DNA of 64,000 bases, taken from NCBI RefSeq assembly GCF_035974275.1, contig NZ_CP142422.1, positions 248,001-312,000 on the forward strand, written 5' to 3'. Within the stretch, counting starts at the first letter, position 1. The number at the start of each line of letters is the position of its first letter. The stretch is from Chryseobacterium sp. MYb264. GTDB taxonomy: Bacteria > Bacteroidota > Bacteroidia > Flavobacteriales > Weeksellaceae. Position numbers and translations under genes: made by a program. Below the pieces are notes generated by a model. It had not been told where the DNA came from. It did not search any database and saw nothing but the letters and a program-made list of their open reading frames with translations. Positions 1 through 64,000 of the stretch are shown in pieces.

Positions 1-56
1 AGTAATCCGAATCCGATTCCCAATTTTTTTAATAAGGGATGTGCAATCGTATACAT
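1..56 (-). CDS. N-terminal fragment of an unidentified protein
   Basis: An ATG at 54-56 on the minus strand opens a reading frame that stays open to the window edge (18 codons, starting MYTIAHPLLKKLG). Only the N-terminus is present, so no family can be named. The fragment has a short basic stretch followed by small hydrophobic residues, which could begin a membrane protein. A TAnnTTTG-like element lies about 35 bases upstream, which supports a real start here. Confidence 0.35.
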   Translation of the reverse strand, partial: MYTIAHPLLKKLGIGFGL

Positions 57-89
57 AATTTTTATTTTTAATTATTCTAAATAACTTTG

Positions 90-97
90 CAAAATTA
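90..97 (-). promoter_or_regulatory. Possible Bacteroidota -7 element (TAATTTTG)
   Basis: Read on the minus strand this is TAATTTTG, an exact match to the Bacteroidota -7 consensus TAnnTTTG. It lies about 35 bases before the start of the gene fragment at the left edge. No convincing -33 TTTG was found, so this is a weak call. Confidence 0.3.
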
Positions 98-190
98 TGG
101 GGTAGATCCATATTTTTATTATCATTTCCGAATATCTTGTTATCTGGGATTATCAATTTTAATTGAAAATGTGATTTATAGTAAAAAAAT

Positions 191-222
191 AAAGTCAGCG
201 AACGTATATATTCACTGACTTT
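191..222 (-). terminator. Hairpin terminator after the esterase operon
   Basis: A 12-base stem (AAAGTCAGCGAA with TTCACTGACTTT, one mismatch) around an 8-base loop is followed on the minus strand by a T-rich run. It lies about 40 bases beyond the esterase stop codon and probably ends that minus-strand operon. Confidence 0.6.
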
Positions 223-260
223 ATTGATAACATTAATAAAAATTGTCAGGCTTTTGCGCA

Positions 261-992
261 TTACTTTTCGGTAAGCCATTGATTAAGATCTGACAGCATG
301 GAAGAGTTAATAGTATGATCTTCATTGTATTTGTGAAACTGCGGCTGTACATGTTTCGACTGTAAAAAATCAAAAGCATCTACAGCATATTGAAATTTCA
401 GAACCGAATCGTGGGTTCCGTGTGATATAAATATCTTAAGCTTCTGCAATTCGCTATCTTTGGCAATGAGAGGTTTTACTTCAGGAAGAAGTCGCCCACT
501 CATTACAGCAATTCCTTTTATTTTTTCAGGTGCGGTCAGAGATACGCTGTAGCTCATAATTCCGCCCTGACTGAAACCAGCGAGATAGACATTATTTTCA
601 TCAAACTGTTCTACCTTCTTTAAATCATCAATAAATCGGATGATTTCTATTCGTGAATTTTCTGCCTGTTGCGCATTGATAACAGAACCTTCTGGGATAA
701 ACTGTACCTGAAACCAGGCATAACTGTTTTCCCTCAATGTTATCGGACCTCTTACCGAAACGATCAAAAAATCATCAGGTAAAGATTCTGTATAGGAAAA
801 CATATTTTTTTCATTGCTTCCGACACCGTGCAAAAGAATGATAAGCGGTGGGTTGAGTGAAGATGTTTTTGGTTTTCTCACCAAATACTGTAAATGGGGG
901 GATGGGGAAGTTGTTGTCATTTTAAAACTGAAAAAAAATAATAATAAGGTAACTAAAGAAGCAGATAAAAACTGATGTTTTGTTTTTATCAT
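261..992 (-). CDS. Alpha/beta hydrolase, carboxylesterase/phospholipase type
   Basis: The 243-residue protein has the signature of the small carboxylesterase/lysophospholipase family. An oxyanion-hole LHGVGS lies at 54-59, the nucleophile motif GFSQGG has Ser141, and Asp195 (HGTHDSV) and His226 (EDHT) complete the triad. The first 24 residues are hydrophobic and may be a signal peptide or anchor; a start at Met25 would give a cytoplasmic enzyme. Its ATG overlaps the stop of the upstream dioxygenase by 4 bases, so the two are almost certainly co-translated. Family-level function (hydrolysis of small esters) is established knowledge; the natural substrate is unknown. The pairing with a ring-opening dioxygenase may point to aromatic compound handling, which is inference. 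Confidence 0.85.
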   Translation of the reverse strand: MIKTKHQFLSASLVTLLLFFFSFKMTTTSPSPHLQYLVRKPKTSSLNPPLIILLHGVGSNEKNMFSYTESLPDDFLIVSVRGPITLRENSYAWFQVQFIPEGSVINAQQAENSRIEIIRFIDDLKKVEQFDENNVYLAGFSQGGIMSYSVSLTAPEKIKGIAVMSGRLLPEVKPLIAKDSELQKLKIFISHGTHDSVLKFQYAVDAFDFLQSKHVQPQFHKYNEDHTINSSMLSDLNQWLTEK

Positions 993-1879
993 GCTTTATC
1001 AATTTTCACGGACATCATATTGAGTGAACCGGCCACCAGTTCATCATTGAAAATCGTTACTTTTTCATCTTTTTCCTGAAGCCCTAAAATATAAAGCAAA
1101 GGAAGATAATGCTCAGGAGTAGGTATAGACAGCTGAACCTCTTTTCCCAGTTTATCATACTGAATTAGAGATTTATGGTCACCGTCCGTAATCAGCTGCT
1201 TTAATTTTTCGTTGGCGGCAATCGCCCAGTCATAACCAAAACCGGGAGTCATCATTTTGTCCCATGCTGCCATTCTGAGGTTGTGTACGGTATTTCCGCT
1301 TCCGATAATAAGGATGCCTTTTCTTCGTAATGCGGCCAGTTCTTTACCTAAAGCATAATGAAACTCCGGACCTTTTGTATAATCGATGCTCATTTCAATG
1401 ATCGGAATGTCGGCATTGGGAAAGAGGAATTTTACAACCGTCCAGCATCCGTGATCCAAGCCCCATTCTTCGGTAAGACCTATATCGACAGATGAGATGA
1501 GTTTTTTTGTTTCAAAGGCCAGATCAGGGCTGCCGGGAGCAGGATACTGCACATCAAATAAAGCCTTAGGAAATCCTCCGAAATCGTGAATGGTTTCCGG
1601 ATGTTCCATAGCGGTGACAAAGGTTCCTTTGGTTTCCCAATGTGCCGAAATACATAATATTGCTCTTGGTTTCGGAAGTTTTTGGGCAACTGCCTGAAAT
1701 CCCTGGGTGAAAGTATTATCTTCCAGCGCATTCATCGGATTGCCGTGTCCCAGAAATAAAACGGGCATTCGTTCCGTAGGCGCCAGGTTATCTGTTAAGC
1801 TGTGGAGGGTATTCAGCTTCATTGCTGCCGCTCCGAGAGGTAAAAGTGCCATCGCTTTTAAAAAATCTTTTCGTTTCAT
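989..1879 (-). CDS. ygiD: Class III extradiol ring-cleavage dioxygenase (4,5-DOPA dioxygenase family)
   Basis: This 296-residue protein belongs to the LigB-like/DODA family of non-haem metal extradiol dioxygenases. Likely metal ligands and active-site histidines are visible at His45 (GHGNP), His80 (SAHW), His143 (LDHGCW) and His199 (TVHNLR). E. coli YgiD is the usual reference and cleaves catechol rings such as L-DOPA in vitro. The N-terminus (MKRKDFLKAMALLPLGAAA) looks like an export signal or twin-arginine-like leader with an RK pair, which is common in Bacteroidota members. It is the first gene of a two-gene operon and its stop overlaps the esterase ATG. Confidence 0.85.
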   Translation of the reverse strand: MKRKDFLKAMALLPLGAAAMKLNTLHSLTDNLAPTERMPVLFLGHGNPMNALEDNTFTQGFQAVAQKLPKPRAILCISAHWETKGTFVTAMEHPETIHDFGGFPKALFDVQYPAPGSPDLAFETKKLISSVDIGLTEEWGLDHGCWTVVKFLFPNADIPIIEMSIDYTKGPEFHYALGKELAALRRKGILIIGSGNTVHNLRMAAWDKMMTPGFGYDWAIAANEKLKQLITDGDHKSLIQYDKLGKEVQLSIPTPEHYLPLLYILGLQEKDEKVTIFNDELVAGSLNMMSVKIDKA

Positions 1880-1980
1880 ACATTTTTAGAGACAGATTAT
1901 GATCTGTTTAAAATTATGATACAAATTTCATCAATTTCAGTTGGCAGGAGGTAACACTTTTGGGAAGAAAAGTTGTGATT

Positions 1981-2817
1981 TTAAGAAATAATTTTGGCCA
2001 TTTCTTTCTTGTACTCGGTAGGAGTGAAACCTGTTTTTTTCTTAAAAGCATGAGTGAAATAGGTTTTTTCTCTGAAACCCAATTCGTAGCCAATCTCAGC
2101 AACTGTTTTATCTGTACTGATTAAAAGACTTTTAGCTTCTGTAAGTTTGCGGATTTCTATAATCTCTGAAACACTCTGATGAAAAATATCCTGACAGATC
2201 AGATTTAGATTTCTGGTCGTCATGAATAGTTTTTCTGCATAAAAGTTAACATCTTTAGCTTCTCTGTAATGCTCTTCGAGGAGTTTTAAAAAATTTCTGA
2301 AAGTCAGACTCTGAATTTTTGTCGATTCATCATTATTGAGACTCAGTTTTTTCCGGTCGGACTCGATGATGGTGAAAAGGCTGCTCAGTAATTGACGGAT
2401 AATGGAGAGATCTGGGCTTGGCTGAAGATATTCCTGCTCCATAATTTTACAGATACTGTCTAATCTCCCGAAACAGTCATCGGTTTTCAGGCTGATATTG
2501 GCTTTTTCATGGTAAGAAGAATACAGCTGAAAAACGGTTTCTGCAATAAATTCCCTTTTAAAACGGATAGCCCAGATATCGCATTTTCCGTCTTTCGGAA
2601 GTGGTTTTACGCGATGGGTTTTCCCCTGCGCAATGAAGCTTACAAAGGGGGCTTCTATCAATTGGGATTTGAAGTCTATAAAATGTTCCAGATACCCGGA
2701 TTTTCCGATAAGAAGTTCTTCGAAATCATGATGATGAGGTTCATTTTCCATTTGGCTGATTTTTGCAGCTTCTTCTACATCGATGGTAAACATTTTAAAT
2801 AACTCAGTCATGAGCAT
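1981..2817 (-). CDS. AraC-family transcriptional regulator
   Basis: The 278-residue protein has an N-terminal half resembling an AraC cupin ligand-binding region and a C-terminal double helix-turn-helix (about 185-275). The AraC signature lies at the second helix: TVAEIGYELGF then YFTHAFKKKTGFTP. The first codons read MLM, so either ATG could start it. It is oriented away from the SDR gene at 3024 and towards the dioxygenase operon, with about 100 bases between its stop and the dioxygenase start. It may regulate one of these neighbours, but no operator was identified. Confidence 0.85.
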   Translation of the reverse strand: MLMTELFKMFTIDVEEAAKISQMENEPHHHDFEELLIGKSGYLEHFIDFKSQLIEAPFVSFIAQGKTHRVKPLPKDGKCDIWAIRFKREFIAETVFQLYSSYHEKANISLKTDDCFGRLDSICKIMEQEYLQPSPDLSIIRQLLSSLFTIIESDRKKLSLNNDESTKIQSLTFRNFLKLLEEHYREAKDVNFYAEKLFMTTRNLNLICQDIFHQSVSEIIEIRKLTEAKSLLISTDKTVAEIGYELGFREKTYFTHAFKKKTGFTPTEYKKEMAKIIS

Positions 2818-3023
2818 AAATGTAAAAAAAATTAGATTAAAATTGATGTTTTAATGTCAAAAAATGAATTAATGATAACAATACAATCCGGCTAGAGTGA
2901 GTTGAGAAAGTGTAGAAAAACCTCAAATAAATACATCAAGACAAAACCTAAAAAAGAAAATTTGTAAGTAAAAATTTTAAATCTTTTACTACTTTTATAT
3001 GCATTAAATTCAAATTACGACGT

Positions 3024-3812
3024 ATGAATATTGATCTGACTTCAAAAAAAGCTTTGGTAGGCGCTGCCACACAGGGAATCGGGGCGGGAATTGCCACCGA
3101 ACTGGCCAGAAGCGGTGCCCATGTAACGGTGATGGCTCGCAATGAAGAAAAGCTGAAAAGTTTTGTTGCTTCACTTCCCATCGTAAATGCTCATCAGAAA
3201 CATCATTATCTGGTGGCAGATTTTGGTAATTTCGAGCAATATAGAAAGATAATTACTCAGTTTTTCCAGCATCATTCTATTGATATTCTGGTGAATAATA
3301 CAAATGGCCCTGAGCCGGGGATTGCTTTAGACAAAATTGTGGATGATTATCAGAAGGCCTTTGATCTGGTTTTTAAAGTGGTTTGTGAAACCACCACTTT
3401 GGCATTGCCTTATATGATTAAGCAAAAGCATGGCCGCATTATTAATGTTTCTTCTCTGTCGGTAAAAGAGCCGATTCCTAATCTGGTTTTATCAAACTCT
3501 ATCCGTTCTGCGACGGCGGCGTGGGCAAAAACTTTGGCGAATGAAGTGGCACAGTATAATGTAACGGTCAATAATATTCTGACCGGATTTTTTGATACAG
3601 ACCGTATTAAAAAATTGATCGATCACGAGGCTGAGCAAACCAGTAAGTCTGTTGAAGAAATAAAAAAAGGAAGGGAAAATAAAATTCCAATGAAAAGGTT
3701 GGGAAAAACAGAAGAGTATGGACATTTGGTGACTTTTTTAGCTTCGGATTATGCTGCTTATCATACAGGAACAAGTATTCCTCTGGATGGCGGACTGAAT
3801 AATTCTTATTAA
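3024..3812 (+). CDS. SDR-family protein with degenerate active site
   Basis: The 262-residue protein has a Rossmann fold of the short-chain dehydrogenase family, with GAATQGIG (12-19) replacing TGxxxGxG and NNTNGP in place of NNAG. The catalytic Ser is kept (NVSSLS), but the YxxxK motif is replaced by SNSIR. This matches a known SDR subgroup that resembles beta-ketoacyl-ACP reductases without a full tetrad. The C-terminus (HTGTSIPLDGG) is intact. It stands alone and is followed by a hairpin terminator. A catalytic role is uncertain; nucleotide binding is likely. Confidence 0.8.
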   Translation: MNIDLTSKKALVGAATQGIGAGIATELARSGAHVTVMARNEEKLKSFVASLPIVNAHQKHHYLVADFGNFEQYRKIITQFFQHHSIDILVNNTNGPEPGIALDKIVDDYQKAFDLVFKVVCETTTLALPYMIKQKHGRIINVSSLSVKEPIPNLVLSNSIRSATAAWAKTLANEVAQYNVTVNNILTGFFDTDRIKKLIDHEAEQTSKSVEEIKKGRENKIPMKRLGKTEEYGHLVTFLASDYAAYHTGTSIPLDGGLNNSY

Positions 3813-3836
3813 AAATTAATTTTTGTATAATATCAG

Positions 3837-3866
3837 CCTTTAATCCTTTGGGTTAAAGGTTTTTTA
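3837..3866 (+). terminator. Hairpin terminator after the SDR gene
   Basis: CCTTTAA and TTAAAGG form a stem with an inner CC/GG pair, followed by TTTTTT. It sits 25 bases after the SDR stop codon. Confidence 0.7.
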
Positions 3867-4093
3867 TGCTTCATTATGAAACAAAAGATGATTTTTAACA
3901 CTTTTTAATTCAATAAAAATACCTAGATTTGCAATTATTTTTATTGATTCTAATTAAGGTTTTCATGAGGACGGTTTTTCAACATTATTATTTTATTTCT
4001 TTTTATACTTTTAAAAGTCAATCTTTTAACAACTGCTTTAGTTCTGAAAATCATCAATATTCTTTTATTTTAAATTAATCTTATTCAGCTGTA

Positions 4094-6883
4094 ATGAATA
4101 AATCTGTCGCAAGCATTTTGATGATTTGTGGTGCCATTTACATCAATGCCCAAACTTCATCAAACTTAAAAAATGATTCGTTAAAAGTGCAATCGATTGA
4201 AGAAGTGATTGTAACTTCATCTTATGGAACTAAAAAACTGAAAGAAGAAGTTGTTGGTTCTATCGTTACCCTTACAGAAAAAGATATCCAGACTTCACAA
4301 CCGTATGAAAGTATTGATAAAATGATTGCCGGGCAGGCGCCGGGTGTTCAGATTGTGAATAATACGGAGTTGGGGAAGCCTGTGAGTATTAATATCAGAG
4401 GGCTTGGTTCTTTAGTTCCAATTTCAGGCATGATAGGAACTTCTACACAGCCATTAATTATTGTAGATGGTGTTATTATGCGTGAAGATAATCCGTTTGA
4501 CCAAAATTTTTTCGACGGAACCGGGCAGCATTCAGAGATGAATATCAATCCGCTGGCGAGATTTAATACTGATAATATTGAAAGCATTAATATTCTTAAA
4601 GATGCAGCTGCAGTAGCACTTTATGGTGCTGAATCTGCGAACGGAGTAATATTAATAACCACTAAAAAAGGAAAAAAGGGAAAACCCACTTATTCATTTA
4701 CCACACAGTATGGGGTTTCTCAAAGTATTAATAAGATAAAGTATCTCAGCGGAGAGCAATATTATAAGCTGTATACAGACTATACCAAAAATAACGGATC
4801 AAAGGATTTAAAGCCATGGAATGGAGTAGACGTCAATTGGTTTGATGCCATGAATGGAAACGGAGATTTTTACAAAACCAATTTTACAACCAGCGGTGGC
4901 GGAAAATACATTACGTATCGTGTAGGATTAGACTATTCTAAAAATAATGAATCTAAAATTTTCAATTCGCTGGAGAAAAAAGGGATCGATGCAAGCATTG
5001 CTTTTGATTATAAAAAGCTTAAAATAAATCTCTACGCGGCTTATAATAATTTTGTTAAAGATCAGCCTAATACTTATTTTAATTTTATTCTAGCGCCTGA
5101 TAATGAGATTTATAATCCAGACGGCAGTTTTGCAGATACTGATTTTAATCTAACTCCCAACCCGTTAGCGGCAGCCACACAAAATATCAGTAATGTAAAG
5201 AATAACTCTTTAATCTCCAGTTTAAATGTGAGTTATGAATTAGCAAAGGGACTGAAAGTAAGCAGTTTATTTGGATTAGACCTTTCTGATAAAAAAAATA
5301 CAGACTGGAAATCAGGACTTAACGCCAGCGGAATCACGGGTAAGAATTACGGAAGGAGCAGAATAAGCACTTCCGACAGTAAGAAATGGAACTGGAGCAC
5401 ACATCTGTACTACGAAAAAAACTTTTTAGAAAAACATCATGCCGATATTTTAATAGGAATGGAACTTCGCCATAATAAAGATTTTAAAGAAATCAATATG
5501 GGGGTTAATTTCGAGAATTTTGATACCTTCCAACTTCCCCAGTCTACCATTGGTACTTTTACTTACAGATCCTTGACGAATGAAGACAGCGGGAGAAGTT
5601 TCTTTTCACAGTTGAATTATGATTTCAGTAAAAAATACTTCCTATCTGCTACTATAAGAAGAGATGAAAGTTCTGCATTCGGAAAGGATGTAAATGCTTC
5701 TATTAATGGAGGAATTGGTGCTTCCTGGGTAATCTCCAATGAAAATTTTTTGAAAAACAGTTCTGTTTTGAGTTTCTTACGACTTCGTACTTCTTGGGGA
5801 ATGACGGGGAACTCCAGAATAGGAAGTTACCGTTCTTCAGGTTTGTATAATATAGGTTATAATGGATTTATATATGAATCTGAATATGCTACTACAGACG
5901 GTTCTGCACCACCAAACAGAACATTGAGCTGGGAAAAAAATGAAAAATTGAACCTTGGCTTAGATTTTAATCTTTTTAGCAAGATTGACTTTACCGTGGA
6001 AGTTTTCAGAAATAACATTTCTGATATGATTGTAAACCGGGATGTACCCGTAGAAACAGGATATAGCACTGCGGAAATAAACGGAGCAGATATGTATAAT
6101 CAGGGGATCGAATTTTCTGTACGTGGAAATTGGTTTAAAAAGAAAAATTTCACATGGAATACAAGTTTTAACCTGGCAAGTGTAAAAAATAAAGTCACCA
6201 GCCTTTTCGGGCTTGAAGAGAAGTATTCTTCAGCAGCAATAGCAAGAGGGCAGAAAGTAGGGGTGCCCACTTCTGCTATTTGGGGATATCAATGGCTGGG
6301 AGTAAATCCCGCCAATGGTCTCGATACCTATATGATAAATGGTGAAATAAAAGATGCCGGACAGTTTACCGCAAGCAATACTTCACAATATACCGTGATT
6401 GGTAATTCTCAACCGGATTTTACCGGTGGTTTAAGCAATCGGATTAGCTATAAAAATGTAAGTCTTTCATTTCTCATCAATTTTGAATGGGGAGGAGATG
6501 TTTTGGTTGGATCAGAGCTTATTGACAAGTACAATAATCTAATTAATAGAAATATGAGTGTAAATGCTCTGGATTATTGGACAGCACCAGGAGATATCGC
6601 TGAAAATAGGAAGCCTACCAGTAAGACGACCATTGCGAATTCAAGTAAATATATTTATGATAACAGTTATATTAAACTTCAGAATATCAATTTAAATTAT
6701 CAGCTTCCATTGCGGAAAATAAAAAATAATTTTATTAAAAGTGCAAGCATTTTTATAGACTGTACCAACGTTTTGTACTGGTATAAAGAAAAATCTCCAG
6801 CGGGTAAAAATGGAATTCGTGAGTTCAGATATCTGTATCCTGAAATGAGAACTTTCAGTTTTGGTTTCAGAGCTAATTTTTAA
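4094..6883 (+). CDS. SusC/RagA-family TonB-linked outer membrane protein
   Basis: This 929-residue protein is a TonB-dependent beta-barrel transporter. After a signal peptide (cut near INAQ) comes a short TonB-box-like stretch (EEVIVTSSYG), a plug domain at about 50-165 (GQAPGVQIV, PLIIVDGV, ESINILKDAAAVALYGAESANGVILITTKKG) and then the barrel. The plug and the immediate SusD partner identify the SusC class. It lacks the usual carboxypeptidase-like N-terminal domain, so it is a shorter variant. SusC forms the outer-membrane pore that imports oligosaccharides or peptides captured by SusD. No glycoside hydrolase lies next to this pair, so the substrate cannot be predicted. Confidence 0.92.
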   Translation: MNKSVASILMICGAIYINAQTSSNLKNDSLKVQSIEEVIVTSSYGTKKLKEEVVGSIVTLTEKDIQTSQPYESIDKMIAGQAPGVQIVNNTELGKPVSINIRGLGSLVPISGMIGTSTQPLIIVDGVIMREDNPFDQNFFDGTGQHSEMNINPLARFNTDNIESINILKDAAAVALYGAESANGVILITTKKGKKGKPTYSFTTQYGVSQSINKIKYLSGEQYYKLYTDYTKNNGSKDLKPWNGVDVNWFDAMNGNGDFYKTNFTTSGGGKYITYRVGLDYSKNNESKIFNSLEKKGIDASIAFDYKKLKINLYAAYNNFVKDQPNTYFNFILAPDNEIYNPDGSFADTDFNLTPNPLAAATQNISNVKNNSLISSLNVSYELAKGLKVSSLFGLDLSDKKNTDWKSGLNASGITGKNYGRSRISTSDSKKWNWSTHLYYEKNFLEKHHADILIGMELRHNKDFKEINMGVNFENFDTFQLPQSTIGTFTYRSLTNEDSGRSFFSQLNYDFSKKYFLSATIRRDESSAFGKDVNASINGGIGASWVISNENFLKNSSVLSFLRLRTSWGMTGNSRIGSYRSSGLYNIGYNGFIYESEYATTDGSAPPNRTLSWEKNEKLNLGLDFNLFSKIDFTVEVFRNNISDMIVNRDVPVETGYSTAEINGADMYNQGIEFSVRGNWFKKKNFTWNTSFNLASVKNKVTSLFGLEEKYSSAAIARGQKVGVPTSAIWGYQWLGVNPANGLDTYMINGEIKDAGQFTASNTSQYTVIGNSQPDFTGGLSNRISYKNVSLSFLINFEWGGDVLVGSELIDKYNNLINRNMSVNALDYWTAPGDIAENRKPTSKTTIANSSKYIYDNSYIKLQNINLNYQLPLRKIKNNFIKSASIFIDCTNVLYWYKEKSPAGKNGIREFRYLYPEMRTFSFGFRANF

Positions 6884-6893
6884 TACTAAAAAA

Positions 6894-8288
6894 ATGAAAA
6901 AAATAATCATCCTGTCGTTTGTATTATTATCTGCTGTTTCCTGTAGTGATTTTTTGGAACATGAACCAGTGGAATCCATCTCTATCAATACTCAGCTTTC
7001 TACAAAAAAAGGAATGCTGCAAGCATTAAATGGAGTGTATTATGAGATAAGAGCTACTTATTTTTCAGAAGTTAATTATACATACGGAGATCTTTTAGGA
7101 GGTAATTTAAAATTTTCTCCCAGATCTTCAGGGTCAATATCTATCGCTGCAAATGTTCAGAATATCTATCAGTTTGATGATGATACTTCGGATAGTGATT
7201 TATCGGGATTTTATGGAAATTGTTATGATGTTATTAGTAATATTAATCTCATTATTCAATATGTAGATGATCTTCCGGATGCCACAACAGTTGAAATTAA
7301 CGAGATAAAAGCTGAAGCATTAGCGTTGCGAGCTTTTACACATTTTCAATTATATAAGTATTATGCTCAGAATTATACTTATACTTCAGACGCTTCTCAC
7401 TTAGGAATTGTTTATAATACTGCACCTCTGAAAGTAGGAACAGATTATCCATCAAGAAAAACAGTCGCCGAGACTTTTGTCTTACTGGAGGATGACATAA
7501 ATAAGGCATTGGCTTTTGTTCAGCCTGACCAAGCAATTACTTCGGGAGAGACCGTAAACTTCATTAATCCTACTGCTGTAAAAACAATTGCTGCTGAAAT
7601 TGCATTATGGAAAAACGACTGGCAGAAAGCTTATGATTACAGTAATGATATTATTAAAAATTCAGGAATAAGCTTGACTCCTAAAAATGAACTTGTGTCC
7701 AATTGGGCTACATCGGAAAGAATTTGGGAAATTGGAAAAACAGTGAATGCATCTCCTCTTCAAAGTCTCTACAATATTGGTTTAACAACTTATGCCAATT
7801 ATGTTGCTTCTGATGATATTTATACTATATACACTTCCGATGATCTCAGAAAAAATCTTTTTGAAGCTAAAAGTATAAAGACGGGTACCACAATGGTTCC
7901 TTACAACTTTACAAAAAAATATACAGGAACTACGAGTAATCTGGTGTATCGATTAAGTTTACTTTATTTCATCCGTGCAGAGGCTGCTTTACATCTAGGA
8001 AATACTTCTCAGGCTTTAGCAGATATCAATACTGTTAGAAATCGTGCAGGATTAGCAGCTTTAAATTCAATTTCGATTGATGTTTTACTGGAAGAAAAAA
8101 GAAAAGAATTTGTCTTTGAAAATCAATACTTCTTTGATTTAATGAGAAATCATAAAAATATTATAAGAAACAACGGATGTATTTCCAATAATTGCAATCC
8201 GACTTATCCAAGCAATAAATTTGTGGCTCCGATTCCTTATAAATCACTGAATATAAACAGCAACATGCAGCAAAACCCAGGATATTAG
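6894..8288 (+). CDS. SusD/RagB-family substrate-binding lipoprotein
   Basis: The frame is open from 6861, but the ATG at 6894 is preferred because it begins a clean lipoprotein signal (MKKIIILSFVLLSAVSC). The 464-residue product has the SusD features: an N-terminal DFLEHEPVES segment, a TPR-like helical core and a C-terminal YFIRAEAALHLGN...LADINTVRNRAG followed by LLEEKRKEFVFENQYFFDLMR. It starts 10 bases after the SusC stop and would sit as a lid on that pore at the cell surface. A terminator follows. Confidence 0.92.
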   Translation: MKKIIILSFVLLSAVSCSDFLEHEPVESISINTQLSTKKGMLQALNGVYYEIRATYFSEVNYTYGDLLGGNLKFSPRSSGSISIAANVQNIYQFDDDTSDSDLSGFYGNCYDVISNINLIIQYVDDLPDATTVEINEIKAEALALRAFTHFQLYKYYAQNYTYTSDASHLGIVYNTAPLKVGTDYPSRKTVAETFVLLEDDINKALAFVQPDQAITSGETVNFINPTAVKTIAAEIALWKNDWQKAYDYSNDIIKNSGISLTPKNELVSNWATSERIWEIGKTVNASPLQSLYNIGLTTYANYVASDDIYTIYTSDDLRKNLFEAKSIKTGTTMVPYNFTKKYTGTTSNLVYRLSLLYFIRAEAALHLGNTSQALADINTVRNRAGLAALNSISIDVLLEEKRKEFVFENQYFFDLMRNHKNIIRNNGCISNNCNPTYPSNKFVAPIPYKSLNINSNMQQNPGY

Positions 8289-8312
8289 CAGAGTATTAAT
8301 ATATTTTAATGT

Positions 8313-8348
8313 AAACCTTCTGATGCTTTTGTTTCAGGAGGTTTTTTT
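8313..8348 (+). terminator. Terminator after the SusC/SusD operon
   Basis: AACCTTCTGA pairs with TTCAGGAGGTT (one G-T type mismatch) and is followed by a T run. Confidence 0.7.
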
Positions 8349-8779
8349 ATTTTAAATTTATCCTGAACGGATTAAAGAACAGGTTGCACATTAAAAAGAA
8401 CTAAGTAATCTATCGGTAGTGTAGAAATCAAGCGAGGCTGAGAAACTAAAGCTTTTATGTGAATGTCAGTTCGGTAGACTATTATTAATTCTCCAAAAGT
8501 AGATAGTATTTTGTGGATGTAAGTTGTTTGAAAGAATTAGAAGTTTAATTCATATCATTCCAATTATTTCTTATTATAAAAAATGATTGAAATTAATAGA
8601 AGTGATATTTGTCATGTCATTCTTTGCCAATCGTTTCTATATAGTCCTGAAAGCTAATTTTTATTATTTATTAAATTTTTTTTTAAATGAAGTTTTGATA
8701 AATTATATTTATTTCTAATATTTGTGAATAATAAAATATTTGCTAAATATGGCAAACTAATAACAAAAAATAATAAAAT
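8349..8779. other. Intergenic stretch without recognisable genes
   Basis: About 430 AT-rich bases separate the SusD terminator from the next lipoprotein gene. No open frame with coding character, tRNA or clear promoter was seen. The last part must contain the promoter for the gene at 8780, but no exact TAnnTTTG was found. Confidence 0.5.
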
Positions 8780-9337
8780 ATGAAAAAGTTTTGGACTATT
8801 GGGCTATTATCTGCCCTTACAGTTTTTAACAGTTGCAGCAATAATGAGAACATTGCTCAGGAAAATGATTTTGAAAAAGTTGAACAACTTTTAAAAATGA
8901 AAAAACCTTTCTCACAAAATCAAAGAAACAAACTTATTGTAAAGTACGGAAGTGCTGAGAATTTCTATAACGAAATAATAAAAAGAAAATCATTTATCGC
9001 TGATACCAAAATCAAGAAAACCCAAAGTAAATTAACTCCTTATGTCTTCAAGGTTAAGCTAATTATGCCTGATGGTGATCACACGATTGATTGTGATGAA
9101 AGTACTTATATTTATGATCAGGCAAATATTTCAGGAATTGATTTACCAATTTGTGACAGAGCTGGGTCTAGTAGTTCTTGCGTAGCAAAGCTTGTAGAAG
9201 GTGATGTTGATAATACCTTAAATAATTTCTTATCAGATGGACAGTTACAATTAGGATACAGATTACTATGTGTAGCATATGCATTAAGTGATTGTACATT
9301 AGAAACGCATAAAGAAGAAACATTACCTGATGTTTAA
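8780..9337 (+). CDS. Lipoprotein with a plant-type ferredoxin fold and degenerate cluster ligands
   Basis: This 185-residue protein has a lipoprotein signal (lipobox Cys19), a polar linker and a C-terminal domain (about 88-183) that aligns closely with plant-type [2Fe-2S] ferredoxin. Shared stretches are GIDLP, RAG-SSSSC, FLSDGQ, LCVAY, SD and TLETHKEE. In plant ferredoxin the cluster is held by four Cys. Here the first ligand position is Asp126 (Cys moved to 125), the second is Ser131, and only Cys134 and Cys164 remain. Extra Cys occur at 105 and 172. A normal cluster seems unlikely; a disulfide-stabilised fold or altered metal site is possible. The protein is predicted to sit on the outer membrane, an odd place for a ferredoxin. 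It is followed at once by another lipoprotein gene. Confidence 0.75.
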   Translation: MKKFWTIGLLSALTVFNSCSNNENIAQENDFEKVEQLLKMKKPFSQNQRNKLIVKYGSAENFYNEIIKRKSFIADTKIKKTQSKLTPYVFKVKLIMPDGDHTIDCDESTYIYDQANISGIDLPICDRAGSSSSCVAKLVEGDVDNTLNNFLSDGQLQLGYRLLCVAYALSDCTLETHKEETLPDV

Positions 9338-9347
9338 TTATAAAAAA

Positions 9348-10025
9348 ATGAAATTATCCCTAACAGTTTTAGGGGTAATTTTATTATCAGCATGTTCACA
9401 GAAAAAAGAGATTTTTACACAAAAAGAAAATAATGATGTATTTACAGACTCTATTATCTCATCTGTAGTAAAGGAAAACAAACAAATAAAAGTTGATAGT
9501 TTAATACAAATTGATTATTTAGCATATTCTTTTAAATATTTAAATAAAGATTTCAAGATTTTAATAGATAATAATTCCTTCAACAAATCTCTGAAGGAAA
9601 ATCATTATATAGAAGAAAGAATAAAAAATTATTCAGACTCATTGGGAGTAGTTTTAATGTATGAATTAAATGATTGGGATGCCACAAGAATTGCTAAACA
9701 ACAAATAACATTTTCTTGGAAAAGGCTTGGTTATTATTTACATAGAAGTGACAGAGATTTAAAAAACTTAAACATTAAGTATGAATATAAACATCCTTAT
9801 TTGATGTTTAGACATTTTAAAAGTAATGATGAAGAATCTGAGTTTAAAAAAGCTGAAATTAATAGAATCAAAAATATTTTAGTAACTGATTTTAAACAAG
9901 ATTATAATATGATTACTAAATTGTCTAATGAAGAAATACTGAATAAATCTTTTGAATTAAATCCTGAAATTATAAGAATGAGAAATGAAGCGGCGAAAGA
10001 ACACCAAAAATTGCACCAGCATTAA
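9348..10025 (+). CDS. Hypothetical lipoprotein downstream of the ferredoxin-like lipoprotein
   Basis: An upstream start at 9330 would overlap the previous gene, but the ATG at 9348 opens directly on a lipoprotein signal (MKLSLTVLGVILLSAC), so that start is preferred (225 residues). The mature part is very Lys/Asn/Ile-rich and helical, with no recognised domain. The 10-base gap from the preceding stop makes an operon likely. The IS element inserted 8 bases after its stop leaves it intact. Confidence 0.7.
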   Translation: MKLSLTVLGVILLSACSQKKEIFTQKENNDVFTDSIISSVVKENKQIKVDSLIQIDYLAYSFKYLNKDFKILIDNNSFNKSLKENHYIEERIKNYSDSLGVVLMYELNDWDATRIAKQQITFSWKRLGYYLHRSDRDLKNLNIKYEYKHPYLMFRHFKSNDEESEFKKAEINRIKNILVTDFKQDYNMITKLSNEEILNKSFELNPEIIRMRNEAAKEHQKLHQH

Positions 10026-10033
10026 TCTTATTT

Positions 10034-11503
10034 AGTCATTCCTTAAAAACCAAGTAATATTTTGATTATCAGTTTTTATGCACTTATATTTCGTAAAAAA
10101 TCGTTGTAAAAAATTGCAATAAATTGTATTTTTAGGATATAAAAAGTGGCAAAATGTTAGGCAAAATAAGAGAGGATTTACAGCAGAATTTATTCAAGAC
10201 CAGGCTTACGGAGCTTATTAATATGGAGCATCCGGTGGTAAAATTAGCTGGGGAGATTTCCTGGGATAAAATGGAGTCAGAGTTTGAGAAATTATTTTCA
10301 GAAAACGGAAGACCTTCTATTGCTATCCGTAAAATAGCAGGAATGCTTTTGCTCAAGGAAATGTTTAAAGAAAGTGATGAAAGTGTAATAGAGAGATGGA
10401 TTGAGAATGCGTATTGGCAATATTTTACCGGAGAAACCTTTTTCCAGACAGAGCAGCCTTTCGATCCGAGCAATTTTGTACACTTCAGAAAAAGAATTGG
10501 AGATAAGGGTTTGGAATTTCTTTTGGGACAAAGCGTTTCTCTCCATCCCAAAGCCAAAACAGAAGATGAAGTTCAGGTAGATACGACGGTTCAGGAGAAG
10601 AACATTACCTTTCCTACCGATGCCAAATTAGCAAAAAAAGTAATCGACAATTGTAGAAAAATAGCAGAAAAAGAGAGCGTTGTACAAAGACAAAGCTACA
10701 GAAGAGTGAGCAAACAATTATTGCGGGACGCTTTTTTTGGACATCATCCCAGAAGACAGAAGAAGGCAAAAATGGCGAGGAAAAAGCTCAGGACGATTGG
10801 TAAAAGAGTTCTTCGGGAATTGGAAAGAAAACTTCCTAAAGATGTTTTGAAAGGCTACGAAGACGTTTTTAAAATTTACCTTAAAGCACTCACCCAAGAA
10901 CGTACCACGAAAGATAAAATTTACAGTCTTCACGAGCCACAAGTTGCGTGTATTGCGAAAGGAAAATCGGGAAAAGCATACGAGTTTGGGACAAAAGTAG
11001 CAGTAGTAAGAGGTCGGAAAACAGGGATCATCAGCTCGGTAAAGAGATTTTCTGGCAATCCTCACGATAGTAAAACTCTTGAAGAATCATTGGCACAGAG
11101 TGAGAGGGTAAGAAAATCCGTTGGCGGAACAAGACCTACGAAAGCCACTACAGACAGAGGATTTAAAGGAATCAAAGAAGTGGAAGGAACAGCAATTTTG
11201 CTTCCCGCAAAAAAAGAAAAAACAAAATATGGGCAACAAGTAGCCAGATTAAGATTCCGGGCAAGAGCAGCCATAGAACCTTGTATCTCTCATTTAAAAA
11301 GAAACCACTCCTTAGGATTAAACTTCCTGAAAGGAGTGGCTGGAGATATTAATAATGCATTATTAGCAGGGATTGGATACAATTTGAAGATGAGATTGAA
11401 TCAAATCAAACAACAAATTCTTCTTTGGCTCGAACTTGTTCTCCGAATCTTTTTAGGCAAATATAATTTTCAAAGTCAAAAAACAGCTTTTTAAGGAGCG
11501 ACT
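10034..11503 (+). mobile_element. Intact IS5-family insertion sequence, copy 1
   Basis: The 1470-base element has terminal inverted repeats AGTCATTCCTTAAAAA and AGTCGCTCCTTAAAAA (two mismatches). It is flanked on both sides by ATTT, a 4-base target duplication. It carries one transposase gene. Removing it restores an AT-rich intergenic sequence, so no gene was broken. A second, degraded copy lies at 31537. Confidence 0.88.
10154..11494 (+). CDS. IS5-family transposase
   Basis: The 446-residue transposase has the N-terminal helical InsH-like domain (about 15-125, with SIAIRKIAGMLLLK and FDPSNFVHFRKRIG) and a DDE catalytic domain. Likely acidic residues are in VQVDTTVQ, TTDRGFKG and AAIEPCISHLK. 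The C-terminal part is rich in basic residues. It fills the IS from near the left repeat to within 10 bases of the right repeat. It appears intact and potentially active. Confidence 0.9.
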   Translation: MLGKIREDLQQNLFKTRLTELINMEHPVVKLAGEISWDKMESEFEKLFSENGRPSIAIRKIAGMLLLKEMFKESDESVIERWIENAYWQYFTGETFFQTEQPFDPSNFVHFRKRIGDKGLEFLLGQSVSLHPKAKTEDEVQVDTTVQEKNITFPTDAKLAKKVIDNCRKIAEKESVVQRQSYRRVSKQLLRDAFFGHHPRRQKKAKMARKKLRTIGKRVLRELERKLPKDVLKGYEDVFKIYLKALTQERTTKDKIYSLHEPQVACIAKGKSGKAYEFGTKVAVVRGRKTGIISSVKRFSGNPHDSKTLEESLAQSERVRKSVGGTRPTKATTDRGFKGIKEVEGTAILLPAKKEKTKYGQQVARLRFRARAAIEPCISHLKRNHSLGLNFLKGVAGDINNALLAGIGYNLKMRLNQIKQQILLWLELVLRIFLGKYNFQSQKTAF

Positions 11504-11562
11504 ATTTATATTTTTAATTGAATCACTTTTGTCTGAATCAATAAAAATAATTTAAGAATACC

Positions 11563-11570
11563 TATTTTTG
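11563..11570 (+). promoter_or_regulatory. Possible -7 promoter element (TATTTTTG)
   Basis: TATTTTTG matches the Bacteroidota -7 consensus TAnnTTTG and lies 18 bases before the cytochrome c peroxidase ATG. A TTTTG lies further upstream than the usual -33 spacing, so the match is partial. Confidence 0.4.
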
Positions 11571-11588
11571 CCAAAATTTTAAGGATCA

Positions 11589-12755
11589 ATGAAGAATGTC
11601 ATAAGCTGGATAGTCGTTTTATTTTTAACCGTTTCTCTTTTAAACAATTGCCTGAGCAATAAAGTAAATAAAGAGATCAACGAAAAAGCCTCGTTTATGG
11701 CAAAACTGAGAAAACTCTATTCTTCAGGAGATTCTTCCAACTGGCCAAAAGCATTGCTTGATCCTGAGGCTGTTCCTCATTTTTCAGAAATTGGACATTT
11801 GCCGGAAGTTCAATATCCGCAAGACAATCCGTATTCTGCGGAAAAAGCTCTTTTGGGTAAAACACTTTTTTATGATCCACGACTTTCAGGTTCTAATCAG
11901 ATTGCGTGCGCTTCATGCCATGATCCTGAATTGGGCTGGTGTGACAACAGAACATTTTCTTTCGGTCACGACAGGCAGTTAGGAAGCAGAAATGCGATGA
12001 GTATCCTCAATGTTGCCTATGCAGCAACATTATTCTGGGATGGCCGTGCTGCTTCTCTGGAAGATCAGTCTCAGATGCCGATTCAGGATAAAAAAGAAAT
12101 GAGCGAACATATTGATATTGCTGCCGGAAAAATTGCCAAGATCAAAGGATATGAAGCTTTATTTGAAAAAGCTTTTGGTGATAAAATGGTCACTAAAGAT
12201 AAAATCGCCAAAGCCATTGCCACTTTTGAACGTACCATTAAAAGTCCGCCAAGTAAATTTGATCAGTTTATTGATGGGAAAGAAGATGCTTTTACCGATA
12301 ATGAATTGATGGGACTTCATTTGTTCAGAACCAAAGCGCAATGTATCAATTGTCATAATTCAGGATATTTTTCCAATAATCGTTTTGAAAATACAGGAAC
12401 TTCTTTATTAGGATCGAAACAGGAAGATCTGGGAAGATATTTAGTAACCAAAAACCCTGAAGATGCCGGAAAATTCAGAGTAACTTCGCTTCGTGAAATT
12501 ACCAGAACCGGTCCTTGGATGCATAACGGAGCATTTATGACGATGGTAGATGTTATTCAATTTTACAGCAAAGGAAATCCCGAGCCTCCTAAAAAACGCT
12601 CAACGGTTTATGAAGGTGTAACTTTACATTCTGAAAAATCGCAAATGCTGAGGTTGTTGGAACTTACAGACGAAGAAGTTGCCCAGTTAGAAGCTTTTTT
12701 AGGTACTTTATCTACAAAAACTCAAAGAATAACGCCGCCGCAATTGCCTCAGTAG
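11589..12755 (+). CDS. Di-haem cytochrome c peroxidase (CCP/MauG family)
   Basis: The 388-residue exported protein carries two haem-binding CxxCH motifs: CASCH at 107-111 and CINCH at 252-256. This spacing is characteristic of bacterial di-haem peroxidases that reduce hydrogen peroxide in the periplasm using cytochrome electrons. The signal peptide contains a Cys at position 21, so it may be a lipoprotein. Conserved family stretches include LFYDPRLSGSNQIACASCH, LFWDGRAASLEDQ and GPWMHNGAF. It is a single gene next to the IS element. Confidence 0.9.
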   Translation: MKNVISWIVVLFLTVSLLNNCLSNKVNKEINEKASFMAKLRKLYSSGDSSNWPKALLDPEAVPHFSEIGHLPEVQYPQDNPYSAEKALLGKTLFYDPRLSGSNQIACASCHDPELGWCDNRTFSFGHDRQLGSRNAMSILNVAYAATLFWDGRAASLEDQSQMPIQDKKEMSEHIDIAAGKIAKIKGYEALFEKAFGDKMVTKDKIAKAIATFERTIKSPPSKFDQFIDGKEDAFTDNELMGLHLFRTKAQCINCHNSGYFSNNRFENTGTSLLGSKQEDLGRYLVTKNPEDAGKFRVTSLREITRTGPWMHNGAFMTMVDVIQFYSKGNPEPPKKRSTVYEGVTLHSEKSQMLRLLELTDEEVAQLEAFLGTLSTKTQRITPPQLPQ

Positions 12756-12859
12756 TTTTCAATAGGTTCTGTTTTTAAAAAGCATCAAAAAGGGTGGGGT
12801 TCATTACTTCGCTGCCGATCTGATCTGGAATTTACCATATAAACACCCGTAAAATACGG

Positions 12860-13390
12860 TTAAAATTTTTTGTCGAATCTGCCTTCAACGATATTTATGA
12901 TTTCTTCACCTGCATAACGGTTTAGTTTTAATTCAAATGTTCCGGAAACTATTTGGTTTTCAAGATCAAGACGGGTGATTTTAAGTTTACAATCGTATTT
13001 GTTATTATAAAAAATATCATCAAAACTTCGCGAAAAATAAATGGTATTATCGCTTTCTCCATTATTGGGAGTGATGGTGTATGTTTTATTTAATTCAAAA
13101 TGATCAACCTGATAATTGATGTATATGCTATTGTTATCCTTAATTCCTTTTAAATAAATTCTTATATAAGTTCTATCTTTAATTTTCTCACAATAGGTGT
13201 GAATTCCAGGACCGTCATTGGTGTAGTTTTTTGTAGCAACCCATACTTTTCCGTCAATAATAGCACCTCCGGTTCTCGCTCCGGTCTGCGTTGCGGCAGG
13301 TAAAGTATCTGTATCTACATTTTTATCGTAATCACGATGACAAGAAGTGAAAATTGAAAATATAACGAGTAATATATAGATATTTTTCAT
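12860..13390 (-). CDS. Hypothetical lipoprotein, DUF6252-like
   Basis: The 176-residue protein has a lipoprotein signal (MKNIYILLVIFSIFTSC). The start of the mature part, TQTGARTGGAIIDGKVWVATK, resembles the opening of Bacteroidota lipoproteins grouped as DUF6252. The rest is predicted beta-rich. No biochemical role is known for the group. It stands alone, divergent from the HxlR regulator. Confidence 0.7.
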   Translation of the reverse strand: MKNIYILLVIFSIFTSCHRDYDKNVDTDTLPAATQTGARTGGAIIDGKVWVATKNYTNDGPGIHTYCEKIKDRTYIRIYLKGIKDNNSIYINYQVDHFELNKTYTITPNNGESDNTIYFSRSFDDIFYNNKYDCKLKITRLDLENQIVSGTFELKLNRYAGEEIINIVEGRFDKKF

Positions 13391-13526
13391 ATTGATTTCA
13401 GTTCAAATGGTTTTTATATAGTTTGTTTTTCAAAGATATAAAAAAGAGCAAAACTTCATTTTATTTGAAATTAAATTTTAATGAATTCTCTATTTTCCAG
13501 TGAAATAATTAATTTTGTTGTAGTTT

Positions 13527-13850
13527 ATGCGAAAAGAAAATTCTACCAATTCGATGAATGAAAAAGCACTGCAAAATTTTTGCAATGCTTCTAAAACGTT
13601 AATGATGATCAGCGGTCGCTGGAAACTTTCGATTTTATTTAAATTGCTTGATGAAAATATCAATTATTCTGAATTTAAAGTTCTTTTACCGGAAATTAGT
13701 GACAGAACACTTTCTAAACAGCTGAATGAAATGATTCAGGATGAATTGATTTCCAAAGAGAAAGATAAAACCTCTTCCATTTATTCACTCACGGAAAAAG
13801 GGAGAAAATTACAACTTGTTTTGTCTTCATTATCAGATTTTCAGAAGTAA
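13527..13850 (+). CDS. HxlR-family winged-helix regulator
   Basis: The 107-residue protein contains the HxlR DNA-binding domain: a Cys near the start (NFCNASKTL), SGRWKLSILFKLL, the recognition region ISDRTLSKQLNEM and the wing SSIYSLTEKG. Members often sense electrophiles or oxidants through the N-terminal Cys. A TAATTTTG -7 element overlaps 13510-13517, only 10 bases upstream of this ATG, so the true start may be Met10 (13554). Its stop lies 4 bases from the stop of the convergent VOC gene. Confidence 0.85.
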   Translation: MRKENSTNSMNEKALQNFCNASKTLMMISGRWKLSILFKLLDENINYSEFKVLLPEISDRTLSKQLNEMIQDELISKEKDKTSSIYSLTEKGRKLQLVLSSLSDFQK

Positions 13851-13854
13851 AATT

Positions 13855-14313
13855 TTAGCCAAAATTCACATTTTCTAAAAATTCAATCACTTCGCCATTC
13901 GGGCTGTAGACCAAACTGTTTTTTACATTTACTGATTTGTTTTTATTGATCAGATCCAATTGAAATACACCTTCGCTAAGATCTTTTGCTCCGTATTCCA
14001 GCGCTTTTGTTCTTGCAGATTCGGCATCTTTCACCATAAAACAGATGTGAAGTAAAGCATTTTCAGTATATTCTTCATTTTCCAGCCGCCTTCTTCCCTG
14101 TGTTGGCATTTCTGCATTTTTATCACATATTTCCAAATAATAATTGATTTTTTGATGATGAAGCATAGCACATTTTTCAAGATTAAATTCCGGTAGCGAC
14201 CAGCCATGAACAACTTCAAATCCTAATTTTATGTAAAAACCAATCGTTTCTTCAAAATTCTGAGCTTTGATGGATACATGGTGAAAGGCGGTAATATTGT
14301 CTGATAATTCCAT
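13855..14313 (-). CDS. VOC-superfamily (glyoxalase/bleomycin-resistance) protein
   Basis: The 152-residue protein shows the paired beta-alpha-beta-beta-beta modules of the vicinal oxygen chelate fold. The first module begins AFHHVSIKAQNFEETIGFYIKLGF and the second LLHICFMVKDAESARTKALEYGA. Likely metal ligands are the His in HHVSI, His in LLHICF, and a Glu in NGEVIEFLE. Substrate is unknown. It converges on the HxlR gene. Confidence 0.8.
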   Translation of the reverse strand: MELSDNITAFHHVSIKAQNFEETIGFYIKLGFEVVHGWSLPEFNLEKCAMLHHQKINYYLEICDKNAEMPTQGRRRLENEEYTENALLHICFMVKDAESARTKALEYGAKDLSEGVFQLDLINKNKSVNVKNSLVYSPNGEVIEFLENVNFG

Positions 14314-14450
14314 TTTTATATTTAAATTTTTATCAAAGGTAAAAAGCGAAATATTCTGATGAAAGGACTTACAAAATTGTTAGTTCTCGGTTTGTTAATT
14401 TCGAAAAGGAAAGAATTTCATCTTAATTATAAAAAATAAGTAAATTGTAC

Positions 14451-15647
14451 ATGAATCTTTATAAAATGATCTTACGAAAAATTACAATTGCAACATTCTC
14501 TGTATTAAGTATTTCCTTTTTTGCTCAAACTAAAAAAGAGATGTCAAAGCTTATTCAAAGTGAATTTGAATGGGCTGATAAGCAGTATAAATATTTAATG
14601 AAAACCGTTCCCGAAGATAAGATGCCTCAGTCTTTTAAAGACGGAAAGCTGATTACTAAAGATATTTCGTGGTGGTGTTCAGGATTTTATCCGGGCTCAC
14701 TTTGGATGATCTACGAGCAGACGAAAGATCCGGAAATCCGAAAAGAAGCGGAAAAAAGGCTAAAAATGATTGAGCCTAATAAAACATTTACCCGCGATCA
14801 TGATTTAGGCTTTATGATGTTCTGCAGCTTCGGAAATGCGTATAGAATTACAAAAAATCCTGAATATAAAAATATTATTCTTACCTCTGCCGAGTCCCTT
14901 TCAACAAGATTTCGCCCGAATATGCAAGCGATTTTATCGTGGGATAAAATGGCTGATTTCAAAGGCCCTGTGATTATCGATAACATGATGAATCTTGAAA
15001 TGCTGATGTGGGCGTCCCAAAATGGAGGCTCTAAAAAGCTGGAAGAGGTGGCCGTTACACATGCCAATACAACGATTAAAAATCATTTCCGTCGGGATTT
15101 CAGTTCGTATCATGTCATTGATTACGATGTGAATACGGGAGATGTTTTAAACAAAAAAACATTTCAGGGATATGCCGATTCTTCGGCTTGGGCGCGCGGA
15201 CAGGGTTGGGCTTTATATGGCTACACCATGATGTATCGGTTGACGAAAGATAAAAAATATGTAATGCAGGCTCAGAATATAGCGAAATTTATTCTTAATC
15301 ATCCTTCGATGCCTGAAGATAAGATTCCGTACTGGGATTTTGATGATCCTAAAATTCCGAATGTTCCGAGAGATGCTTCAGCAGCAGCAATTATTGCTTC
15401 TGCGTTGCTTGAGCTTGGGCAATATTCAAATGGAGAAGAAAAGCAACATTATATTGATACCGCAAAGCAAATTATTGTGAGTTTATCCGGTGAAAAATAT
15501 CAGGCAAAACTGAATGAAAATGGTGGATTTTTATTGATGCACAGCACAGGAGGATTGCCATTAAATTCAGAGATTGATGTTCCGCTGATTTATGCAGATT
15601 ATTATTTTCTGGAAGCTCTAAAAAGATATAAAGATTGGTATTTATAG
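14451..15647 (+). CDS. Glycoside hydrolase family 88 (unsaturated glucuronyl hydrolase-like)
   Basis: A TTG at 14445 keeps the frame open, but the ATG at 14451 (398 residues) or 14466 precedes a good signal peptide ending near FFAQT. The body is an alpha/alpha barrel of the GH88 family. Family-type catalytic aspartates are seen in DHDLGFMMFCSFGNAYR and VIIDNMMNLEMLMWA, and the conserved SSAWARGQGWALYG segment is present. GH88 enzymes hydrate unsaturated uronic acids released by lyases from glycosaminoglycans or similar polymers. No polysaccharide lyase is adjacent, so the substrate is unassigned. Confidence 0.85.
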   Translation: MNLYKMILRKITIATFSVLSISFFAQTKKEMSKLIQSEFEWADKQYKYLMKTVPEDKMPQSFKDGKLITKDISWWCSGFYPGSLWMIYEQTKDPEIRKEAEKRLKMIEPNKTFTRDHDLGFMMFCSFGNAYRITKNPEYKNIILTSAESLSTRFRPNMQAILSWDKMADFKGPVIIDNMMNLEMLMWASQNGGSKKLEEVAVTHANTTIKNHFRRDFSSYHVIDYDVNTGDVLNKKTFQGYADSSAWARGQGWALYGYTMMYRLTKDKKYVMQAQNIAKFILNHPSMPEDKIPYWDFDDPKIPNVPRDASAAAIIASALLELGQYSNGEEKQHYIDTAKQIIVSLSGEKYQAKLNENGGFLLMHSTGGLPLNSEIDVPLIYADYYFLEALKRYKDWYL

Positions 15648-15649
15648 AG

Positions 15650-15680
15650 GTTTCGGGCAAACCGAAGATTTGCCCGAAAC
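15650..15680. terminator. Perfect 12-bp hairpin between convergent genes
   Basis: GTTTCGGGCAAA and TTTGCCCGAAAC form a perfect stem around a 7-base loop. It lies between the GH88 gene and the minus-strand small gene at 15691, and probably terminates both. Confidence 0.75.
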
Positions 15681-15690
15681 TCATTTTCAA

Positions 15691-15831
15691 TTAATCTCCA
15701 GGCTTATGAACATGAGGTTTTAATTTTGGATGCTTAGGTCGAGTTTCTGGATTTACTCTTGACCTTTCATCAGGTGTTCCATCTTTTTTCTTTGGTTTGG
15801 GGCCTGTTTTGATTGCTTCAATTGTATTCAT
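15691..15831 (-). CDS. Small Lys/Pro-rich hypothetical protein (46 aa)
   Basis: A 46-codon frame starts at ATG 15829-15831 (MNTIEAIKTGPKPKKKDG) and ends at the hairpin. The product is highly basic and rich in Pro, Lys and His, without hydrophobic core residues, so it is probably unstructured. It may be a small DNA- or RNA-binding or ribosome-associated protein. Support is its full use of the space between the hairpin and the next gene; homology was not tested. Confidence 0.45.
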   Translation of the reverse strand: MNTIEAIKTGPKPKKKDGTPDERSRVNPETRPKHPKLKPHVHKPGD

Positions 15832-15909
15832 AAATTAAAATTTTGTATTACAATCAAAAATATTTAAACCATTTGTTTGCACCTTACGGAAAACCATAAT
15901 CTATTTATA

Positions 15910-16449
15910 TTACCATTCGTTCAGTGAAATAACTTCCGCCTGTTTCGGGAAAACTTTTTCCATTAAAACCTGATGAACTTCCGAATCGCTATCAGTGCAA
16001 CAATCAGAGATTACAGTTAATTCAAAATCTTTGTCTGCCGCTTCTCTCACGGTTGAGAGCACAATCCCACTTGTTGCGATACCGGTTAAAACCAAATGCT
16101 GAATATTCATGCCTCGAAGAACAACTTCAAGATCGCTTCCGCTGAAAGCGCTCACACGGCGTTTGGTAACGATAATATCATCTTTTTCCACCTTTAAATC
16201 GGGATGAATCGTAGACCAGTCGCTCATATCAACATTTGCCAAATGTTTTTTGAATTCTGAGAAAATCTTATTATTCTCATTCACTTCAGGAATTCGGTTT
16301 CTGAATCCCAACACCACAAAAATAACCGGAATACCTTCTTCGCGGGCTTTTTTAATAGCTTTTGCTACATTGTTTACAAGGTTTGAAGAATCTTCTACGC
16401 GGTTTAAGATAGATAACTGCATATCCATTACCAGCAATGCTTTGTTCAT
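15910..16449 (-). CDS. Isochorismatase-family hydrolase lacking the nucleophile Cys
   Basis: The 179-residue protein has the isochorismatase fold. It keeps the N-terminal acidic residue (LLVMDMQ) and a basic residue in IIVTKRRVSAFSGSDL. The usual catalytic Cys position in the TxxCVxxT motif is Gly (ATSGIVLSTVREAAD). True isochorismatases also lack this Cys, while amidohydrolase members need it. It is the third gene of a run tetR-MFS-hydrolase, 16 bases after the MFS stop, so it may act on a compound handled by that transporter. Confidence 0.8.
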   Translation of the reverse strand: MNKALLVMDMQLSILNRVEDSSNLVNNVAKAIKKAREEGIPVIFVVLGFRNRIPEVNENNKIFSEFKKHLANVDMSDWSTIHPDLKVEKDDIIVTKRRVSAFSGSDLEVVLRGMNIQHLVLTGIATSGIVLSTVREAADKDFELTVISDCCTDSDSEVHQVLMEKVFPKQAEVISLNEW

Positions 16450-16465
16450 AGTTCTATTTTTTAGA

Positions 16466-17746
16466 TTATATTTTATTGATAAATTCTTCTTCGGATTGAT
16501 CTAATAATCCCTGATCTACAGGTTTTGCTTTTGCTTTTTTAAATAATAAATTCCTGAAAAACAAGGCAATTAAAATTCCGAAAATTCCTTCAATTAACAA
16601 TGTTTTTTGTGCTCCGATTCTTTCAGAAACAAAACCTGTCAGCAAACTTCCCAATGGAAGCATACCAAATATCGCGGTAAGCAGGATGCTGATGGCACGC
16701 GAACGCATTTCAGGAATCACCTCAGATTGTACGATAATATTACAGGTTGTAAACTGTGCTACTGCCCCGAACCCTGTAACTGCTGCGAAAAACATGGAAA
16801 CATAAAAATTGGTAGTGTAAGAAAAACAAATCAGTCCAATGCTGAGGATAATCGAGCTCAGAATCAGAATATTTCTCATGGAAGTTCCTTTTTTTAATGA
16901 AGCTAAAATCACTGTTGCCAATACAGCTCCGGCTCCGATAAAGCTCGAAATATAACCGAAAGTCTGGGCATCTCCATTAAAAATTTCCTTTGCATACACG
17001 GGAATCAGCGTGTCATAAGGTAAAATGAAAAGTCCGGTAATACACAGCATCACAATCACCCACATAATAGAGGGTTGCTGCTTAATATATTTAAAACCTT
17101 CTGCCAATTCGGTAAAAGTTCCTTTTTTTATTGATTTTTTAGGAATGGTTTTAATTTTCATAAAATAAATAGAAGCCATAACAGCGGCAAAGCTTCCTGC
17201 ATTGATCAGGAAGCAGGTTCCGGCTCCGAATTTCTGTAAAATAATTCCCGAAAGAGCAGGACCTAATAATTTTGCAAGACTTGCCATCGCAGCGCTGAGG
17301 GAAAGAGCACTTTGTAAATCGTCATCATCTTCGACGACTTCATTGATCATCGATTGGCGGGCAGGAACATCATAAGCATTAATAATTCCGAGGAAAACAC
17401 TTAAGATTAAAAAGCTCCAGATATTCTGATGGCCTGTCATCACTAAAAAAGCCAATATTGAAGCCTGAATTAATGATAAGATCTGAGTGATCTGAACAAT
17501 TTTGTAACGATTGTAACGGTCGGCTGCAACACCTCCGAATGCAGAAAATATAAACGATGGAAACTGTTCTGCAAAAATAGTCAATCCCAACATAAACGCA
17601 GAATGGGTCATGCTGTAAATCACCCAAACCACAGCAGTTCGTTGCATCCAGGTTCCAAACTGGGAAACGGAACGTCCGAAAAAGTAAAGGGTATAATTTG
17701 TACTTCTAAATGCCTGAAATGTACTGATATTAGAAATTTTGCTCAT
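16466..17746 (-). CDS. MFS transporter (EntS-like 12-TM exporter)
   Basis: The frame is open from 17785, but the ATG at 17746 is chosen because the upstream region holds the operator palindrome. The 426-residue product has about 12 hydrophobic segments and MFS motif A-like GGVAADRYNRYKIV between TM2 and TM3. It resembles the EntS-like MFS_3 group of exporters. It lies between a TetR repressor and an isochorismatase-like gene on the same strand. Regulated drug or metabolite efflux is the likely role; substrate unknown. Confidence 0.85.
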   Translation of the reverse strand: MSKISNISTFQAFRSTNYTLYFFGRSVSQFGTWMQRTAVVWVIYSMTHSAFMLGLTIFAEQFPSFIFSAFGGVAADRYNRYKIVQITQILSLIQASILAFLVMTGHQNIWSFLILSVFLGIINAYDVPARQSMINEVVEDDDDLQSALSLSAAMASLAKLLGPALSGIILQKFGAGTCFLINAGSFAAVMASIYFMKIKTIPKKSIKKGTFTELAEGFKYIKQQPSIMWVIVMLCITGLFILPYDTLIPVYAKEIFNGDAQTFGYISSFIGAGAVLATVILASLKKGTSMRNILILSSIILSIGLICFSYTTNFYVSMFFAAVTGFGAVAQFTTCNIIVQSEVIPEMRSRAISILLTAIFGMLPLGSLLTGFVSERIGAQKTLLIEGIFGILIALFFRNLLFKKAKAKPVDQGLLDQSEEEFINKI

Positions 17747-17759
17747 AATAAAAAGATGA

Positions 17760-17786
17760 TTTGACAAATAATGTAAAAGTGTCAAA
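17760..17786. promoter_or_regulatory. Putative TetR operator upstream of the MFS gene
   Basis: TTTGACA and TGTCAAA face each other across a 13-base spacer, 14 bases before the MFS ATG. The same arms with the same spacer occur at 18444-18470 upstream of tetR. Two identical arrangements on either side of the tetR gene strongly suggest its binding sites. Confidence 0.65.
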
Positions 17787-17802
17787 TTTTAATTAAATTT
17801 TT

Positions 17803-18411
17803 TTAACTAATATGTTTAATAACCATTGAAGTTAAAGTATTTACGGTATCCTGCAGATTTTCAAAATTATTTTTCAAACCCATTTCACGCCTTATTCCGC
17901 GGATGCTGCTCAATAAAATAAAAATAATAGTTTCCTGTTCTTTCATTGAAACCTCCGGAATATTTTGAGTATTGATACTTTCTGAAAATGCTTTGAACAA
18001 AAGATTTCCTTCCGCCGTCATCAGTCGTTGATGAACTTCTCTGATAACTTCCGTGTGTCGCGATTTTTCTTCCGCATTCATTCCTGCTTCAATTGCGATG
18101 AAAAATGAGGTTCTTTCCTCAGAGGTTTTAATTTTAGTCATACAAAAAGCCTGAACTTTCTCTTCAAAAGTCTGCTTTTTATTCATATTAAAATCAATTT
18201 CAGAAATCACTTCTTTCACTAAATTATCCAAAACAGCCTGAAAAACTTCTTCGCGGTTTTTGAAATAGTAATAAATGGAAGTTCTGCTTTTGCCGATGGC
18301 TTTGGAAATATCATCCATGGTCACTTTTTTCATTCCAAACTTCAGATACAGCGCTGAAGCTGTTTTCAGAATTTGTGTTGAAAGCTGATCTTGTTCTGTG
18401 CCGGATGACAT
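17803..18411 (-). CDS. TetR-family transcriptional regulator
   Basis: The 202-residue protein has the TetR HTH at about 12-58: LKTASALYLKFGMKKVTMDDISKAIGKSRTSIYYYFKNREEVF. The C-terminal half is helical and variable, as expected for a ligand-binding domain. It lies directly upstream of the MFS gene on the same strand. Matching palindromes before tetR and before the MFS gene imply autorepression and control of the exporter. Confidence 0.9.
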   Translation of the reverse strand: MSSGTEQDQLSTQILKTASALYLKFGMKKVTMDDISKAIGKSRTSIYYYFKNREEVFQAVLDNLVKEVISEIDFNMNKKQTFEEKVQAFCMTKIKTSEERTSFFIAIEAGMNAEEKSRHTEVIREVHQRLMTAEGNLLFKAFSESINTQNIPEVSMKEQETIIFILLSSIRGIRREMGLKNNFENLQDTVNTLTSMVIKHIS

Positions 18412-18443
18412 TTATTATAATTTGAATGCAAAATTATAAAATA

Positions 18444-18470
18444 TTTGACAAAAATACAAATAATGTCAAA
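18444..18470. promoter_or_regulatory. Putative TetR operator upstream of tetR
   Basis: TTTGACA-N13-TGTCAAA lies 33 bases before the tetR start and 74 bases before the divergent SDR gene at 18544. It shares arms and spacer length with 17760-17786. It could also control the divergent SDR gene. Confidence 0.65.
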
Positions 18471-18543
18471 TTGTTTTTAGTTAAAATTTTATGGCATGAT
18501 AATAGGTTGATTTTACATACACAATCACCAAAATTAGTATAAT

Positions 18544-19536
18544 ATGAAATCAAAAGAAGCTTTTAGAGAAAGTCTTATAGGAAAAACCGTCGTGATAACA
18601 GGAGGAACCAGTGGAGTAGGACGTGCTACTGCTGAAGCCTTTGCATTGGAAGGTTGTAATATTATTATTGCCGCAAGAGGGCAGGAAGCACTTGACGAGA
18701 CCGTTGCCTTATGCAGAGGCTTAGGAGTGGGCGCGAAAGGAATTCCGACTGATGTTTCTATTGCTTCCGATGTTCAGAATCTGGCGAATAAAGCTTTGCA
18801 ATTTAACGGAAGAATAGACATCTGGGTGAATAATGCAGGCGTAATGTCGAGCGGGAGATTTGAAGAAATACCCATGGACATCAATGAGCAGGTGATCAAA
18901 ACCAATCTTTTTGGGTATATGCACGGAGCCTATAGCGTATTGCCGATTTTCAAAAAGCAAGAAGACGGAATTCTGATCAATAATGTTTCTATTGGCGGAT
19001 TTATGCCTGCTCCCTACAGTGCAGTTTATTCGGCTACAAAATTTGGAATCCGCGGGATGATGGAGTGTCTTCATGGTGAAATTTCAGATTTTAAAAATAT
19101 TCATATCTGTAATTTGTATCCACAGATTCAACGTTCCACAGGAAATATGCACTCAGCGAAATTTTCTGGATTAGATTTTAAAATTCCTCCATTTGCAGCA
19201 GATCCAAGAGATACCGCTGCGAAAATTGTGGAACTGGCGAAAAATCCAAGAAAAGATCTGTTTCCGGATTTTACGTCACTGATGCTTAAAAATATATACG
19301 GATTATTTCCAAAACCGATTATCAATACAGCATCCGCGGGAATGCGACTGATGATGAAAGTGAAAAATGCACCACCGGATTCAGGAAATGTGTTGGAGCC
19401 TTCTTCAGAACCTCACCGAATTTATGGAGAGACCATTTTGCCCGTTCCTTCTAAAAATACAAAGATTGCCATGTTAGCAGGACTTGGGTTAGGTTTGGCG
19501 TATATGTTTTTGAAAGTGAAGACTTCGAAGAAATAG
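18544..19536 (+). CDS. SDR-family oxidoreductase with C-terminal membrane helix
   Basis: The 330-residue protein is a classical short-chain dehydrogenase: TGGTSGVG near residue 20, NNAG near 95, a Ser in NNVSIGG and YSATK near 160. It is longer than the usual 250 residues. The tail (about 308-325, IAMLAGLGLGLAYMFLKV) is a single hydrophobic segment that would anchor it in the membrane. It is divergent from tetR and shares the operator-containing region, so it may belong to the same regulon. Substrate unknown. Confidence 0.85.
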   Translation: MKSKEAFRESLIGKTVVITGGTSGVGRATAEAFALEGCNIIIAARGQEALDETVALCRGLGVGAKGIPTDVSIASDVQNLANKALQFNGRIDIWVNNAGVMSSGRFEEIPMDINEQVIKTNLFGYMHGAYSVLPIFKKQEDGILINNVSIGGFMPAPYSAVYSATKFGIRGMMECLHGEISDFKNIHICNLYPQIQRSTGNMHSAKFSGLDFKIPPFAADPRDTAAKIVELAKNPRKDLFPDFTSLMLKNIYGLFPKPIINTASAGMRLMMKVKNAPPDSGNVLEPSSEPHRIYGETILPVPSKNTKIAMLAGLGLGLAYMFLKVKTSKK

Positions 19537-19557
19537 GAATATGTAAGACTTTTAGAC

Positions 19558-19661
19558 AATAGACGGATAGATAATAGACGGATAGACAATAGACGGATAG
19601 ATGATAGACGGATAGATAATAGACCATACATATTTTGTCTATAATCTATCCGTCTATCATC
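19558..19661. repeat. Four 15-bp tandem repeats with a facing inverted copy
   Basis: Four consecutive units of AATAGACGGATAGAT (minor changes) occupy 19558-19617. An inverted copy (ATCTATCCGTCTATC) follows near 19643-19660 after about 20 bases. The transcript could fold into a hairpin with a choice of partners. It lies at the 3' end of the SDR gene and may act as a terminator; unit number is likely to vary between strains. Confidence 0.7.
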
Positions 19662-19741
19662 TTTCTGTCAAATAAAAATATTTTGCAATATTCCCTCCAG
19701 CTACTTGGCTCTTATTACTTTTGCCTTTTTACTTTTAAGGA

Positions 19742-20560
19742 TTAAGGATTAGATTTCACAGCATCATACATCATTGAGTCCTTTTGCTGATCGGTATAAT
19801 CGTATTTGTAATTATAAAAAGAAGATTCCCAGTCACCATATCCTACATTTGGAATAATGATGAATTTTTTTCCGAAATCATTAGCTGAATTTTTTACAGC
19901 CGATGATCTTTCTGCTTCTGTTTTCTTATCAAAAATATTCGAGAAATCTGCAAGGTTATCGCCTAAAAGTAAAACGATATTATAATTTTTAGCAATATCA
20001 TTTCGTCTGCTTTCTTTACTGCTTTCTTTAGAACGTACAATTAGATTGTTTTCATTCTGAAGTGGGAAATTGTATTTTTTCAGATTCTTTAAAGTTCCGG
20101 TACGTTCATTTTCTGTACGGTTGGTTACATAATATACCTGAACACCTTTGCTGGCCGCATATTGGTAAAACTCCTGAGAACCGGTCAACGGAGTGGCTGC
20201 ACCTTTCGCAGTCCATTCTTCCCAAGTTTTTTGGTCATAACTTTTACCCATTTTTGCTCTTTCAACAGCATAATAGGAATTATCAAGAAAAGTCTCATCA
20301 ATATCTGAAACAATGGCTAAAGGTTTATCCGATTTTTGTGCTAAAGCCTCATCCAGACGCAATTTTGCAATATTATAAGCCTGCAGACAAAGGGCTTCAT
20401 ATTCGGCAGCCCTCTGCTGATAAAAAGCGGCATATATTTTCCCGTCACGATTAAGATTTTCGTAAGGCGTATGTTGAGCTGAAGTTTCTGGTGATGCTGT
20501 TTTACAAGATGTCATTAAAGCCAGCGCACAGCTTCCGATAATCAGACTGAAATTTTTCAT
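19742..20560 (-). CDS. 5'-nucleotidase, lipoprotein e(P4) family (HAD acid phosphatase)
   Basis: The 272-residue lipoprotein (MKNFSLIIGSCALALMTSC signal) has the HAD motif I DIDETFLDNS, motif II in YYVTNRT and motif IV-like LLGDNLADF. This is the class C acid phosphatase/e(P4) family, which removes phosphate from nucleotides and NMN outside the cytoplasm so that nucleosides can be taken up. It stands alone. Length and motif order are normal. Confidence 0.9.
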   Translation of the reverse strand: MKNFSLIIGSCALALMTSCKTASPETSAQHTPYENLNRDGKIYAAFYQQRAAEYEALCLQAYNIAKLRLDEALAQKSDKPLAIVSDIDETFLDNSYYAVERAKMGKSYDQKTWEEWTAKGAATPLTGSQEFYQYAASKGVQVYYVTNRTENERTGTLKNLKKYNFPLQNENNLIVRSKESSKESRRNDIAKNYNIVLLLGDNLADFSNIFDKKTEAERSSAVKNSANDFGKKFIIIPNVGYGDWESSFYNYKYDYTDQQKDSMMYDAVKSNP

Positions 20561-20708
20561 TGAAATAAATTAGAGAGAAACAAAGCTATGACAATTTGAT
20601 TTTTGTCACAACTTTTTTCCTGATTTCTGATGATTTCAAATCTTTATCAACTGATTTTCGGAGAATTATAATGTTGATTTTAAGCTAATCTAAATTTGAC
20701 TTATTTAA

Positions 20709-21767
20709 TTAAAATTTATAAACAATAGCATTAATATTCATTCCCGCCCCCACTGAAGCAAAAAGTACAATATCTCCTTTTTCTATTTGATGAAGGTCTA
20801 ATTCATCCTTCAGAATCATCGATAATAAAGAAGGAATAGTTGCTACACTGCTGTTTCCTAGCTTTTCAATAACCATCGGCATTACATTTTCCGGAACTTG
20901 CTTGTCGTAAAGTTGGTAAAATCTTTCAACAATTGCTTCATCCATCTTTTCATTAGCCTGATGAATAATAATTTTGTTCAGCTGATCGATAGAATATCCG
21001 CTTTTATCAAGACATTGTTTCATCGCATCCGGAACCTTTACCAAGGCAAATTCATAGATCTTTCTGCCATCCATTTTAATGTATTTGGTATCCTGGCAAG
21101 CATCATTATTATATGATTTTCCAAAGTATAAATAATCTTTTTCTTTGAAAGTAAAGGAAGCCGAAAGATGAGATTTTAGCCCCGATTCATCGCTACTTGT
21201 TTCTAAAACCACAGCTCCTGCGCCATCGGCATAGATCATACTGTCTCTGTCGTGAATATCAACTACTCGGGAAAGTGTTTCCGCACCGATTACCAAACAT
21301 TTTTTAGCAATACCTGATCTGATAAAAGCATTGGCTTGAATCACACCTTCAATCCAGCCCGGACAACCGAACAGAACATCATAGGCAACACAGAAATTAT
21401 TTTTTATCTGAAGTAAATGTTTCACTCGCGCCGCAAGACAAGGCACGGCATCCGATTGCACAGTTCCGAATTTTACATCACCAAAATTATGAGCAAATAT
21501 AATATAATCAAGCGTTTCCGGATCTATTCCTGAATCTTCGATGGCCTTTTGAGCGGCTATTAATCCCAAGTCAGAAGTTACCTGATCGGCACTCGCATAC
21601 CGCCTTTCTTCAATTCCTGTGATTTTTTTGAGTTTTGAGGTTATGGTTGCATTGTTCTCCTTTAGAGCGCTACCATCCTGACTTAAAAATAGGTGGTTAT
21701 CGAAAAATAAATTAGTAATCGTTTCTGAAGGGATATAGTTTCCCACTCCGATAATCTTGCTTGTCAT
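20709..21767 (-). CDS. 3-oxoacyl-ACP synthase III (KAS III-like ketosynthase)
   Basis: The 352-residue protein is a thiolase-fold KAS III-type enzyme. The triad is complete: Cys135 (LFGCPGW), His269 (IIHQAN) and Asn305 (LGNSSVAT). The C-terminal GDIVLFASVGAGMNINAIVY is typical. It is separate from fatty-acid genes, so it may start a specialised acyl chain and not housekeeping synthesis (FabH). It is monocistronic on the minus strand. Confidence 0.85.
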   Translation of the reverse strand: MTSKIIGVGNYIPSETITNLFFDNHLFLSQDGSALKENNATITSKLKKITGIEERRYASADQVTSDLGLIAAQKAIEDSGIDPETLDYIIFAHNFGDVKFGTVQSDAVPCLAARVKHLLQIKNNFCVAYDVLFGCPGWIEGVIQANAFIRSGIAKKCLVIGAETLSRVVDIHDRDSMIYADGAGAVVLETSSDESGLKSHLSASFTFKEKDYLYFGKSYNNDACQDTKYIKMDGRKIYEFALVKVPDAMKQCLDKSGYSIDQLNKIIIHQANEKMDEAIVERFYQLYDKQVPENVMPMVIEKLGNSSVATIPSLLSMILKDELDLHQIEKGDIVLFASVGAGMNINAIVYKF

Positions 21768-21970
21768 TTATACTTTGATATTCAGTATTTTAAATGTTAG
21801 AGGCCTGAATAAGTGCGTAAATATAATGATTAAATAGTAGAATTTGAATTTATTAGTAAAAGTTAATATAATTTAATAGAGTTTAGCATAATAACCGTTC
21901 TCCTTTTGAGTGTGATTTAATGAAAAATGAAATTTAATGAAAATGTGTCAATTTAGATTGTTTCAAAATA

Positions 21971-22008
21971 AAAAACCACTACCAATCAGTGCGATGGCAA
22001 TGGTTTTT
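21971..22008 (-). terminator. Probable terminator of the phytase operon
   Basis: AAAAACCA and TGGTTTTT form an 8-base stem with a long partly paired loop. It lies 32 bases beyond the phytase stop, with a T run on the minus strand. Confidence 0.5.
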
Positions 22009-22039
22009 GAAATTTGTTAGTACGAATATTATTTTTAAA

Positions 22040-23065
22040 CTACTTCATATTGGCTTTAATTTTTTCTTCTACATTTCTCCAGTCATAGATATGAAAAACT
22101 CGCCCGTTGCTCATCGCTACGAAGATGCCTTTCGGATATTTTGGACCTAAATTCACATGGGTTACCTCTGAACCATCACTTTCTTTTGTGGAGACAGGTA
22201 TCTCGGCAATAATCCCTTTCGACGGATTTTCTCTTAAATAGACATTAAAAGTATCTTTCTGCTGATTGGAAACCAGAATATAACCCGTATTCGATGAAGT
22301 AGGGTAGATGGAAATTCCTTCTACATCAGATTTAAAATCTCCTTTTCCAAAAACGGCTAATTCTTCATTTCCTTTTGCCGGATCAGCGTAATATTGGTGA
22401 ACGCCAAACTGCTCATCGGAATAATAGATATAACCCATTTCATCATCAACAGCAATACTTTCAATTTCCTTTAAGCCGCTGTATTTTCCGAATTTTCTTA
22501 CAACTTCACCTGTAATCTTTCCGCCTTTTTCAACTAATTTATATTGCCAAAGATAGCCGTCACTTGGTCCCGATTTTCTTCCGGCAATCACAAAAATTTC
22601 TTCAGTCTGAGGATTTTTGTAGATTGAAATTCCCATCGGTCCGCGTTCAGTTTCTCCGTCAAAAACAGAGAATTCTCCCACTTCTTTTAAATCAGGAAGA
22701 GAATATAATTTCACTTTATTGGTTTCCCGTTCGGTAACGGCAGCAACATCGATTCTGTTTCCATTTAAAGTAAATCCGTATTCAAGATCCACATTGTTCG
22801 GACGTTTTAATCCGACTACTTTATTGATGATCTTTCCGTCCAGATCAAAAGCGTACAAACCACCGTCGGTATCTTTGTCTGTGCCAATGATGATGCTTTT
22901 TGATGCATCCTGAGGATTGATCCAGATCGCGGGATCATCCGTATCATGAACCACTGTTTCAGTGATTACACTTGGTTTTAATTTTTTTCCTAACTGGCTT
23001 TGTCCGGTACAGCTTAAGACAAACGGTAATACGGATAGCGCGATAATATAATTGACTCTTTTCAT
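22040..23065 (-). CDS. Beta-propeller phytase, lipoprotein
   Basis: The 341-residue protein has a lipoprotein signal ending VLPFVLSC and the beta-propeller phytase signature (DTDDPAIWINP, IIGTDKDTDGGLYAFDLDG). Further blade motifs are EGISIYP and SDGSEVTHVNLG. The family releases phosphate from inositol hexakisphosphate with calcium as cofactor. It follows a TonB-dependent receptor gene by 54 bases on the same strand, so the pair probably handles phytate or its calcium complexes at the cell surface. Cell-surface location is inferred from the lipoprotein signal. Confidence 0.88.
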   Translation of the reverse strand: MKRVNYIIALSVLPFVLSCTGQSQLGKKLKPSVITETVVHDTDDPAIWINPQDASKSIIIGTDKDTDGGLYAFDLDGKIINKVVGLKRPNNVDLEYGFTLNGNRIDVAAVTERETNKVKLYSLPDLKEVGEFSVFDGETERGPMGISIYKNPQTEEIFVIAGRKSGPSDGYLWQYKLVEKGGKITGEVVRKFGKYSGLKEIESIAVDDEMGYIYYSDEQFGVHQYYADPAKGNEELAVFGKGDFKSDVEGISIYPTSSNTGYILVSNQQKDTFNVYLRENPSKGIIAEIPVSTKESDGSEVTHVNLGPKYPKGIFVAMSNGRVFHIYDWRNVEEKIKANMK

Positions 23066-23119
23066 TTAAATTTTTCTAATTAAGACCTGATATTTTACAC
23101 TGATTTAAATTTGATTTTA

Positions 23120-25930
23120 TTAAAAATCAAATTTTACCCCCATTGTAAATCTTGGTCTGTAATATTCTGCCTGTGCGGTTCTGCTTTGGACTCCCTGGTA
23201 ATATCTTAACGGCTGATTGGTTAAATTATTGGCTTCGGCAAATATCCGTAGCTTACTTGTGATTTTATAAGAGGCATTGGCGTCAAGGAAAATCTGTTTG
23301 TCATAATAACGGTCCTCAAAAGCATTTCCGCCCAATTCATCGATATAATGAGACGCATAGTTCATAGAAACTCTTGCTGAAAAACGTTTGTTTTCCCATG
23401 AAAGCGACCCGTTGAACATGTGGGGAGCAGCACCCGGAAGTCCAACGTCTGTTCTTTCATCACCATCTTCGTTGGTAATTCCTTTGGCTTTAGATTTTGT
23501 GTAGGTATAATTTACATATACTCCCAAACCTTTCCAAAATGCTCCGGGAATAAAGTCTAACTGTCTTTGTAATGCGACTTCAAATCCATAAATATCAACA
23601 TTGTCTCCATTTCTCTGCTGGGTAAATCTCCAGTTGTTCTGCCCGGCAGGAATAGGGTTGGACTGCCCTGCAAAATCATTCGCAAAATCGTTTGCAGAAT
23701 AGTTTCTTTTCGTATAAGTATAGATGAAATTGTTCAAATTTTTATAGAAAAGACCTCCCGAAAGAATGCCGACTGATTTGAAATATTTCTCCGCCATAAA
23801 ATCAAAGTTATAAGCGTAGGTCGCTTTCAGGTTCGGGTTTCCGGCTGCAATGGTTTCATCCCCTGAAATAACATTTAAATAAGGAACCAATGAGTAGTAG
23901 TTAGGTCTTGCCAAAGCCGTTGTAAAAGCAGCGCGAAGCACTAAATCCTGCATTGGAACATATTTGAAAGACAGGTTAGGAAGTACATTGGTATAGGTAT
24001 TTGTATTGGAGATTTTTCCTACCAAATCTTCTTCGTCCATCACATAATTTCCGGTATAATCAATTTTTGTGGTTTCAATACGTGCTCCCACAATCATGGA
24101 TAATTGATCATTAAAATCCTGATCCCATCGGATGTATCCTGCGTAGATATTTTCCTTTGCGCTGTAATTGCTGGAAAGGAATTCTTCAGGTTTTGATTCG
24201 CCATTGAATAAACCAGGATTAAATAAATCCAAACCTCCCATATAAGAAGGGTTTACAAAAGTTCCCGGAACATAATTTCCTGCCTGAAAATTGTTTCCGT
24301 TTAAATTAACGGTCGGTACAGAAAGTAAGCTTCCCATATCATTGATTGGCTCAAAAGCATAATAATCATTTACCCTTTCTTTGTTCTTTAAACGAAGTCT
24401 TCCTCCCACACGAATTCTCCCTTTCTGATCCTGAATCACGGAAAAAGGAAAACGCAAATTCACTTTAGCTCCAAATTCTTTTTCCTGGGTGAAATCGTTT
24501 GCATCAGAAAGATCACTTAACGAATAATTTCCGAGATTTTCCGCTCCAATTGTTGAGATCATCGGTCTGTAAGAATCGCTGAAATCAGTGTTAAATTTCA
24601 AACCGTCGCTTTCAAATTCAATATAACGCTGATGCGGTTTTTTCTCGCTTGCCATGGCGTAGTTCATCGACCAGTCCAAATCTATTTTTGAACCTAAAAC
24701 GTGCTCTCCGCGTAACGCGTAATTCTGAACTTTCTGTCTTTCAAGACGGGCATTGTCATTATTGAAATCTCCGCCTTTATTTTGTCTCGTCATGCTTCCT
24801 TTCCAACCTGTAATTTCCGTTTCGTCATCGTTGTAAACAGGTTTAATTTTATAGCCTAAAGCATAACGGTTTTCTCTGTCGGTTCTGAAATTATACATCG
24901 CCGAAGCATAGATCTTGTTTTTAGAATTGAATTCATAATCAAGATTAAGGTCAAAACTGTGTCTGATACGCTGAACATCATAATAACGGATTCCCATTTT
25001 GCTCACATAAGCCGTTTGTGCGGCATCATTCGCAAGGCTCCATGTTGGTTCAATATTATCAGATCCGAAATTGTTATTGTTATAAGAAAAACTGAAAACT
25101 GCACCCAATTTTTTATTTAAAAAACGGTCTCCATACACCAATCCGGCAGTATAATTTCCTTTTTCACGAATCGGGTTATACCCTCCGGCTAAAGTTGCAG
25201 AAATTCTCTGTCCGTTCGGAGAAGCCCTTGTAATAAGGTTTACAGAACCTCCGATCGCATCAGCATCCATATCGGGAGTTAAGGTTTTATTCACTTCAAT
25301 GGTAGAAATCATATCAGAAGGAATCAAATCCATCTGAACATTTCTGTTGTCGCCTTCTGCAGACGGAATTCTGTCTCCGTTCAGCGTTACAGAATTTAAA
25401 TTAGGCGCCAAACCTCTGATAATTAAATTTCTAGCTTCCCCCTGGTCGTTCTGGATGGTAATTCCGGGAACACGCTTCAAAGCATCACCAATATTGGCAT
25501 CCGGAAAACGACCGACTTGGTCAGAAGAAATTACATTCGTAATGTTAGCGTTGTTTTTCTGTTTGTTTAAAGCTCTTGCCTGGTTTTTCAGCGTTCCGCC
25601 GCTTACCACAACTTCCTGAATGGTGGTCTCTTTTTTAGCAAAAACAATATTCTGTTTTGTATTTTTATCAGATTCTACAGTTACGTTGTATTCATGCGCT
25701 CCGTAGCCTAAATAATCCACTTTCATGGTATAAGTTCCGGCAGGAACGTTCAGGAAAATAAAATTTCCGTGTTCGTCTGATGTGGTGTAAATATTCCCCG
25801 GTGTCAGGGCAATTTTGGCTCCGGGTAATGCGATTTTAGAATCATCATTAATATTTCCCGAAACTGTACCACTCTGTGCATAAAAATAAATAGAAGCACA
25901 CAATAAAACAGAAGTTAAAATTTTCTTCAC
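23120..25930 (-). CDS. TonB-dependent receptor paired with phytase
   Basis: The frame opens at a TTG (25960), but a GTG at 25928-25930 is the better start. It gives MKKILTSVLLCASIYFYAQ, a clean signal peptide. The mature protein has a carboxypeptidase-like regulatory domain (about 20-105), a plug (about 115-225, VSGGTLKNQARAL, VGRFPDANIGDALKRVPGI) and a beta-barrel ending in a terminal Phe (MGVKFDF). The plug belongs to the group seen with FecA-like and carbohydrate receptors. Co-orientation with the phytase suggests uptake of phytate breakdown products or phosphate-metal complexes. Confidence 0.88.
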   Translation of the reverse strand: MKKILTSVLLCASIYFYAQSGTVSGNINDDSKIALPGAKIALTPGNIYTTSDEHGNFIFLNVPAGTYTMKVDYLGYGAHEYNVTVESDKNTKQNIVFAKKETTIQEVVVSGGTLKNQARALNKQKNNANITNVISSDQVGRFPDANIGDALKRVPGITIQNDQGEARNLIIRGLAPNLNSVTLNGDRIPSAEGDNRNVQMDLIPSDMISTIEVNKTLTPDMDADAIGGSVNLITRASPNGQRISATLAGGYNPIREKGNYTAGLVYGDRFLNKKLGAVFSFSYNNNNFGSDNIEPTWSLANDAAQTAYVSKMGIRYYDVQRIRHSFDLNLDYEFNSKNKIYASAMYNFRTDRENRYALGYKIKPVYNDDETEITGWKGSMTRQNKGGDFNNDNARLERQKVQNYALRGEHVLGSKIDLDWSMNYAMASEKKPHQRYIEFESDGLKFNTDFSDSYRPMISTIGAENLGNYSLSDLSDANDFTQEKEFGAKVNLRFPFSVIQDQKGRIRVGGRLRLKNKERVNDYYAFEPINDMGSLLSVPTVNLNGNNFQAGNYVPGTFVNPSYMGGLDLFNPGLFNGESKPEEFLSSNYSAKENIYAGYIRWDQDFNDQLSMIVGARIETTKIDYTGNYVMDEEDLVGKISNTNTYTNVLPNLSFKYVPMQDLVLRAAFTTALARPNYYSLVPYLNVISGDETIAAGNPNLKATYAYNFDFMAEKYFKSVGILSGGLFYKNLNNFIYTYTKRNYSANDFANDFAGQSNPIPAGQNNWRFTQQRNGDNVDIYGFEVALQRQLDFIPGAFWKGLGVYVNYTYTKSKAKGITNEDGDERTDVGLPGAAPHMFNGSLSWENKRFSARVSMNYASHYIDELGGNAFEDRYYDKQIFLDANASYKITSKLRIFAEANNLTNQPLRYYQGVQSRTAQAEYYRPRFTMGVKFDF

Positions 25931-26185
25931 TTTTCTTTCTTTAGATTTAAATTCTGGCAAAATTAAACGGTAGTTTAGAAAATCCTTTGAATATAAGATT
26001 AAGGTTGTTTTAACGAATTGTTAATAGAATTAATGGTTTTGAAAGATCTGGCGGATGATTTTTCACCTGATTTATAGAAATATTTTTATTATTTAATGCA
26101 TAATTGATTTAAATCCAATACTTTTGCGACAGTGAATTAGTTGATGGGAATTTAGAGGTAAATAATTGATTTAATTAATATAAAA

Positions 26186-27982
26186 ATGATCAAAAAACCT
26201 TTGCACAATTTCCATATTCCCGTAATGGGATTGGCGTATACGATAGATAGTCCTATTCGTGTGGCGCAATACGGAATATCTTCCGTAATTTCTATAATTG
26301 ATGATGAGATTATAGAAAAAATGAAAAATTTTTACAGTAAGAAGCTTAATCTGAATTACTTAAGTGTTTCAACAAAGATAGACGACTACCGCGCCAGGAG
26401 AATTACAGATTATCTTGATATGGTAGATGATATCGTGAATGAAAAATTTGAGGCATTCAAAGATGAGATTTCTAAAAACAAAACGGCTCTGAAAAGCTTT
26501 ATGGAAATGCTTCCAAATACTTCAGAGCTGAAAGACGGTTTGCAGAATTTTCTGAACAGGAACGAACTGGCTTCTACCATTAAAAATTTCATTGAAACCC
26601 ATCTTTCTCCCGGAAGTATTGATGTTAATATCATGACGAAGGTGGATAAGGATAATTTTAAAGATAAGCAGCAATTGCCTGTGATTTATAATGATGCCCA
26701 TGCTTCTTTACGCGGTTTTGCAAAAAGTAAATTATCTTCTTCGATGGTGCTTTCGGCAGGAATGAATCCAAGATTATACAGCTATATCGAAGAATTTAAT
26801 GATTTTTTTCCGAATGAAAGCGGTCAGTTAAAGAAGAAAATTATTCTTAAAGTTAGTGATTTTCGTTCAGCGATGATTCAGGGGAATTTTTTAGCAAAAA
26901 AAGGACTTTGGGTTTCCGAATACAGAATTGAATCTGGCTTAAATTGTGGCGGACATGCTTTTGCTACAGAGGGGCTGCTTTTAGGACCGATTATGGAAGA
27001 GTTTAAGCAAAAAAAACGGCAACTGATCGACTCTGCACATCAATTGATGATAAAAGCTTTGGAGCAAAAAGGAAAGTTTGTAGTTCCCGAACCTTTGGAA
27101 ATGAAGATTACCGTTCAGGGCGGAGTCGGCACTTCAGAAGAACATGATTTTCTTTTACAGCAGTATGATGTTGATAGTATCGGTTGGGGATCCCCGTTTT
27201 TACTTGTTCCGGAAGCGACTTCGGTGGATTCTGAAACGCGAAATTTGCTTTTACAATCTAAAGAAAAAGATTTTTATCTGAGCAACCTTTCGCCGCTGGG
27301 AGTTCCTTTTAATACCGTAAAAGGCACATCGAATGAAAGAATTAGACAGGAAAAAGAAAAGAAAAATCGATACGGAAGTTCTTGCCCGAAAAAATTGTTG
27401 GCGCTGAGTAAAGAATATTCTTTGGAAGGAATTTGCACCGCTTCTAAAAAGTTTCAGGATATTAAATTTGCCGAATTGGAAGCGGAAAAGCAGCAGCTGA
27501 ATGATATTGAATATCAAAACAGAAAAGAAAATATAGCTGAAAAAGCCTGTCTTTGTGTTGGCTTGGTTAATTCTGCCTATCTTGAAAGTAATCTTGAAAT
27601 AAAAGGTGAAAAACAGGGCGTAGTGATTTGTCCGGGACCCAATCTTGCTTTTTTTGATCAGGAAGTTTCGCTTTCAAAAATGGTACAGCATATTTACGGA
27701 AATGATGATATTTTAGGTGATAAAAACCGCCCGAATATGTTCATTAATGAGCTTAAAATGTATGTTGAACATTTGAAGAAGGAACTCAATGGTTTCACCG
27801 AAAATATAACCAATGCCCAAATAAAAAAATGGAATACTTTTAAGCAAAACCTTTTGCTGGGCGTAGAATATTATGAAAATTTGTTTAAAGAATCTGGTTT
27901 TTTCAGGAAGGATATTTATTTAATGAATCAGCTTTCTGAGTATAAACTGGAGATTTTGGAAGTTGAGATTCCTAAAATTTAA
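26186..27982 (+). CDS. Unrecognised 598-residue protein with TIM-barrel-like motifs and a Cys-rich C-terminal part
   Basis: I do not recognise a named family with confidence. The start (IPVMGLAYTIDSPIRVAQYGISSVIS) and the middle (SGLNCGGHAFATEGLLLGP, VQGGVGTSEEHDFLLQQYDVDSIGWGSPFLLVPEA) recall FMN-binding TIM-barrel enzymes such as nitronate monooxygenase or the glutamate synthase/IMPDH fold, where a glycine-rich stretch binds phosphate. The C-terminal third has Cys in SCPKK, GICTASKK, ACLCVGL and VVICPGP, spaced in a way that could hold an Fe-S cluster. No signal peptide. It is monocistronic with a strong terminator. An oxidoreductase is my best guess, unproven. Confidence 0.6.
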   Translation: MIKKPLHNFHIPVMGLAYTIDSPIRVAQYGISSVISIIDDEIIEKMKNFYSKKLNLNYLSVSTKIDDYRARRITDYLDMVDDIVNEKFEAFKDEISKNKTALKSFMEMLPNTSELKDGLQNFLNRNELASTIKNFIETHLSPGSIDVNIMTKVDKDNFKDKQQLPVIYNDAHASLRGFAKSKLSSSMVLSAGMNPRLYSYIEEFNDFFPNESGQLKKKIILKVSDFRSAMIQGNFLAKKGLWVSEYRIESGLNCGGHAFATEGLLLGPIMEEFKQKKRQLIDSAHQLMIKALEQKGKFVVPEPLEMKITVQGGVGTSEEHDFLLQQYDVDSIGWGSPFLLVPEATSVDSETRNLLLQSKEKDFYLSNLSPLGVPFNTVKGTSNERIRQEKEKKNRYGSSCPKKLLALSKEYSLEGICTASKKFQDIKFAELEAEKQQLNDIEYQNRKENIAEKACLCVGLVNSAYLESNLEIKGEKQGVVICPGPNLAFFDQEVSLSKMVQHIYGNDDILGDKNRPNMFINELKMYVEHLKKELNGFTENITNAQIKKWNTFKQNLLLGVEYYENLFKESGFFRKDIYLMNQLSEYKLEILEVEIPKI

Positions 27983-27996
27983 ATGATAAATGTTAT

Positions 27997-28035
27997 AATC
28001 CTTGTCAATGTTCAAAACCTTGACAAGGATTTTTC
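27997..28035. terminator. Perfect 12-bp hairpin terminator
   Basis: AATCCTTGTCAA and TTGACAAGGATT pair perfectly and are followed by TTTT. It lies between the 598-residue protein and the convergent DUF4236 gene, and may serve both. Confidence 0.8.
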
Positions 28036-28049
28036 AAATTAAATTTAAA

Positions 28050-28223
28050 CTAAAATAATTTTTTCAGAATCTTAAAAACAGATCCTCCGTTTACTCTCGT
28101 TCCGGAAGAACTGAAATTCACACTTGCACCACGTTTGCCAATAGTTGTAGAAACTCCTTTTTTACTGATATTTAAGTGAACTCCGGGGATTATTTTGATT
28201 CTTTTTCTGTAGCTCCAGCCCAT
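28050..28223 (-). CDS. DUF4236-family small protein (57 aa)
   Basis: The frame begins at ATG 28221-28223 and encodes MGWSYRKRIKIIPGVHLN, then ISKKGVSTTIGKRG, which is the standard opening of DUF4236 proteins. The domain is short, basic and beta-rich and often found alone or fused to other domains. No function is established. It converges on the terminator shared with the 598-residue gene. Confidence 0.8.
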   Translation of the reverse strand: MGWSYRKRIKIIPGVHLNISKKGVSTTIGKRGASVNFSSSGTRVNGGSVFKILKKLF

Positions 28224-28358
28224 GATATTTTTTTGTTTTATAATGACAAAATTATTAGAGTTGGATTGTAACTCATTACGGTTTCACGTAAAGAATAGAA
28301 ATGATTTTTAACTAATATTGCTCATCAATTTAAAGTTTAAAACTATTTAGATTATACC

Positions 28359-30218
28359 ATGGAAATATTACTCATTGTTATTTTGATTGGCGTTGTTTTC
28401 TTTTTTGTTGCCAAATCAAATAAATTAAAGAAAGAATTGCTTCAAAAAGATGCTCAGATCACCAGTTTAAATGTTGAAATCGGGCAACTCAGAACCGAAA
28501 TTTTTAGATTTGAATCTGATACAAGATCATTGAATGATAAAAATAAAAGTTTAAAAACCGAAGTAGCGAATCTTCAGGTTGAAAGAAGAAATTTAGATGC
28601 TAAAATTAGACAGATTCAAACGACTAACGATACTTTAGAAGCTGATAAAGATTTACTTCATGAAAAAAATCAAAGTTTAAAAACGGAAGTGACAAATCTT
28701 AAAATTGAAAGAAGGGATTTAGATATTAAGATTTTAAAAGTTCAAGCTAATAATGACGCTTTAAAGAAATATCAGGATATCATTGATGTAAAAGTGGAGT
28801 GTGACTATCTTTTACAGAAAGCAGAAAAAGACAGTCGAAAATTAATCGAAAGAACACGGCAGGATCTTGTGGATGCCCAAAATGAAGCGAAAGAATCCCG
28901 AAAAGCAACCAAAGAATACAACGAAAAGAAGAATCGCGAAATCGCCTTATTGTTTGAAAATGCAGTAAACGAAGCGAAACGCATTGTTGAAACTGCGGAG
29001 TTAAAAGCCGAATCTATTGGTGGCGATGCGTATCGAAGTTTGAGAGAAGCTGACCAGATTGAAAACAGGATTCAGGCTATGAAAAATGTGATCAAAGGGT
29101 ATGGAAACGAATATTTGGTTCCTACATATACTTTATTGGACGATTTAGCTCGTGATTACAGTCATAAAGAAGCGGGTGAAACATTGAAAAAACTGCGTGA
29201 GAATAATAAGCAGATGATCATTTCCCGACAAGCCGGAATCTGCGAATATATGGATGAAGAAAGAAGAAATACTGCTATCGATTTTGTGATTGATGCTTAC
29301 AACGGAAAGGTAGATTCAATTATGGCATCGGTGAAAAAGGATAATTTCGGAATTTTAAAACAGAAAATAAATGATGCTTTTGAATTGGTGAATTTTAACG
29401 GACTCGCATTTAGAAAAGCAAGAATTTCGGAGATATACCATCATGCAAGGCTTGAAGAACTGAAATGGGCTTCGGTTATTCAGGAATTAAAATCTCAGGA
29501 ACAAGAAGAGCAGCGACAGATTCGTGAGCAAATGCGAGAAGAGGAGAGGGCTCGACGTGATTATGAAAAGGCAATGAAAGAAGCGGAAAAAGAAGAATTA
29601 ACACTTAAAAAACTGATTGAAAAAGCAGAATCTCAAGTGGCGAGGGCAAATGAAGAACAAAAATTGCTTTTCCAACAAAAACTTGATGAATTGCAGCAGA
29701 AATTAGAAGTGGCGGAAGAGAAAAACCAAAGGGCGATTTCTATGGCGCAGCAAACCCGGACAGGAAATGTGTATATTATTTCGAATATTGGCTCTTTTGG
29801 CGAAGATGTTTATAAAATCGGGATGACGAGAAGGCTGGAACCGATGGATCGTGTTCGCGAATTGGGTGATGCGAGTGTACCGTTTGAGTTTGATGTTCAC
29901 GCGATGATCTATTCGGAAGATGCTCCGGCACTTGAAAAACAGCTGCACCGAAAGTTTCTTAAAAGTCAGTTGAATAAAATTAACCCAAGAAAGGAATTCT
30001 TCAGATTAAGCATCAATGATATTAAAAATTATGTTGAATCTATTGGTGTGGCTTGTAAATGGACATTAGCTGCAGAGGCAAAACAGTTCCGCGAAACAAA
30101 AAAACTGGAAGATGAGATGAAAAATAACCGCCAGTTGGAAGCCGATTGGGAACATTATCAGGAAGAAATTAATCCTGTAATTTATGAAGAAGCCGAAATA
30201 GAGGAGGTGGAAATATAA
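28359..30218 (+). CDS. Membrane-anchored DUF4041/GIY-YIG nuclease, SNIPE-like phage-defence candidate
   Basis: The 619-residue protein has one N-terminal membrane helix (2-20), a long coiled coil (about 20-150), a DUF4041-like helical region (about 150-420), a second charged coiled coil (380-465) and a C-terminal Mug113/T5orf172 GIY-YIG nuclease (about 468-570). Key nuclease elements are VYIISN, YKIGMTRR, an Arg in DRVREL and a Glu in ALEKQLHRKF. The same order of membrane helix, DUF4041 and Mug113 nuclease is described for SNIPE, which cuts phage DNA as it is injected. It is a single gene next to a tRNA and repeats. Architecture is seen; the anti-phage role is inferred. Confidence 0.8.
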   Translation: MEILLIVILIGVVFFFVAKSNKLKKELLQKDAQITSLNVEIGQLRTEIFRFESDTRSLNDKNKSLKTEVANLQVERRNLDAKIRQIQTTNDTLEADKDLLHEKNQSLKTEVTNLKIERRDLDIKILKVQANNDALKKYQDIIDVKVECDYLLQKAEKDSRKLIERTRQDLVDAQNEAKESRKATKEYNEKKNREIALLFENAVNEAKRIVETAELKAESIGGDAYRSLREADQIENRIQAMKNVIKGYGNEYLVPTYTLLDDLARDYSHKEAGETLKKLRENNKQMIISRQAGICEYMDEERRNTAIDFVIDAYNGKVDSIMASVKKDNFGILKQKINDAFELVNFNGLAFRKARISEIYHHARLEELKWASVIQELKSQEQEEQRQIREQMREEERARRDYEKAMKEAEKEELTLKKLIEKAESQVARANEEQKLLFQQKLDELQQKLEVAEEKNQRAISMAQQTRTGNVYIISNIGSFGEDVYKIGMTRRLEPMDRVRELGDASVPFEFDVHAMIYSEDAPALEKQLHRKFLKSQLNKINPRKEFFRLSINDIKNYVESIGVACKWTLAAEAKQFRETKKLEDEMKNNRQLEADWEHYQEEINPVIYEEAEIEEVEI

Positions 30219-30365
30219 TTCACAGAAAAATATATTAATTTTATTCTGCTGAATTTTAGAATTATAACAAGTTTTCCTAATGTTTATCGGGAAAATATTT
30301 TGCTGGTATTAAAAATGTTTCTATATTTGCACCACTGAAAACAACGATATAATCGGAGTTTCAAA

Positions 30366-30453
30366 GGAGAGTTGGCAGAGTGGTCGATTGCGGCAGTCTT
30401 GAAAACTGTTGACTGTAACAGGTCCGGGGGTTCGAATCCCTCACTCTCCGCCA
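30366..30453 (+). tRNA. trnS-UGA: tRNA-Ser (anticodon UGA)
   Basis: The 88-base gene has the acceptor stem GGAGAGT/ACTCTCC, a D-arm with TGGCAGAGTGG, an anticodon loop CTTGAAA (anticodon TGA), a variable arm typical of class II tRNAs, the GGTTCGAATCC T-arm and an encoded CCA end. It is followed by a terminator. The accessory region starts just after it, as is common for tRNA-adjacent insertions. Confidence 0.95.
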
Positions 30454-30476
30454 GTTGGGAAACCAAAATAAGCTAA

Positions 30477-30512
30477 AACGCTGTAAATATCAATGTTTAC
30501 AGCGTTTTTTGT
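30477..30512 (+). terminator. tRNA-Ser terminator
   Basis: AACGCTGTAAA and TTTACAGCGTT form a perfect 11-base stem followed by TTTT, 24 bases after the tRNA. Confidence 0.85.
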
Positions 30513-30780
30513 TTTGTACAAGTATCAAAGAAAATCAAAAAAGGCCATATTAAAAGGGATCTAAAATGGATCAGGCGCAAAATTTGGGGACAAGGCAAAA
30601 GAGTTTAGATACTATAAGGTGAGATTTTTTGCTCTCGCAGATTTTGCAGATGATGCAGATTCTTTTCCTTACACTTTACATATTGAACACGAAGCCCCGC
30701 CAAGTTTTTGACAACTCCCGTTTTAAGTCTCACCAAACCTTTCTACCTATAAAAGACCGCAAAGGTTAAAACAAAAACAA

Positions 30781-31370
30781 AAATCAACGATACCATCTGT
30801 GGAAAATCTATGCGATCTGTAGAAAAATAAAAATATTCGAGTATCCGTGGCGATAATATGCAGCCCTCAATTTTATCTTTGATAAAATTCTTGCGACTTA
30901 AAAACATAAAGCATTAAAAAATATCTTTGCTGCTTTGCGAAAAAAACCAACAAATAGAGCAGCATCTGTTAAAATCTGCACCATCTGTGGGGAAAAAAAA
31001 ATATTCGAGTATCCGTGGCGATAATATACTGCCCTCAAATTTTATCTTTGATAAAATCCTTGCGACTTAAAAACATAAAAACATAAAAACACCCCCCAAA
31101 AAAATATCTTTGCGGCTTTGCGAAAAAAAACCAACAAATAGAGCAGCATCTTTGAAAATCTGCACGATCTCTGTAGGAAATAAAAATATTCGAGTATCCG
31201 TGGCGATAATATGCAGCCCTCAATTTTATCTTTGATAAAATCCTTGCGTCTTAAAAAACATAAAGTATTAAAAAATATCTTTGCGGCTTTGCAAAAAAAC
31301 CAACAAATAGAGCAGGATCCCCTGTGGGGAATAAAAATATTCGTGCATTCGTGACAAAAAATACATCTTC
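30781..31370. repeat. Degenerate tandem array of about 150-180 bp units
   Basis: Between the tRNA terminator and the second IS5 copy (over 1 kb) there is no gene. The sequence contains about three and a third copies of a unit that begins near AAATATTCGAGTATCC (near 30830, 31000 and 31183, plus a partial near 31333). Each unit contains a hairpin AATTTTATC-TTT-GATAAAATT and the phrases CTTTGCGGCTTTGCG and CAACAAATAGAGCAG. Preceding bases (30620-30720) hold another repeat-like phrase (GCAGATTTTGCAGATG). The words resemble interspersed repeats common in flavobacterial intergenic regions. ORFs seen here are artefacts of the repeat. Confidence 0.65.
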
Positions 31371-31536
31371 CCCCCCCCCCACCCCCCACTAAAACAATTT
31401 CTCCCCAAGTTTTGAAACTGATCCAAAATTGGTAGGAAAAGAGTTTGCAAAAGGAACTTTAACTCGTTGAAGTCATTTAAAACTTTTTTGTGTTATAAAA
31501 CTTTCTTAGTGCAATGACCATAAATGCTAGATAATT

Positions 31537-33036
31537 AGTCATTCCTTAAAAACCAAGTAATATTTTGATTATCAGTTTTATGCACTTATATTTCGTAAAA
31601 AATCGTTGTAAAAAATTGCAATAAATTGTATTTTTAATATAAAAAGTGGCAAAATGTTAGGCAAAATAAGAGAGGATTTACAGCAGAATTTATTCAAGAC
31701 CAGGCTTACGGAGCTTATTAATATGGAGCATCCGGTGGTAAAATTAGCTGGGGAGATTTCCTGGGATAAAATGGAGTCAGAGTTTGAGAAAATTATTTTC
31801 AGAAAACGGAAGACCTTCTACCCCCCCCCACCACACTATCCGTAAAAATAGCAGGAATGCTTTTGCTCAAGGAAATGTTTAAAGAAAGTGATGAAAGTGT
31901 AATAGAGAGATGGATTGAGAATGCGTATTGGCAATATTTTACCGGAGAAACCTTTTTCCAGACAGAGCAGCCTTTCGATCCGAGCAATTTTGTACACTTC
32001 AGAAAAAAGAATTGGAGATAAGGGTTTGGAATTTTCTTTTGGGACAAAGCGTTTCTCTCCATCCCAAAGCCAAAACAGAAGATGAAGTTCAGGTAGATAC
32101 GACGGTTCAGGAGAAGAACATTACCTTTCCTACCGATGCCAAATTAGCAAAAAAAGTAATCGACAATTGTAGAAAAATAGCAGAAAAAGAGAGCGTTGTA
32201 CAAAGACAAAGCTACAGAAGAGTGAGCAAACAATTATTGCGGGACGCTTTTTTTTTTGGACATCATCCCAGAAGACAGAAGAAGGCAAAAATGGCGAGGA
32301 AAAAGCTCAGGACGATTGGTAAAAGAGTTTCTTCGGGAATTGGAAAAAAAACTTCCTAAAGATGTTTTGAAAGGCTACGAAGACGTTTTTAAAATTTACC
32401 TTAAAGCACTCACCCAAGAACGTACCACGAAAGATAAAAATTTACAGTCTTCACGAGCCACAAGTTGCGTGTATTGCGAAAGGAAAATCGGGAAAAGCAT
32501 ACGAGTTTGGGACAAAAGTAGCAGCAGTAAAAGAGGTCGGAAAACAGGGATCATCAGCTCGGTAAAGAGATTTTCTGGCAATCCTCACGATAGTAAAACT
32601 CTTGAAGAATCATTGGCACAGAGTGAGACCCCCCCCACCCCAAAAGAAAATCCGTTGGCGGAACAAGACCTACGAAAGCCACTACAGACAGAGGATTTAA
32701 AGGAATCAAAGAAGTGGGAAGGAACAGCAATTTTGCTTCCCGCAAAAAAAGAAAAACAAAATATGGGCAACAAGTAGCCAGATTAAGATTCCGGGCAAGA
32801 GCAGCCATAGAACCTTGTATCTCTCATTTAAAAAGAAACCACTCCTTAGGATTAAACTTCCTGAAAGGAGTGGCTGGAGATATTAATAATGCATTATTAG
32901 CAGGGATTGGATACAATTTGAAGATGAGATTGAATCAAATCAAACAACAAATTCTTCTTTGGCTCGAACTTGTTCTCCGAATCTTTTTAGGCAAATATAA
33001 TTTTCAAAGTCAAAAAACAGCTTTTTAAGGAGCGAC
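31537..33036 (+). mobile_element. IS5-family insertion sequence, copy 2, degraded
   Basis: This is a second copy of the element at 10034, starting with the same AGTCATTCCTTAAAAA repeat and ending at GGAGCGAC. The final T and the right target duplication are lost in a poly-C run. It differs from copy 1 mainly by added bases in homopolymers and by poly-C replacements at 31821 and 32629. Point substitutions are few, so the two copies were identical recently. Confidence 0.85.
31654..33028 (+). pseudogene. IS5-family transposase, multiply frameshifted
   Basis: The coding sequence matches the intact transposase at 10154 but is broken into pieces by one- to several-base insertions (for example A3 to A4 near 31790, T7 to T10 near 32250, A and T runs near 32010-32040 and 32345) and two poly-C patches. 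The last piece (32714-33028) is in the original frame. If the base calls are right it is inactive. The error pattern suggests that some or all lesions are sequencing artefacts. Confidence 0.8.
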
Positions 33037-33044
33037 CCCCCCCA

Positions 33045-33831
33045 AAAAAGATTTCCAACTAGACCACAGTAGTATCAAACCTATTGAGCAATGATCTAAA
33101 AGCTGTCTAACCAAGCATTTGTTCTTTCCTATAGTATATCTTTGATGGGTATAAAAGCTCATCAAAATAAATCTCGTCTGTATCTGAGCCATTACGCTTA
33201 TTGAAAGCAATATTTGCTATGATATCTTTATTTTCACAATACTTTCTGAAGTTTTGAGCATCAAAACCCTGCATCAGCATTCATAAATAATCCCTTTACA
33301 ACAATATCTGCCTTTTCTAATGTTTGAGTGATCTGATCAAAATAGATTTCAATATGATACAGATCATTATGATTTCCTGCAATAGGGTCTGACATTGCTA
33401 AACCCCCCCCCCCTGTCTATCTGCAAAATAAAGCGAAGTAGTGGTCTTTTCTCTTTTTACAAACCACCCCTTGATAAGCGACCTCTTCTCCTCCCCGTAA
33501 TGCTGATGTATGACTCCCGTCTAAATCTGCACTGGGATAAATCTAATTTCGATTTATTTTTTGATAATAGCTTTATCCAGCAATCTTGCCAAATATTTTT
33601 TACACACCATTTACGAAAATGATAGAAAACACTTTGATAGGTCAAAACATTCTCTGCAAAAAGACTTTTTACAGGTAAATAAGCCCATTGAACCCCTGTT
33701 TTCAGTTTGTATAATATGCAATTTACTATTTCAGCAAGAGGGGCTTTGGGAAAAAATCCTCGTTTTGGCTTAGGAAGATTAGGTACTATTTCATTTTCTA
33801 TTATATCTTTGTCTAGTACTTGGTACATCAT
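33045..33831 (-). pseudogene. Remnant of another IS5-type transposase
   Basis: The N-terminal part (33457-33831) encodes YQVLDKDIIENEIVP, then ILYKLKTGVQWAYLP and SVFYHFRKWC, typical of small IS5-group transposases. Downstream pieces in other frames (about 33045-33230) encode NKRNGSDTDEIYFDELLY and FRSLLNRFDTTVV, the family's C-terminal end. Frames change several times and an 11-base C run lies at 33403. It abuts the broken SPASM maturase gene, whose loss it probably caused. Confidence 0.65.
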
Positions 33832-33899
33832 CGGCTTGATTTGTTTTTTATGTTTCGCAACACAAAAATAAACAAGCCGTTTTTTTTTATATTAAAAGT

Positions 33900-34100
33900 T
33901 TAAATGACTTCATAATTATCAGATTCTAATAGTGATAATAAATTTTCATCTATTGTTTCAAGTCCGACATTATACAATTTATGCAAAGTATCATAGTGAT
34001 TATTGTCTAAAAAAGAAACTTCAGAATTAACAATATCAATTAAAGCTGTTCTTTTATACCCTTTACAGGGTATTATGTCAGCTCTCAGGAAATACTTCAT
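33900..34100 (-). pseudogene. gwsS: N-terminal stump of a grasp-with-spasm SPASM-domain peptide maturase
   Basis: The 66 residues (MKYFLRADIIPCKGYKR...LIDIVNSEV) match the opening of SPASM-domain radical-SAM-like maturases of the grasp-with-spasm RiPP system. Full-length members are several hundred residues, so the catalytic part with its Cys clusters is absent. Sequence beyond the stop runs into an IS5 remnant. Its ATG overlaps the stop of the small ORF upstream (TAATG), indicating translational coupling. The family assignment rests on N-terminal pattern and on the neighbouring ATP-grasp gene. Confidence 0.6.
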
Positions 34101-34276
34101 TACAGATCAATTATTTGAGAGATATTTTTATAATAGTTCAGTGGAACAATCGATTGACCGCCGTATTTTTTAACAGAAATTTTTTCCGGTTTGATAGGTG
34201 TTTTTTCTGATTTTTCTTTATTCTTTATAGTGTTATACTTTCTAACTGTTGCAAACAATAGATTTTTCTCTTTCAT
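34100..34276 (-). CDS. Small coupled ORF between ATP-grasp and SPASM genes (58 aa)
   Basis: The frame is open from 34309, but Met at 34276 (MKEKNLLFATVRKYN) is the likeliest start. It overlaps the end of the ATP-grasp gene by 35 bases, and its TAA overlaps the next ATG. The product is Lys-rich (KNKEKSEKTPIKPEKISVKKYGG) with no recognised domain. It could be an extra precursor-like or adaptor protein of the RiPP locus. Support is the tight overlap on both sides. Confidence 0.45.
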   Translation of the reverse strand: MKEKNLLFATVRKYNTIKNKEKSEKTPIKPEKISVKKYGGQSIVPLNYYKNISQIIDL

Positions 34277-35189
34277 AAATAAATTCAAATATTTTGTTGT
34301 AAACATCAAAGTCTCCTAAAACCTCTATAATGTCGTATTGGCCATGCGGATTAACTTCTAAAAAATAATAATTACCTAAATCATCAATTAATAGATCTAT
34401 TGATCCAAATCTCAGATCCAGCTTCTTCATGAGTTCAATTATTTTTGTTTTAATAGAGGCATCCAGCGCAAACGGCATATCAACATCGTAGCTCTTCTTG
34501 TGTTTAGCTACAGAGAAAATATGCTCATCAATGTATACACTACGAACTTCAATGATATAACTTACAAATTCTTGAGATGTTGAAGGCAGTAACGTTTCTT
34601 GAAATTTATCAAGATCTGTACAGCTCATGATAACAGTTTCATGTTGAAAATATTCCCCCTTTCGAGTTTCTCCTGATAAAAAATCGTTTATGCGCTTAGC
34701 AACAAATATATTTTGAGATCTTTCGGAAAAATATCTTTTAATATCTTTTTTACCGGTTGTAATTATGGAGTTTGGTATTTCAAAACCAAGACTTTTTGCT
34801 ATTTCATTTGTCTTTAGCTTGTTTTCATTATCGTATGGTATTGAAAGATTGGGTGTTTTTTGTAATATAAAAGCTATAAACTCATTTAATTTACGCCACT
34901 CTGAATTTAAAAATAATAAAATCTCTTTGTCGAATTCTTCAAAATCAGATTCAATAAATTCAATACATAAATTCAGATTTGAGGATGACGAGAATATACA
35001 GCTAATTGATTCTAGTATGATATGTTTTTGGTTTATTACCAAAACAGTAGAAGTATCATTATTTTGCTCAACTGAAATCGAATAAATTTTTGTTGGATCG
35101 ATTACTTCAAAATCAATACTTTTAGCTATTAATAAGTCGAAAAGTTTATAATTAGTAAAATTATTTTCAGGATTAAAAATAAGAACCAT
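34242..35189 (-). CDS. gwsG: Grasp-with-spasm ATP-grasp peptide maturase (graspetide ligase)
   Basis: The 315-residue protein is an ATP-grasp ligase of the microviridin/graspetide type. The central part has IFVAKRIND and HETVIMSC strands, and the C-terminal metal-binding motif is YYFLEVNPHGQYD. Such ligases link Ser/Thr/Lys side chains of a precursor peptide to Asp/Glu side chains as macrocyclic esters or amides. Two precursor-like peptides lie upstream on the same strand and the SPASM partner stump lies downstream. The protein itself looks complete, so ester formation could survive the loss of gwsS. Confidence 0.8.
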   Translation of the reverse strand: MVLIFNPENNFTNYKLFDLLIAKSIDFEVIDPTKIYSISVEQNNDTSTVLVINQKHIILESISCIFSSSSNLNLCIEFIESDFEEFDKEILLFLNSEWRKLNEFIAFILQKTPNLSIPYDNENKLKTNEIAKSLGFEIPNSIITTGKKDIKRYFSERSQNIFVAKRINDFLSGETRKGEYFQHETVIMSCTDLDKFQETLLPSTSQEFVSYIIEVRSVYIDEHIFSVAKHKKSYDVDMPFALDASIKTKIIELMKKLDLRFGSIDLLIDDLGNYYFLEVNPHGQYDIIEVLGDFDVYNKIFEFIYEREKSIVCNS

Positions 35190-35222
35190 TTCATTTGTGT
35201 TTAAATTTGTGGACGATAGCTG

Positions 35223-36167
35223 TTAGTCCAGCTCTAAATCTTCACCGATCATACATATTTTTTCTCGTCTTTCATTTAGTTTATCAGGATCAATGACTGG
35301 AGGATAAATTGTTTTACGGTCATCACTTTTATAAATGCCATAAAACTGTTTAGAAATAATACCCGGCAATTGTTGTTTTGTATTTCCAAGTAATTCTTTC
35401 GGATTCTTTTTAATTGCTTCTAGTGACTCATATCCGGTTTTTTTAATATAATAATAATCAAATATTCTTGCAAAATGATATGGGCTTAGATCTTGGTTTT
35501 TTATTGCTTCTTTCAAGTAAGGTAATAAAGTTTCAATTTGATTAGGCTTAAAATGTAACAGAGCCTGTGTAAAGTCGTAAGATATATCAACATGATATAT
35601 GTTCAAGTCTTGACCACTTACAGAAATTCCCGGCCATTTTCTTATCTGATTAATAATCCCAATAAGTTTAGTATAATTTTTATTATTTCTCTCTTCTCTT
35701 TTTTTATTTCCTACAAGTACAGACTGAGATTTCTTATCATCTTCATGTATTTCATTAAGTAATTTTGCGATTTCATTATTTTTAGCTGAAGATGTAGTAT
35801 TCTTAAGATTTTCTTTTATAATACTTTTGTCTATACAAGAGGGAGCTTCATTAAGTATTGTATTAATACTAACTCCATTGGATATTAACATTTTAGAAAC
35901 AGATACAAAACGATCTTCCTTACAGTTTTTTGCATAAACTTTTAATGAAAAAAAGAGGTCAACAGACAATGGCTTGCTGTTTGATGACAGAGCTTTTTGG
36001 ATCAAAGAATCCAAAACTACAAAGTCTGTTGACCCTTGATTATATTTTAGTTTAGCGCTGTTGAAATTCCCATAATAAGGAGAGCAAGTAAAATCTTCAA
36101 AATTATTTTTTTGAGCATACAAGAACCCTATATTAAGGGTACAGAAAAATAATATTATTTTTTTCAT
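35223..36167 (-). CDS. Secreted protein of the RiPP cluster, function unknown
   Basis: The ATG at 36165-36167 gives a clean signal peptide (MKKIILFFCTLNIGFLYAQ); the longer frame from 36188 would overlap the precursor gene. The 314-residue protein is mainly helical with Cys at several positions, and its C-terminal half (ARIFDYYYIKKTGYESLEAI) may contain a small helical repeat. No family recognised. It is encoded between the second precursor and the ATP-grasp ligase, so a role in processing, export or sensing of the peptide product is plausible. Confidence 0.65.
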   Translation of the reverse strand: MKKIILFFCTLNIGFLYAQKNNFEDFTCSPYYGNFNSAKLKYNQGSTDFVVLDSLIQKALSSNSKPLSVDLFFSLKVYAKNCKEDRFVSVSKMLISNGVSINTILNEAPSCIDKSIIKENLKNTTSSAKNNEIAKLLNEIHEDDKKSQSVLVGNKKREERNNKNYTKLIGIINQIRKWPGISVSGQDLNIYHVDISYDFTQALLHFKPNQIETLLPYLKEAIKNQDLSPYHFARIFDYYYIKKTGYESLEAIKKNPKELLGNTKQQLPGIISKQFYGIYKSDDRKTIYPPVIDPDKLNERREKICMIGEDLELD

Positions 36168-36181
36168 TGCAACAGCATTTT

Positions 36182-36352
36182 TTAGCACTCCTGTACTTTT
36201 ATCTTACGAAGAGAACCATCGTTATTGTCAATATAAGTAATAGTAATACAAGTACCATCATTAGCGCTACCTTGTACCACGTCTTTAGTTCTAGCACCCA
36301 TCACTTTGGACATTGCTAATGAATTAAGTTGATTTTGTTTTAATTTTTCCAT
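36182..36352 (-). CDS. RiPP precursor peptide 2 (56 aa)
   Basis: This gene encodes MEKLKQNQLNSLAMSKVMGA, then RTKDVVQGSANDGTCITI and a C-terminal tail with TYIDNNDG and KVQEC. It shares its layout with peptide 1: a Lys/Asn leader, a V(L/M)G(S/A)R(S/T)K junction, then a core with Cys, Thr, ID-N-(N/D)-G and a Val/Glu tail. Thr and Asp/Glu in the core are suitable for side-chain ester or amide links by the ATP-grasp ligase. It sits 14 bases after peptide 1. Confidence 0.7.
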   Translation of the reverse strand: MEKLKQNQLNSLAMSKVMGARTKDVVQGSANDGTCITITYIDNNDGSLRKIKVQEC

Positions 36353-36366
36353 TATTAAATATTTTT

Positions 36367-36561
36367 TTAATTACCGTTACTTTCTACGTATCTAACTTTT
36401 ACAACAACAGTTCCGTTATTTCTATCAATTGTAGTTACTTCTGCGCAATTTGGTCCTCCCATATCAAGCATTTGAACACTTTTTGATCTTGAACCAAGAA
36501 CCTGAGCATACTGATTTTTAGTTAGCTCATGTCCCATGAACTTTTCTAATTTGTTTGTCAT
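36367..36561 (-). CDS. RiPP precursor peptide 1 (64 aa)
   Basis: The 64-residue peptide starts MTNKLEKFMGHELTKNQYAQ, followed by VLGSRSKSV, then a core with GGPNCAEVTTIDRNNG and a tail VVKVRYVESNGN. The match with peptide 2 across the junction and core (VxGxRxKxV, Cys, T-x-ID-x-N-x-G, KV, E) shows they are paralogues. It is the first gene of the minus-strand operon and follows a promoter-like element at 36664. Confidence 0.7.
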   Translation of the reverse strand: MTNKLEKFMGHELTKNQYAQVLGSRSKSVQMLDMGGPNCAEVTTIDRNNGTVVVKVRYVESNGN

Positions 36562-36663
36562 TTTTTTGAATTATGAATTTAATAAAATATTTTTGTCATA
36601 CAATCCCTGACATGGGCTTTGCTGATCAGCATTTTATATTCATACTTTTGTACTGTACACATA

Positions 36664-36694
36664 CAAAAATAAAATATTTGTGTTTTTACCTGAA
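36664..36694 (-). promoter_or_regulatory. Candidate promoter of the RiPP operon
   Basis: On the minus strand TATTTTTG (36664-36671) matches the -7 consensus TAnnTTTG. A CTTTGC lies about 20 bases upstream (near 36690-36695), in place for the -33 TTTG. The start codon of peptide 1 is about 100 bases downstream. Confidence 0.5.
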
Positions 36695-36739
36695 GCAAAG
36701 ATGCAGCAAGATCGAATGACTATGCAAGTGATTGATTCC

Positions 36740-36777
36740 TAAATTCATGAATTTACGCATATAAATTCATGAATTTA
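36740..36777. promoter_or_regulatory. Twin 16-bp perfect palindromes upstream of the RiPP operon
   Basis: TAAATTCATGAATTTA occurs twice (36740-36755 and 36762-36777), each a perfect palindrome, 22 bases apart, about two helical turns. They lie about 45-80 bases upstream of the candidate -33 element. This is the expected layout for an activator dimer pair. The regulator is unknown; the broken HTH protein at 37441 is a candidate. Confidence 0.65.
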
Positions 36778-36879
36778 TGGTATATAAAGTATTGTAAAAA
36801 AGCTATTTACGTTATTTTTAAAGTATTAAACCATAATCTTTTCAATTTCTTTTAAATATATAGAAAGTGGTGTTCCTGT

Positions 36880-36959
<80 letters not shown>

Positions 36960-37020
36960 ACTACACTTTATGTTGCTCTCTTTTATTATATAATAAATAA
37001 TTCTTTTCTTTTAGATATAG

Positions 37021-37308
37021 TTAGATCTTATTCCAATTTTGTGCTACAAAACTGTTGAGCTGATCTCTCATGACAATGTGGCTTGCCTGTGGCAGACGAA
37101 TTATTTTTTCAACTTTCTGAAAGCTCTCTTTTGTTTTTGGTACATGGTAAGCTTTTACGAAGGCATTACAGAAATAAATAACTTCGTACGTTTCTTTTTT
37201 ATTGACCTTTTGCCTATTCCGGACATCGGTAAACTTAGAATTGACTCCTTTAGTAACTGTCCTTTGATAATCATTGTTGACCAGGTCATTTTCATTAAAT
37301 TCTCCCAT
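37021..37308 (-). CDS. Small conserved-looking hypothetical protein (95 aa)
   Basis: The 95-residue product (MGEFNENDLVNNDYQRTVTK...) has balanced composition and predicted mixed fold with no signal peptide. The C-terminal half reads FQKVEKIIRLPQASHIVMRDQLNSF. I do not recognise a named family. It stands upstream of the RiPP operon on the same strand, separated by the palindromes and the poly-C scar. Confidence 0.55.
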   Translation of the reverse strand: MGEFNENDLVNNDYQRTVTKGVNSKFTDVRNRQKVNKKETYEVIYFCNAFVKAYHVPKTKESFQKVEKIIRLPQASHIVMRDQLNSFVAQNWNKI

Positions 37309-37440
37309 AAATATTTTGTTTTGTGTTCTTTAAAGATAATAATTTTTATATTCTTACTTTTCTATTTATGGTAAATTATACAAATTTCAGAAAACGAAAA
37401 TATTACAAATAGTCAAATCAATGTGATTACACAGAGTAAA

Positions 37441-38061
37441 TTATCCTGGACTATCCAGAAAATCTTCCAGCCTAATATCTTTTCCCAAACCAAACTTTTG
37501 CTTAAGCCTGTATTTAAAAATTCTAGCACTATGAGGTTCCACCGAAAGAGTTTGTGCAATCTGATTAGTAGACATCTTAAAGTAAATAAAAGTACAGTAT
37601 TTCAAATCTAAAGGATTGAGATTTTGTATTTTCTTCTTATTAAGTTTGTTGAAAAAATCAGGATGAATATCCTGCAACTGTTTTCTTGTGTGTTCAAAAT
37701 CTGCGTTAGAAAGCATTTCCTCTTTTATCAGTTTTTTTAAGTCAAAACTTGTACTCTCACCTTGATCAATTTCATGACTGATTTTTTGCAGCATTTTATT
37801 CTTATGTTCTATAATTACTGAGTTTGCCAAAGCCTCCTTTTCTAACTGATTTTTTTTAAGTTCCAGCAATTCCTGTTCGGCTTTTAACCTAGCTTGTTCC
37901 TCTTTTTCTATTTTAATCTGGAGTACACTTTTTTCAAGCACATCATTTTTATCGGATTGTAGTTTTTTCTCTCTTTCTACTGAATAGCGTAGTTTGAAAT
38001 AATAGGAAATGCATATAAATACTAAGCCAATATAATTGCTACAAAAAGACCTGCATAAAGC
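37441..38061 (-). pseudogene. C-terminal half of a membrane-linked LuxR-like HTH regulator
   Basis: The frame runs without a stop from the IS4 edge at 38061 to 37441. It encodes a membrane helix (IGLVFICISYYF), a coiled coil and a C-terminal HTH (LDLKYCTFIYFKMSTNQIAQ, then SVEPHSARIFKYRLKQKF). This is the usual C-terminal layout of Bacteroidota TPR-TM-coil-HTH regulators. The N-terminal TPR sensor is lost at the IS4 junction. In Chryseobacterium-like genomes such regulators often neighbour RiPP loci, which is inference here. Confidence 0.7.
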
Positions 38062-39283
38062 TAGTCATGGTCGGAAGAAAAATCTTCCGACTTTTTTGTT
38101 TTATCACCATCTTTCGGCTACTACTAAAGTGGATCATTACAGTAAGGTTTTGCACGGCAAAAAAATGTTCTATCTTCTCTTGTTCTGCATCTTTGATAAC
38201 GAAAAACTAAGTCAGAGAACTTTGGAAGATACATTTAACAGCAGCGGGTTCAAAGCACTTTTTGTTTTGGGGGAAGCAGAGAAAATTCGAAGAAGCTCAA
38301 TCTCAGAGAGACTTTCCAGAATCGATTCTAATTATTTCAAAGAGATCTATGAGCATATGTACACAAGATTTTCGGAACTTTATTCTAAGACCGAAATCGA
38401 AAAATACAACTTAATCAGAGTAGACAGCACTATTGTTGCAGATACCTGTAATAAGCTCAAAGAAGGAATCGATCAGAAAGTAGGAAAAAGCTGGTGAAAT
38501 TCAGTTTTTCGTTTGATGGAATTTTACCTTCGGCAGTAGAGGTTTTTACGGGACAAAAATATTCGGCAGAAGACAATGCACTTGCCGAAGCTGTTTTGAA
38601 ACAGATAAAAAAAGAAGAACATCACCATAATATTTATACCATAGACAGGGGATTGCAATCCACCAGAACAATGAAAGAGTTTGAAGAGAAGTGCATGAAA
38701 TTTATTATTCGCTCCAAAGAAAACAGAAAATTTGAAGAGATTGAATCTTTTCTTGAAACAGAAAATATTCTAAAATGGAATGACTGGAAAGTCATCAAAG
38801 ACAGTAAAGTAAAACTTTATACCGGAAAACCTATTCAAAACAAGCGTGGAAACATCCATCATCGGGAAGAAAAAGTAGAGACCTGTTTTCGCTTGCTGGT
38901 CATCAAAAATGAAAAAACAAACAAAGAATTTTGGTTTCTAACCAATGAGTTTGAGCTCTCTGCAAGAGAAATATCGGACTACTACCGTAAAAGATGGGAT
39001 ATTGAAGTGTTTTTCAGGTTTATGAAACAGGAGCTTAATTTAATTCATCTTATTTCACTCAATAAAAACGGAATTGAAGTAATGGTTTATATGACAATGA
39101 TTGCTTCTATGTTGTTATTAATCTATAAAAAAGCAAACAGTTTAGGTTATAAAACCGCAAAAAGGCGCATCACAATGGAACTTCGAGATATGATTACCGC
39201 GATTTTAATCGTCTTCGCAGGTGGTGATCCTGCTAAAGTATTTAAAACATAAAAATGGTCGGAATTTCTTCCGACCACGACTA
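38062..39283 (+). mobile_element. IS4-family insertion sequence
   Basis: The 1222-base element has ends TAGTCATGGTCGGAAGA and, inverted, TAGTCGTGGTCGGAAGA. Inside each end is a further short hairpin of TCGGAAG/CTTCCGA. No target duplication is seen, and the two flanks belong to different broken genes, so the element most likely marks a deletion or recombination between two copies. Confidence 0.8.
38096..39252 (+). pseudogene. IS4-family transposase with one frameshift
   Basis: The N-terminal part (from a TTG at 38096; VDHYSKVLHGKKMFYLLLF, IRVDSTIVADT) ends at a stop at 38495-38497. The rest begins at 38494 in the next frame (KFSFSFDGILPSAVEVF, YTIDRGLQSTR, YYRKRWDIEVFFRFMKQELNL). The DDE residues and IS4 YREK signature are present. 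One extra A in the A5 run near 38480 would join both parts as GKKLVKFSF. The lesion is either a real mutation or a base-calling error. Confidence 0.8.
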
Positions 39284-39285
39284 GG

Positions 39286-39777
39286 CTTACAGGGCATTCT
39301 ATGGGCGGTTATGAAACCAATTTTATTGCAACAAAATCAAACCGTTTTGCGGCATATCTATCAGGAGCTTCTGTAAATAATATTGTAAAGTTTTACTTTT
39401 CTTATAATACTCATTTTAATCTTTTCGACTTTTCAAGATTTGAAAATGGGCAACACGAAATGAATGTTCCTTTTTCAGAGAATAAGGAAAAGTATTTTAA
39501 GAATAATCCGATTCATGAGGTGGAAAAAGTAAATGCCCCGATGCTCTTATGGGCAGGTTTAAAAGATGAAAATGTGACTCCGGATCAGACAATGGCTTTT
39601 TACACAGGGCTTCTAAGAAACCGAAAACCTGCGATTGCTTTATTGTATAAGGAAAAAGGGCATGATTTGGGAATAGGAAGCAGGGAAAGTAAAGATTTAA
39701 ACCTGAAAACTTTGGAATGGTGGGGGTATTTTTTGAAGGATGAAAAAATGTACCGTGGATTGAGAAGGAGATGGTAA
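39286..39777 (+). pseudogene. C-terminal fragment of an S9-type/esterase alpha/beta hydrolase
   Basis: The frame is open from the IS4 edge and begins with LTGHSMGGYE, the nucleophile elbow of prolyl-oligopeptidase-type hydrolases. Asp (AGLKDENV) and His (KGHDLG) of the triad follow. The propeller and first half of the catalytic domain are missing, cut exactly at the IS4 end. It has no start codon of its own before 39301. A peptidase of this type could once have trimmed the RiPP product, but that link is only positional. Confidence 0.75.
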
Positions 39778-39985
39778 AATAACATTAGTTTTTCACAAAA
39801 AAACAAGTAATTTAAGCATAAAAGATCAATTTTTTATAACCAAGGCCTTACTTTTTACTATTGCCAATTTAGGAAAGTATCATTCACATGAAAAAATCTT
39901 TTTGGGTATCTCAAAAAAATCTTTCCGCTAGGCTCCAATAATTTTTTCAGACACTCCTGAATCCTGCGGACAAAAAGATTTCAAG

Positions 39986-40016
39986 CCGAATCCTCCAATT
40001 TTGGAGGATTCGGTTT
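39986..40016 (+). terminator. Hairpin terminator
   Basis: CCGAATCCTCCAA and TTGGAGGATTCGG form a perfect 13-base stem with a 2-base loop, followed by TTTT. Confidence 0.65.
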
Positions 40017-40490
40017 TACGTGCCTGCTCCTGTTCTCGGTCAAAGGCAAAGAAAAAGTCGGAACCTCAGTTATACGAATCAATTCAATCAAAATTACTCT
40101 AAACTCATCAATAGTAAAGATCAATTCTGTTTTACAATTGTAAAGGAAAAGAAAAAAGTCGAGTGTCCTCGAAACCAAATCAATTCATTGGAAGTGTTAC
40201 AGTCCACAAAATACAACTAAATATCGTCGAATGAAATGTCAAAAACGAAAAAGTCGACACGATTGTGTTTTCTAAAGTATTAAGATTATTGTTACATTAA
40301 ACTAAATATTCAATTTTCTGATTTGTAAAATGATGTTAACTGACTTTCTTTTCCTAATTTTAGAAAGTAGGAAGTTTAAAATTTCAATTGTAAATAATGT
40401 TTATCAATCTATTATTATAAAGGAAGTGAAAACAATTATAACCCAAAATCGAGTAGAAATTAGTATCTAAGTGTAATTTTCAAGTTTTTA
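40017..40490. other. Non-coding stretch before the primase-helicase gene
   Basis: Between the terminator and the TOTE-type gene there are about 470 bases. Short overlapping frames exist on both strands near 40020-40220, but their composition is not convincing. A short Cys-rich reading in the forward strand (near 40020-40050) may be the tail of a lost gene. Nothing else is seen. Confidence 0.4.
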
Positions 40491-43454
40491 ATGAAAGATA
40501 ATCTTAACAAGCAAATTGATATGTTTCGTTCCTTATTCCAAGGCAGGGAAGACGTGTTTGCAATTCGTTGGGAGAAATCTGGAAAGTCCGGCTATATGCC
40601 TCCCTATCAGTATGACCCGTATCATTATCGGGTACATAAAATGAATGGTGGAACTTTTGCAAATTATCCACACAAAACCTATTTACCACTTACCGATAAC
40701 GAAATTCAAAAACATTTAAACGGTATCCAACAAATTGGAATTTATCCTTTATTAATGGATAATACTTCGTGGTTTTTAGTTGCAGATTTTGACAAACAAA
40801 ATTGGCAAAAGGAAGCTGTAAATTTCTTAAAATCCTGCAAAGAGAAGAATATCCCTGCATATTTGGAGCGTTCCCGTTCCGGAAATGGAGGACACATCTG
40901 GATATTTTTTGACAAACCTTATCCGGCTATCCGAAGCCGCAAGATTTTTATTTCTATTTTGGAAGAGTCGGGAGCTTTTTCAATGTTTGACAAAGGTTCA
41001 AGTTTCGATAGATTATTTCCTAATCAGGATTTTCTTTCGGGAAAAGGTTTGGGTAATTTGATAGCCCTGCCATTTTTTAAACCTGCAATGGAAAATGGAA
41101 ATAGTTGTTTTATCAATCCTGAAACATTTGAACCTTATCCCGATCAATGGCAGTTTTTGAATGAAATAGAAAGGATTCCGGTTGACATATTGGAGGATTT
41201 CTATCAGGAAGTTTCTCCAATACAAAATCTACAAATTCCTAAAAGCAAAAACGGCAGGCTTACCATTACACTTCAACAAAATATCCGTATTCAAAGAGAT
41301 GGATTGGCGACTTCACTTATCAATTTTCTGAAAGAAGAATTGAATCTTGCTAATTCAGAATTCTTTATCAAGAAAAAATCGGGTAAAACTACTTTTGGAA
41401 CAGAGCGCTATTTTAAACTGATTGAAGAGACAGAAAACGAAATTATTATTCCACGAGGTTTTATTGGAAAATTGCTTCGATTTTGTAAAGAACAAAACTT
41501 GGATTTTGATTTTCAAGACCATCGAAAACAAAAAGAAAAAGTTGGATTTTCATTTAATACAACATTAAAAGAACATCAGGATAAGGTCATTGATGGTATT
41601 TCAAAAAAGGATTTTGGAGTAATCGTTGCTCCACCCGGTTCTGGTAAAACAATAATGGGCTTAAAAATTATTGCAGATAAGAAACAACCAGCTTTAATCG
41701 TTGTTCATCGCAAACAATTACTAGAACAATGGCAGGAAAGAGTGCAAGCATTTATAGGAATTCCTAAACATGAAATTGGTATTATTGGGCAAGGAAAAGC
41801 AAAAATTGGAAAACAGATTACAATTGCTACCATTCAGAGTTTACCAAAGCAAATTGAGCAGATCCAGAATCAATTCGGAACCATTCTCGTTGACGAATGT
41901 CATCACATTCCTGCCAAAACTTTCCGTGATACGATTGAAAAGTTGGAAACATTTTACCTATATGGACTAACAGCGACACCATTCAGGAAATACAATGATC
42001 ATAAATTGATTTTTGCTTTTCTCGGAGAAGTAATCTCAGAAATTACAAGCAACGAAATTGAAAATTTTAAACACGCTCAAATTATTGTCAGAAACACTAA
42101 ACTGGATATTCCGTTCAATTCAAAAACAGATAATTTTGAAACCCTTTCAAAAATTTTAATTCACGATTCGGAAAGAAACAAGTTTATTCTGGATAACATA
42201 AAAACAGAGCTTTCCAAAGGAAAGCGAATTGCAATTATCACGGAAAGGAAAGAACATATTGATACACTTTACCTTTTCCTGAAGCAATCTTATGAAGTGA
42301 TTACACTGAGTGGCGATGATTCTGAAAGTAATAGAAAATTAAAATGGCAAATTTTACAACAAGATAACTTTCAGATATTTATAACCACCGGACAGTATTT
42401 TGGAGAAGGTTCGGATTTATCAAATATCAGTTCTTTGTTTCTGGTATATCCGTTTTCATTCAAAGGCAAGTTGATTCAATACATTGGTCGCGTACAACGG
42501 TCTGAAATCAGCCCAACGATCTATGATTATCGGGACAGCAAAATTGATTACCTGAACAAACTGTTTTTAAAACGAAATACCTATTACCGTCAAATAGCAA
42601 GACAGGCAAGTTTGTTTGATGAACCAACAGAGGGTACTCCTGAAAGACAAAGTTTGGTCATAGAGAAACAAATTAAAATAGCTATAGAAGATTTAGATTT
42701 CAGATATGGGAATGTTGGTTTTAAATACATAAACAAAGAAAACGATCAACAATTAGATTTTGAAATAGAAAATGAGGAATTTAGACCGGAGTTTGAAGTT
42801 TTGAAACCTTATTTTATCAAGGTTTTGAGATCAAAATATGTTAAAATTGATATTTATGCTGAAATAGAAAATGGTGTTATTTTATCACAATTAGCTACAT
42901 CCTCTGATCTGGAAAACATCAATAAAGAAATAATAGGAAGTGTAAAATTTCAATTTCTCAATAAAAATTTTATCAGTCAGATTCCGACATTGAAACAAAA
43001 CATTCTTACAACCGATGAACTACCAAAAAATCAAAATATTTATACCGATGCGCAGAGTATTTTGGAAAATTTATTAAATGGAAAACAGTATAAACATTCC
43101 AACCATATTCAGTATTTGGCAGATAAGCATGAACGACATGTTATGAAACTAAGGTTTGTTTTACAGCCGTTTTCCTTTGTGTTTTTAATTGCCGGAGAGC
43201 AAAGTTATCACATTGTTTTAGAAACCTTAGATACAGAAGAAGCCACCTACATTTGGCATACAGACAAAAATAAATCAGTACTAATGGAGACTGTAAAGCA
43301 AATAGACAAAGAACTCAATATTATCCGAGACAAAGGACGGCAAGCCTATTTAGAAACCAATCCGCAGAACTTTTCAAGAGTTATGCACGATTATTCTAAT
43401 GATAATAAAGGTTTTATAGTGTGGAAGGGGCAATTAGAAGAACGATTAGTTTAA
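40491..43454 (+). CDS. TOTE-type primase-helicase (AEP domain plus superfamily 2 helicase)
   Basis: The 987-residue protein has an N-terminal archaeo-eukaryotic-primase-like domain (about 1-245; GYMPPYQYDPYHYRVHK, LVADFDKQNW, YLERSRSGNGGHIWIFF, SFDRLFPNQDFL) as in TOTE conflict systems. A superfamily 2 helicase follows: Walker A APPGSGKT near 380, DECHH near 468, motif III TATPF and motif VI QYIGRVQR near 665. The DFD and the GGHIW histidine are typical primase residues. It stands alone with no nuclease partner visible. Such proteins occur in mobile or defence loci. Confidence 0.8.
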   Translation: MKDNLNKQIDMFRSLFQGREDVFAIRWEKSGKSGYMPPYQYDPYHYRVHKMNGGTFANYPHKTYLPLTDNEIQKHLNGIQQIGIYPLLMDNTSWFLVADFDKQNWQKEAVNFLKSCKEKNIPAYLERSRSGNGGHIWIFFDKPYPAIRSRKIFISILEESGAFSMFDKGSSFDRLFPNQDFLSGKGLGNLIALPFFKPAMENGNSCFINPETFEPYPDQWQFLNEIERIPVDILEDFYQEVSPIQNLQIPKSKNGRLTITLQQNIRIQRDGLATSLINFLKEELNLANSEFFIKKKSGKTTFGTERYFKLIEETENEIIIPRGFIGKLLRFCKEQNLDFDFQDHRKQKEKVGFSFNTTLKEHQDKVIDGISKKDFGVIVAPPGSGKTIMGLKIIADKKQPALIVVHRKQLLEQWQERVQAFIGIPKHEIGIIGQGKAKIGKQITIATIQSLPKQIEQIQNQFGTILVDECHHIPAKTFRDTIEKLETFYLYGLTATPFRKYNDHKLIFAFLGEVISEITSNEIENFKHAQIIVRNTKLDIPFNSKTDNFETLSKILIHDSERNKFILDNIKTELSKGKRIAIITERKEHIDTLYLFLKQSYEVITLSGDDSESNRKLKWQILQQDNFQIFITTGQYFGEGSDLSNISSLFLVYPFSFKGKLIQYIGRVQRSEISPTIYDYRDSKIDYLNKLFLKRNTYYRQIARQASLFDEPTEGTPERQSLVIEKQIKIAIEDLDFRYGNVGFKYINKENDQQLDFEIENEEFRPEFEVLKPYFIKVLRSKYVKIDIYAEIENGVILSQLATSSDLENINKEIIGSVKFQFLNKNFISQIPTLKQNILTTDELPKNQNIYTDAQSILENLLNGKQYKHSNHIQYLADKHERHVMKLRFVLQPFSFVFLIAGEQSYHIVLETLDTEEATYIWHTDKNKSVLMETVKQIDKELNIIRDKGRQAYLETNPQNFSRVMHDYSNDNKGFIVWKGQLEERLV

Positions 43455-43618
43455 GCATATAGAAACTACTAACTACATCTTTTGTCAGATAATGATTGCA
43501 TGCTAATATAGTTATTGAATTTAAGTCAGTTAAATTTCGAGAAACTTGTTAAGAAGATGGCACAGTCAACATCCAAGTTTGCATAAAAATTATCATATTT
43601 TTTCTAGGTGAGTAGTAT

Positions 43619-43975
43619 TTACTCATCCAGCCTGTCTAAACTTTTTTTTACAATGTCATAGCGAACCACCAGGTCAGCTACGATCTCTTTCAAACGTGCG
43701 TTTTCCTTCTTCAGGTCTGATACTTCATCACTCGTAGCCTCGCGAGCGACATCTCCATTTAAGCGCTTCTTTCCTGCTTCCATAAACTCCTTGTTCCAGG
43801 AATAAAACTGCGACTGTGCAATATTATGGTTCCTGCAAAGTTCGGCTACGGAGGTCTCCGCTCGAAGACCTTCCATCACGATTAAAATCTTTTGCTCTGC
43901 GGTAAATATTCTGCGGGTGTTTTGCCGAATATCTTTTACAAATTTTTCGGTCGGTTTCTTTTTCGGTGCTGCCAT
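43619..43975 (-). pseudogene. IS3-family orfA, orphaned
   Basis: The 118-residue product is an IS3-type OrfA: an HTH (IFTAEQKILIVMEGL, SVAELCRNHNIAQSQFYSW) followed by a leucine-zipper region (VSDLKKENARLKEIVADL). After its stop an overlapping frame begins MSKYYSPRKN, like an orfB start, but closes after about 23 codons. OrfB is otherwise missing, so the element is dead. A piece of an IS3 orfB with opposite orientation lies at 47513. Confidence 0.8.
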
Positions 43976-44149
43976 AATTAAAATTACTCTTTTTATGAAA
44001 ACACTCCTTAACTTTTCAATATCTAATGTCTACTTTTTGCTGACGATTTACATAAGAACCAAACCTACTTTGCTTTCGGATATGTTAGATATTTCAATAT
44101 TTATCTGTATAGCATATAAATAAGAGATAACCATAAAGTGGTAAGTCAG

Positions 44150-44530
44150 ATGCAAAAAGCACTGAACGAAATTAAATTTACAATTGATAAACAAGGGAAT
44201 TTACTGAGAGTTGAGAATTTAGATCAGATCAAAGATCGTTGGCAAAGTGTTAAATCTGAAGCTATAGAATATAACCGTAGTAATACTTCTTTAGTTGAAC
44301 TGTTTAAGATTCAGGACGAAGCTTTTGAGAACAAGGGTGGTGTAGAGGCAATGGTAAGAGCTATGGAATTTTTTGATATTTATATCAATAATCTTTATGG
44401 CAGAGATTTTTTTTCAAGAGTAAAAAAATCAATTCCTAATCTTTTCAGATCTGGTACAATTCCGTTCGTTCTTAAATATGACAGCAACAAAAATAAAGAT
44501 TTTGAAAACGTGAGTAATGTAATTCTTTAA
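44150..44530 (+). CDS. Hypothetical protein upstream of the toxin gene
   Basis: The frame can start at a GTG (44138) or at ATG 44150 (MQKALNEIKFTIDK, 126 residues). It is helical and charged, with no signal peptide and no recognised domain. It lies 14 bases before the toxin gene on the same strand. It may be the tail of a longer gene cut by the IS3 event, an adaptor or a chaperone for the toxin. Confidence 0.5.
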   Translation: MQKALNEIKFTIDKQGNLLRVENLDQIKDRWQSVKSEAIEYNRSNTSLVELFKIQDEAFENKGGVEAMVRAMEFFDIYINNLYGRDFFSRVKKSIPNLFRSGTIPFVLKYDSNKNKDFENVSNVIL

Positions 44531-44544
44531 CCTCAAAATGTCAA

Positions 44545-45555
44545 ATGACGTGTCCTATTGGAGGAACAATTACTTATGCACCTGGGATAACAAGTACTTG
44601 GCAAGCTCTAATTTACACTGCACGAAATACAGGTTGGGTATGTCTTGAAGGTGCCATGCTTGGAAAGCTTGGTTCTGCAGGGTTTGGTGCTTTTGCGGGA
44701 ACAGCAACACCTGCAATGTCTACAGCTTTGATGAACTTTGCATTTTTAAATGTTTCTGCGAGAGCTTTAGCAGCAGGTGATCAGGTTGTATTTGAGGGAA
44801 TGTTGCGTAATGGAAAAGATTTTAGCGAAACAGGTGATGAAGCAATTTCAGGTTTGACTATATTTGAACAGCCTTTTATCCAAATTTGGAAAAAGGCCAC
44901 AGGGGAAAGTGCTCAGTCTTTGAACTGGCAGGATTTCTATTATGCGGGATTATCTCTTGTAGGTACCAGAGCAATGTATGAGAGTGCCAGAACAAATCCT
45001 AATATAGCAGCCGGGATTTACAGACAAGGAGCTCAGCTAGGTAATGCCTTAAAAAACGGTAAACTTTTTGAGCGGGTAACTTTAGAAGGTCGATTTGGTC
45101 TTGAATCTATCCATGATAATCCCGTGTGGAGAGCATTGTGGGAGCAGGCTAAAGAGAATAAAAGAAATACAGGAAATGAAAACCCTCTGACCAGATATGA
45201 AAATGGGCTGCGTGGACGGATCCCTAATCGAAGAAAAAATGTATCATATGAACGAGAAGCTTTTAGTTATATTGAACAAGAATTTAGAAAGCTTGCAGCA
45301 GAACGAGGGGTTGAAGTTCCATCTGGACAAGTACATCATAACAATTGGCCTATTGAAAAATATTCAGATAATGCACTGGATCCCAAAAATCTTTATCCTA
45401 CCGAACCCAGAACCGCAACGGAAAATCAACATAGAGATATCCATAGAGCTACAAGTACAGGACCACATCCATATAACACACCAATAAGCCCTAAGCATGA
45501 AAAACCATTGTATGAATATAATCCACGCCCTTTTGATGATAATGATAACGATTAA
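44545..45555 (+). CDS. Polymorphic toxin with C-terminal HNH/His-Me-type nuclease domain
   Basis: The 336-residue protein has a Gly/Ala-rich N-terminal half with hydrophobic helices (15-85) and a C-terminal domain (about 230-325) with the pattern VHHNNWPIEKY (His264, His265), DPKNLYP (Asn282) and NQHRDIHRA (His296, His300). This is a treble-clef HNH-like layout as in many contact-dependent or type VI effectors. The N-terminal start CPIGGTITY recalls PAAR or Rhs-linked toxins and may be a truncated trafficking region. A putative immunity gene starts 3 bases after its stop. Confidence 0.65.
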   Translation: MTCPIGGTITYAPGITSTWQALIYTARNTGWVCLEGAMLGKLGSAGFGAFAGTATPAMSTALMNFAFLNVSARALAAGDQVVFEGMLRNGKDFSETGDEAISGLTIFEQPFIQIWKKATGESAQSLNWQDFYYAGLSLVGTRAMYESARTNPNIAAGIYRQGAQLGNALKNGKLFERVTLEGRFGLESIHDNPVWRALWEQAKENKRNTGNENPLTRYENGLRGRIPNRRKNVSYEREAFSYIEQEFRKLAAERGVEVPSGQVHHNNWPIEKYSDNALDPKNLYPTEPRTATENQHRDIHRATSTGPHPYNTPISPKHEKPLYEYNPRPFDDNDND

Positions 45556-45558
45556 GTT

Positions 45559-46464
45559 ATGAATGAAATTATAAATGAAATTTACCCGGATTCTCGAATA
45601 ATTGATATTTCAATAGGAATCATAAAGCCATTTAATGAATATAGTGGATGGGAATATTATGGAACTACATCAAAAAATGAAAAAAGTGATTTTCCTTTTC
45701 CTCCTTTATTTATTCCCATCGTCATAGATTATAATTCAACCCCTGTTGCAGAGGGAATTATTAAACATTGGTTTTTGGATAGAACCCCCTCATTTGGATA
45801 CATGGATTTCGGAAGTGGTTTTCAAATCGGAGAGTCAGCAAAGAATTCGGAACAGTTCATTAAAGGAATTTTATTCGAACAGTTTTTAAATGAGTATAAT
45901 TCGGTAATCACCGATGAACTTCTAAATTTAGCTCATGAATTGAATATTTCAAACGAAGAGTTATCTGTGTTTAATGAAATTAGTAGGAGAGAAATTAACA
46001 ACACAGAATGTTTTCTTCCTTCTTTCATCAAAAACCAACCATTGAACTGCGTCTATAATGAATACGATTATAGAGGCGGTTACCCAAGCAATGAAAATAT
46101 AATTATTGATAAAAATATAGATCAGGCTTCCTTTTTTGAAATTTTTCATAAAGAATGGATAGGATATAATGCAGAGAAAAAAGGTTTTTCATTATTTCGA
46201 AAGGAACCCAAATATAAGCCAATTGAAAATATTCCGGAATGGCTAAAACCCAATGTAGATAAGAAGGATTTGTTTGAGAATTATATAGATAAGGAAGAGC
46301 TTGGCATGGCTTGGCTTACATTAAATGGTCCTGGTTTTAATCCTACTGAAGTTGGTGAAAGATTACAACGGCTGAAAGAGTTTTCCAATGAAAAAGGGTT
46401 TCATCTTTGGGTTGACTTCTGGTGTGCAAAATATGGGAATAGTAATAGCTTCGTATTTATTTAA
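45559..46464 (+). CDS. Putative immunity protein, copy 1
   Basis: The 301-residue protein follows the toxin by 3 bases, the usual toxin-immunity layout. It has no signal peptide. The C-terminal part (from about residue 190, FEIFHKEWIGYN...KGFSLFRKE...NIPEWLKP) is nearly identical to that of the next gene, while the N-terminal part is only loosely similar. I know no named family. Cytoplasmic immunity fits a nuclease toxin. Confidence 0.6.
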   Translation: MNEIINEIYPDSRIIDISIGIIKPFNEYSGWEYYGTTSKNEKSDFPFPPLFIPIVIDYNSTPVAEGIIKHWFLDRTPSFGYMDFGSGFQIGESAKNSEQFIKGILFEQFLNEYNSVITDELLNLAHELNISNEELSVFNEISRREINNTECFLPSFIKNQPLNCVYNEYDYRGGYPSNENIIIDKNIDQASFFEIFHKEWIGYNAEKKGFSLFRKEPKYKPIENIPEWLKPNVDKKDLFENYIDKEELGMAWLTLNGPGFNPTEVGERLQRLKEFSNEKGFHLWVDFWCAKYGNSNSFVFI

Positions 46465-46490
46465 AAGTATCTTGAACGAATAATGCAAAT

Positions 46491-47390
46491 ATGGAGGAGA
46501 TCTTATTGGAGCTAAAGATATCAAATGAATTAATTTCCCTATATAAAGGAAACATACCTATTATTGATGAATATAGTATGTATAAATTTTATCTAAATGA
46601 GGATAAATCTAGTTCTTTTCCGCATCCCCCCTTCATTATTCCTTTTATGTATAGTTATGATGCTGATCACTATCATATAGGAATAGTTAAGCACTGGTTT
46701 AATGATAGGCCATTGACTTTTGGTGATATGACTGATGGAAGTGCTTTTGCAACAACGGAAATTGCAAAAACAGAAAAACAACTTTTTAATCGCTTATTAT
46801 TTAATGAGTTTGTAAACAATGAAGACTGCAAAGTTACTGATAGATTAGTACAATGTAAGCAACTTATGGGGTTACATGATTTGAATTTTGGCGATTTAGA
46901 AAAAATAAACAGCATTCACTTTGATAATGCAGAATGTTATGTCGATGCTTTAATTGAAAACCCACCCTTATCATGCATAGCTGACGAAGAAAGATATAAG
47001 GGTGATTTTCCTGCAAATGAAAGTATTGTTATTTCTTCAAATCTTGCTAATGCATGTTATTTTGAAATTTTTCATAAAGAGTGGATAGGATATAATACGG
47101 AAAAAAAAGGGTTTTCATTATTTCGAAAAGAATCCAAATATAAGCCACTAGAAAACATTCCGGAATGGTTAAGACCAGATGTAGATAAGAAAGAATTATT
47201 TGAAAATTATATGGAAAAAAGAGATTTTGGCAAGGCTTGGCTTACGATAAATGGTCCTGGTTTTAATCCTATCGAAGTGGGTGAAAGATTACAACGGCTG
47301 AAAGAGTTTTCCAATGAAAAAGGGTTTCATCTTTGGGTTGACTTCTGGTGTGAGAAATATGGGAAGAAGGAGAGCTTTATATTTATTTAA
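46491..47390 (+). CDS. Putative immunity protein, copy 2 (paralogue)
   Basis: The 299-residue protein is a tandem paralogue of the preceding gene. Shared landmarks are FEIFHKEWIGYN, GFSLFRKE, KYKP-ENIPEWL, LNGPGFNP/INGPGFNP and RLQRLKEFSNEKGFHLWVDFWC. The N-terminal halves differ clearly (FPHPPF versus FPFPPL is one shared trace). The mix of near-identity and divergence suggests duplication followed by diversification or recombination. It may protect against a different toxin variant. Confidence 0.6.
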   Translation: MEEILLELKISNELISLYKGNIPIIDEYSMYKFYLNEDKSSSFPHPPFIIPFMYSYDADHYHIGIVKHWFNDRPLTFGDMTDGSAFATTEIAKTEKQLFNRLLFNEFVNNEDCKVTDRLVQCKQLMGLHDLNFGDLEKINSIHFDNAECYVDALIENPPLSCIADEERYKGDFPANESIVISSNLANACYFEIFHKEWIGYNTEKKGFSLFRKESKYKPLENIPEWLRPDVDKKELFENYMEKRDFGKAWLTINGPGFNPIEVGERLQRLKEFSNEKGFHLWVDFWCEKYGKKESFIFI

Positions 47391-47512
47391 CTTAAAATTG
47401 AAATGTATCTATGATTATGTTCACAGGGCAACATAGTGAATTAGCAAATAATCGTTACAACGGACTTTCGTGGACTTCAAGTGTAGACTACCTAAAGACC
47501 TTTTTGAAATAA

Positions 47513-47833
47513 GGTTTATCTCTTAAAAATATTTCTATGATTTTTAACACTGACCAGGGATGTCAATTTACGAGTGAGGTATTCATTAAAACATTGAAAT
47601 CAAACAAAATAGAAATATCAATGGACGGCAAAGGAAGAGCTTTGGACAATATTTTTATCGAAAGATTATGAAAAAGCGTAAAATATGAGCATGTATATTT
47701 ACATGTATGCGAAGATGGAATATCCGTGTATAAAGGCCTTGCAAAGTATTTTGAGTTTTATAACGAAAGAAGGTTGCACCAATCTTTGAGTTACAAAACT
47801 CCCAACCAAATTTATGAGCAGAAAGTTGCTTAG
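47513..47833 (+). pseudogene. C-terminal piece of an IS3-family orfB (integrase-type transposase)
   Basis: The frame encodes FNTDQGCQFTSEVF, SMDGKGRALDNIFIERL and FYNERRLHQSLSYKTP, the rve-domain end of IS3 OrfB including the DDE Asp and Glu. A TGA interrupts where the family has Trp (ERL-W-KSV). The 5' part is missing. With the orfA at 43619 in opposite orientation it brackets the toxin-immunity genes. Confidence 0.8.
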
Positions 47834-48001
47834 GAAAATAGAAAAAAAATATCTTAATATTTGCCTAATTCTGTCCTAAGGATGGGGAGTATTATACTTT
47901 TAAATTTAATCTAAGCAGTAAAAAAATATCCCATTAAAGCAGAAATCTAATTTAATGGGATATTTTGAGAATCATTGGTATGCGTTATTAGAACGCTTGA
48001 A

Positions 48002-48538
48002 TTACCAATTATTAATATTAGCGGATTTTTCAAGGATGGATTTGATCAAATCATTAAAGTACGAGTTTACAATTTGATGGTTTTTCTCTCCTCTAGGCTC
48101 ACCATTGCTCTTGAAATAAAACTTTTTCACATTCATTTTATTCACAGTACCGTTGTAGTTCATGGTTTCTGCACTAAAAGTAGGACCATTGATTCTTATC
48201 TTTCCATCTTTAAACAAAAAAGATAAGGTATAATCTACATCATAATAAATACCAGAGATACCACCGGATGTCTTAAGGCCTCTATTTTTATAAGCTGCTA
48301 AAGTAATAGCCTGCCCAGGAACCAATGTCAAGCCATTTTTAGGATTGGAATACAGACTATTGATCGACTTTAATACATTGTCATAAAGTTCCTGCTGTTT
48401 AGCACCAGGAACTTCCACTACAGTATAATCCAAATTCTCTTTAGACACGAACCCTGTTGGTGCTAGGGTAAAATATTGTGAAAATGCGGAATTTGTAAAT
48501 AATAGCAAAAATATTCCGGTCAAGATGTAATTTTTCAT
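48002..48538 (-). CDS. Secreted DUF4468-like protein
   Basis: The frame is open from 48571; Met at 48538 starts a clean signal peptide (MKNYILTGIFLLLFTNSAFS). The mature part begins with YFTLAPTGFVSKENLDYTV and VEVPGAKQQELYDNVLK, typical of the DUF4468 fold found in Bacteroidota exported proteins. Function unknown. It is monocistronic on the minus strand. Confidence 0.7.
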   Translation of the reverse strand: MKNYILTGIFLLLFTNSAFSQYFTLAPTGFVSKENLDYTVVEVPGAKQQELYDNVLKSINSLYSNPKNGLTLVPGQAITLAAYKNRGLKTSGGISGIYYDVDYTLSFLFKDGKIRINGPTFSAETMNYNGTVNKMNVKKFYFKSNGEPRGEKNHQIVNSYFNDLIKSILEKSANINNW

Positions 48539-49289
48539 ATTTAATTGTTTTAGGAGAAGCAACTCAGCCAAATTTACAAACTAAGTCGTTAGATGATCAT
48601 TTTTTTTGTAATATACATCTTTTTGAAGGAAAATCAAAAATGAGAAGGTTAGTGATTTCCTTTCGTGACCGTGTTGTTTAAATACTTTTTAAAAACGATG
48701 TTTTTAATCTTCCCTCATACAATATTTTAAACATTATTATCAGAAAAGAGTCGTGGAAATCACCCTTTATTTTTTCTTCTTTTCCTTAATTTCATTTTTA
48801 TTTGAGATTCAAAAGTGATGTACTAATTTAGTAATCTGTATACCCTATTGCTCAGCCATAAACTCCTGCATGGGCATTTGGGTTCGGAGGTGAGAAGGGC
48901 GGCAGAAAATGAAGTGCTGTACATGGGGTGTTTCTTTTTGTTTTCTTTCCACTGAATTGTCTTTTCTATAGGGTAAGGTCTTGATTAGTAGAATTACTAC
49001 AATTTGTTAAATTTATCATAATTCATTTTGCCGTGATCCTGTAATGTCTTAAATTGCTGTACCAAAATCATCGAAATTATGAAAAATAATATGTACCGAA
49101 CCCAAGGAATGTTGTTTCCTGACCTTTGAAATAAGGGTTTTCAAACTATAGATTTTACCCCGCCTGTTACTCAGCCCAATTAAAATATAACCTTGTATAC
49201 TGATTTATTTTAAGTTTGATCTTGTTCTGAGATATAGTCAATAGTCAATATTGAATGTCTAAAAAAATATACAGCGAAAAAATACCATC
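48539..49289. other. Intergenic stretch before vgrG without clear genes
   Basis: About 750 AT-rich bases contain no coding frame of useful length. Parts near 48850-48920 have higher GC and may be worn remnants of older genes. A promoter for vgrG must lie within, but no exact TAnnTTTG was found close to 49290. Confidence 0.4.
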
Positions 49290-51419
49290 ATGTTTCAAGA
49301 ACAAAACAATCTACCTGAAAAGACATCGGGTTCAGAAAAAATAGATGCTAAAAAAAAGGCAAAGTCCGGCCGTACGGAGGAAGCTCTTTCCTATACAGCC
49401 AACAACACTGTTGAAATGCCACAAATGCTTAATCAATCTGTAATTCCTACCGAGGCAGCTGTCGTAAGGGAGAGGATATGGCCTAAGCAGCCGACTTCAA
49501 AAATCCACAATTCCTCCGCCATCGCAGAAAATGAAGTTGCAGGAATAAACAGGGTTGTTCGCCTGGATATTCACATTGAGGGTACTCCCATTAAGTATTT
49601 CAAGCACTTTAAATTAACGCAAAGTGCGGTGAGGCATCATGGATTTGATTTAACGCTGGCGCACGATGCCCTGGGAACTACGGAAAACCATAATCTGGAA
49701 TCTGTGCAGAGTTTTCTCGGGAAGAGAATAACAGTGGTATTTAAATACAAAGATGTTGAAGAGGGACCTGAAAGAAATTTTATAGGAGTAATCACTGAAG
49801 TTGGATTCAGTCAGGAAAAAGGAAGTCTTGGAAACCTCGTTCTATCCGGTTACAGTCCTACAGTTCTGATGGATGCGGCTCCTCATATTCAGAGCTTTGG
49901 TGGTAAGCAGTCTATTAGCCTTAACAGTATTGCAACCAGCGTTATAGAGGATGCTTTAGATAAGAATAAATATGATTTTAGGGTCGATGCAAATTTCGGT
50001 AACCTGCCATATAGTTCACAGTATGAGGAGACTCACTATAATTATCTTGCCCGTATTGCAGAAGCCTACGGAGAGCAGTTTTTCTATGATGGGGAAGTAT
50101 TGCATTTCGGGAAACTGCCGCCACAGGAAAAGCCTATAGTTCTTACTTACGGGAGCAATTTAACAGATGTTAAAATCAAAATGAAGGTGCAGCATGTTAA
50201 TCCATCTTTTTATGGATATAACAGCAGCAAAAATGAAAGGTTTTCCGGTGGCAGCTCAGCCATACATCATACTTCTGATATTGCTAAACGGGCATATGAC
50301 ATATCTCAGAATACTTTCCGGACGAAATCTTTACGCGTGGCACCTATTAAGGCTACCTCTTTTATGGATATTGATGCCTCCCAAAAGGGAACCGCAGGAA
50401 GTAAAGCAGCAGAGGTTTTTATTACTTCAGGCAACACAACAGTCCCTTTTCTGTATCCGGGGTGTATTGCAGATATAGAGATGAGAAAAACAGACAGTAA
50501 TGAAACGGCGTACTTTACAAAGCTGATGCTGCTTGAGGTCTATCACGAAGTTGATGCCCGGGGATATTATACAGGAAGTTTTCAGGCTATTGCATCTGAT
50601 ACGGGATATTTGCCAAGGCCAGAATTTATTCTCCCAACTGCAGAACCTCAATTTGGCAAAGTCGTTTCTAATACAGATCCGTTAAACCAGGGGAGAGTAC
50701 AGGTACAGTTTGACTGGCAGACAGGGCAGGACTGCACAGAATTTATTCGTGTAATGTCTCCCGATGCAGGTAGCAGTGATAAGGTGAACAAAAACAGAGG
50801 ATTTATGTCAGTCCCCGAAATTGGTGATCAGGTTATCATAAATTTTGTGCATTCTCATCCTGACAGGCCTTTTGTGATGGGGGGGATGTTTCACGGAGGT
50901 ATCGGTTCAGGTGGCGGTAAAGGAAATAATATCATGAGTTTCAGTGGCCGAAGCGGTGCTGAGCTGAAATATGATAATGGAGCCGGCTCCATGAATCTTA
51001 AAGATCAGGGGGGAGCAAGCATGCATTTCGACGGAACAGGAAATGCAGTGGTTCAGGCCAACACAGATCACACGACAAATACCGGAAATAACAATACCAT
51101 TAATGCAGGGAGCACCACTACGATTAATGTCGGAGCGAAAGAAGGAACACCGGCACAATCGGTGTTTAAAATGGATGCCGGCGGAAATGTTGTTATTGAT
51201 GCCAAAACTTCTATCACTTTAAAAGTGGGTGATAACCTTCTGTCTATTGATAAAAAAGGACTTATCAAACTGAACGGAAAGAATCTCGAGCAAAAAGCAG
51301 ACAATAATTTTGAACTGAATGCAAAACGGGTGAACCAGACTGCAAAGGGATCTAATTTTAAGATCAACAGCGATCAAAATGTAATTGTTACCGGAGGTAA
51401 TGAAGTTAAAATGAAATAA
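49290..51419 (+). CDS. vgrG: Type VI secretion tip protein VgrG
   Basis: The 709-residue protein has a long variable N-terminal extension (1-90), then the phage gpD-like beta domains (about 90-430, HFKLTQSAVRHHGFDLTL, YEETHYNYLARIAEAYGEQFFYDG), the gp5 OB-fold (about 450-530, FGKVVSNTDPLNQGRVQVQFDWQ, GDQVIINFVHSHPDRPFVMGG) and a repetitive spike (about 560-700) with Asn/Thr/Gly repeats. It is the spike that carries effectors out through the contractile tube. Sheath and baseplate genes are not in the window, so this is an orphan effector module. A PAAR-like gene follows after 7 bases. Confidence 0.9.
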   Translation: MFQEQNNLPEKTSGSEKIDAKKKAKSGRTEEALSYTANNTVEMPQMLNQSVIPTEAAVVRERIWPKQPTSKIHNSSAIAENEVAGINRVVRLDIHIEGTPIKYFKHFKLTQSAVRHHGFDLTLAHDALGTTENHNLESVQSFLGKRITVVFKYKDVEEGPERNFIGVITEVGFSQEKGSLGNLVLSGYSPTVLMDAAPHIQSFGGKQSISLNSIATSVIEDALDKNKYDFRVDANFGNLPYSSQYEETHYNYLARIAEAYGEQFFYDGEVLHFGKLPPQEKPIVLTYGSNLTDVKIKMKVQHVNPSFYGYNSSKNERFSGGSSAIHHTSDIAKRAYDISQNTFRTKSLRVAPIKATSFMDIDASQKGTAGSKAAEVFITSGNTTVPFLYPGCIADIEMRKTDSNETAYFTKLMLLEVYHEVDARGYYTGSFQAIASDTGYLPRPEFILPTAEPQFGKVVSNTDPLNQGRVQVQFDWQTGQDCTEFIRVMSPDAGSSDKVNKNRGFMSVPEIGDQVIINFVHSHPDRPFVMGGMFHGGIGSGGGKGNNIMSFSGRSGAELKYDNGAGSMNLKDQGGASMHFDGTGNAVVQANTDHTTNTGNNNTINAGSTTTINVGAKEGTPAQSVFKMDAGGNVVIDAKTSITLKVGDNLLSIDKKGLIKLNGKNLEQKADNNFELNAKRVNQTAKGSNFKINSDQNVIVTGGNEVKMK

Positions 51420-51426
51420 TTAAGCC

Positions 51427-51759
51427 ATGCAATATCTAAAAAATAACGCTATCCTAAGATGTGACAAGGGATTAATTCCCTCCATTCTTAATGTAACGAG
51501 CAACAGTAAAATCAAAAACAGGGATGGTCTGTTTGCTACGGATAAGGACAACACTGCAGGAGTGAATATTACTCATTTTACATTATGCAGTGTGGCGGGC
51601 ATCTGTCGTCTTAATCTAAATCTGGCTGGTCAGAAGCTTAACTGGATCAATACAGTACCTAAAGTTAAGATCAAAGATACGAAGGCTCTGTTTGAAGCGT
51701 CGAAGTGTATCTGTCCGCTTGGCGGAATTATAACAAGTATGAACTCAGGACAAATATAA
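51427..51759 (+). CDS. DUF4280 PAAR-like tip protein
   Basis: The 110-residue protein matches the DUF4280 PAAR-like type: an early Cys (LRCDKG), a central HFTLCSVAGICRLNL and a late CICPLGGIIT. These proteins cap the VgrG spike like PAAR proteins and connect it to an effector. It sits directly between vgrG and the putative effector gene, with only 5 bases to the latter. Confidence 0.85.
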   Translation: MQYLKNNAILRCDKGLIPSILNVTSNSKIKNRDGLFATDKDNTAGVNITHFTLCSVAGICRLNLNLAGQKLNWINTVPKVKIKDTKALFEASKCICPLGGIITSMNSGQI

Positions 51760-51764
51760 ATACT

Positions 51765-52397
51765 ATGCCAGCATTAGCATTGGGAGCAGGACTGGCCGCA
51801 TTGGCTGTGGCCATTATAGAAGCTTTGATACTTGCGATAATTATTGTCGCACTGATACTTATTGTTGCCTATATTGTTGTTAAAATTGTAGAGCTCGTCC
51901 AGGGCTGGAGCAATCCGACAGCTGATGATGTGTGGGATGATACAGCACCACCTGTTGCGCCACCAATCCCCGTACCTGAAACCAAACCCCTTGATATTCC
52001 TATTCCCATCCCATTAGCCGTTCCTATTGATAAAGATGTACCTTCTGAATCAGGACCGTTTAATGTATATGATGTACATGTGAATGTTCCGGGAGATTAC
52101 GGAGATTATCAGAGGGGAGTTGCGGATCCCGATTCGATTTTCATGGGGGCAGGTGAGATCTATAAATATGGGATTACAAAATATGGATCCGTCCTTAGAA
52201 GATATGAAGCTTTTTCATGGACAAGCCCAAAAGAAGCAATGATTTTACGAAATCTAAGAAGTGGTTTTTTCGGACCTTATGAATGGTACGCTTTCCGCCG
52301 AAGTTACGCTTATGCAAGGTTTATAGAAAACGGACTGATAGCGGCTTATTTTGCCATCCGGGGAAAACTGCCCCCGGGGAATACAGGATATTATTAA
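51765..52397 (+). CDS. Putative type VI effector with membrane segment and GIY-YIG-like C-terminal domain
   Basis: The ATG at 51765 (210 residues) is preferred over the earlier frame opening at 51705, which overlaps the DUF4280 gene. Residues 3-47 are strongly hydrophobic, followed by a Pro-rich linker. The C-terminal region (about 125-210) contains GEIYKYGITKYGS, RRYEAF and RFIENGLIAAYFAIRGKLPPGN. This resembles GIY-YIG/URI-type toxin nucleases (Tyr, Arg and Glu). Position behind vgrG and DUF4280 supports an effector role. The nuclease assignment is tentative. Confidence 0.6.
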   Translation: MPALALGAGLAALAVAIIEALILAIIIVALILIVAYIVVKIVELVQGWSNPTADDVWDDTAPPVAPPIPVPETKPLDIPIPIPLAVPIDKDVPSESGPFNVYDVHVNVPGDYGDYQRGVADPDSIFMGAGEIYKYGITKYGSVLRRYEAFSWTSPKEAMILRNLRSGFFGPYEWYAFRRSYAYARFIENGLIAAYFAIRGKLPPGNTGYY

Positions 52398-52420
52398 ATT
52401 TAGATCATAAAGATTAAAAA

Positions 52421-53209
52421 ATGAACGAAAAAGAAGTTAAGAAATACCTTTCAGATGCCAGGAAGCATCGGAGTAATGGAGAATTTGCCGAATCTCTGGC
52501 TTTATTACATCAGGTGAACAACGAGTTTCCGGAAAATGTGACGTATCGTTACCTGCTGGCCTCTACTTATTTCGAGAGCATGAGTACAGAACCGGCTAAA
52601 AAATATGTACAGGAAGCTATTGCTCTGGATGCTGGTTTTAAGGAGAATTACGAGCTGCTAGGTGATATTTACCAGAAAGAAGGAGATGTTGAGTTAGCGA
52701 GAACAAATTATGAAAAAGCTTATGATCTCGATTCTCATTATATCAGTGTGAATGAAAAGCTTATACAGATATATCTCAAAATTAAAAATTACGAAGGTGT
52801 GATCAAAGTTTGTGATCATCTCATGAGTATAATTCCGGTGGATACTTCTTCTGCGAAAGCAAGAGCCTTAACTTCTATTTATCTGGGTTGCCTGCTGTAC
52901 AGAAGCTGGGCTTTGGTTTACCTTAAAGATTATGAATCTGCAGTGAAACAAATTGAAGATATAAAGACAATGGACAAGGAAACAGGGGTTCCGTCTTATC
53001 CGGGTATGTATAAAAATGAAGATGAATCACTTTTCAAGTTATATTACCGACTGAAAAATACAGAAAAAGCCGAACATTACAGGAACTTATTAAGAGAAGA
53101 GTACGGCTATGGTGAAGAGGCCATCAGAAAACTGGAGACTGAAGCAGACCAGGATATTATGCTGTTCAGACAGCGTCCTGAAATAATGGTACATTTAGGA
53201 TTGAGCTAG
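52421..53209 (+). CDS. TPR-repeat protein of the effector module, copy 1
   Basis: The 262-residue protein has tandem tetratricopeptide-like helices (LLASTYFESMSTEPAKKYVQEA, NYELLGDIYQKEGDVELARTNYEKAYDLD). It lacks a signal peptide. It follows the putative effector by 23 bases and may be its immunity protein or a chaperone/adaptor. A second TPR protein follows. Confidence 0.7.
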   Translation: MNEKEVKKYLSDARKHRSNGEFAESLALLHQVNNEFPENVTYRYLLASTYFESMSTEPAKKYVQEAIALDAGFKENYELLGDIYQKEGDVELARTNYEKAYDLDSHYISVNEKLIQIYLKIKNYEGVIKVCDHLMSIIPVDTSSAKARALTSIYLGCLLYRSWALVYLKDYESAVKQIEDIKTMDKETGVPSYPGMYKNEDESLFKLYYRLKNTEKAEHYRNLLREEYGYGEEAIRKLETEADQDIMLFRQRPEIMVHLGLS

Positions 53210-53276
53210 TGAAAGCCAATCTGTAACAGGAGATTAGTTTGGATAACCATAGTGGGAATTTAAAAAATGTGAAGCA

Positions 53277-53966
53277 ATGACAAATGATCTGAGTGAAATT
53301 AACCGTATCGAAAGTCTTACACAGGAATATTTTAATAAGGGAGAAATCCGTTTAGGGCTGAAGACATATCGGACCCTACTGGAGATGTGTCCTGAAGAAA
53401 AGATCTACTACCTCAATTATATTGGTTTTCTTTTGGATGAATTTGTCATTGTTGAGCTGTTGTGGTCTTCCTATGAAGAAGCCATTGCGTGTTGCAATCG
53501 GGCTTTAAGAGAGGTGAAGAATCCTGATAAAGAAGGCTTTTATGCAAAAAAAACAGAGATTTATCTCTTGATGATCGGTGTAAATCCCGAGTGGTATCGC
53601 GAAAATAGAACAGAAATTGAAAGTTTTATCGAATCTTCACTTGAAAAGTACCCCGAAAATACGCTTATTCTAAAATGTGCGTTGTCACTTTTCAGTATAA
53701 ACGGTACAACTGAAAAGTATGATGCTGTTTTAGATCAATTATTAGTAATTCATCCGGACGATTTTATGTTGATTATTCAGAAGGTTGTGAGACTGGAAGA
53801 GCAAAGCAGAATAGAAGATGCTGTTTCCCTCCTTGAAAACTGGATTAGTATCAACCCAGGCTCGGGATACCTGAGCACTGCGTACACTAAAATTATCTCG
53901 TTGTCCAAACTTGCAGAAGATTTCGAAAAGGCAGAGCACTATCAAGATGTATTAGATAATCTATAA
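53277..53966 (+). CDS. TPR-like protein of the effector module, copy 2
   Basis: The 229-residue protein is helical with TPR-like repeats (EYFNKGEIRLGLKTYRTLLEMCPEEKIYYLNYIGFLL, ALLIENWI-type C-terminal helices). It is similar in layout, though not closely in sequence, to the preceding protein. It is 67 bases downstream on the same strand and likely in the same operon. Role unknown. Confidence 0.65.
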   Translation: MTNDLSEINRIESLTQEYFNKGEIRLGLKTYRTLLEMCPEEKIYYLNYIGFLLDEFVIVELLWSSYEEAIACCNRALREVKNPDKEGFYAKKTEIYLLMIGVNPEWYRENRTEIESFIESSLEKYPENTLILKCALSLFSINGTTEKYDAVLDQLLVIHPDDFMLIIQKVVRLEEQSRIEDAVSLLENWISINPGSGYLSTAYTKIISLSKLAEDFEKAEHYQDVLDNL

Positions 53967-53968
53967 AT

Positions 53969-54742
53969 ATGGTATTAAAAGTTAAAGAAGAGTCCAAAGA
54001 ACTTTATCGGTCGGAGTACAGGAAAAGTACTGTTTATAAAAATAATACCCTGTCCAGTCTTAGCTCTTTAAACAGTTTTTCCCAAAGTATTCGAAAGAAA
54101 GATGTTCTTGAATTTGAATTTGTGAATAAGGATGTTTCAGATGATAAAGCAAATATTCTCATTTTTTCTCCTGTGCAATTTCAGCTGGATCAGCACAAGA
54201 ATATTTTCCGGATTATCAACAAAAAACAGCTGAAAGTACAATGGAATAAGTACAAGGAGAAAAATCGGAGTAGTAAGAATAATACATTTTTATTCTTGTA
54301 CGAAAGACTTTATTTTAAAATAGATCTCGGGATGGAGTATGATCTGATATCCAACAGCTCACATATTTCTTTTTTTGTCGATGTTTATCATAAAGATATG
54401 GAGGTGGGATCTTCTCTGGACGGCATGTCCTGGGTACATACCCCTCTGGCACTTCCGCTGAAGATTGAATACATTATACGGGAAATTACTGATCAGGAAT
54501 TGGTTTTGGATGGAACTGTTTCTCTTGATGAAGATAAACTGAGCCAGCTGATAACAGATAAGCAATTTCAGCAACGGGCAAAACCTTATCATTTTACAAA
54601 AGATTTCACAATTATTTCCGAGATCAGATCAGTATTCGATATGAATACAGGTTATTTAAAACATGGAAATTTTTTATTGAAAATATACAGTAAGCAGGAG
54701 GAAATTGCTGAGGAGGTCGATTCAAAAGTTACATTTTTATAG
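53969..54742 (+). CDS. Hypothetical protein of the type VI effector module
   Basis: The 257-residue protein starts 2 bases after the preceding stop, so it is co-transcribed. It is Lys/Ser-rich and predicted beta-rich in its centre (FLYERLYFKIDLGMEYDLIS, HISFFVDVYHKD). No signal peptide or named domain. It probably belongs to effector loading or immunity in this module. Confidence 0.6.
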   Translation: MVLKVKEESKELYRSEYRKSTVYKNNTLSSLSSLNSFSQSIRKKDVLEFEFVNKDVSDDKANILIFSPVQFQLDQHKNIFRIINKKQLKVQWNKYKEKNRSSKNNTFLFLYERLYFKIDLGMEYDLISNSSHISFFVDVYHKDMEVGSSLDGMSWVHTPLALPLKIEYIIREITDQELVLDGTVSLDEDKLSQLITDKQFQQRAKPYHFTKDFTIISEIRSVFDMNTGYLKHGNFLLKIYSKQEEIAEEVDSKVTFL

Positions 54743-54871
54743 TTTTTATTTTTTCGTAACCGATATGCTTGTAATGATGATTTTTTTGCCCGTAAATATT
54801 CAAATACGAAGCAAAAGTCTATCTTAAAACAGCATTAAAATAATACCGATCAATTAAAGGTTTTAAGGCAG

Positions 54872-55243
54872 ATGATCTACAAAAATCTGTTCCGGACCGC
54901 TGAAATTTATTGTATCCGTAAAAAATATAAAATCATAAGTCCTGAAGATTTTTCAGTCAAAATAAATTCAGTTTTGGAATTGTTACCAGTTCATACAGAG
55001 GTATCAGTAGCATGGGTTATGAACAATGAGACGGGATATTTTGGTGTGAGAAAAGATGAAAAACAGATTTCCGGTCTGGATAACAGAGCATCAGCATTCG
55101 AGATAGGTTCTGTTACTAAAGCACTGACAGGTAGAGTACTGTCACAGATGATGTCAGACGGTAAAGTTAGTCTTGAAGATCCATATGGAAATGATCGAAC
55201 CATTATGCTCGGAGGCCGTTCAATAACAGGAACTGCGAATTAA
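54872..55243 (+). pseudogene. N-terminal fragment of a serine hydrolase (beta-lactamase/PBP type)
   Basis: The 123-residue frame contains the SxxK motif in FEIGSVTKALTG and the upstream strand VSVAWVMNNETGYFG, typical of class C beta-lactamase/penicillin-binding-like hydrolases. Full-length members exceed 300 residues and need a YxN and a HxG/KTG motif, which are absent. The frame ends soon after SLEDP. It is a remnant and not a resistance gene. Confidence 0.7.
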
Positions 55244-55299
55244 GACAGCGAAATCACGATTTTTAATACCATTATATCTTTTAAATTCCCTTTACATTA

Positions 55300-55372
55300 T
55301 TCAACCCCTGATGGGTTATACCATCATTAAACACTTGTTCATCGGGTTTCACCCGACGCTATTTATATTTAA
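55300..55372. repeat. Interspersed intergenic repeat with hairpins
   Basis: The stretch contains AACCCCTGATGGGTT and CGGGTTTCACCCGACGCT, two short imperfect palindromes. This type of phrase (GCGTCGGGTGAAACCCG on the other strand) is widespread between genes in Chryseobacterium-like genomes, to my knowledge. Only one copy occurs in this window, so the repeat status is from memory. Confidence 0.4.
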
Positions 55373-55385
55373 GGTAAATTCAAAA

Positions 55386-55421
55386 AGAAAACAGTATAAG
55401 GTTCTCTATGAGCCGTTTTCT
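55386..55421 (-). terminator. Hairpin near the end of the lipoprotein gene
   Basis: AGAAAACAG and, facing it, CCGTTTTCT form a stem with one mismatch just beyond the lipoprotein stop on the minus strand. Confidence 0.4.
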
Positions 55422-55422
55422 G

Positions 55423-56100
55423 CTATTTCTGTTCAAATGATCTTAAGGTTCCGTCTTCATTAAAGTCGATGCTGTAAACAGAGCGTTCGTTTTGTATAGC
55501 GTTGGGAAACCATTCCACTTTCTTTCTGCCCACTCCGGAGTAGATTGTAAACGTAACATCTTTACTGCCGATTTCCCTTTTCTTTTGCTCGACAATTTTA
55601 AAAACCCGATTGGCATTAATGAAAGGCACTTTGTCCAGACTGACGATATCATCTTTCACAACGGTATATTTTGATAATGCAACGGGTTTAGGTTTTTGCC
55701 ATTGTCCTTCGTCGAATGTGTATTGATCTACATATTTGGGATTTCCGGGATTTTGTATCTTAACGATAATTTGTCCGTTGCCGTAGAAATAAATAAATTC
55801 GTAGATATTTATTGCATGGCCTTTAAACTCCGGAAGAGCACGCAGTTTTTTTTCGGCATCTTCGAGAAGCCCAGGATCTGAGGCTATTGAAATGGGCAGC
55901 TCATCCTTATATTCAGGTAATTCAAGGTGCTCTTTAGTCGCGGCCACAGATTTCGAAGATGTACTTAAAGTATCCTCTTTTTGAGACACCTTCGCAGGAT
56001 CTCCTGGATCTGAGAGGGTATCGGCAATACTCTTTTTAAAGTCTTTACAACCTGTTAACAATAACAGAACTATGAAAGAATATGGGATCGATTTTTTCAT
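55423..56100 (-). CDS. Hypothetical lipoprotein
   Basis: The 225-residue protein has a lipoprotein signal ending LLLLTGC and a Ser/Lys-rich linker. The C-terminal 130 residues are predicted beta-alpha with a repeated YIVFD-type pattern (INIYEFIYFYGNGQIIVKIQ). No known family. It lies 2 bases after the membrane-protein gene, so the two form an operon opposite to the effector module. A lipoprotein beside an effector locus could be a periplasmic immunity protein. Confidence 0.65.
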   Translation of the reverse strand: MKKSIPYSFIVLLLLTGCKDFKKSIADTLSDPGDPAKVSQKEDTLSTSSKSVAATKEHLELPEYKDELPISIASDPGLLEDAEKKLRALPEFKGHAINIYEFIYFYGNGQIIVKIQNPGNPKYVDQYTFDEGQWQKPKPVALSKYTVVKDDIVSLDKVPFINANRVFKIVEQKKREIGSKDVTFTIYSGVGRKKVEWFPNAIQNERSVYSIDFNEDGTLRSFEQK

Positions 56101-56102
56101 AT

Positions 56103-57071
56103 TTAATAATTGAGGTCATCTGAAAAAGTAAAATTTTTAGGATCATCGGGCATATAAAATACCTCTCGGTGCCTGAGAGATGAGATACGTCCGATATCCA
56201 TCAATGAAACAACTTCTTTTTTAGAGGTTTGATATATCTTACCATTCTTATCCCTAAATTCCAGATCATATTTTACCTGAGGCTGTTCATTAATATAGGT
56301 TCCCGTTTGTTTTACCTGAGTTACTTTCGCGACCGCGAGCTGTCCCCAGAACTTTAATTTAAGTTTTTTTCTTGGATTGCCTGCAAATACTTTAATGATA
56401 AAATAAAAGATCACACTGAAGAAAATCAGTGCAGCCGGACTGACGAGTAAAGGATGGAATAATTCAAGAAAACGCCATCCGTTTCCGCCATTTTCATGGG
56501 CATAGGCATATGTATAATAATATACAACCCCCAAAAGAAACAGAAACCATACGATATACGGTATATAATTTATTTTTGCCTGAGATCCGGCAATAAATAC
56601 AAAAGGGTAGCGTTTAAAGTCGGGATCTACAATCAATTGTACCTTTTTCCCTGTTTCGTAGCGTTTCTCTTTAGGCTCAGTATCATTCACTGCAATGGTA
56701 TGCTTTATTCTTTCGTGAGAAAAATTATTGGCTTCAAGAGTGATTTCCTTAGCTTCTGAATGATCATTATTCTTTTTCACTTTTTTTACCTCTCGAATGA
56801 TGCCGGAAATTGCTCTTCCTGACGCTTCCATCCGGCGCATATTGATTTTTGCACCGATTCCGCTTTTAAAAAGAATATACAGTGCGTAGCCGAATACCCA
56901 TCCCCATAGGAGAAAGCTTAAAGCAAGATAGAAAAGGGCTGCTTTTCCATTGGGTGTATTTAAGCTGGTGGGTTCCCCATTATAATAAATGATCGCCGGA
57001 TGTATAAAAACGAAATACGGAACCATTAAAGCAATTGGAAGGAAAGGAAGAAATTTTAAAATATTTTTCAT
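56103..57071 (-). CDS. Membrane protein with two DUF3592-like domains
   Basis: The frame is open from 57125; Met at 57071 (MKNILKFLPFLPIALMVPYF) is the best start, giving 322 residues. There are about four membrane helices: near 5-25, 45-70, 170-190 and 208-232. Each helix pair is followed by a soluble region with a DUF3592-like pattern (GRAISGIIREVKK, KRYETGKKVQLIVDP and QLAVAKVTQVKQTG, REVFYMPDDPKNF). Function unknown. Its stop is 2 bases from the lipoprotein start. Confidence 0.65.
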   Translation of the reverse strand: MKNILKFLPFLPIALMVPYFVFIHPAIIYYNGEPTSLNTPNGKAALFYLALSFLLWGWVFGYALYILFKSGIGAKINMRRMEASGRAISGIIREVKKVKKNNDHSEAKEITLEANNFSHERIKHTIAVNDTEPKEKRYETGKKVQLIVDPDFKRYPFVFIAGSQAKINYIPYIVWFLFLLGVVYYYTYAYAHENGGNGWRFLELFHPLLVSPAALIFFSVIFYFIIKVFAGNPRKKLKLKFWGQLAVAKVTQVKQTGTYINEQPQVKYDLEFRDKNGKIYQTSKKEVVSLMDIGRISSLRHREVFYMPDDPKNFTFSDDLNY

Positions 57072-57125
57072 ATCCTGAGACTTGATGTGCAGCTCAAACA
57101 TAATAATTTTAAACAGAATAGCCAA

Positions 57126-58193
57126 GTTTAACCCAATAAATGTCGGCTTGTTAAAGATTTATTATTAAAAAAGATGATAATTTGGAATCCCTATTGACCA
57201 CTGCTCCTAAAATTTTGACCTAAAAAGTTTGATGGCTGTTGCGTCTGATGTTTAGAGTAGCCATCAGTTTTTTTGATGAGTGCCTTTTGAGGATATATTA
57301 CCTTGGTTACACCTCCCAAAGCAATCTGAGAATTCTTAAATTTGTTTATTAAAATCAGGAATAATTGTATTACTGTGGAGGTGGGGGAGTATTATATCTG
57401 TCTCATATCCGGAAATAAAAACGACAATATTATGCAATAATTGTTTCAAAAAAGCAAATCCTGTATTAAGAAATCACAATATGAGAATTAACGTTAGTTT
57501 AATACATAGGTGGGTGAATTATAATTACTTTTGAAAAATCAAAATCAGGTGATATATATAATTTTTATAAAAAATATGAAGAGAGCAAAATTTTCATTAC
57601 AAAAAAAAGATGAATCTCAGCTTTTGATAAATTAAAATTATGAATCATATTTTCAAATGATCCTCATAATTTTAAAAGCATAACTAAAACTAACAGCCAC
57701 CGTAAATGAACTCAATCTATCAGGATTTCTCAATTTTCAATTTAAAACTTACTTTACCGGATATCACTTCGGAGACATTTGATAACAACTGTTTACAGTT
57801 ATTATTTCAGGATCAGATGAGGTGAGTCTATCTATTTTTTCCCTTACACACGGGCACAGCACTTTGATAACAATTTTTATACAGCGCAGGTACTTTCCTC
57901 ATTCACTCAACAGGACTAGAGACGGTAAACCGAGAAGATGAATTCCTAAAGGTAAAATGAGGGTGACCGTGACTGATAATTAAAGTAAAGAATACTATGC
58001 TAAATAGCTTTCTCTATCAGATGGAGTCAGTTTTTTTAAGGACTTTCCTGTAACATCAGGGAGTTATCCTGCTGTATAAAAATGTCGAAGTTTCTGCATG
58101 ACCGCGAATAATGAATTTTTAACCTTAAAGGCAGATAATCAGAGGGATTGACTGCAAAAATATTGAATAAATAAATTTCTGTTCTAAAAAACT
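57126..58193. other. Long non-coding stretch between effector module and acyl operon
   Basis: Over 1 kb with no convincing gene. A segment near 57224-57285 (GATGGCT...AGCCATC) can form a loose hairpin and could be an IS remnant. The right end must contain the promoter for the acyl operon, but no exact consensus was found. This is a natural boundary between two gene blocks. Confidence 0.45.
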
Positions 58194-58643
58194 ATGACCA
58201 TGGACAATGAACCAAATATTACCGGAACTCAGTATAAAGATATTGCTGGCCGTATACCGCAGCGATATCCGTTCCTATTTGTTGACCGGATTATTGAAGT
58301 AAGCAAAGATAAGGCGGTATGCTTGAAAAATGTAAGTCTCACAGATCCATATCTTGTCGGGCATTTTCCGGATGAACCTGTATTTCCAGGAGTATTACTC
58401 GTGGAGGCCTGTGCTCAGGTGGGAGGTATTATGATCGCGGAACATGAAGACTATAGCCGGAAAGGATATATTGCCATGCTTGATCAATTTAAATTTATAG
58501 ATTTCATTATACCGGGAGACACGGTGTATATAACCTGCCATTTGATCAGCCTTTTCGGTAAATTCGTAAAAACTTCTGTAGAGGCCAGGGTGAATAATAA
58601 GATCGTGGGTAAAGGGACGATTACTTATAATTTTAAAAAATAA
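58194..58643 (+). CDS. FabZ-like 3-hydroxyacyl-ACP dehydratase
   Basis: The 149-residue hot-dog-fold protein has the FabZ pattern. The catalytic His57 lies in YLVGHFP and Glu71 in LLVEACAQ. A usually conserved His in PHRYPFL is Gln here (IPQRYPFLFVD), which is not the catalytic one. Starts at ATG 58194 or 58200. It opens an operon with ketosynthase-like, ketoreductase and ACP genes, and would dehydrate beta-hydroxyacyl-ACP made there. As the chromosome surely has a housekeeping fabZ, this is probably a specialised copy. Confidence 0.85.
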   Translation: MTMDNEPNITGTQYKDIAGRIPQRYPFLFVDRIIEVSKDKAVCLKNVSLTDPYLVGHFPDEPVFPGVLLVEACAQVGGIMIAEHEDYSRKGYIAMLDQFKFIDFIIPGDTVYITCHLISLFGKFVKTSVEARVNNKIVGKGTITYNFKK

Positions 58644-58647
58644 TAGT

Positions 58648-59748
58648 ATGAGTACCAGAGATAATAAAGTGGTGGTCACTGCGATGGGAGTTTGTTCTCC
58701 GTTAGGCAATTCTGTAGAAAAATTTATAGAAAATTATAAAAAATATAATGCTGAAATTTCATTTAAAATAAATGACCATCTCCTGGAGGAAGAGTTGTCG
58801 GCATTCAAAAAAGTCAACCAAAGGAGAATGGATCGTGTTACCAGGATAGCCATGCTGGCCGCTGCCTCTTGTTTAAGGGATTCCGGATTGGAGATTGATG
58901 GATCCAACATTCATGACGTTGGGGGTATCTTTTCAACAGAATACGGTCCTATCGCCAGTGCGCGCGATTTTATCAATTCCGGCTTTGAATTGGGTCTTAA
59001 TTCGGCGAGTCCCTTATTATTCCCTTATACCGTAGGGAACGCGGCGCCCGGGGCTATAACGATACTGATGGGTGCCCGGGGATTCAATACAACGCTTTCG
59101 GGGCATAATCCGGTGGCCTATACCTATGATGTAATCTCCAGTGGCAAAGCTAAAGCTATTTTGGCAGGCGGTTTTGAAGAGCTTGTCCCTGAAATAGAGG
59201 AATCTTATTCAAAAAGAACAATTTCAAAGCAAGGGATCAGGGAGGCAGCACCCATTCGCAGACTTTCAGAGGGAAGTGCGATGTTGTTTCTGGAGTCGGA
59301 GGCTTTTGCCAGATCAAGAAAGGCAGAAGTCCTTTTCGAGGTATGTGGCTACGGAGTCAGTTCAAATCTGCAAAAGGATGAGGTTTCTATTGATAATTTT
59401 GGATATGTGGCTCCTCATATTATTGTTAATACCATGGCTTCTGCCCTGAAAAGAAGCGGAGTCGATGCCGGTCAGATATCATTAATTGTTTCCTTGTCGC
59501 GGGATGACAGTCATCAGGTTAATTCTGAGGAGACTGCCGTAAAAAGCATCTGGAATGAAGACAGCCCTCATATTCATTATATCAAACAAAAGTTAGGTGA
59601 AACTTTTGGGTCTTCAGGCTGTTTTGCCACAATTGTAGGATATCTTATCGGACTGGATTTCAAAACATCTTCAGATTCAAAAAAATGGGTGATGATCAAC
59701 AGCTACCATATCGGAGGTAACTGTGTCAGTGTAATCATTGCTATTTAA
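58648..59748 (+). CDS. Ketosynthase-like protein lacking catalytic residues
   Basis: The 366-residue protein has the FabF-type fold (VVVTAMGVCSPLGN, LAGGFEEL, RRLSEGSAMLFLESE). The usual active-site TACAS segment reads FNTTLSGH, with Thr149 at the Cys position. The HGTxT segment reads SLSRDDSHQ, and the second His region (normally GHxxGAAG) reads GETFGSSG. So Cys, His and His are all absent. A chain-length-factor-like or structural role is more likely than condensation. It starts 4 bases after the dehydratase stop. Confidence 0.85.
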   Translation: MSTRDNKVVVTAMGVCSPLGNSVEKFIENYKKYNAEISFKINDHLLEEELSAFKKVNQRRMDRVTRIAMLAAASCLRDSGLEIDGSNIHDVGGIFSTEYGPIASARDFINSGFELGLNSASPLLFPYTVGNAAPGAITILMGARGFNTTLSGHNPVAYTYDVISSGKAKAILAGGFEELVPEIEESYSKRTISKQGIREAAPIRRLSEGSAMLFLESEAFARSRKAEVLFEVCGYGVSSNLQKDEVSIDNFGYVAPHIIVNTMASALKRSGVDAGQISLIVSLSRDDSHQVNSEETAVKSIWNEDSPHIHYIKQKLGETFGSSGCFATIVGYLIGLDFKTSSDSKKWVMINSYHIGGNCVSVIIAI

Positions 59749-59763
59749 TTATTAATAAAAAAA

Positions 59764-60519
59764 ATGAAAGATATCATCGATCTAAAAAATAAGGTGGTTT
59801 TAGTGACCGGAGCTACAGGAGGCCTGGGTCAGGAGATATGTCTCAGGCTCGCTCAGTGCGGAGCAATACCGGTCGTGCACTACAACTCCAATTCCGTGGA
59901 AGCGGAAAACCTGGTGAAAAAAATACAGGCCTTAGGTATTGAAACATTTAGTTGTAAAGCAGATATCCGCATAGAGGCGGAGGTTAAAATGCTGACCAAA
60001 ACAATCATGGAAAAAATGGGTCGTATTGACTGTCTGGTTAATAACGCAGGTATTCTTCTGAGAGGGTTTCTTGCCATGCAGTCTCTTGAAAAATACAGGG
60101 ACGCTGTCGACATTAATTTGATGGGAAACTTTTTGGTAAGCAAATATGTTACACAAATCATGATCAGTCAAAAATACGGTTCCATCGTGAATGTTAGCTC
60201 TGCTGCAGGGATGGGAGGATTAAAAGGGCAGGGGGTATACAGTTCCACGAAAGGCGCTTTGAACTCTCTCACTATTGTGATGGCGAAAGAAATGGCGGAC
60301 TTCAATGTCAGGGTGAATGCTGTTGCTCCTGGGTTTATTGCTTCCGGAATGTTGGAAAAGGCGACCAAGCAGGATGAAAAATATAAGGAAATAATCCCCC
60401 TTAAAAGATTTGGGGAAGCATCAGAAGTCTCTTCGGTTGTTTTATTTCTTTTATCTGACGCGGCCAGTTATATGACCGGACAGGTGCTGGTGATAGATGG
60501 CGGCCTCTTAATATCTTAA
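59764..60519 (+). CDS. 3-oxoacyl-ACP reductase (FabG-like SDR)
   Basis: The 251-residue SDR has TGATGGLG (15-22), NNAG, a Ser in VNVSSAAG and the YSSTK active site (Tyr159, Lys163). The C-terminal TGQVLVIDGG is typical of FabG. It lies in the middle of the acyl operon, 15 bases after the ketosynthase-like gene. It would reduce the beta-keto group of an ACP-bound chain. Confidence 0.9.
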   Translation: MKDIIDLKNKVVLVTGATGGLGQEICLRLAQCGAIPVVHYNSNSVEAENLVKKIQALGIETFSCKADIRIEAEVKMLTKTIMEKMGRIDCLVNNAGILLRGFLAMQSLEKYRDAVDINLMGNFLVSKYVTQIMISQKYGSIVNVSSAAGMGGLKGQGVYSSTKGALNSLTIVMAKEMADFNVRVNAVAPGFIASGMLEKATKQDEKYKEIIPLKRFGEASEVSSVVLFLLSDAASYMTGQVLVIDGGLLIS

Positions 60520-60546
60520 AAAAACAAACATTTAAAAACCTATAAA

Positions 60547-60819
60547 ATGAACTCACAAGAAAGAAAACAGATCATTAAAGATTTAATTGTAAACAGATTA
60601 AACCTAAAAATTAAGGCATCAGAAATTCAGGATGACGCCATGTTGTTTGCTCCCGAAGAAGAAAACGGGATCGGGCTGGACTCGGTAGACGCATTAGAGC
60701 TTGCGGTATCGATCAATAATACATTTGATGTCACCATCAGCGATGATGATATGTCGATTTTTAATTCTGTTGATTCCATCAATGATTTTGTTGAAAAACA
60801 GCTACAGCCTGAATTGTAA
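60547..60819 (+). CDS. Acyl carrier protein
   Basis: The 90-residue acidic, helical protein has the phosphopantetheine attachment site GLDSVDALEL (Ser46). It carries the growing chain on a 4'-phosphopantetheine arm. The PPTase gene needed for this follows directly. Sequence differs from housekeeping AcpP in the loop before the Ser (EEENGIG). Confidence 0.92.
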   Translation: MNSQERKQIIKDLIVNRLNLKIKASEIQDDAMLFAPEEENGIGLDSVDALELAVSINNTFDVTISDDDMSIFNSVDSINDFVEKQLQPEL

Positions 60820-60854
60820 GCACAGTATAGACCTTTATTCCTATTCAATACAAC

Positions 60855-61214
60855 ATGGTAATTGGTACAGATATTATTAAAATTTCCAGAATTAAAAGAC
60901 TGATCGAAAGAAAAGAAGGAAATGCTCTGGAATTCATTCTTACGGCCAATGAAAGAGCGTTAAAAAAGAGCCCCCATTCCGTAGCGGGAATCTTCGCTGC
61001 AAAGGAGGCTCTTCTTAAAGCCTTCGGAATCGGTTTTTCCAGAGGACTCGGTCGGTTGCTCGAAATTGAAGTGAAATACGATCCCTATGGTAAACCTTTC
61101 CTCATTACGTCGGGAATTGTAAAGGAGATCCAGGACACCAAAGAAATCAGGAATGTAGAACTCAGTATTTCTCATGATGGAGATTACTGTGTGGCATTTG
61201 TAGTCTGTATATAA
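60855..61214 (+). CDS. acpS: Holo-ACP synthase (4'-phosphopantetheinyl transferase)
   Basis: The 119-residue AcpS-type protein has the GTDIIKISRI magnesium/CoA motif at the start and FAAKEALLKAFG in the middle. It would activate the ACP encoded 35 bases upstream. A PPTase inside the operon suggests the pathway is self-contained. The short type is normal for AcpS (about 120 residues). Confidence 0.88.
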   Translation: MVIGTDIIKISRIKRLIERKEGNALEFILTANERALKKSPHSVAGIFAAKEALLKAFGIGFSRGLGRLLEIEVKYDPYGKPFLITSGIVKEIQDTKEIRNVELSISHDGDYCVAFVVCI

Positions 61215-61320
61215 TAGGAGGTTTACTGTTAATGAAGTTGTTTAAATTTTATTGCTGCGGCACCATACTTCCGAGCAATGAATTTAAACAGCTTTTGTAA
61301 AAAAGAACAAAGTTTTTAAA

Positions 61321-62907
61321 ATGAGCACCAAAAAAAATAAATATGATGTGGTTATTATTGGTTCCGGACTGGGTTCCATAGCCTGTGCTAGTTTCATTGC
61401 GAAGATGTATAAACTCAAGGTTCTCGTTGTTGAACAGAATAAAAAGGCCGGCGGATTGTCTCAATCTATTGTAACGGATCATGATGTGGAACTTGAAATC
61501 GGTATTCATCAGGTTGGAGAACTGGGGTCGGAAACTCTGTTTTCTAAGCTAATGTCTTATATCAGTGATGGAAAAAGCAGCTGGCAAAAATTACCGGATC
61601 CGTTTATTAAATTCCATTTTCCCGATTTTGTGTATGAAGTAACATCGGGAGAGTTGAATCATATTTCCGGGCTTTCCAGGTTATTTCCTTCAGAAGAAGC
61701 AAATATTCATCAGTATTACAGGGATATAGAGCAGGTCACAAAATGGTACAGGAACTTTACAACAGAATCATTGAATAATAACAGGCTCAGGTTACAGAAG
61801 TTACTGGATTTAGAGCCTGGAAAAATGGCGATGATGACGACCGGTGACTATCTGGATCACCGTTTTACAAATGAAAAATTAAAAAGTTTAATAGCAAGTC
61901 ATTGGACAGATTATGGATTACCCCCACACACGAGTGCTTTTTTAAAACATGCCCTATTGGTTAATAATCATAAGGACGGGGTGTATTATCCTCAATTCGG
62001 ATCAACCCAATTTATTGACTCAATTGTGGATACTGTGGTGAGGAACGATGGTGAATTTATTTTTAATTCGCGGGTACAAGAAATTAAATACGAGGGAAAA
62101 AGGGCTCACTCCGTTGCGGTCATCAATGAAGAAACCGGTGAAAAAACTGTTGTACAAGCCTCTGTTGTCATATCGGGAATAGGCCTGTACAATACGTATG
62201 GGAAGTTATTGGACAAAAATCTGGCTCCGGAGAAGCTCAGTGCTATTGAAAGCTTTAAGAAACATGGAGTAAGCTTCATCAAATTATTTGCCACATTAAA
62301 GCATGATCCCCGATCTGTAGGAGCGGATGCCACTCTGTCGTGGGTCTATCCAGGGTATGATCACGACCAAAATTTTAAAGAGAGAAAAACGCTTCCCGGG
62401 GAGTATATCTCACAATTTTCTCTGTCATTCCCCTCTCTGAAGAAGAACGGAAATCCTATCCATAGTATGAAGATTAATACTTTAGTCGATTATGATGCTT
62501 TTACGCGATGGCTGGGAGATCAGGCATCCGGGGAAGACTATGAAAGAATAAAGCTGGAAATAGGGGAATCACTTCTGGATGCTGCTGAAAAACTTCATCC
62601 GGGGTTAAGAGACTTAATCGATCATTGGGATCTGTATACTCCGGCATCTGCAAAAAGGGATACAGGACATTATAAAGGCAATATTTTCGGAATACCCGAT
62701 ATACCGGAGCGTTATAAGAATCTGGATCTTAACTGTTTTACCCCTTTAGAAAATGTCTTTGTTACAGGGGCAGATATCACCACATCTGGTGTTTATGGTG
62801 CTGTTTTAAGCGGTGCGCTTACGGCATCTGCTGCTTTTAAAGATAAACAGTTCTTCCTGAAAATTATTCAGAATACATCCCTGGACAAAATGAAAAATAA
62901 TATTTAA
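61321..62907 (+). CDS. FAD/NAD(P)-dependent oxidoreductase, phytoene-desaturase/retinol-saturase-like
   Basis: The 528-residue protein has an N-terminal FAD-binding motif VVIIGSGLGSIACASFIAKMY ending in VVEQNKKAGGLSQS, and the C-terminal CrtI-type GADITTSGVYGAVLSGALTASAA. This is the carotenoid-desaturase/retinol saturase family, which oxidises or reduces conjugated chains. In this operon it could desaturate or reduce an acyl or polyene chain made on the ACP. It follows acpS by 106 bases. The TonB receptor gene starts right after its stop (TAAATG). Confidence 0.85.
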   Translation: MSTKKNKYDVVIIGSGLGSIACASFIAKMYKLKVLVVEQNKKAGGLSQSIVTDHDVELEIGIHQVGELGSETLFSKLMSYISDGKSSWQKLPDPFIKFHFPDFVYEVTSGELNHISGLSRLFPSEEANIHQYYRDIEQVTKWYRNFTTESLNNNRLRLQKLLDLEPGKMAMMTTGDYLDHRFTNEKLKSLIASHWTDYGLPPHTSAFLKHALLVNNHKDGVYYPQFGSTQFIDSIVDTVVRNDGEFIFNSRVQEIKYEGKRAHSVAVINEETGEKTVVQASVVISGIGLYNTYGKLLDKNLAPEKLSAIESFKKHGVSFIKLFATLKHDPRSVGADATLSWVYPGYDHDQNFKERKTLPGEYISQFSLSFPSLKKNGNPIHSMKINTLVDYDAFTRWLGDQASGEDYERIKLEIGESLLDAAEKLHPGLRDLIDHWDLYTPASAKRDTGHYKGNIFGIPDIPERYKNLDLNCFTPLENVFVTGADITTSGVYGAVLSGALTASAAFKDKQFFLKIIQNTSLDKMKNNI

Positions 62908-64000
62908 ATGAGGCCGTTTTCCTACCTAATTTTACTTCTGGTTATCTTACCTGCATCCTGGGGTGCCCAGGTCACTGTAGCCGGGAAAATAGTTGACAGA
63001 GAAGGTGCTCCGGTTTCTTCAGCTGCGGTCTATCTGAAAGACAGTTATGACGGAACCAGCTCTTCGGCTGACGGGACATTTAGCTTTAAAACAGACCTGG
63101 ACGGAAAACAGGTGATTACTGTAGAATTATCTGGTTTTAAATCCATAGAAGCCCCTCTGGAGCTTACTACGGATCTCCTGAACCTGAACTATGTCCTGTA
63201 TAAAGATGAGAAAATAAAAACCATAGAAACTGTCTCAATTGTAGCAGGCTCTTTTGATGCCAGCGATGCAAAAAAATCTATTGCCTTGAAACCCATGGAT
63301 ATTGTTACGACTCCCAGTGCGGGAGGAGATATTTACGGAGCATTGTCTACTTTGCCAGGAACACAAACTGTCGGAGAAACAGGTAAACTCTTTGTTCGCG
63401 GGGGAGAAGATTATGAAGCAAGAACATTCATTGACGGGATCCAGGTAGAATCTCCCTATCAGCAAAGACCGGGAGGAATTCCCACCAAGGGGAGGTTTTC
63501 TCCTTTACTTTTTTCCGGTACTCTTTTCAGTACGGGAGGCTATTCTGCGGAATATGGACAGGCGCTATCATCCGTGGTTTTATTAAAAACAGATGCCGCA
63601 CCGGCCAGTGATAAGCTTAATATAAATCTATATTCGTTGGGGCTTGGAGTATCGGGGACCAAAAAGATGGAAAAGTCCGCTTATATAGCAGCTTTTGATT
63701 ATACCGATCTGGGACCTTATTTCAAGGTGGTTCCACAAACCACAGACTGGCAGAAAGCTCCTAAAACAATATCAGGCTCGTTAAATATCATCAATAATAC
63801 AGGAAAGGGAGGGCTGAGCAAAACACTGATCTCCTATAATGACGACCGGTCATCAATGTATTATCCTTATTATGGATATAGCAAACCGAATGTATTACTA
63901 TCCCTTACCAACCGAAATCTTTTTATTAAAAATTCATTCCGTACAAGGTTAAGTGAAAAAACAGTACTCAACACAGGAATCGGATTCGGAATAGATAAAA
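62908..64000 (+). CDS. TonB-dependent receptor, N-terminal part (runs off the window)
   Basis: The gene begins at ATG 62908, directly after the oxidoreductase TAA, and is open to the end (364 codons). After a signal peptide (ILLLVILPASWGAQ) comes a carboxypeptidase-like regulatory domain (about 22-105, VAGKIVDREGAPVSSAAVYLKD) and a plug (about 115-235, GDIYGALSTLPGTQTV, GKLFVRGGEDYEARTFIDGI). The barrel begins near the edge. Its place in the acyl operon suggests it moves a compound linked to this pathway, possibly the product or a needed metal. Confidence 0.88.
   Translation, partial: MRPFSYLILLLVILPASWGAQVTVAGKIVDREGAPVSSAAVYLKDSYDGTSSSADGTFSFKTDLDGKQVITVELSGFKSIEAPLELTTDLLNLNYVLYKDEKIKTIETVSIVAGSFDASDAKKSIALKPMDIVTTPSAGGDIYGALSTLPGTQTVGETGKLFVRGGEDYEARTFIDGIQVESPYQQRPGGIPTKGRFSPLLFSGTLFSTGGYSAEYGQALSSVVLLKTDAAPASDKLNINLYSLGLGVSGTKKMEKSAYIAAFDYTDLGPYFKVVPQTTDWQKAPKTISGSLNIINNTGKGGLSKTLISYNDDRSSMYYPYYGYSKPNVLLSLTNRNLFIKNSFRTRLSEKTVLNTGIGFGIDK

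Follow-up and report, generated by a model that had tools for sequence, protein, structure and literature searches.

An ATP-grasp clade lacking both arginine motifs of graspetide ligases, in a grasp-with-spasm-like operon of Chryseobacterium

In grasp-with-spasm systems (TIGR04192 plus TIGR04193), genes occur in the order peptide, secreted-type protein, ATP-grasp protein, small protein, SPASM gene. In the portion of PMC8939145 available to us, this layout is described for the 'branch 5' loci, and small 'LPL' proteins are placed directly upstream of the SPASM enzymes. In the portion of PMC13097080 available to us, grasp-with-spasm is 'group 14', and the D-x-R ('DFR') loop is called critical for graspetide synthetases. 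The graspetide ligases of solved structure are MdnC, MdnB, AMdnB, CdnC (chryseoviridin), PruB, and PsnB.

We analyzed a window of 64,000 nucleotides from Chryseobacterium sp. MYb264 (positions 248001 to 312000 of NZ_CP142422.1), which lies within one 5.23-Mb contig. On its minus strand, at 33900–36561, lie two paralogous peptide genes, a gene for a signal-like protein, an ATP-grasp gene, a 58-codon ORF, and the stump of a SPASM gene. As judged from sequence, what is new here is the ligase clade, which has neither the D-x-R loop nor the [WFY]-x-R motif; the grasp-with-spasm-type layout is already known.

Gene order and precursor-like peptides

The genes are tightly spaced. The gaps from peptide 1 (36367–36561) to peptide 2 (36182–36352), to the signal-like gene (35223–36167), and to the ligase gene (34242–35189) are 14, 14, and 33 bases. 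The end of the ligase gene overlaps the 58-aa ORF (34276–34100), which the first-pass annotation did not list, by 35 bases, and the stop codon of this ORF is joined to the start of the SPASM gene (TAATG). All five ORFs upstream of the SPASM gene are open, and none of them contains a run of 8 or more C's. The claim of a one-strand operon with a SPASM-type stump is supported, as the stump matches TIGR04193 (see below).

As in grasp-with-spasm, the SPASM gene follows the ligase gene, and we saw the same order in nine compared loci from the genus (L007, L008, L011, L015, L016, L017, L019, L020, and L028). In these loci, a signal-like protein of about 350 amino acids overlaps the start of the ligase, a 51–54-aa ORF overlaps its end, and the SPASM gene comes next. 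When seven of the nine loci were extended, a gene for a GG-leader peptide was present upstream in all seven.

The two peptides of the window (64 and 56 amino acids) are 29% identical and share 16 invariant columns, so their paralogy is weak but patterned. Both contain the motifs that were first noticed by reading the sequence: V-x-G-x-R-x-K-x-V, an aligned cysteine, and T-x-I-D-x-N-x-G. (The outer V positions of the first motif are absent from one relative, P0035.) A search with both peptides gave five candidates, and all five were related proteins (E = 3.6e-19 or better): P0031 and P0032 for peptide 1, and P0033–P0035 for peptide 2, with the proviso that P0033 may be a cluster containing the window's own peptide. 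Another relative, P0034, corresponds to M9991_00380 from C. gallinarum, and the adjoining locus tags 00375 (P0023) and 00370 (P0005) are a signal-like protein and an ATP-grasp homologue. Matching lengths of the longest contig (48767, 72982, 690350, and 6735) connect the same types of genes on further contigs, and the set of peptide, signal-like protein, and ATP-grasp protein recurs in Chryseobacterium relatives. Because the peptides have relatives, one of which lies beside homologues of the ligase and the signal-like protein, we consider them to be real genes and not chance ORFs. The first-pass annotation had expected conserved precursors in related ATP-grasp loci, and such peptides do adjoin related ATP-grasp genes; a precursor role is probable for both window peptides.

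The leader ends in G-[SA]-R-[ST]-K instead of GG in all seven peptides of the clade (including the window's two), while all seven of the sister-type precursors that we compared have GG. By eye, the window and the compared loci have a leader pattern in common, L-x-N-x(4,5)-V-x-G-[GSA]. No protein family matched the window peptides or their relatives, and the peptide profile found only its own genome among 173 genomes of the genus.

The signal-like protein (314 amino acids) is helical, with a TPR-like N-terminal part. Signal-like proteins of the genus loci match it at the profile level (probability 85.6, E = 5.6e-6). PF20329 (DUF6624) did not match any of the 12 signal-like members that we scanned; the protein in the equivalent position at locus L021 has a weak match that is under the cut-off (E = 1.6e-4).

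The 58-aa ORF lies directly before the SPASM gene, as do the 'LPL' proteins, and a small ORF occupies the equivalent position in 15 compared operons and in L004, another operon of the same genome. It has no family match, and by eye, an L-P-L-like signature motif is absent from its sequence. Near its end is Y-Y-K-N-I, which is similar (by eye only) to the F-[YH]-K-[NKS]-I found in L004, L012, L014, L021, and L022.

A ligase clade without two arginine motifs

The best NCBIfam match for the ATP-grasp protein (315 amino acids) is TIGR04192 (E = 3.9e-29), at 102 bits and thus below the cut-off of 230. A search with this protein found 16 proteins. Seven of these are 54–90% identical over 97–100% of the query, and another, P0011, is partial (57% identity over 58%). 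For the remaining eight, there is a sharp drop to 30% identity or less. Two of the relatives (P0004 and P0005) are annotated as 'hypothetical protein'.

Although 151 of the 173 genomes from the genus have some ligase match at E ≤ 1e-10, a profile for the clade found only its own genome among 320 genomes of the family (at E ≤ 1e-40) and among 395 genomes drawn from the order (at E ≤ 1e-30). Genome contigs scanned with the ligase and signal-like alignments gave 114 and 11 pattern matches, respectively, and none were confirmed by tblastn. Similarly, 49 pattern matches in viral contigs were not confirmed as relatives of the clade, and plasmids yielded remote ligases only, at under 60% identity and with none covering 80% of the query. 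In a FastTree phylogeny of 45 ligases, the clade has a support of 1.0 and sits on a long branch. With midpoint rooting, it groups with 13 ligases that have no SPASM neighbor (support 0.905) and is not nested among the SPASM-linked ligases.

The D-x-R loop is missing from all eight full-length members of the clade, including the window ligase, but is present in 37 of 38 other compared ligases. (The exception, P0017, has D-I-K where the others carry D-x-R.) The N-terminal motif [WFY]-x-R is found in 0 of 9 clade members versus 37 of 37 others. The clade has invariant residues of its own (F-S-[ST]-S-S-N-[LM]-N-L, H183, H282, and D286), and the ATP-site and metal residues are kept in every member that has letters at those positions. 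The predicted ATP-grasp fold of the clade is close to that of the solved graspetide ligases, with low confidence in the motif region (mean pLDDT of 52 and 60, residues 71–90). Within a narrow selection from PMC8939145, PMC13097080, and PMC12291112, each represented in part, no ligase clade without the DFR motif is described.

With both arginine motifs gone from the clade, ligase activity should not be assumed. The first-pass annotation had proposed that only the ligase may still work. This now seems doubtful since the entire clade lacks both motifs, even though the ATP-site residues are kept. The chemistry may have been rebuilt, or the protein may only bind its ligands; we cannot assume that it works. 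If it does not ligate, the protein might keep its binding of ATP and of the leader and, in the role of a carrier or partner, offer the peptide to the SPASM protein. This would fit the loss of both motifs across the clade, the D-W-R at the motif position in the four solved ligases that we aligned, and the partner-dependent graspetide systems that are reported in the available portion of PMC13097080. However, the ATP-site and metal residues have been kept, and the D-I-K of P0017 argues that D-x-R is not strictly required by descent. We consider a non-ligating partner to be fairly unlikely. Either way, the clade is a natural test of the need for D-x-R: either the ligase works without the motif, or what has been kept is an ATP-grasp protein that acts as a non-ligating partner.

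A bolder possibility, which we think is quite unlikely, is that in this small Chryseobacterium-type clade, a graspetide ligase turned into a different ATP-using enzyme. It would have dropped both arginine motifs, gained its own invariant residues, and come to act on peptides whose GG had changed to G-[SA]-R-[ST]-K. The resulting modification would be one that has not yet been described.

The truncated SPASM gene and the local sequence

The stump of the SPASM gene (33913–34100, minus strand) encodes a 66-aa protein with 62 native codons; its last residues and its stop codon (33902–33900) come from the end of an insertion sequence (IS). It matches positions 2–53 of TIGR04193 (E = 1.1e-6), at 28 bits and hence below the cut-off of 175, which supports the similarity to the SPASM family that the first-pass annotation had staked its reading on. 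No full-length SPASM partner lies near the ligase gene. The annotation also suggested that an IS5 remnant had removed most of this gene. In this assembly, the SPASM gene is indeed truncated at an IS element, but the element is no remnant in extent. BLAST against other copies shows that it runs end to end (31468–33912), with inverted repeats at 31468–31501 and 33879–33912, and that it is split by a second IS5-family element (31531–33036, plus strand). The outer element matches NF033580 (E = 1.1e-8, 35 of 110 bits) and PF13340. Two copies at 3.73 Mb, whose reading frame is open, share 97% identity with the nested element. An intact copy scores 411 bits against NF033578 (IS5 family, cut-off 275) versus 84.5 of 270 bits for IS1182. 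The far flank of the outer element is an intergenic repeat region and not SPASM sequence.

Searching the 5.23-Mb assembly with TIGR04193 gave only three hits: the stump, an intact gene at 2.84 Mb, and, at 3.73 Mb, a piece from the C-terminal part. Leaving aside the intact paralogue, this search turned up no middle part of the stump's gene elsewhere in the assembly. We asked whether the piece at 3.73 Mb is the moved remainder of the window's gene. Another signal-like gene and a gene for a small peptide come immediately before it, so we take it to represent a separate, fragmentary cluster, although it might have originated from the window's gene.

Among the compared ligases, 16 have a full-length SPASM partner next to them, and none of these 16 partners has CxxxCxxC within its first 150 residues. 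Because of this, we treat the radical-SAM label (PMC8939145, as far as available to us) and the 'maturase' chemistry of the SPASM partner as putative.

The sequence around the IS elements has unusual features. The 5.23-Mb assembly contains just three runs of 11 or more C's (11, 11, and 40), and all three are within 31370–36959 of the window. Runs of 8 or more C's number 17 in the genome; six of them, all on the plus strand, are in these 5.6 kb. Aligned with an intact copy, the nested element shows 10 indels and just 2 single substitutions outside of the blocks of C-runs. The window's copy of the outer element has 18 inserted bases relative to other copies, among which the differences are 1 substitution and end gaps. 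The broken reading frames of the IS elements look more like local errors of sequencing or assembly, left uncorrected, than like old decay. The 'degraded' look of the window is partly a matter of assembly.

Poor local sequence may have altered the SPASM junction as well. If the truncation and the broken IS frames were both artefacts, then the living strain would have a complete operon. The clustered C-runs and the surplus of inserted or deleted bases suggest this, as does the lack of the 3-bp repeats that flank the IS in some other copies. However, these flanking repeats (judged by eye) are present in only three of the six other full copies and are likewise absent from the other three. Furthermore, the junction between the IS and the SPASM gene (33912/33913) is clean, and the missing middle part was not found by the SPASM family search, intact paralogue aside. 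On balance, we judge an artefact of this kind to be fairly improbable. If the assembly is right, the strain would make at most a ligase-only product.

We also considered that this might be an ordinary grasp-with-spasm locus that has fully decayed and has no function. The SPASM gene is lost, there are IS elements on both sides, and the same genome has another fragmentary cluster at 3.73 Mb. But the five upstream ORFs are intact, and the odd features of the ligase are common to relatives at 53–90% identity and are therefore older than any decay in this strain. We find full decay improbable.

Proposed working and comparison with known systems

We propose that the operon (two peptides, a signal-like protein, a divergent ATP-grasp protein, a small protein, and a SPASM gene that was cut by an IS) likely once made a peptide that was modified by both enzymes, and that the active site of the ligase was rebuilt without the arginine loop. 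We hold this proposal to be about evenly balanced between right and wrong. The ATP-grasp enzyme would bind ATP and the peptide's leader (V-x-G-[SA]-R-[ST]-K). By analogy to graspetide ligases, it would then use an active site that lacks the usual arginine loop to activate the acidic residue of the conserved I-D in the core, so that a neighboring side chain could attack it. Next, or together with the ligase, the SPASM protein would act on the same core, where there is a conserved cysteine.

Several observations sit uneasily with this proposal. With the loss of a loop that is called critical (in the available part of PMC13097080), the clade may be unable to ligate at all. Also, the tree groups the clade with non-SPASM ligases, the model of the motif region has low confidence, and the leader is without GG.

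Genome mining for graspetides relies on ligase profiles and on leader and core motifs; this clade is far below the ligase cut-off, and its peptides match no family.

Of the solved graspetide ligases, the four that we aligned by sequence are 16–21% identical to the clade and have D-W-R in a loop of 12–14 residues; the clade lacks this loop. The sister-type operons of the genus (L060–L066) resemble the window's operon in the broad profile of the signal-like protein, in a similar leader pattern, and in having cores that contain cysteine. They differ by their GG leaders (7 of 7), longer cores, and retention of D-x-R. In the same genome, L004 (at 2.84 Mb) is an intact grasp-with-spasm operon whose ligase (249 bits) and SPASM protein (260 bits) both score above the cut-off. 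Its order of peptide, ligase, small protein, and SPASM gene is the same as in the window, but its ligase is just 26% identical to the window's and keeps both motifs, and its signal-like protein is from the GLPGLI family.

With grasp-with-spasm as a whole, the window's operon shares the order of all five types of genes, the match of the stump to TIGR04193, and a core with Thr, Asp, and a conserved Cys. It differs in its ligase (102 of 230 bits, with neither D-x-R nor [WFY]-x-R), in having G-[SA]-R-[ST]-K and not GG in the leader, and in its truncated SPASM gene. Because the ligase is under the cut-off, GG and L-P-L are absent, and the tree places the clade apart, we classify the window's locus as a grasp-with-spasm-like variant and not as a member.

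Other grasp-with-spasm loci in the same genome

The genome of Chryseobacterium sp. MYb264 also encodes an intact grasp-with-spasm operon with a gene for a GLPGLI protein (6945-10418 of region L004; about 2.837-2.840 Mb on the genome's single contig). And there is apparently a third cluster, which is fragmentary (8060-9136 of region L005; about 3.732-3.733 Mb). It contains a 74-amino-acid ORF with a GG, a signal-like ORF, and, directly 3' of the signal-like ORF, a piece of a SPASM gene that corresponds to the C-terminal end only. The ligase search, which gave two matches in this genome, found no ligase at this cluster (E ≤ 1e-10).

Repeats, C-runs, and neighboring ORFs

Within 5.6 kb of the window (31370-36959), we found six runs of at least eight Cs, one of them 40 Cs long; the entire 5.23-Mb genome has 17 such runs. 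All six are on the + strand. This clustering is likely an artefact of assembly or polishing.

An 80-base intergenic repeat occurs three times at 30825-31257 (spacings of 168 and 185 bases), and is partly present near another IS5 copy (regions L045 and L047). Region L005 has two head-to-tail copies of the IS5-family element with the 446-amino-acid transposase (4508-7454).

The window also encodes a T5orf172/MUG113/DUF4041 protein (619 amino acids; 28359-30218). A 166-amino-acid ORF (37441-37941) adjoins an IS4-type transposase ORF (38494-39252; 105.8 of 115 bits). The 166-amino-acid ORF gives a weak match to NCBIfam BT3442_fam, which lies in the family's C-terminal part and scores far below the cut-off (E = 6e-6).

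SPASM partners of the ligases

None of the 16 SPASM ORFs that adjoin the compared ligases (loci L007-L031) has CxxxCxxC within its first 150 residues. Because this motif is absent there, these SPASM partners may not be radical SAM enzymes.
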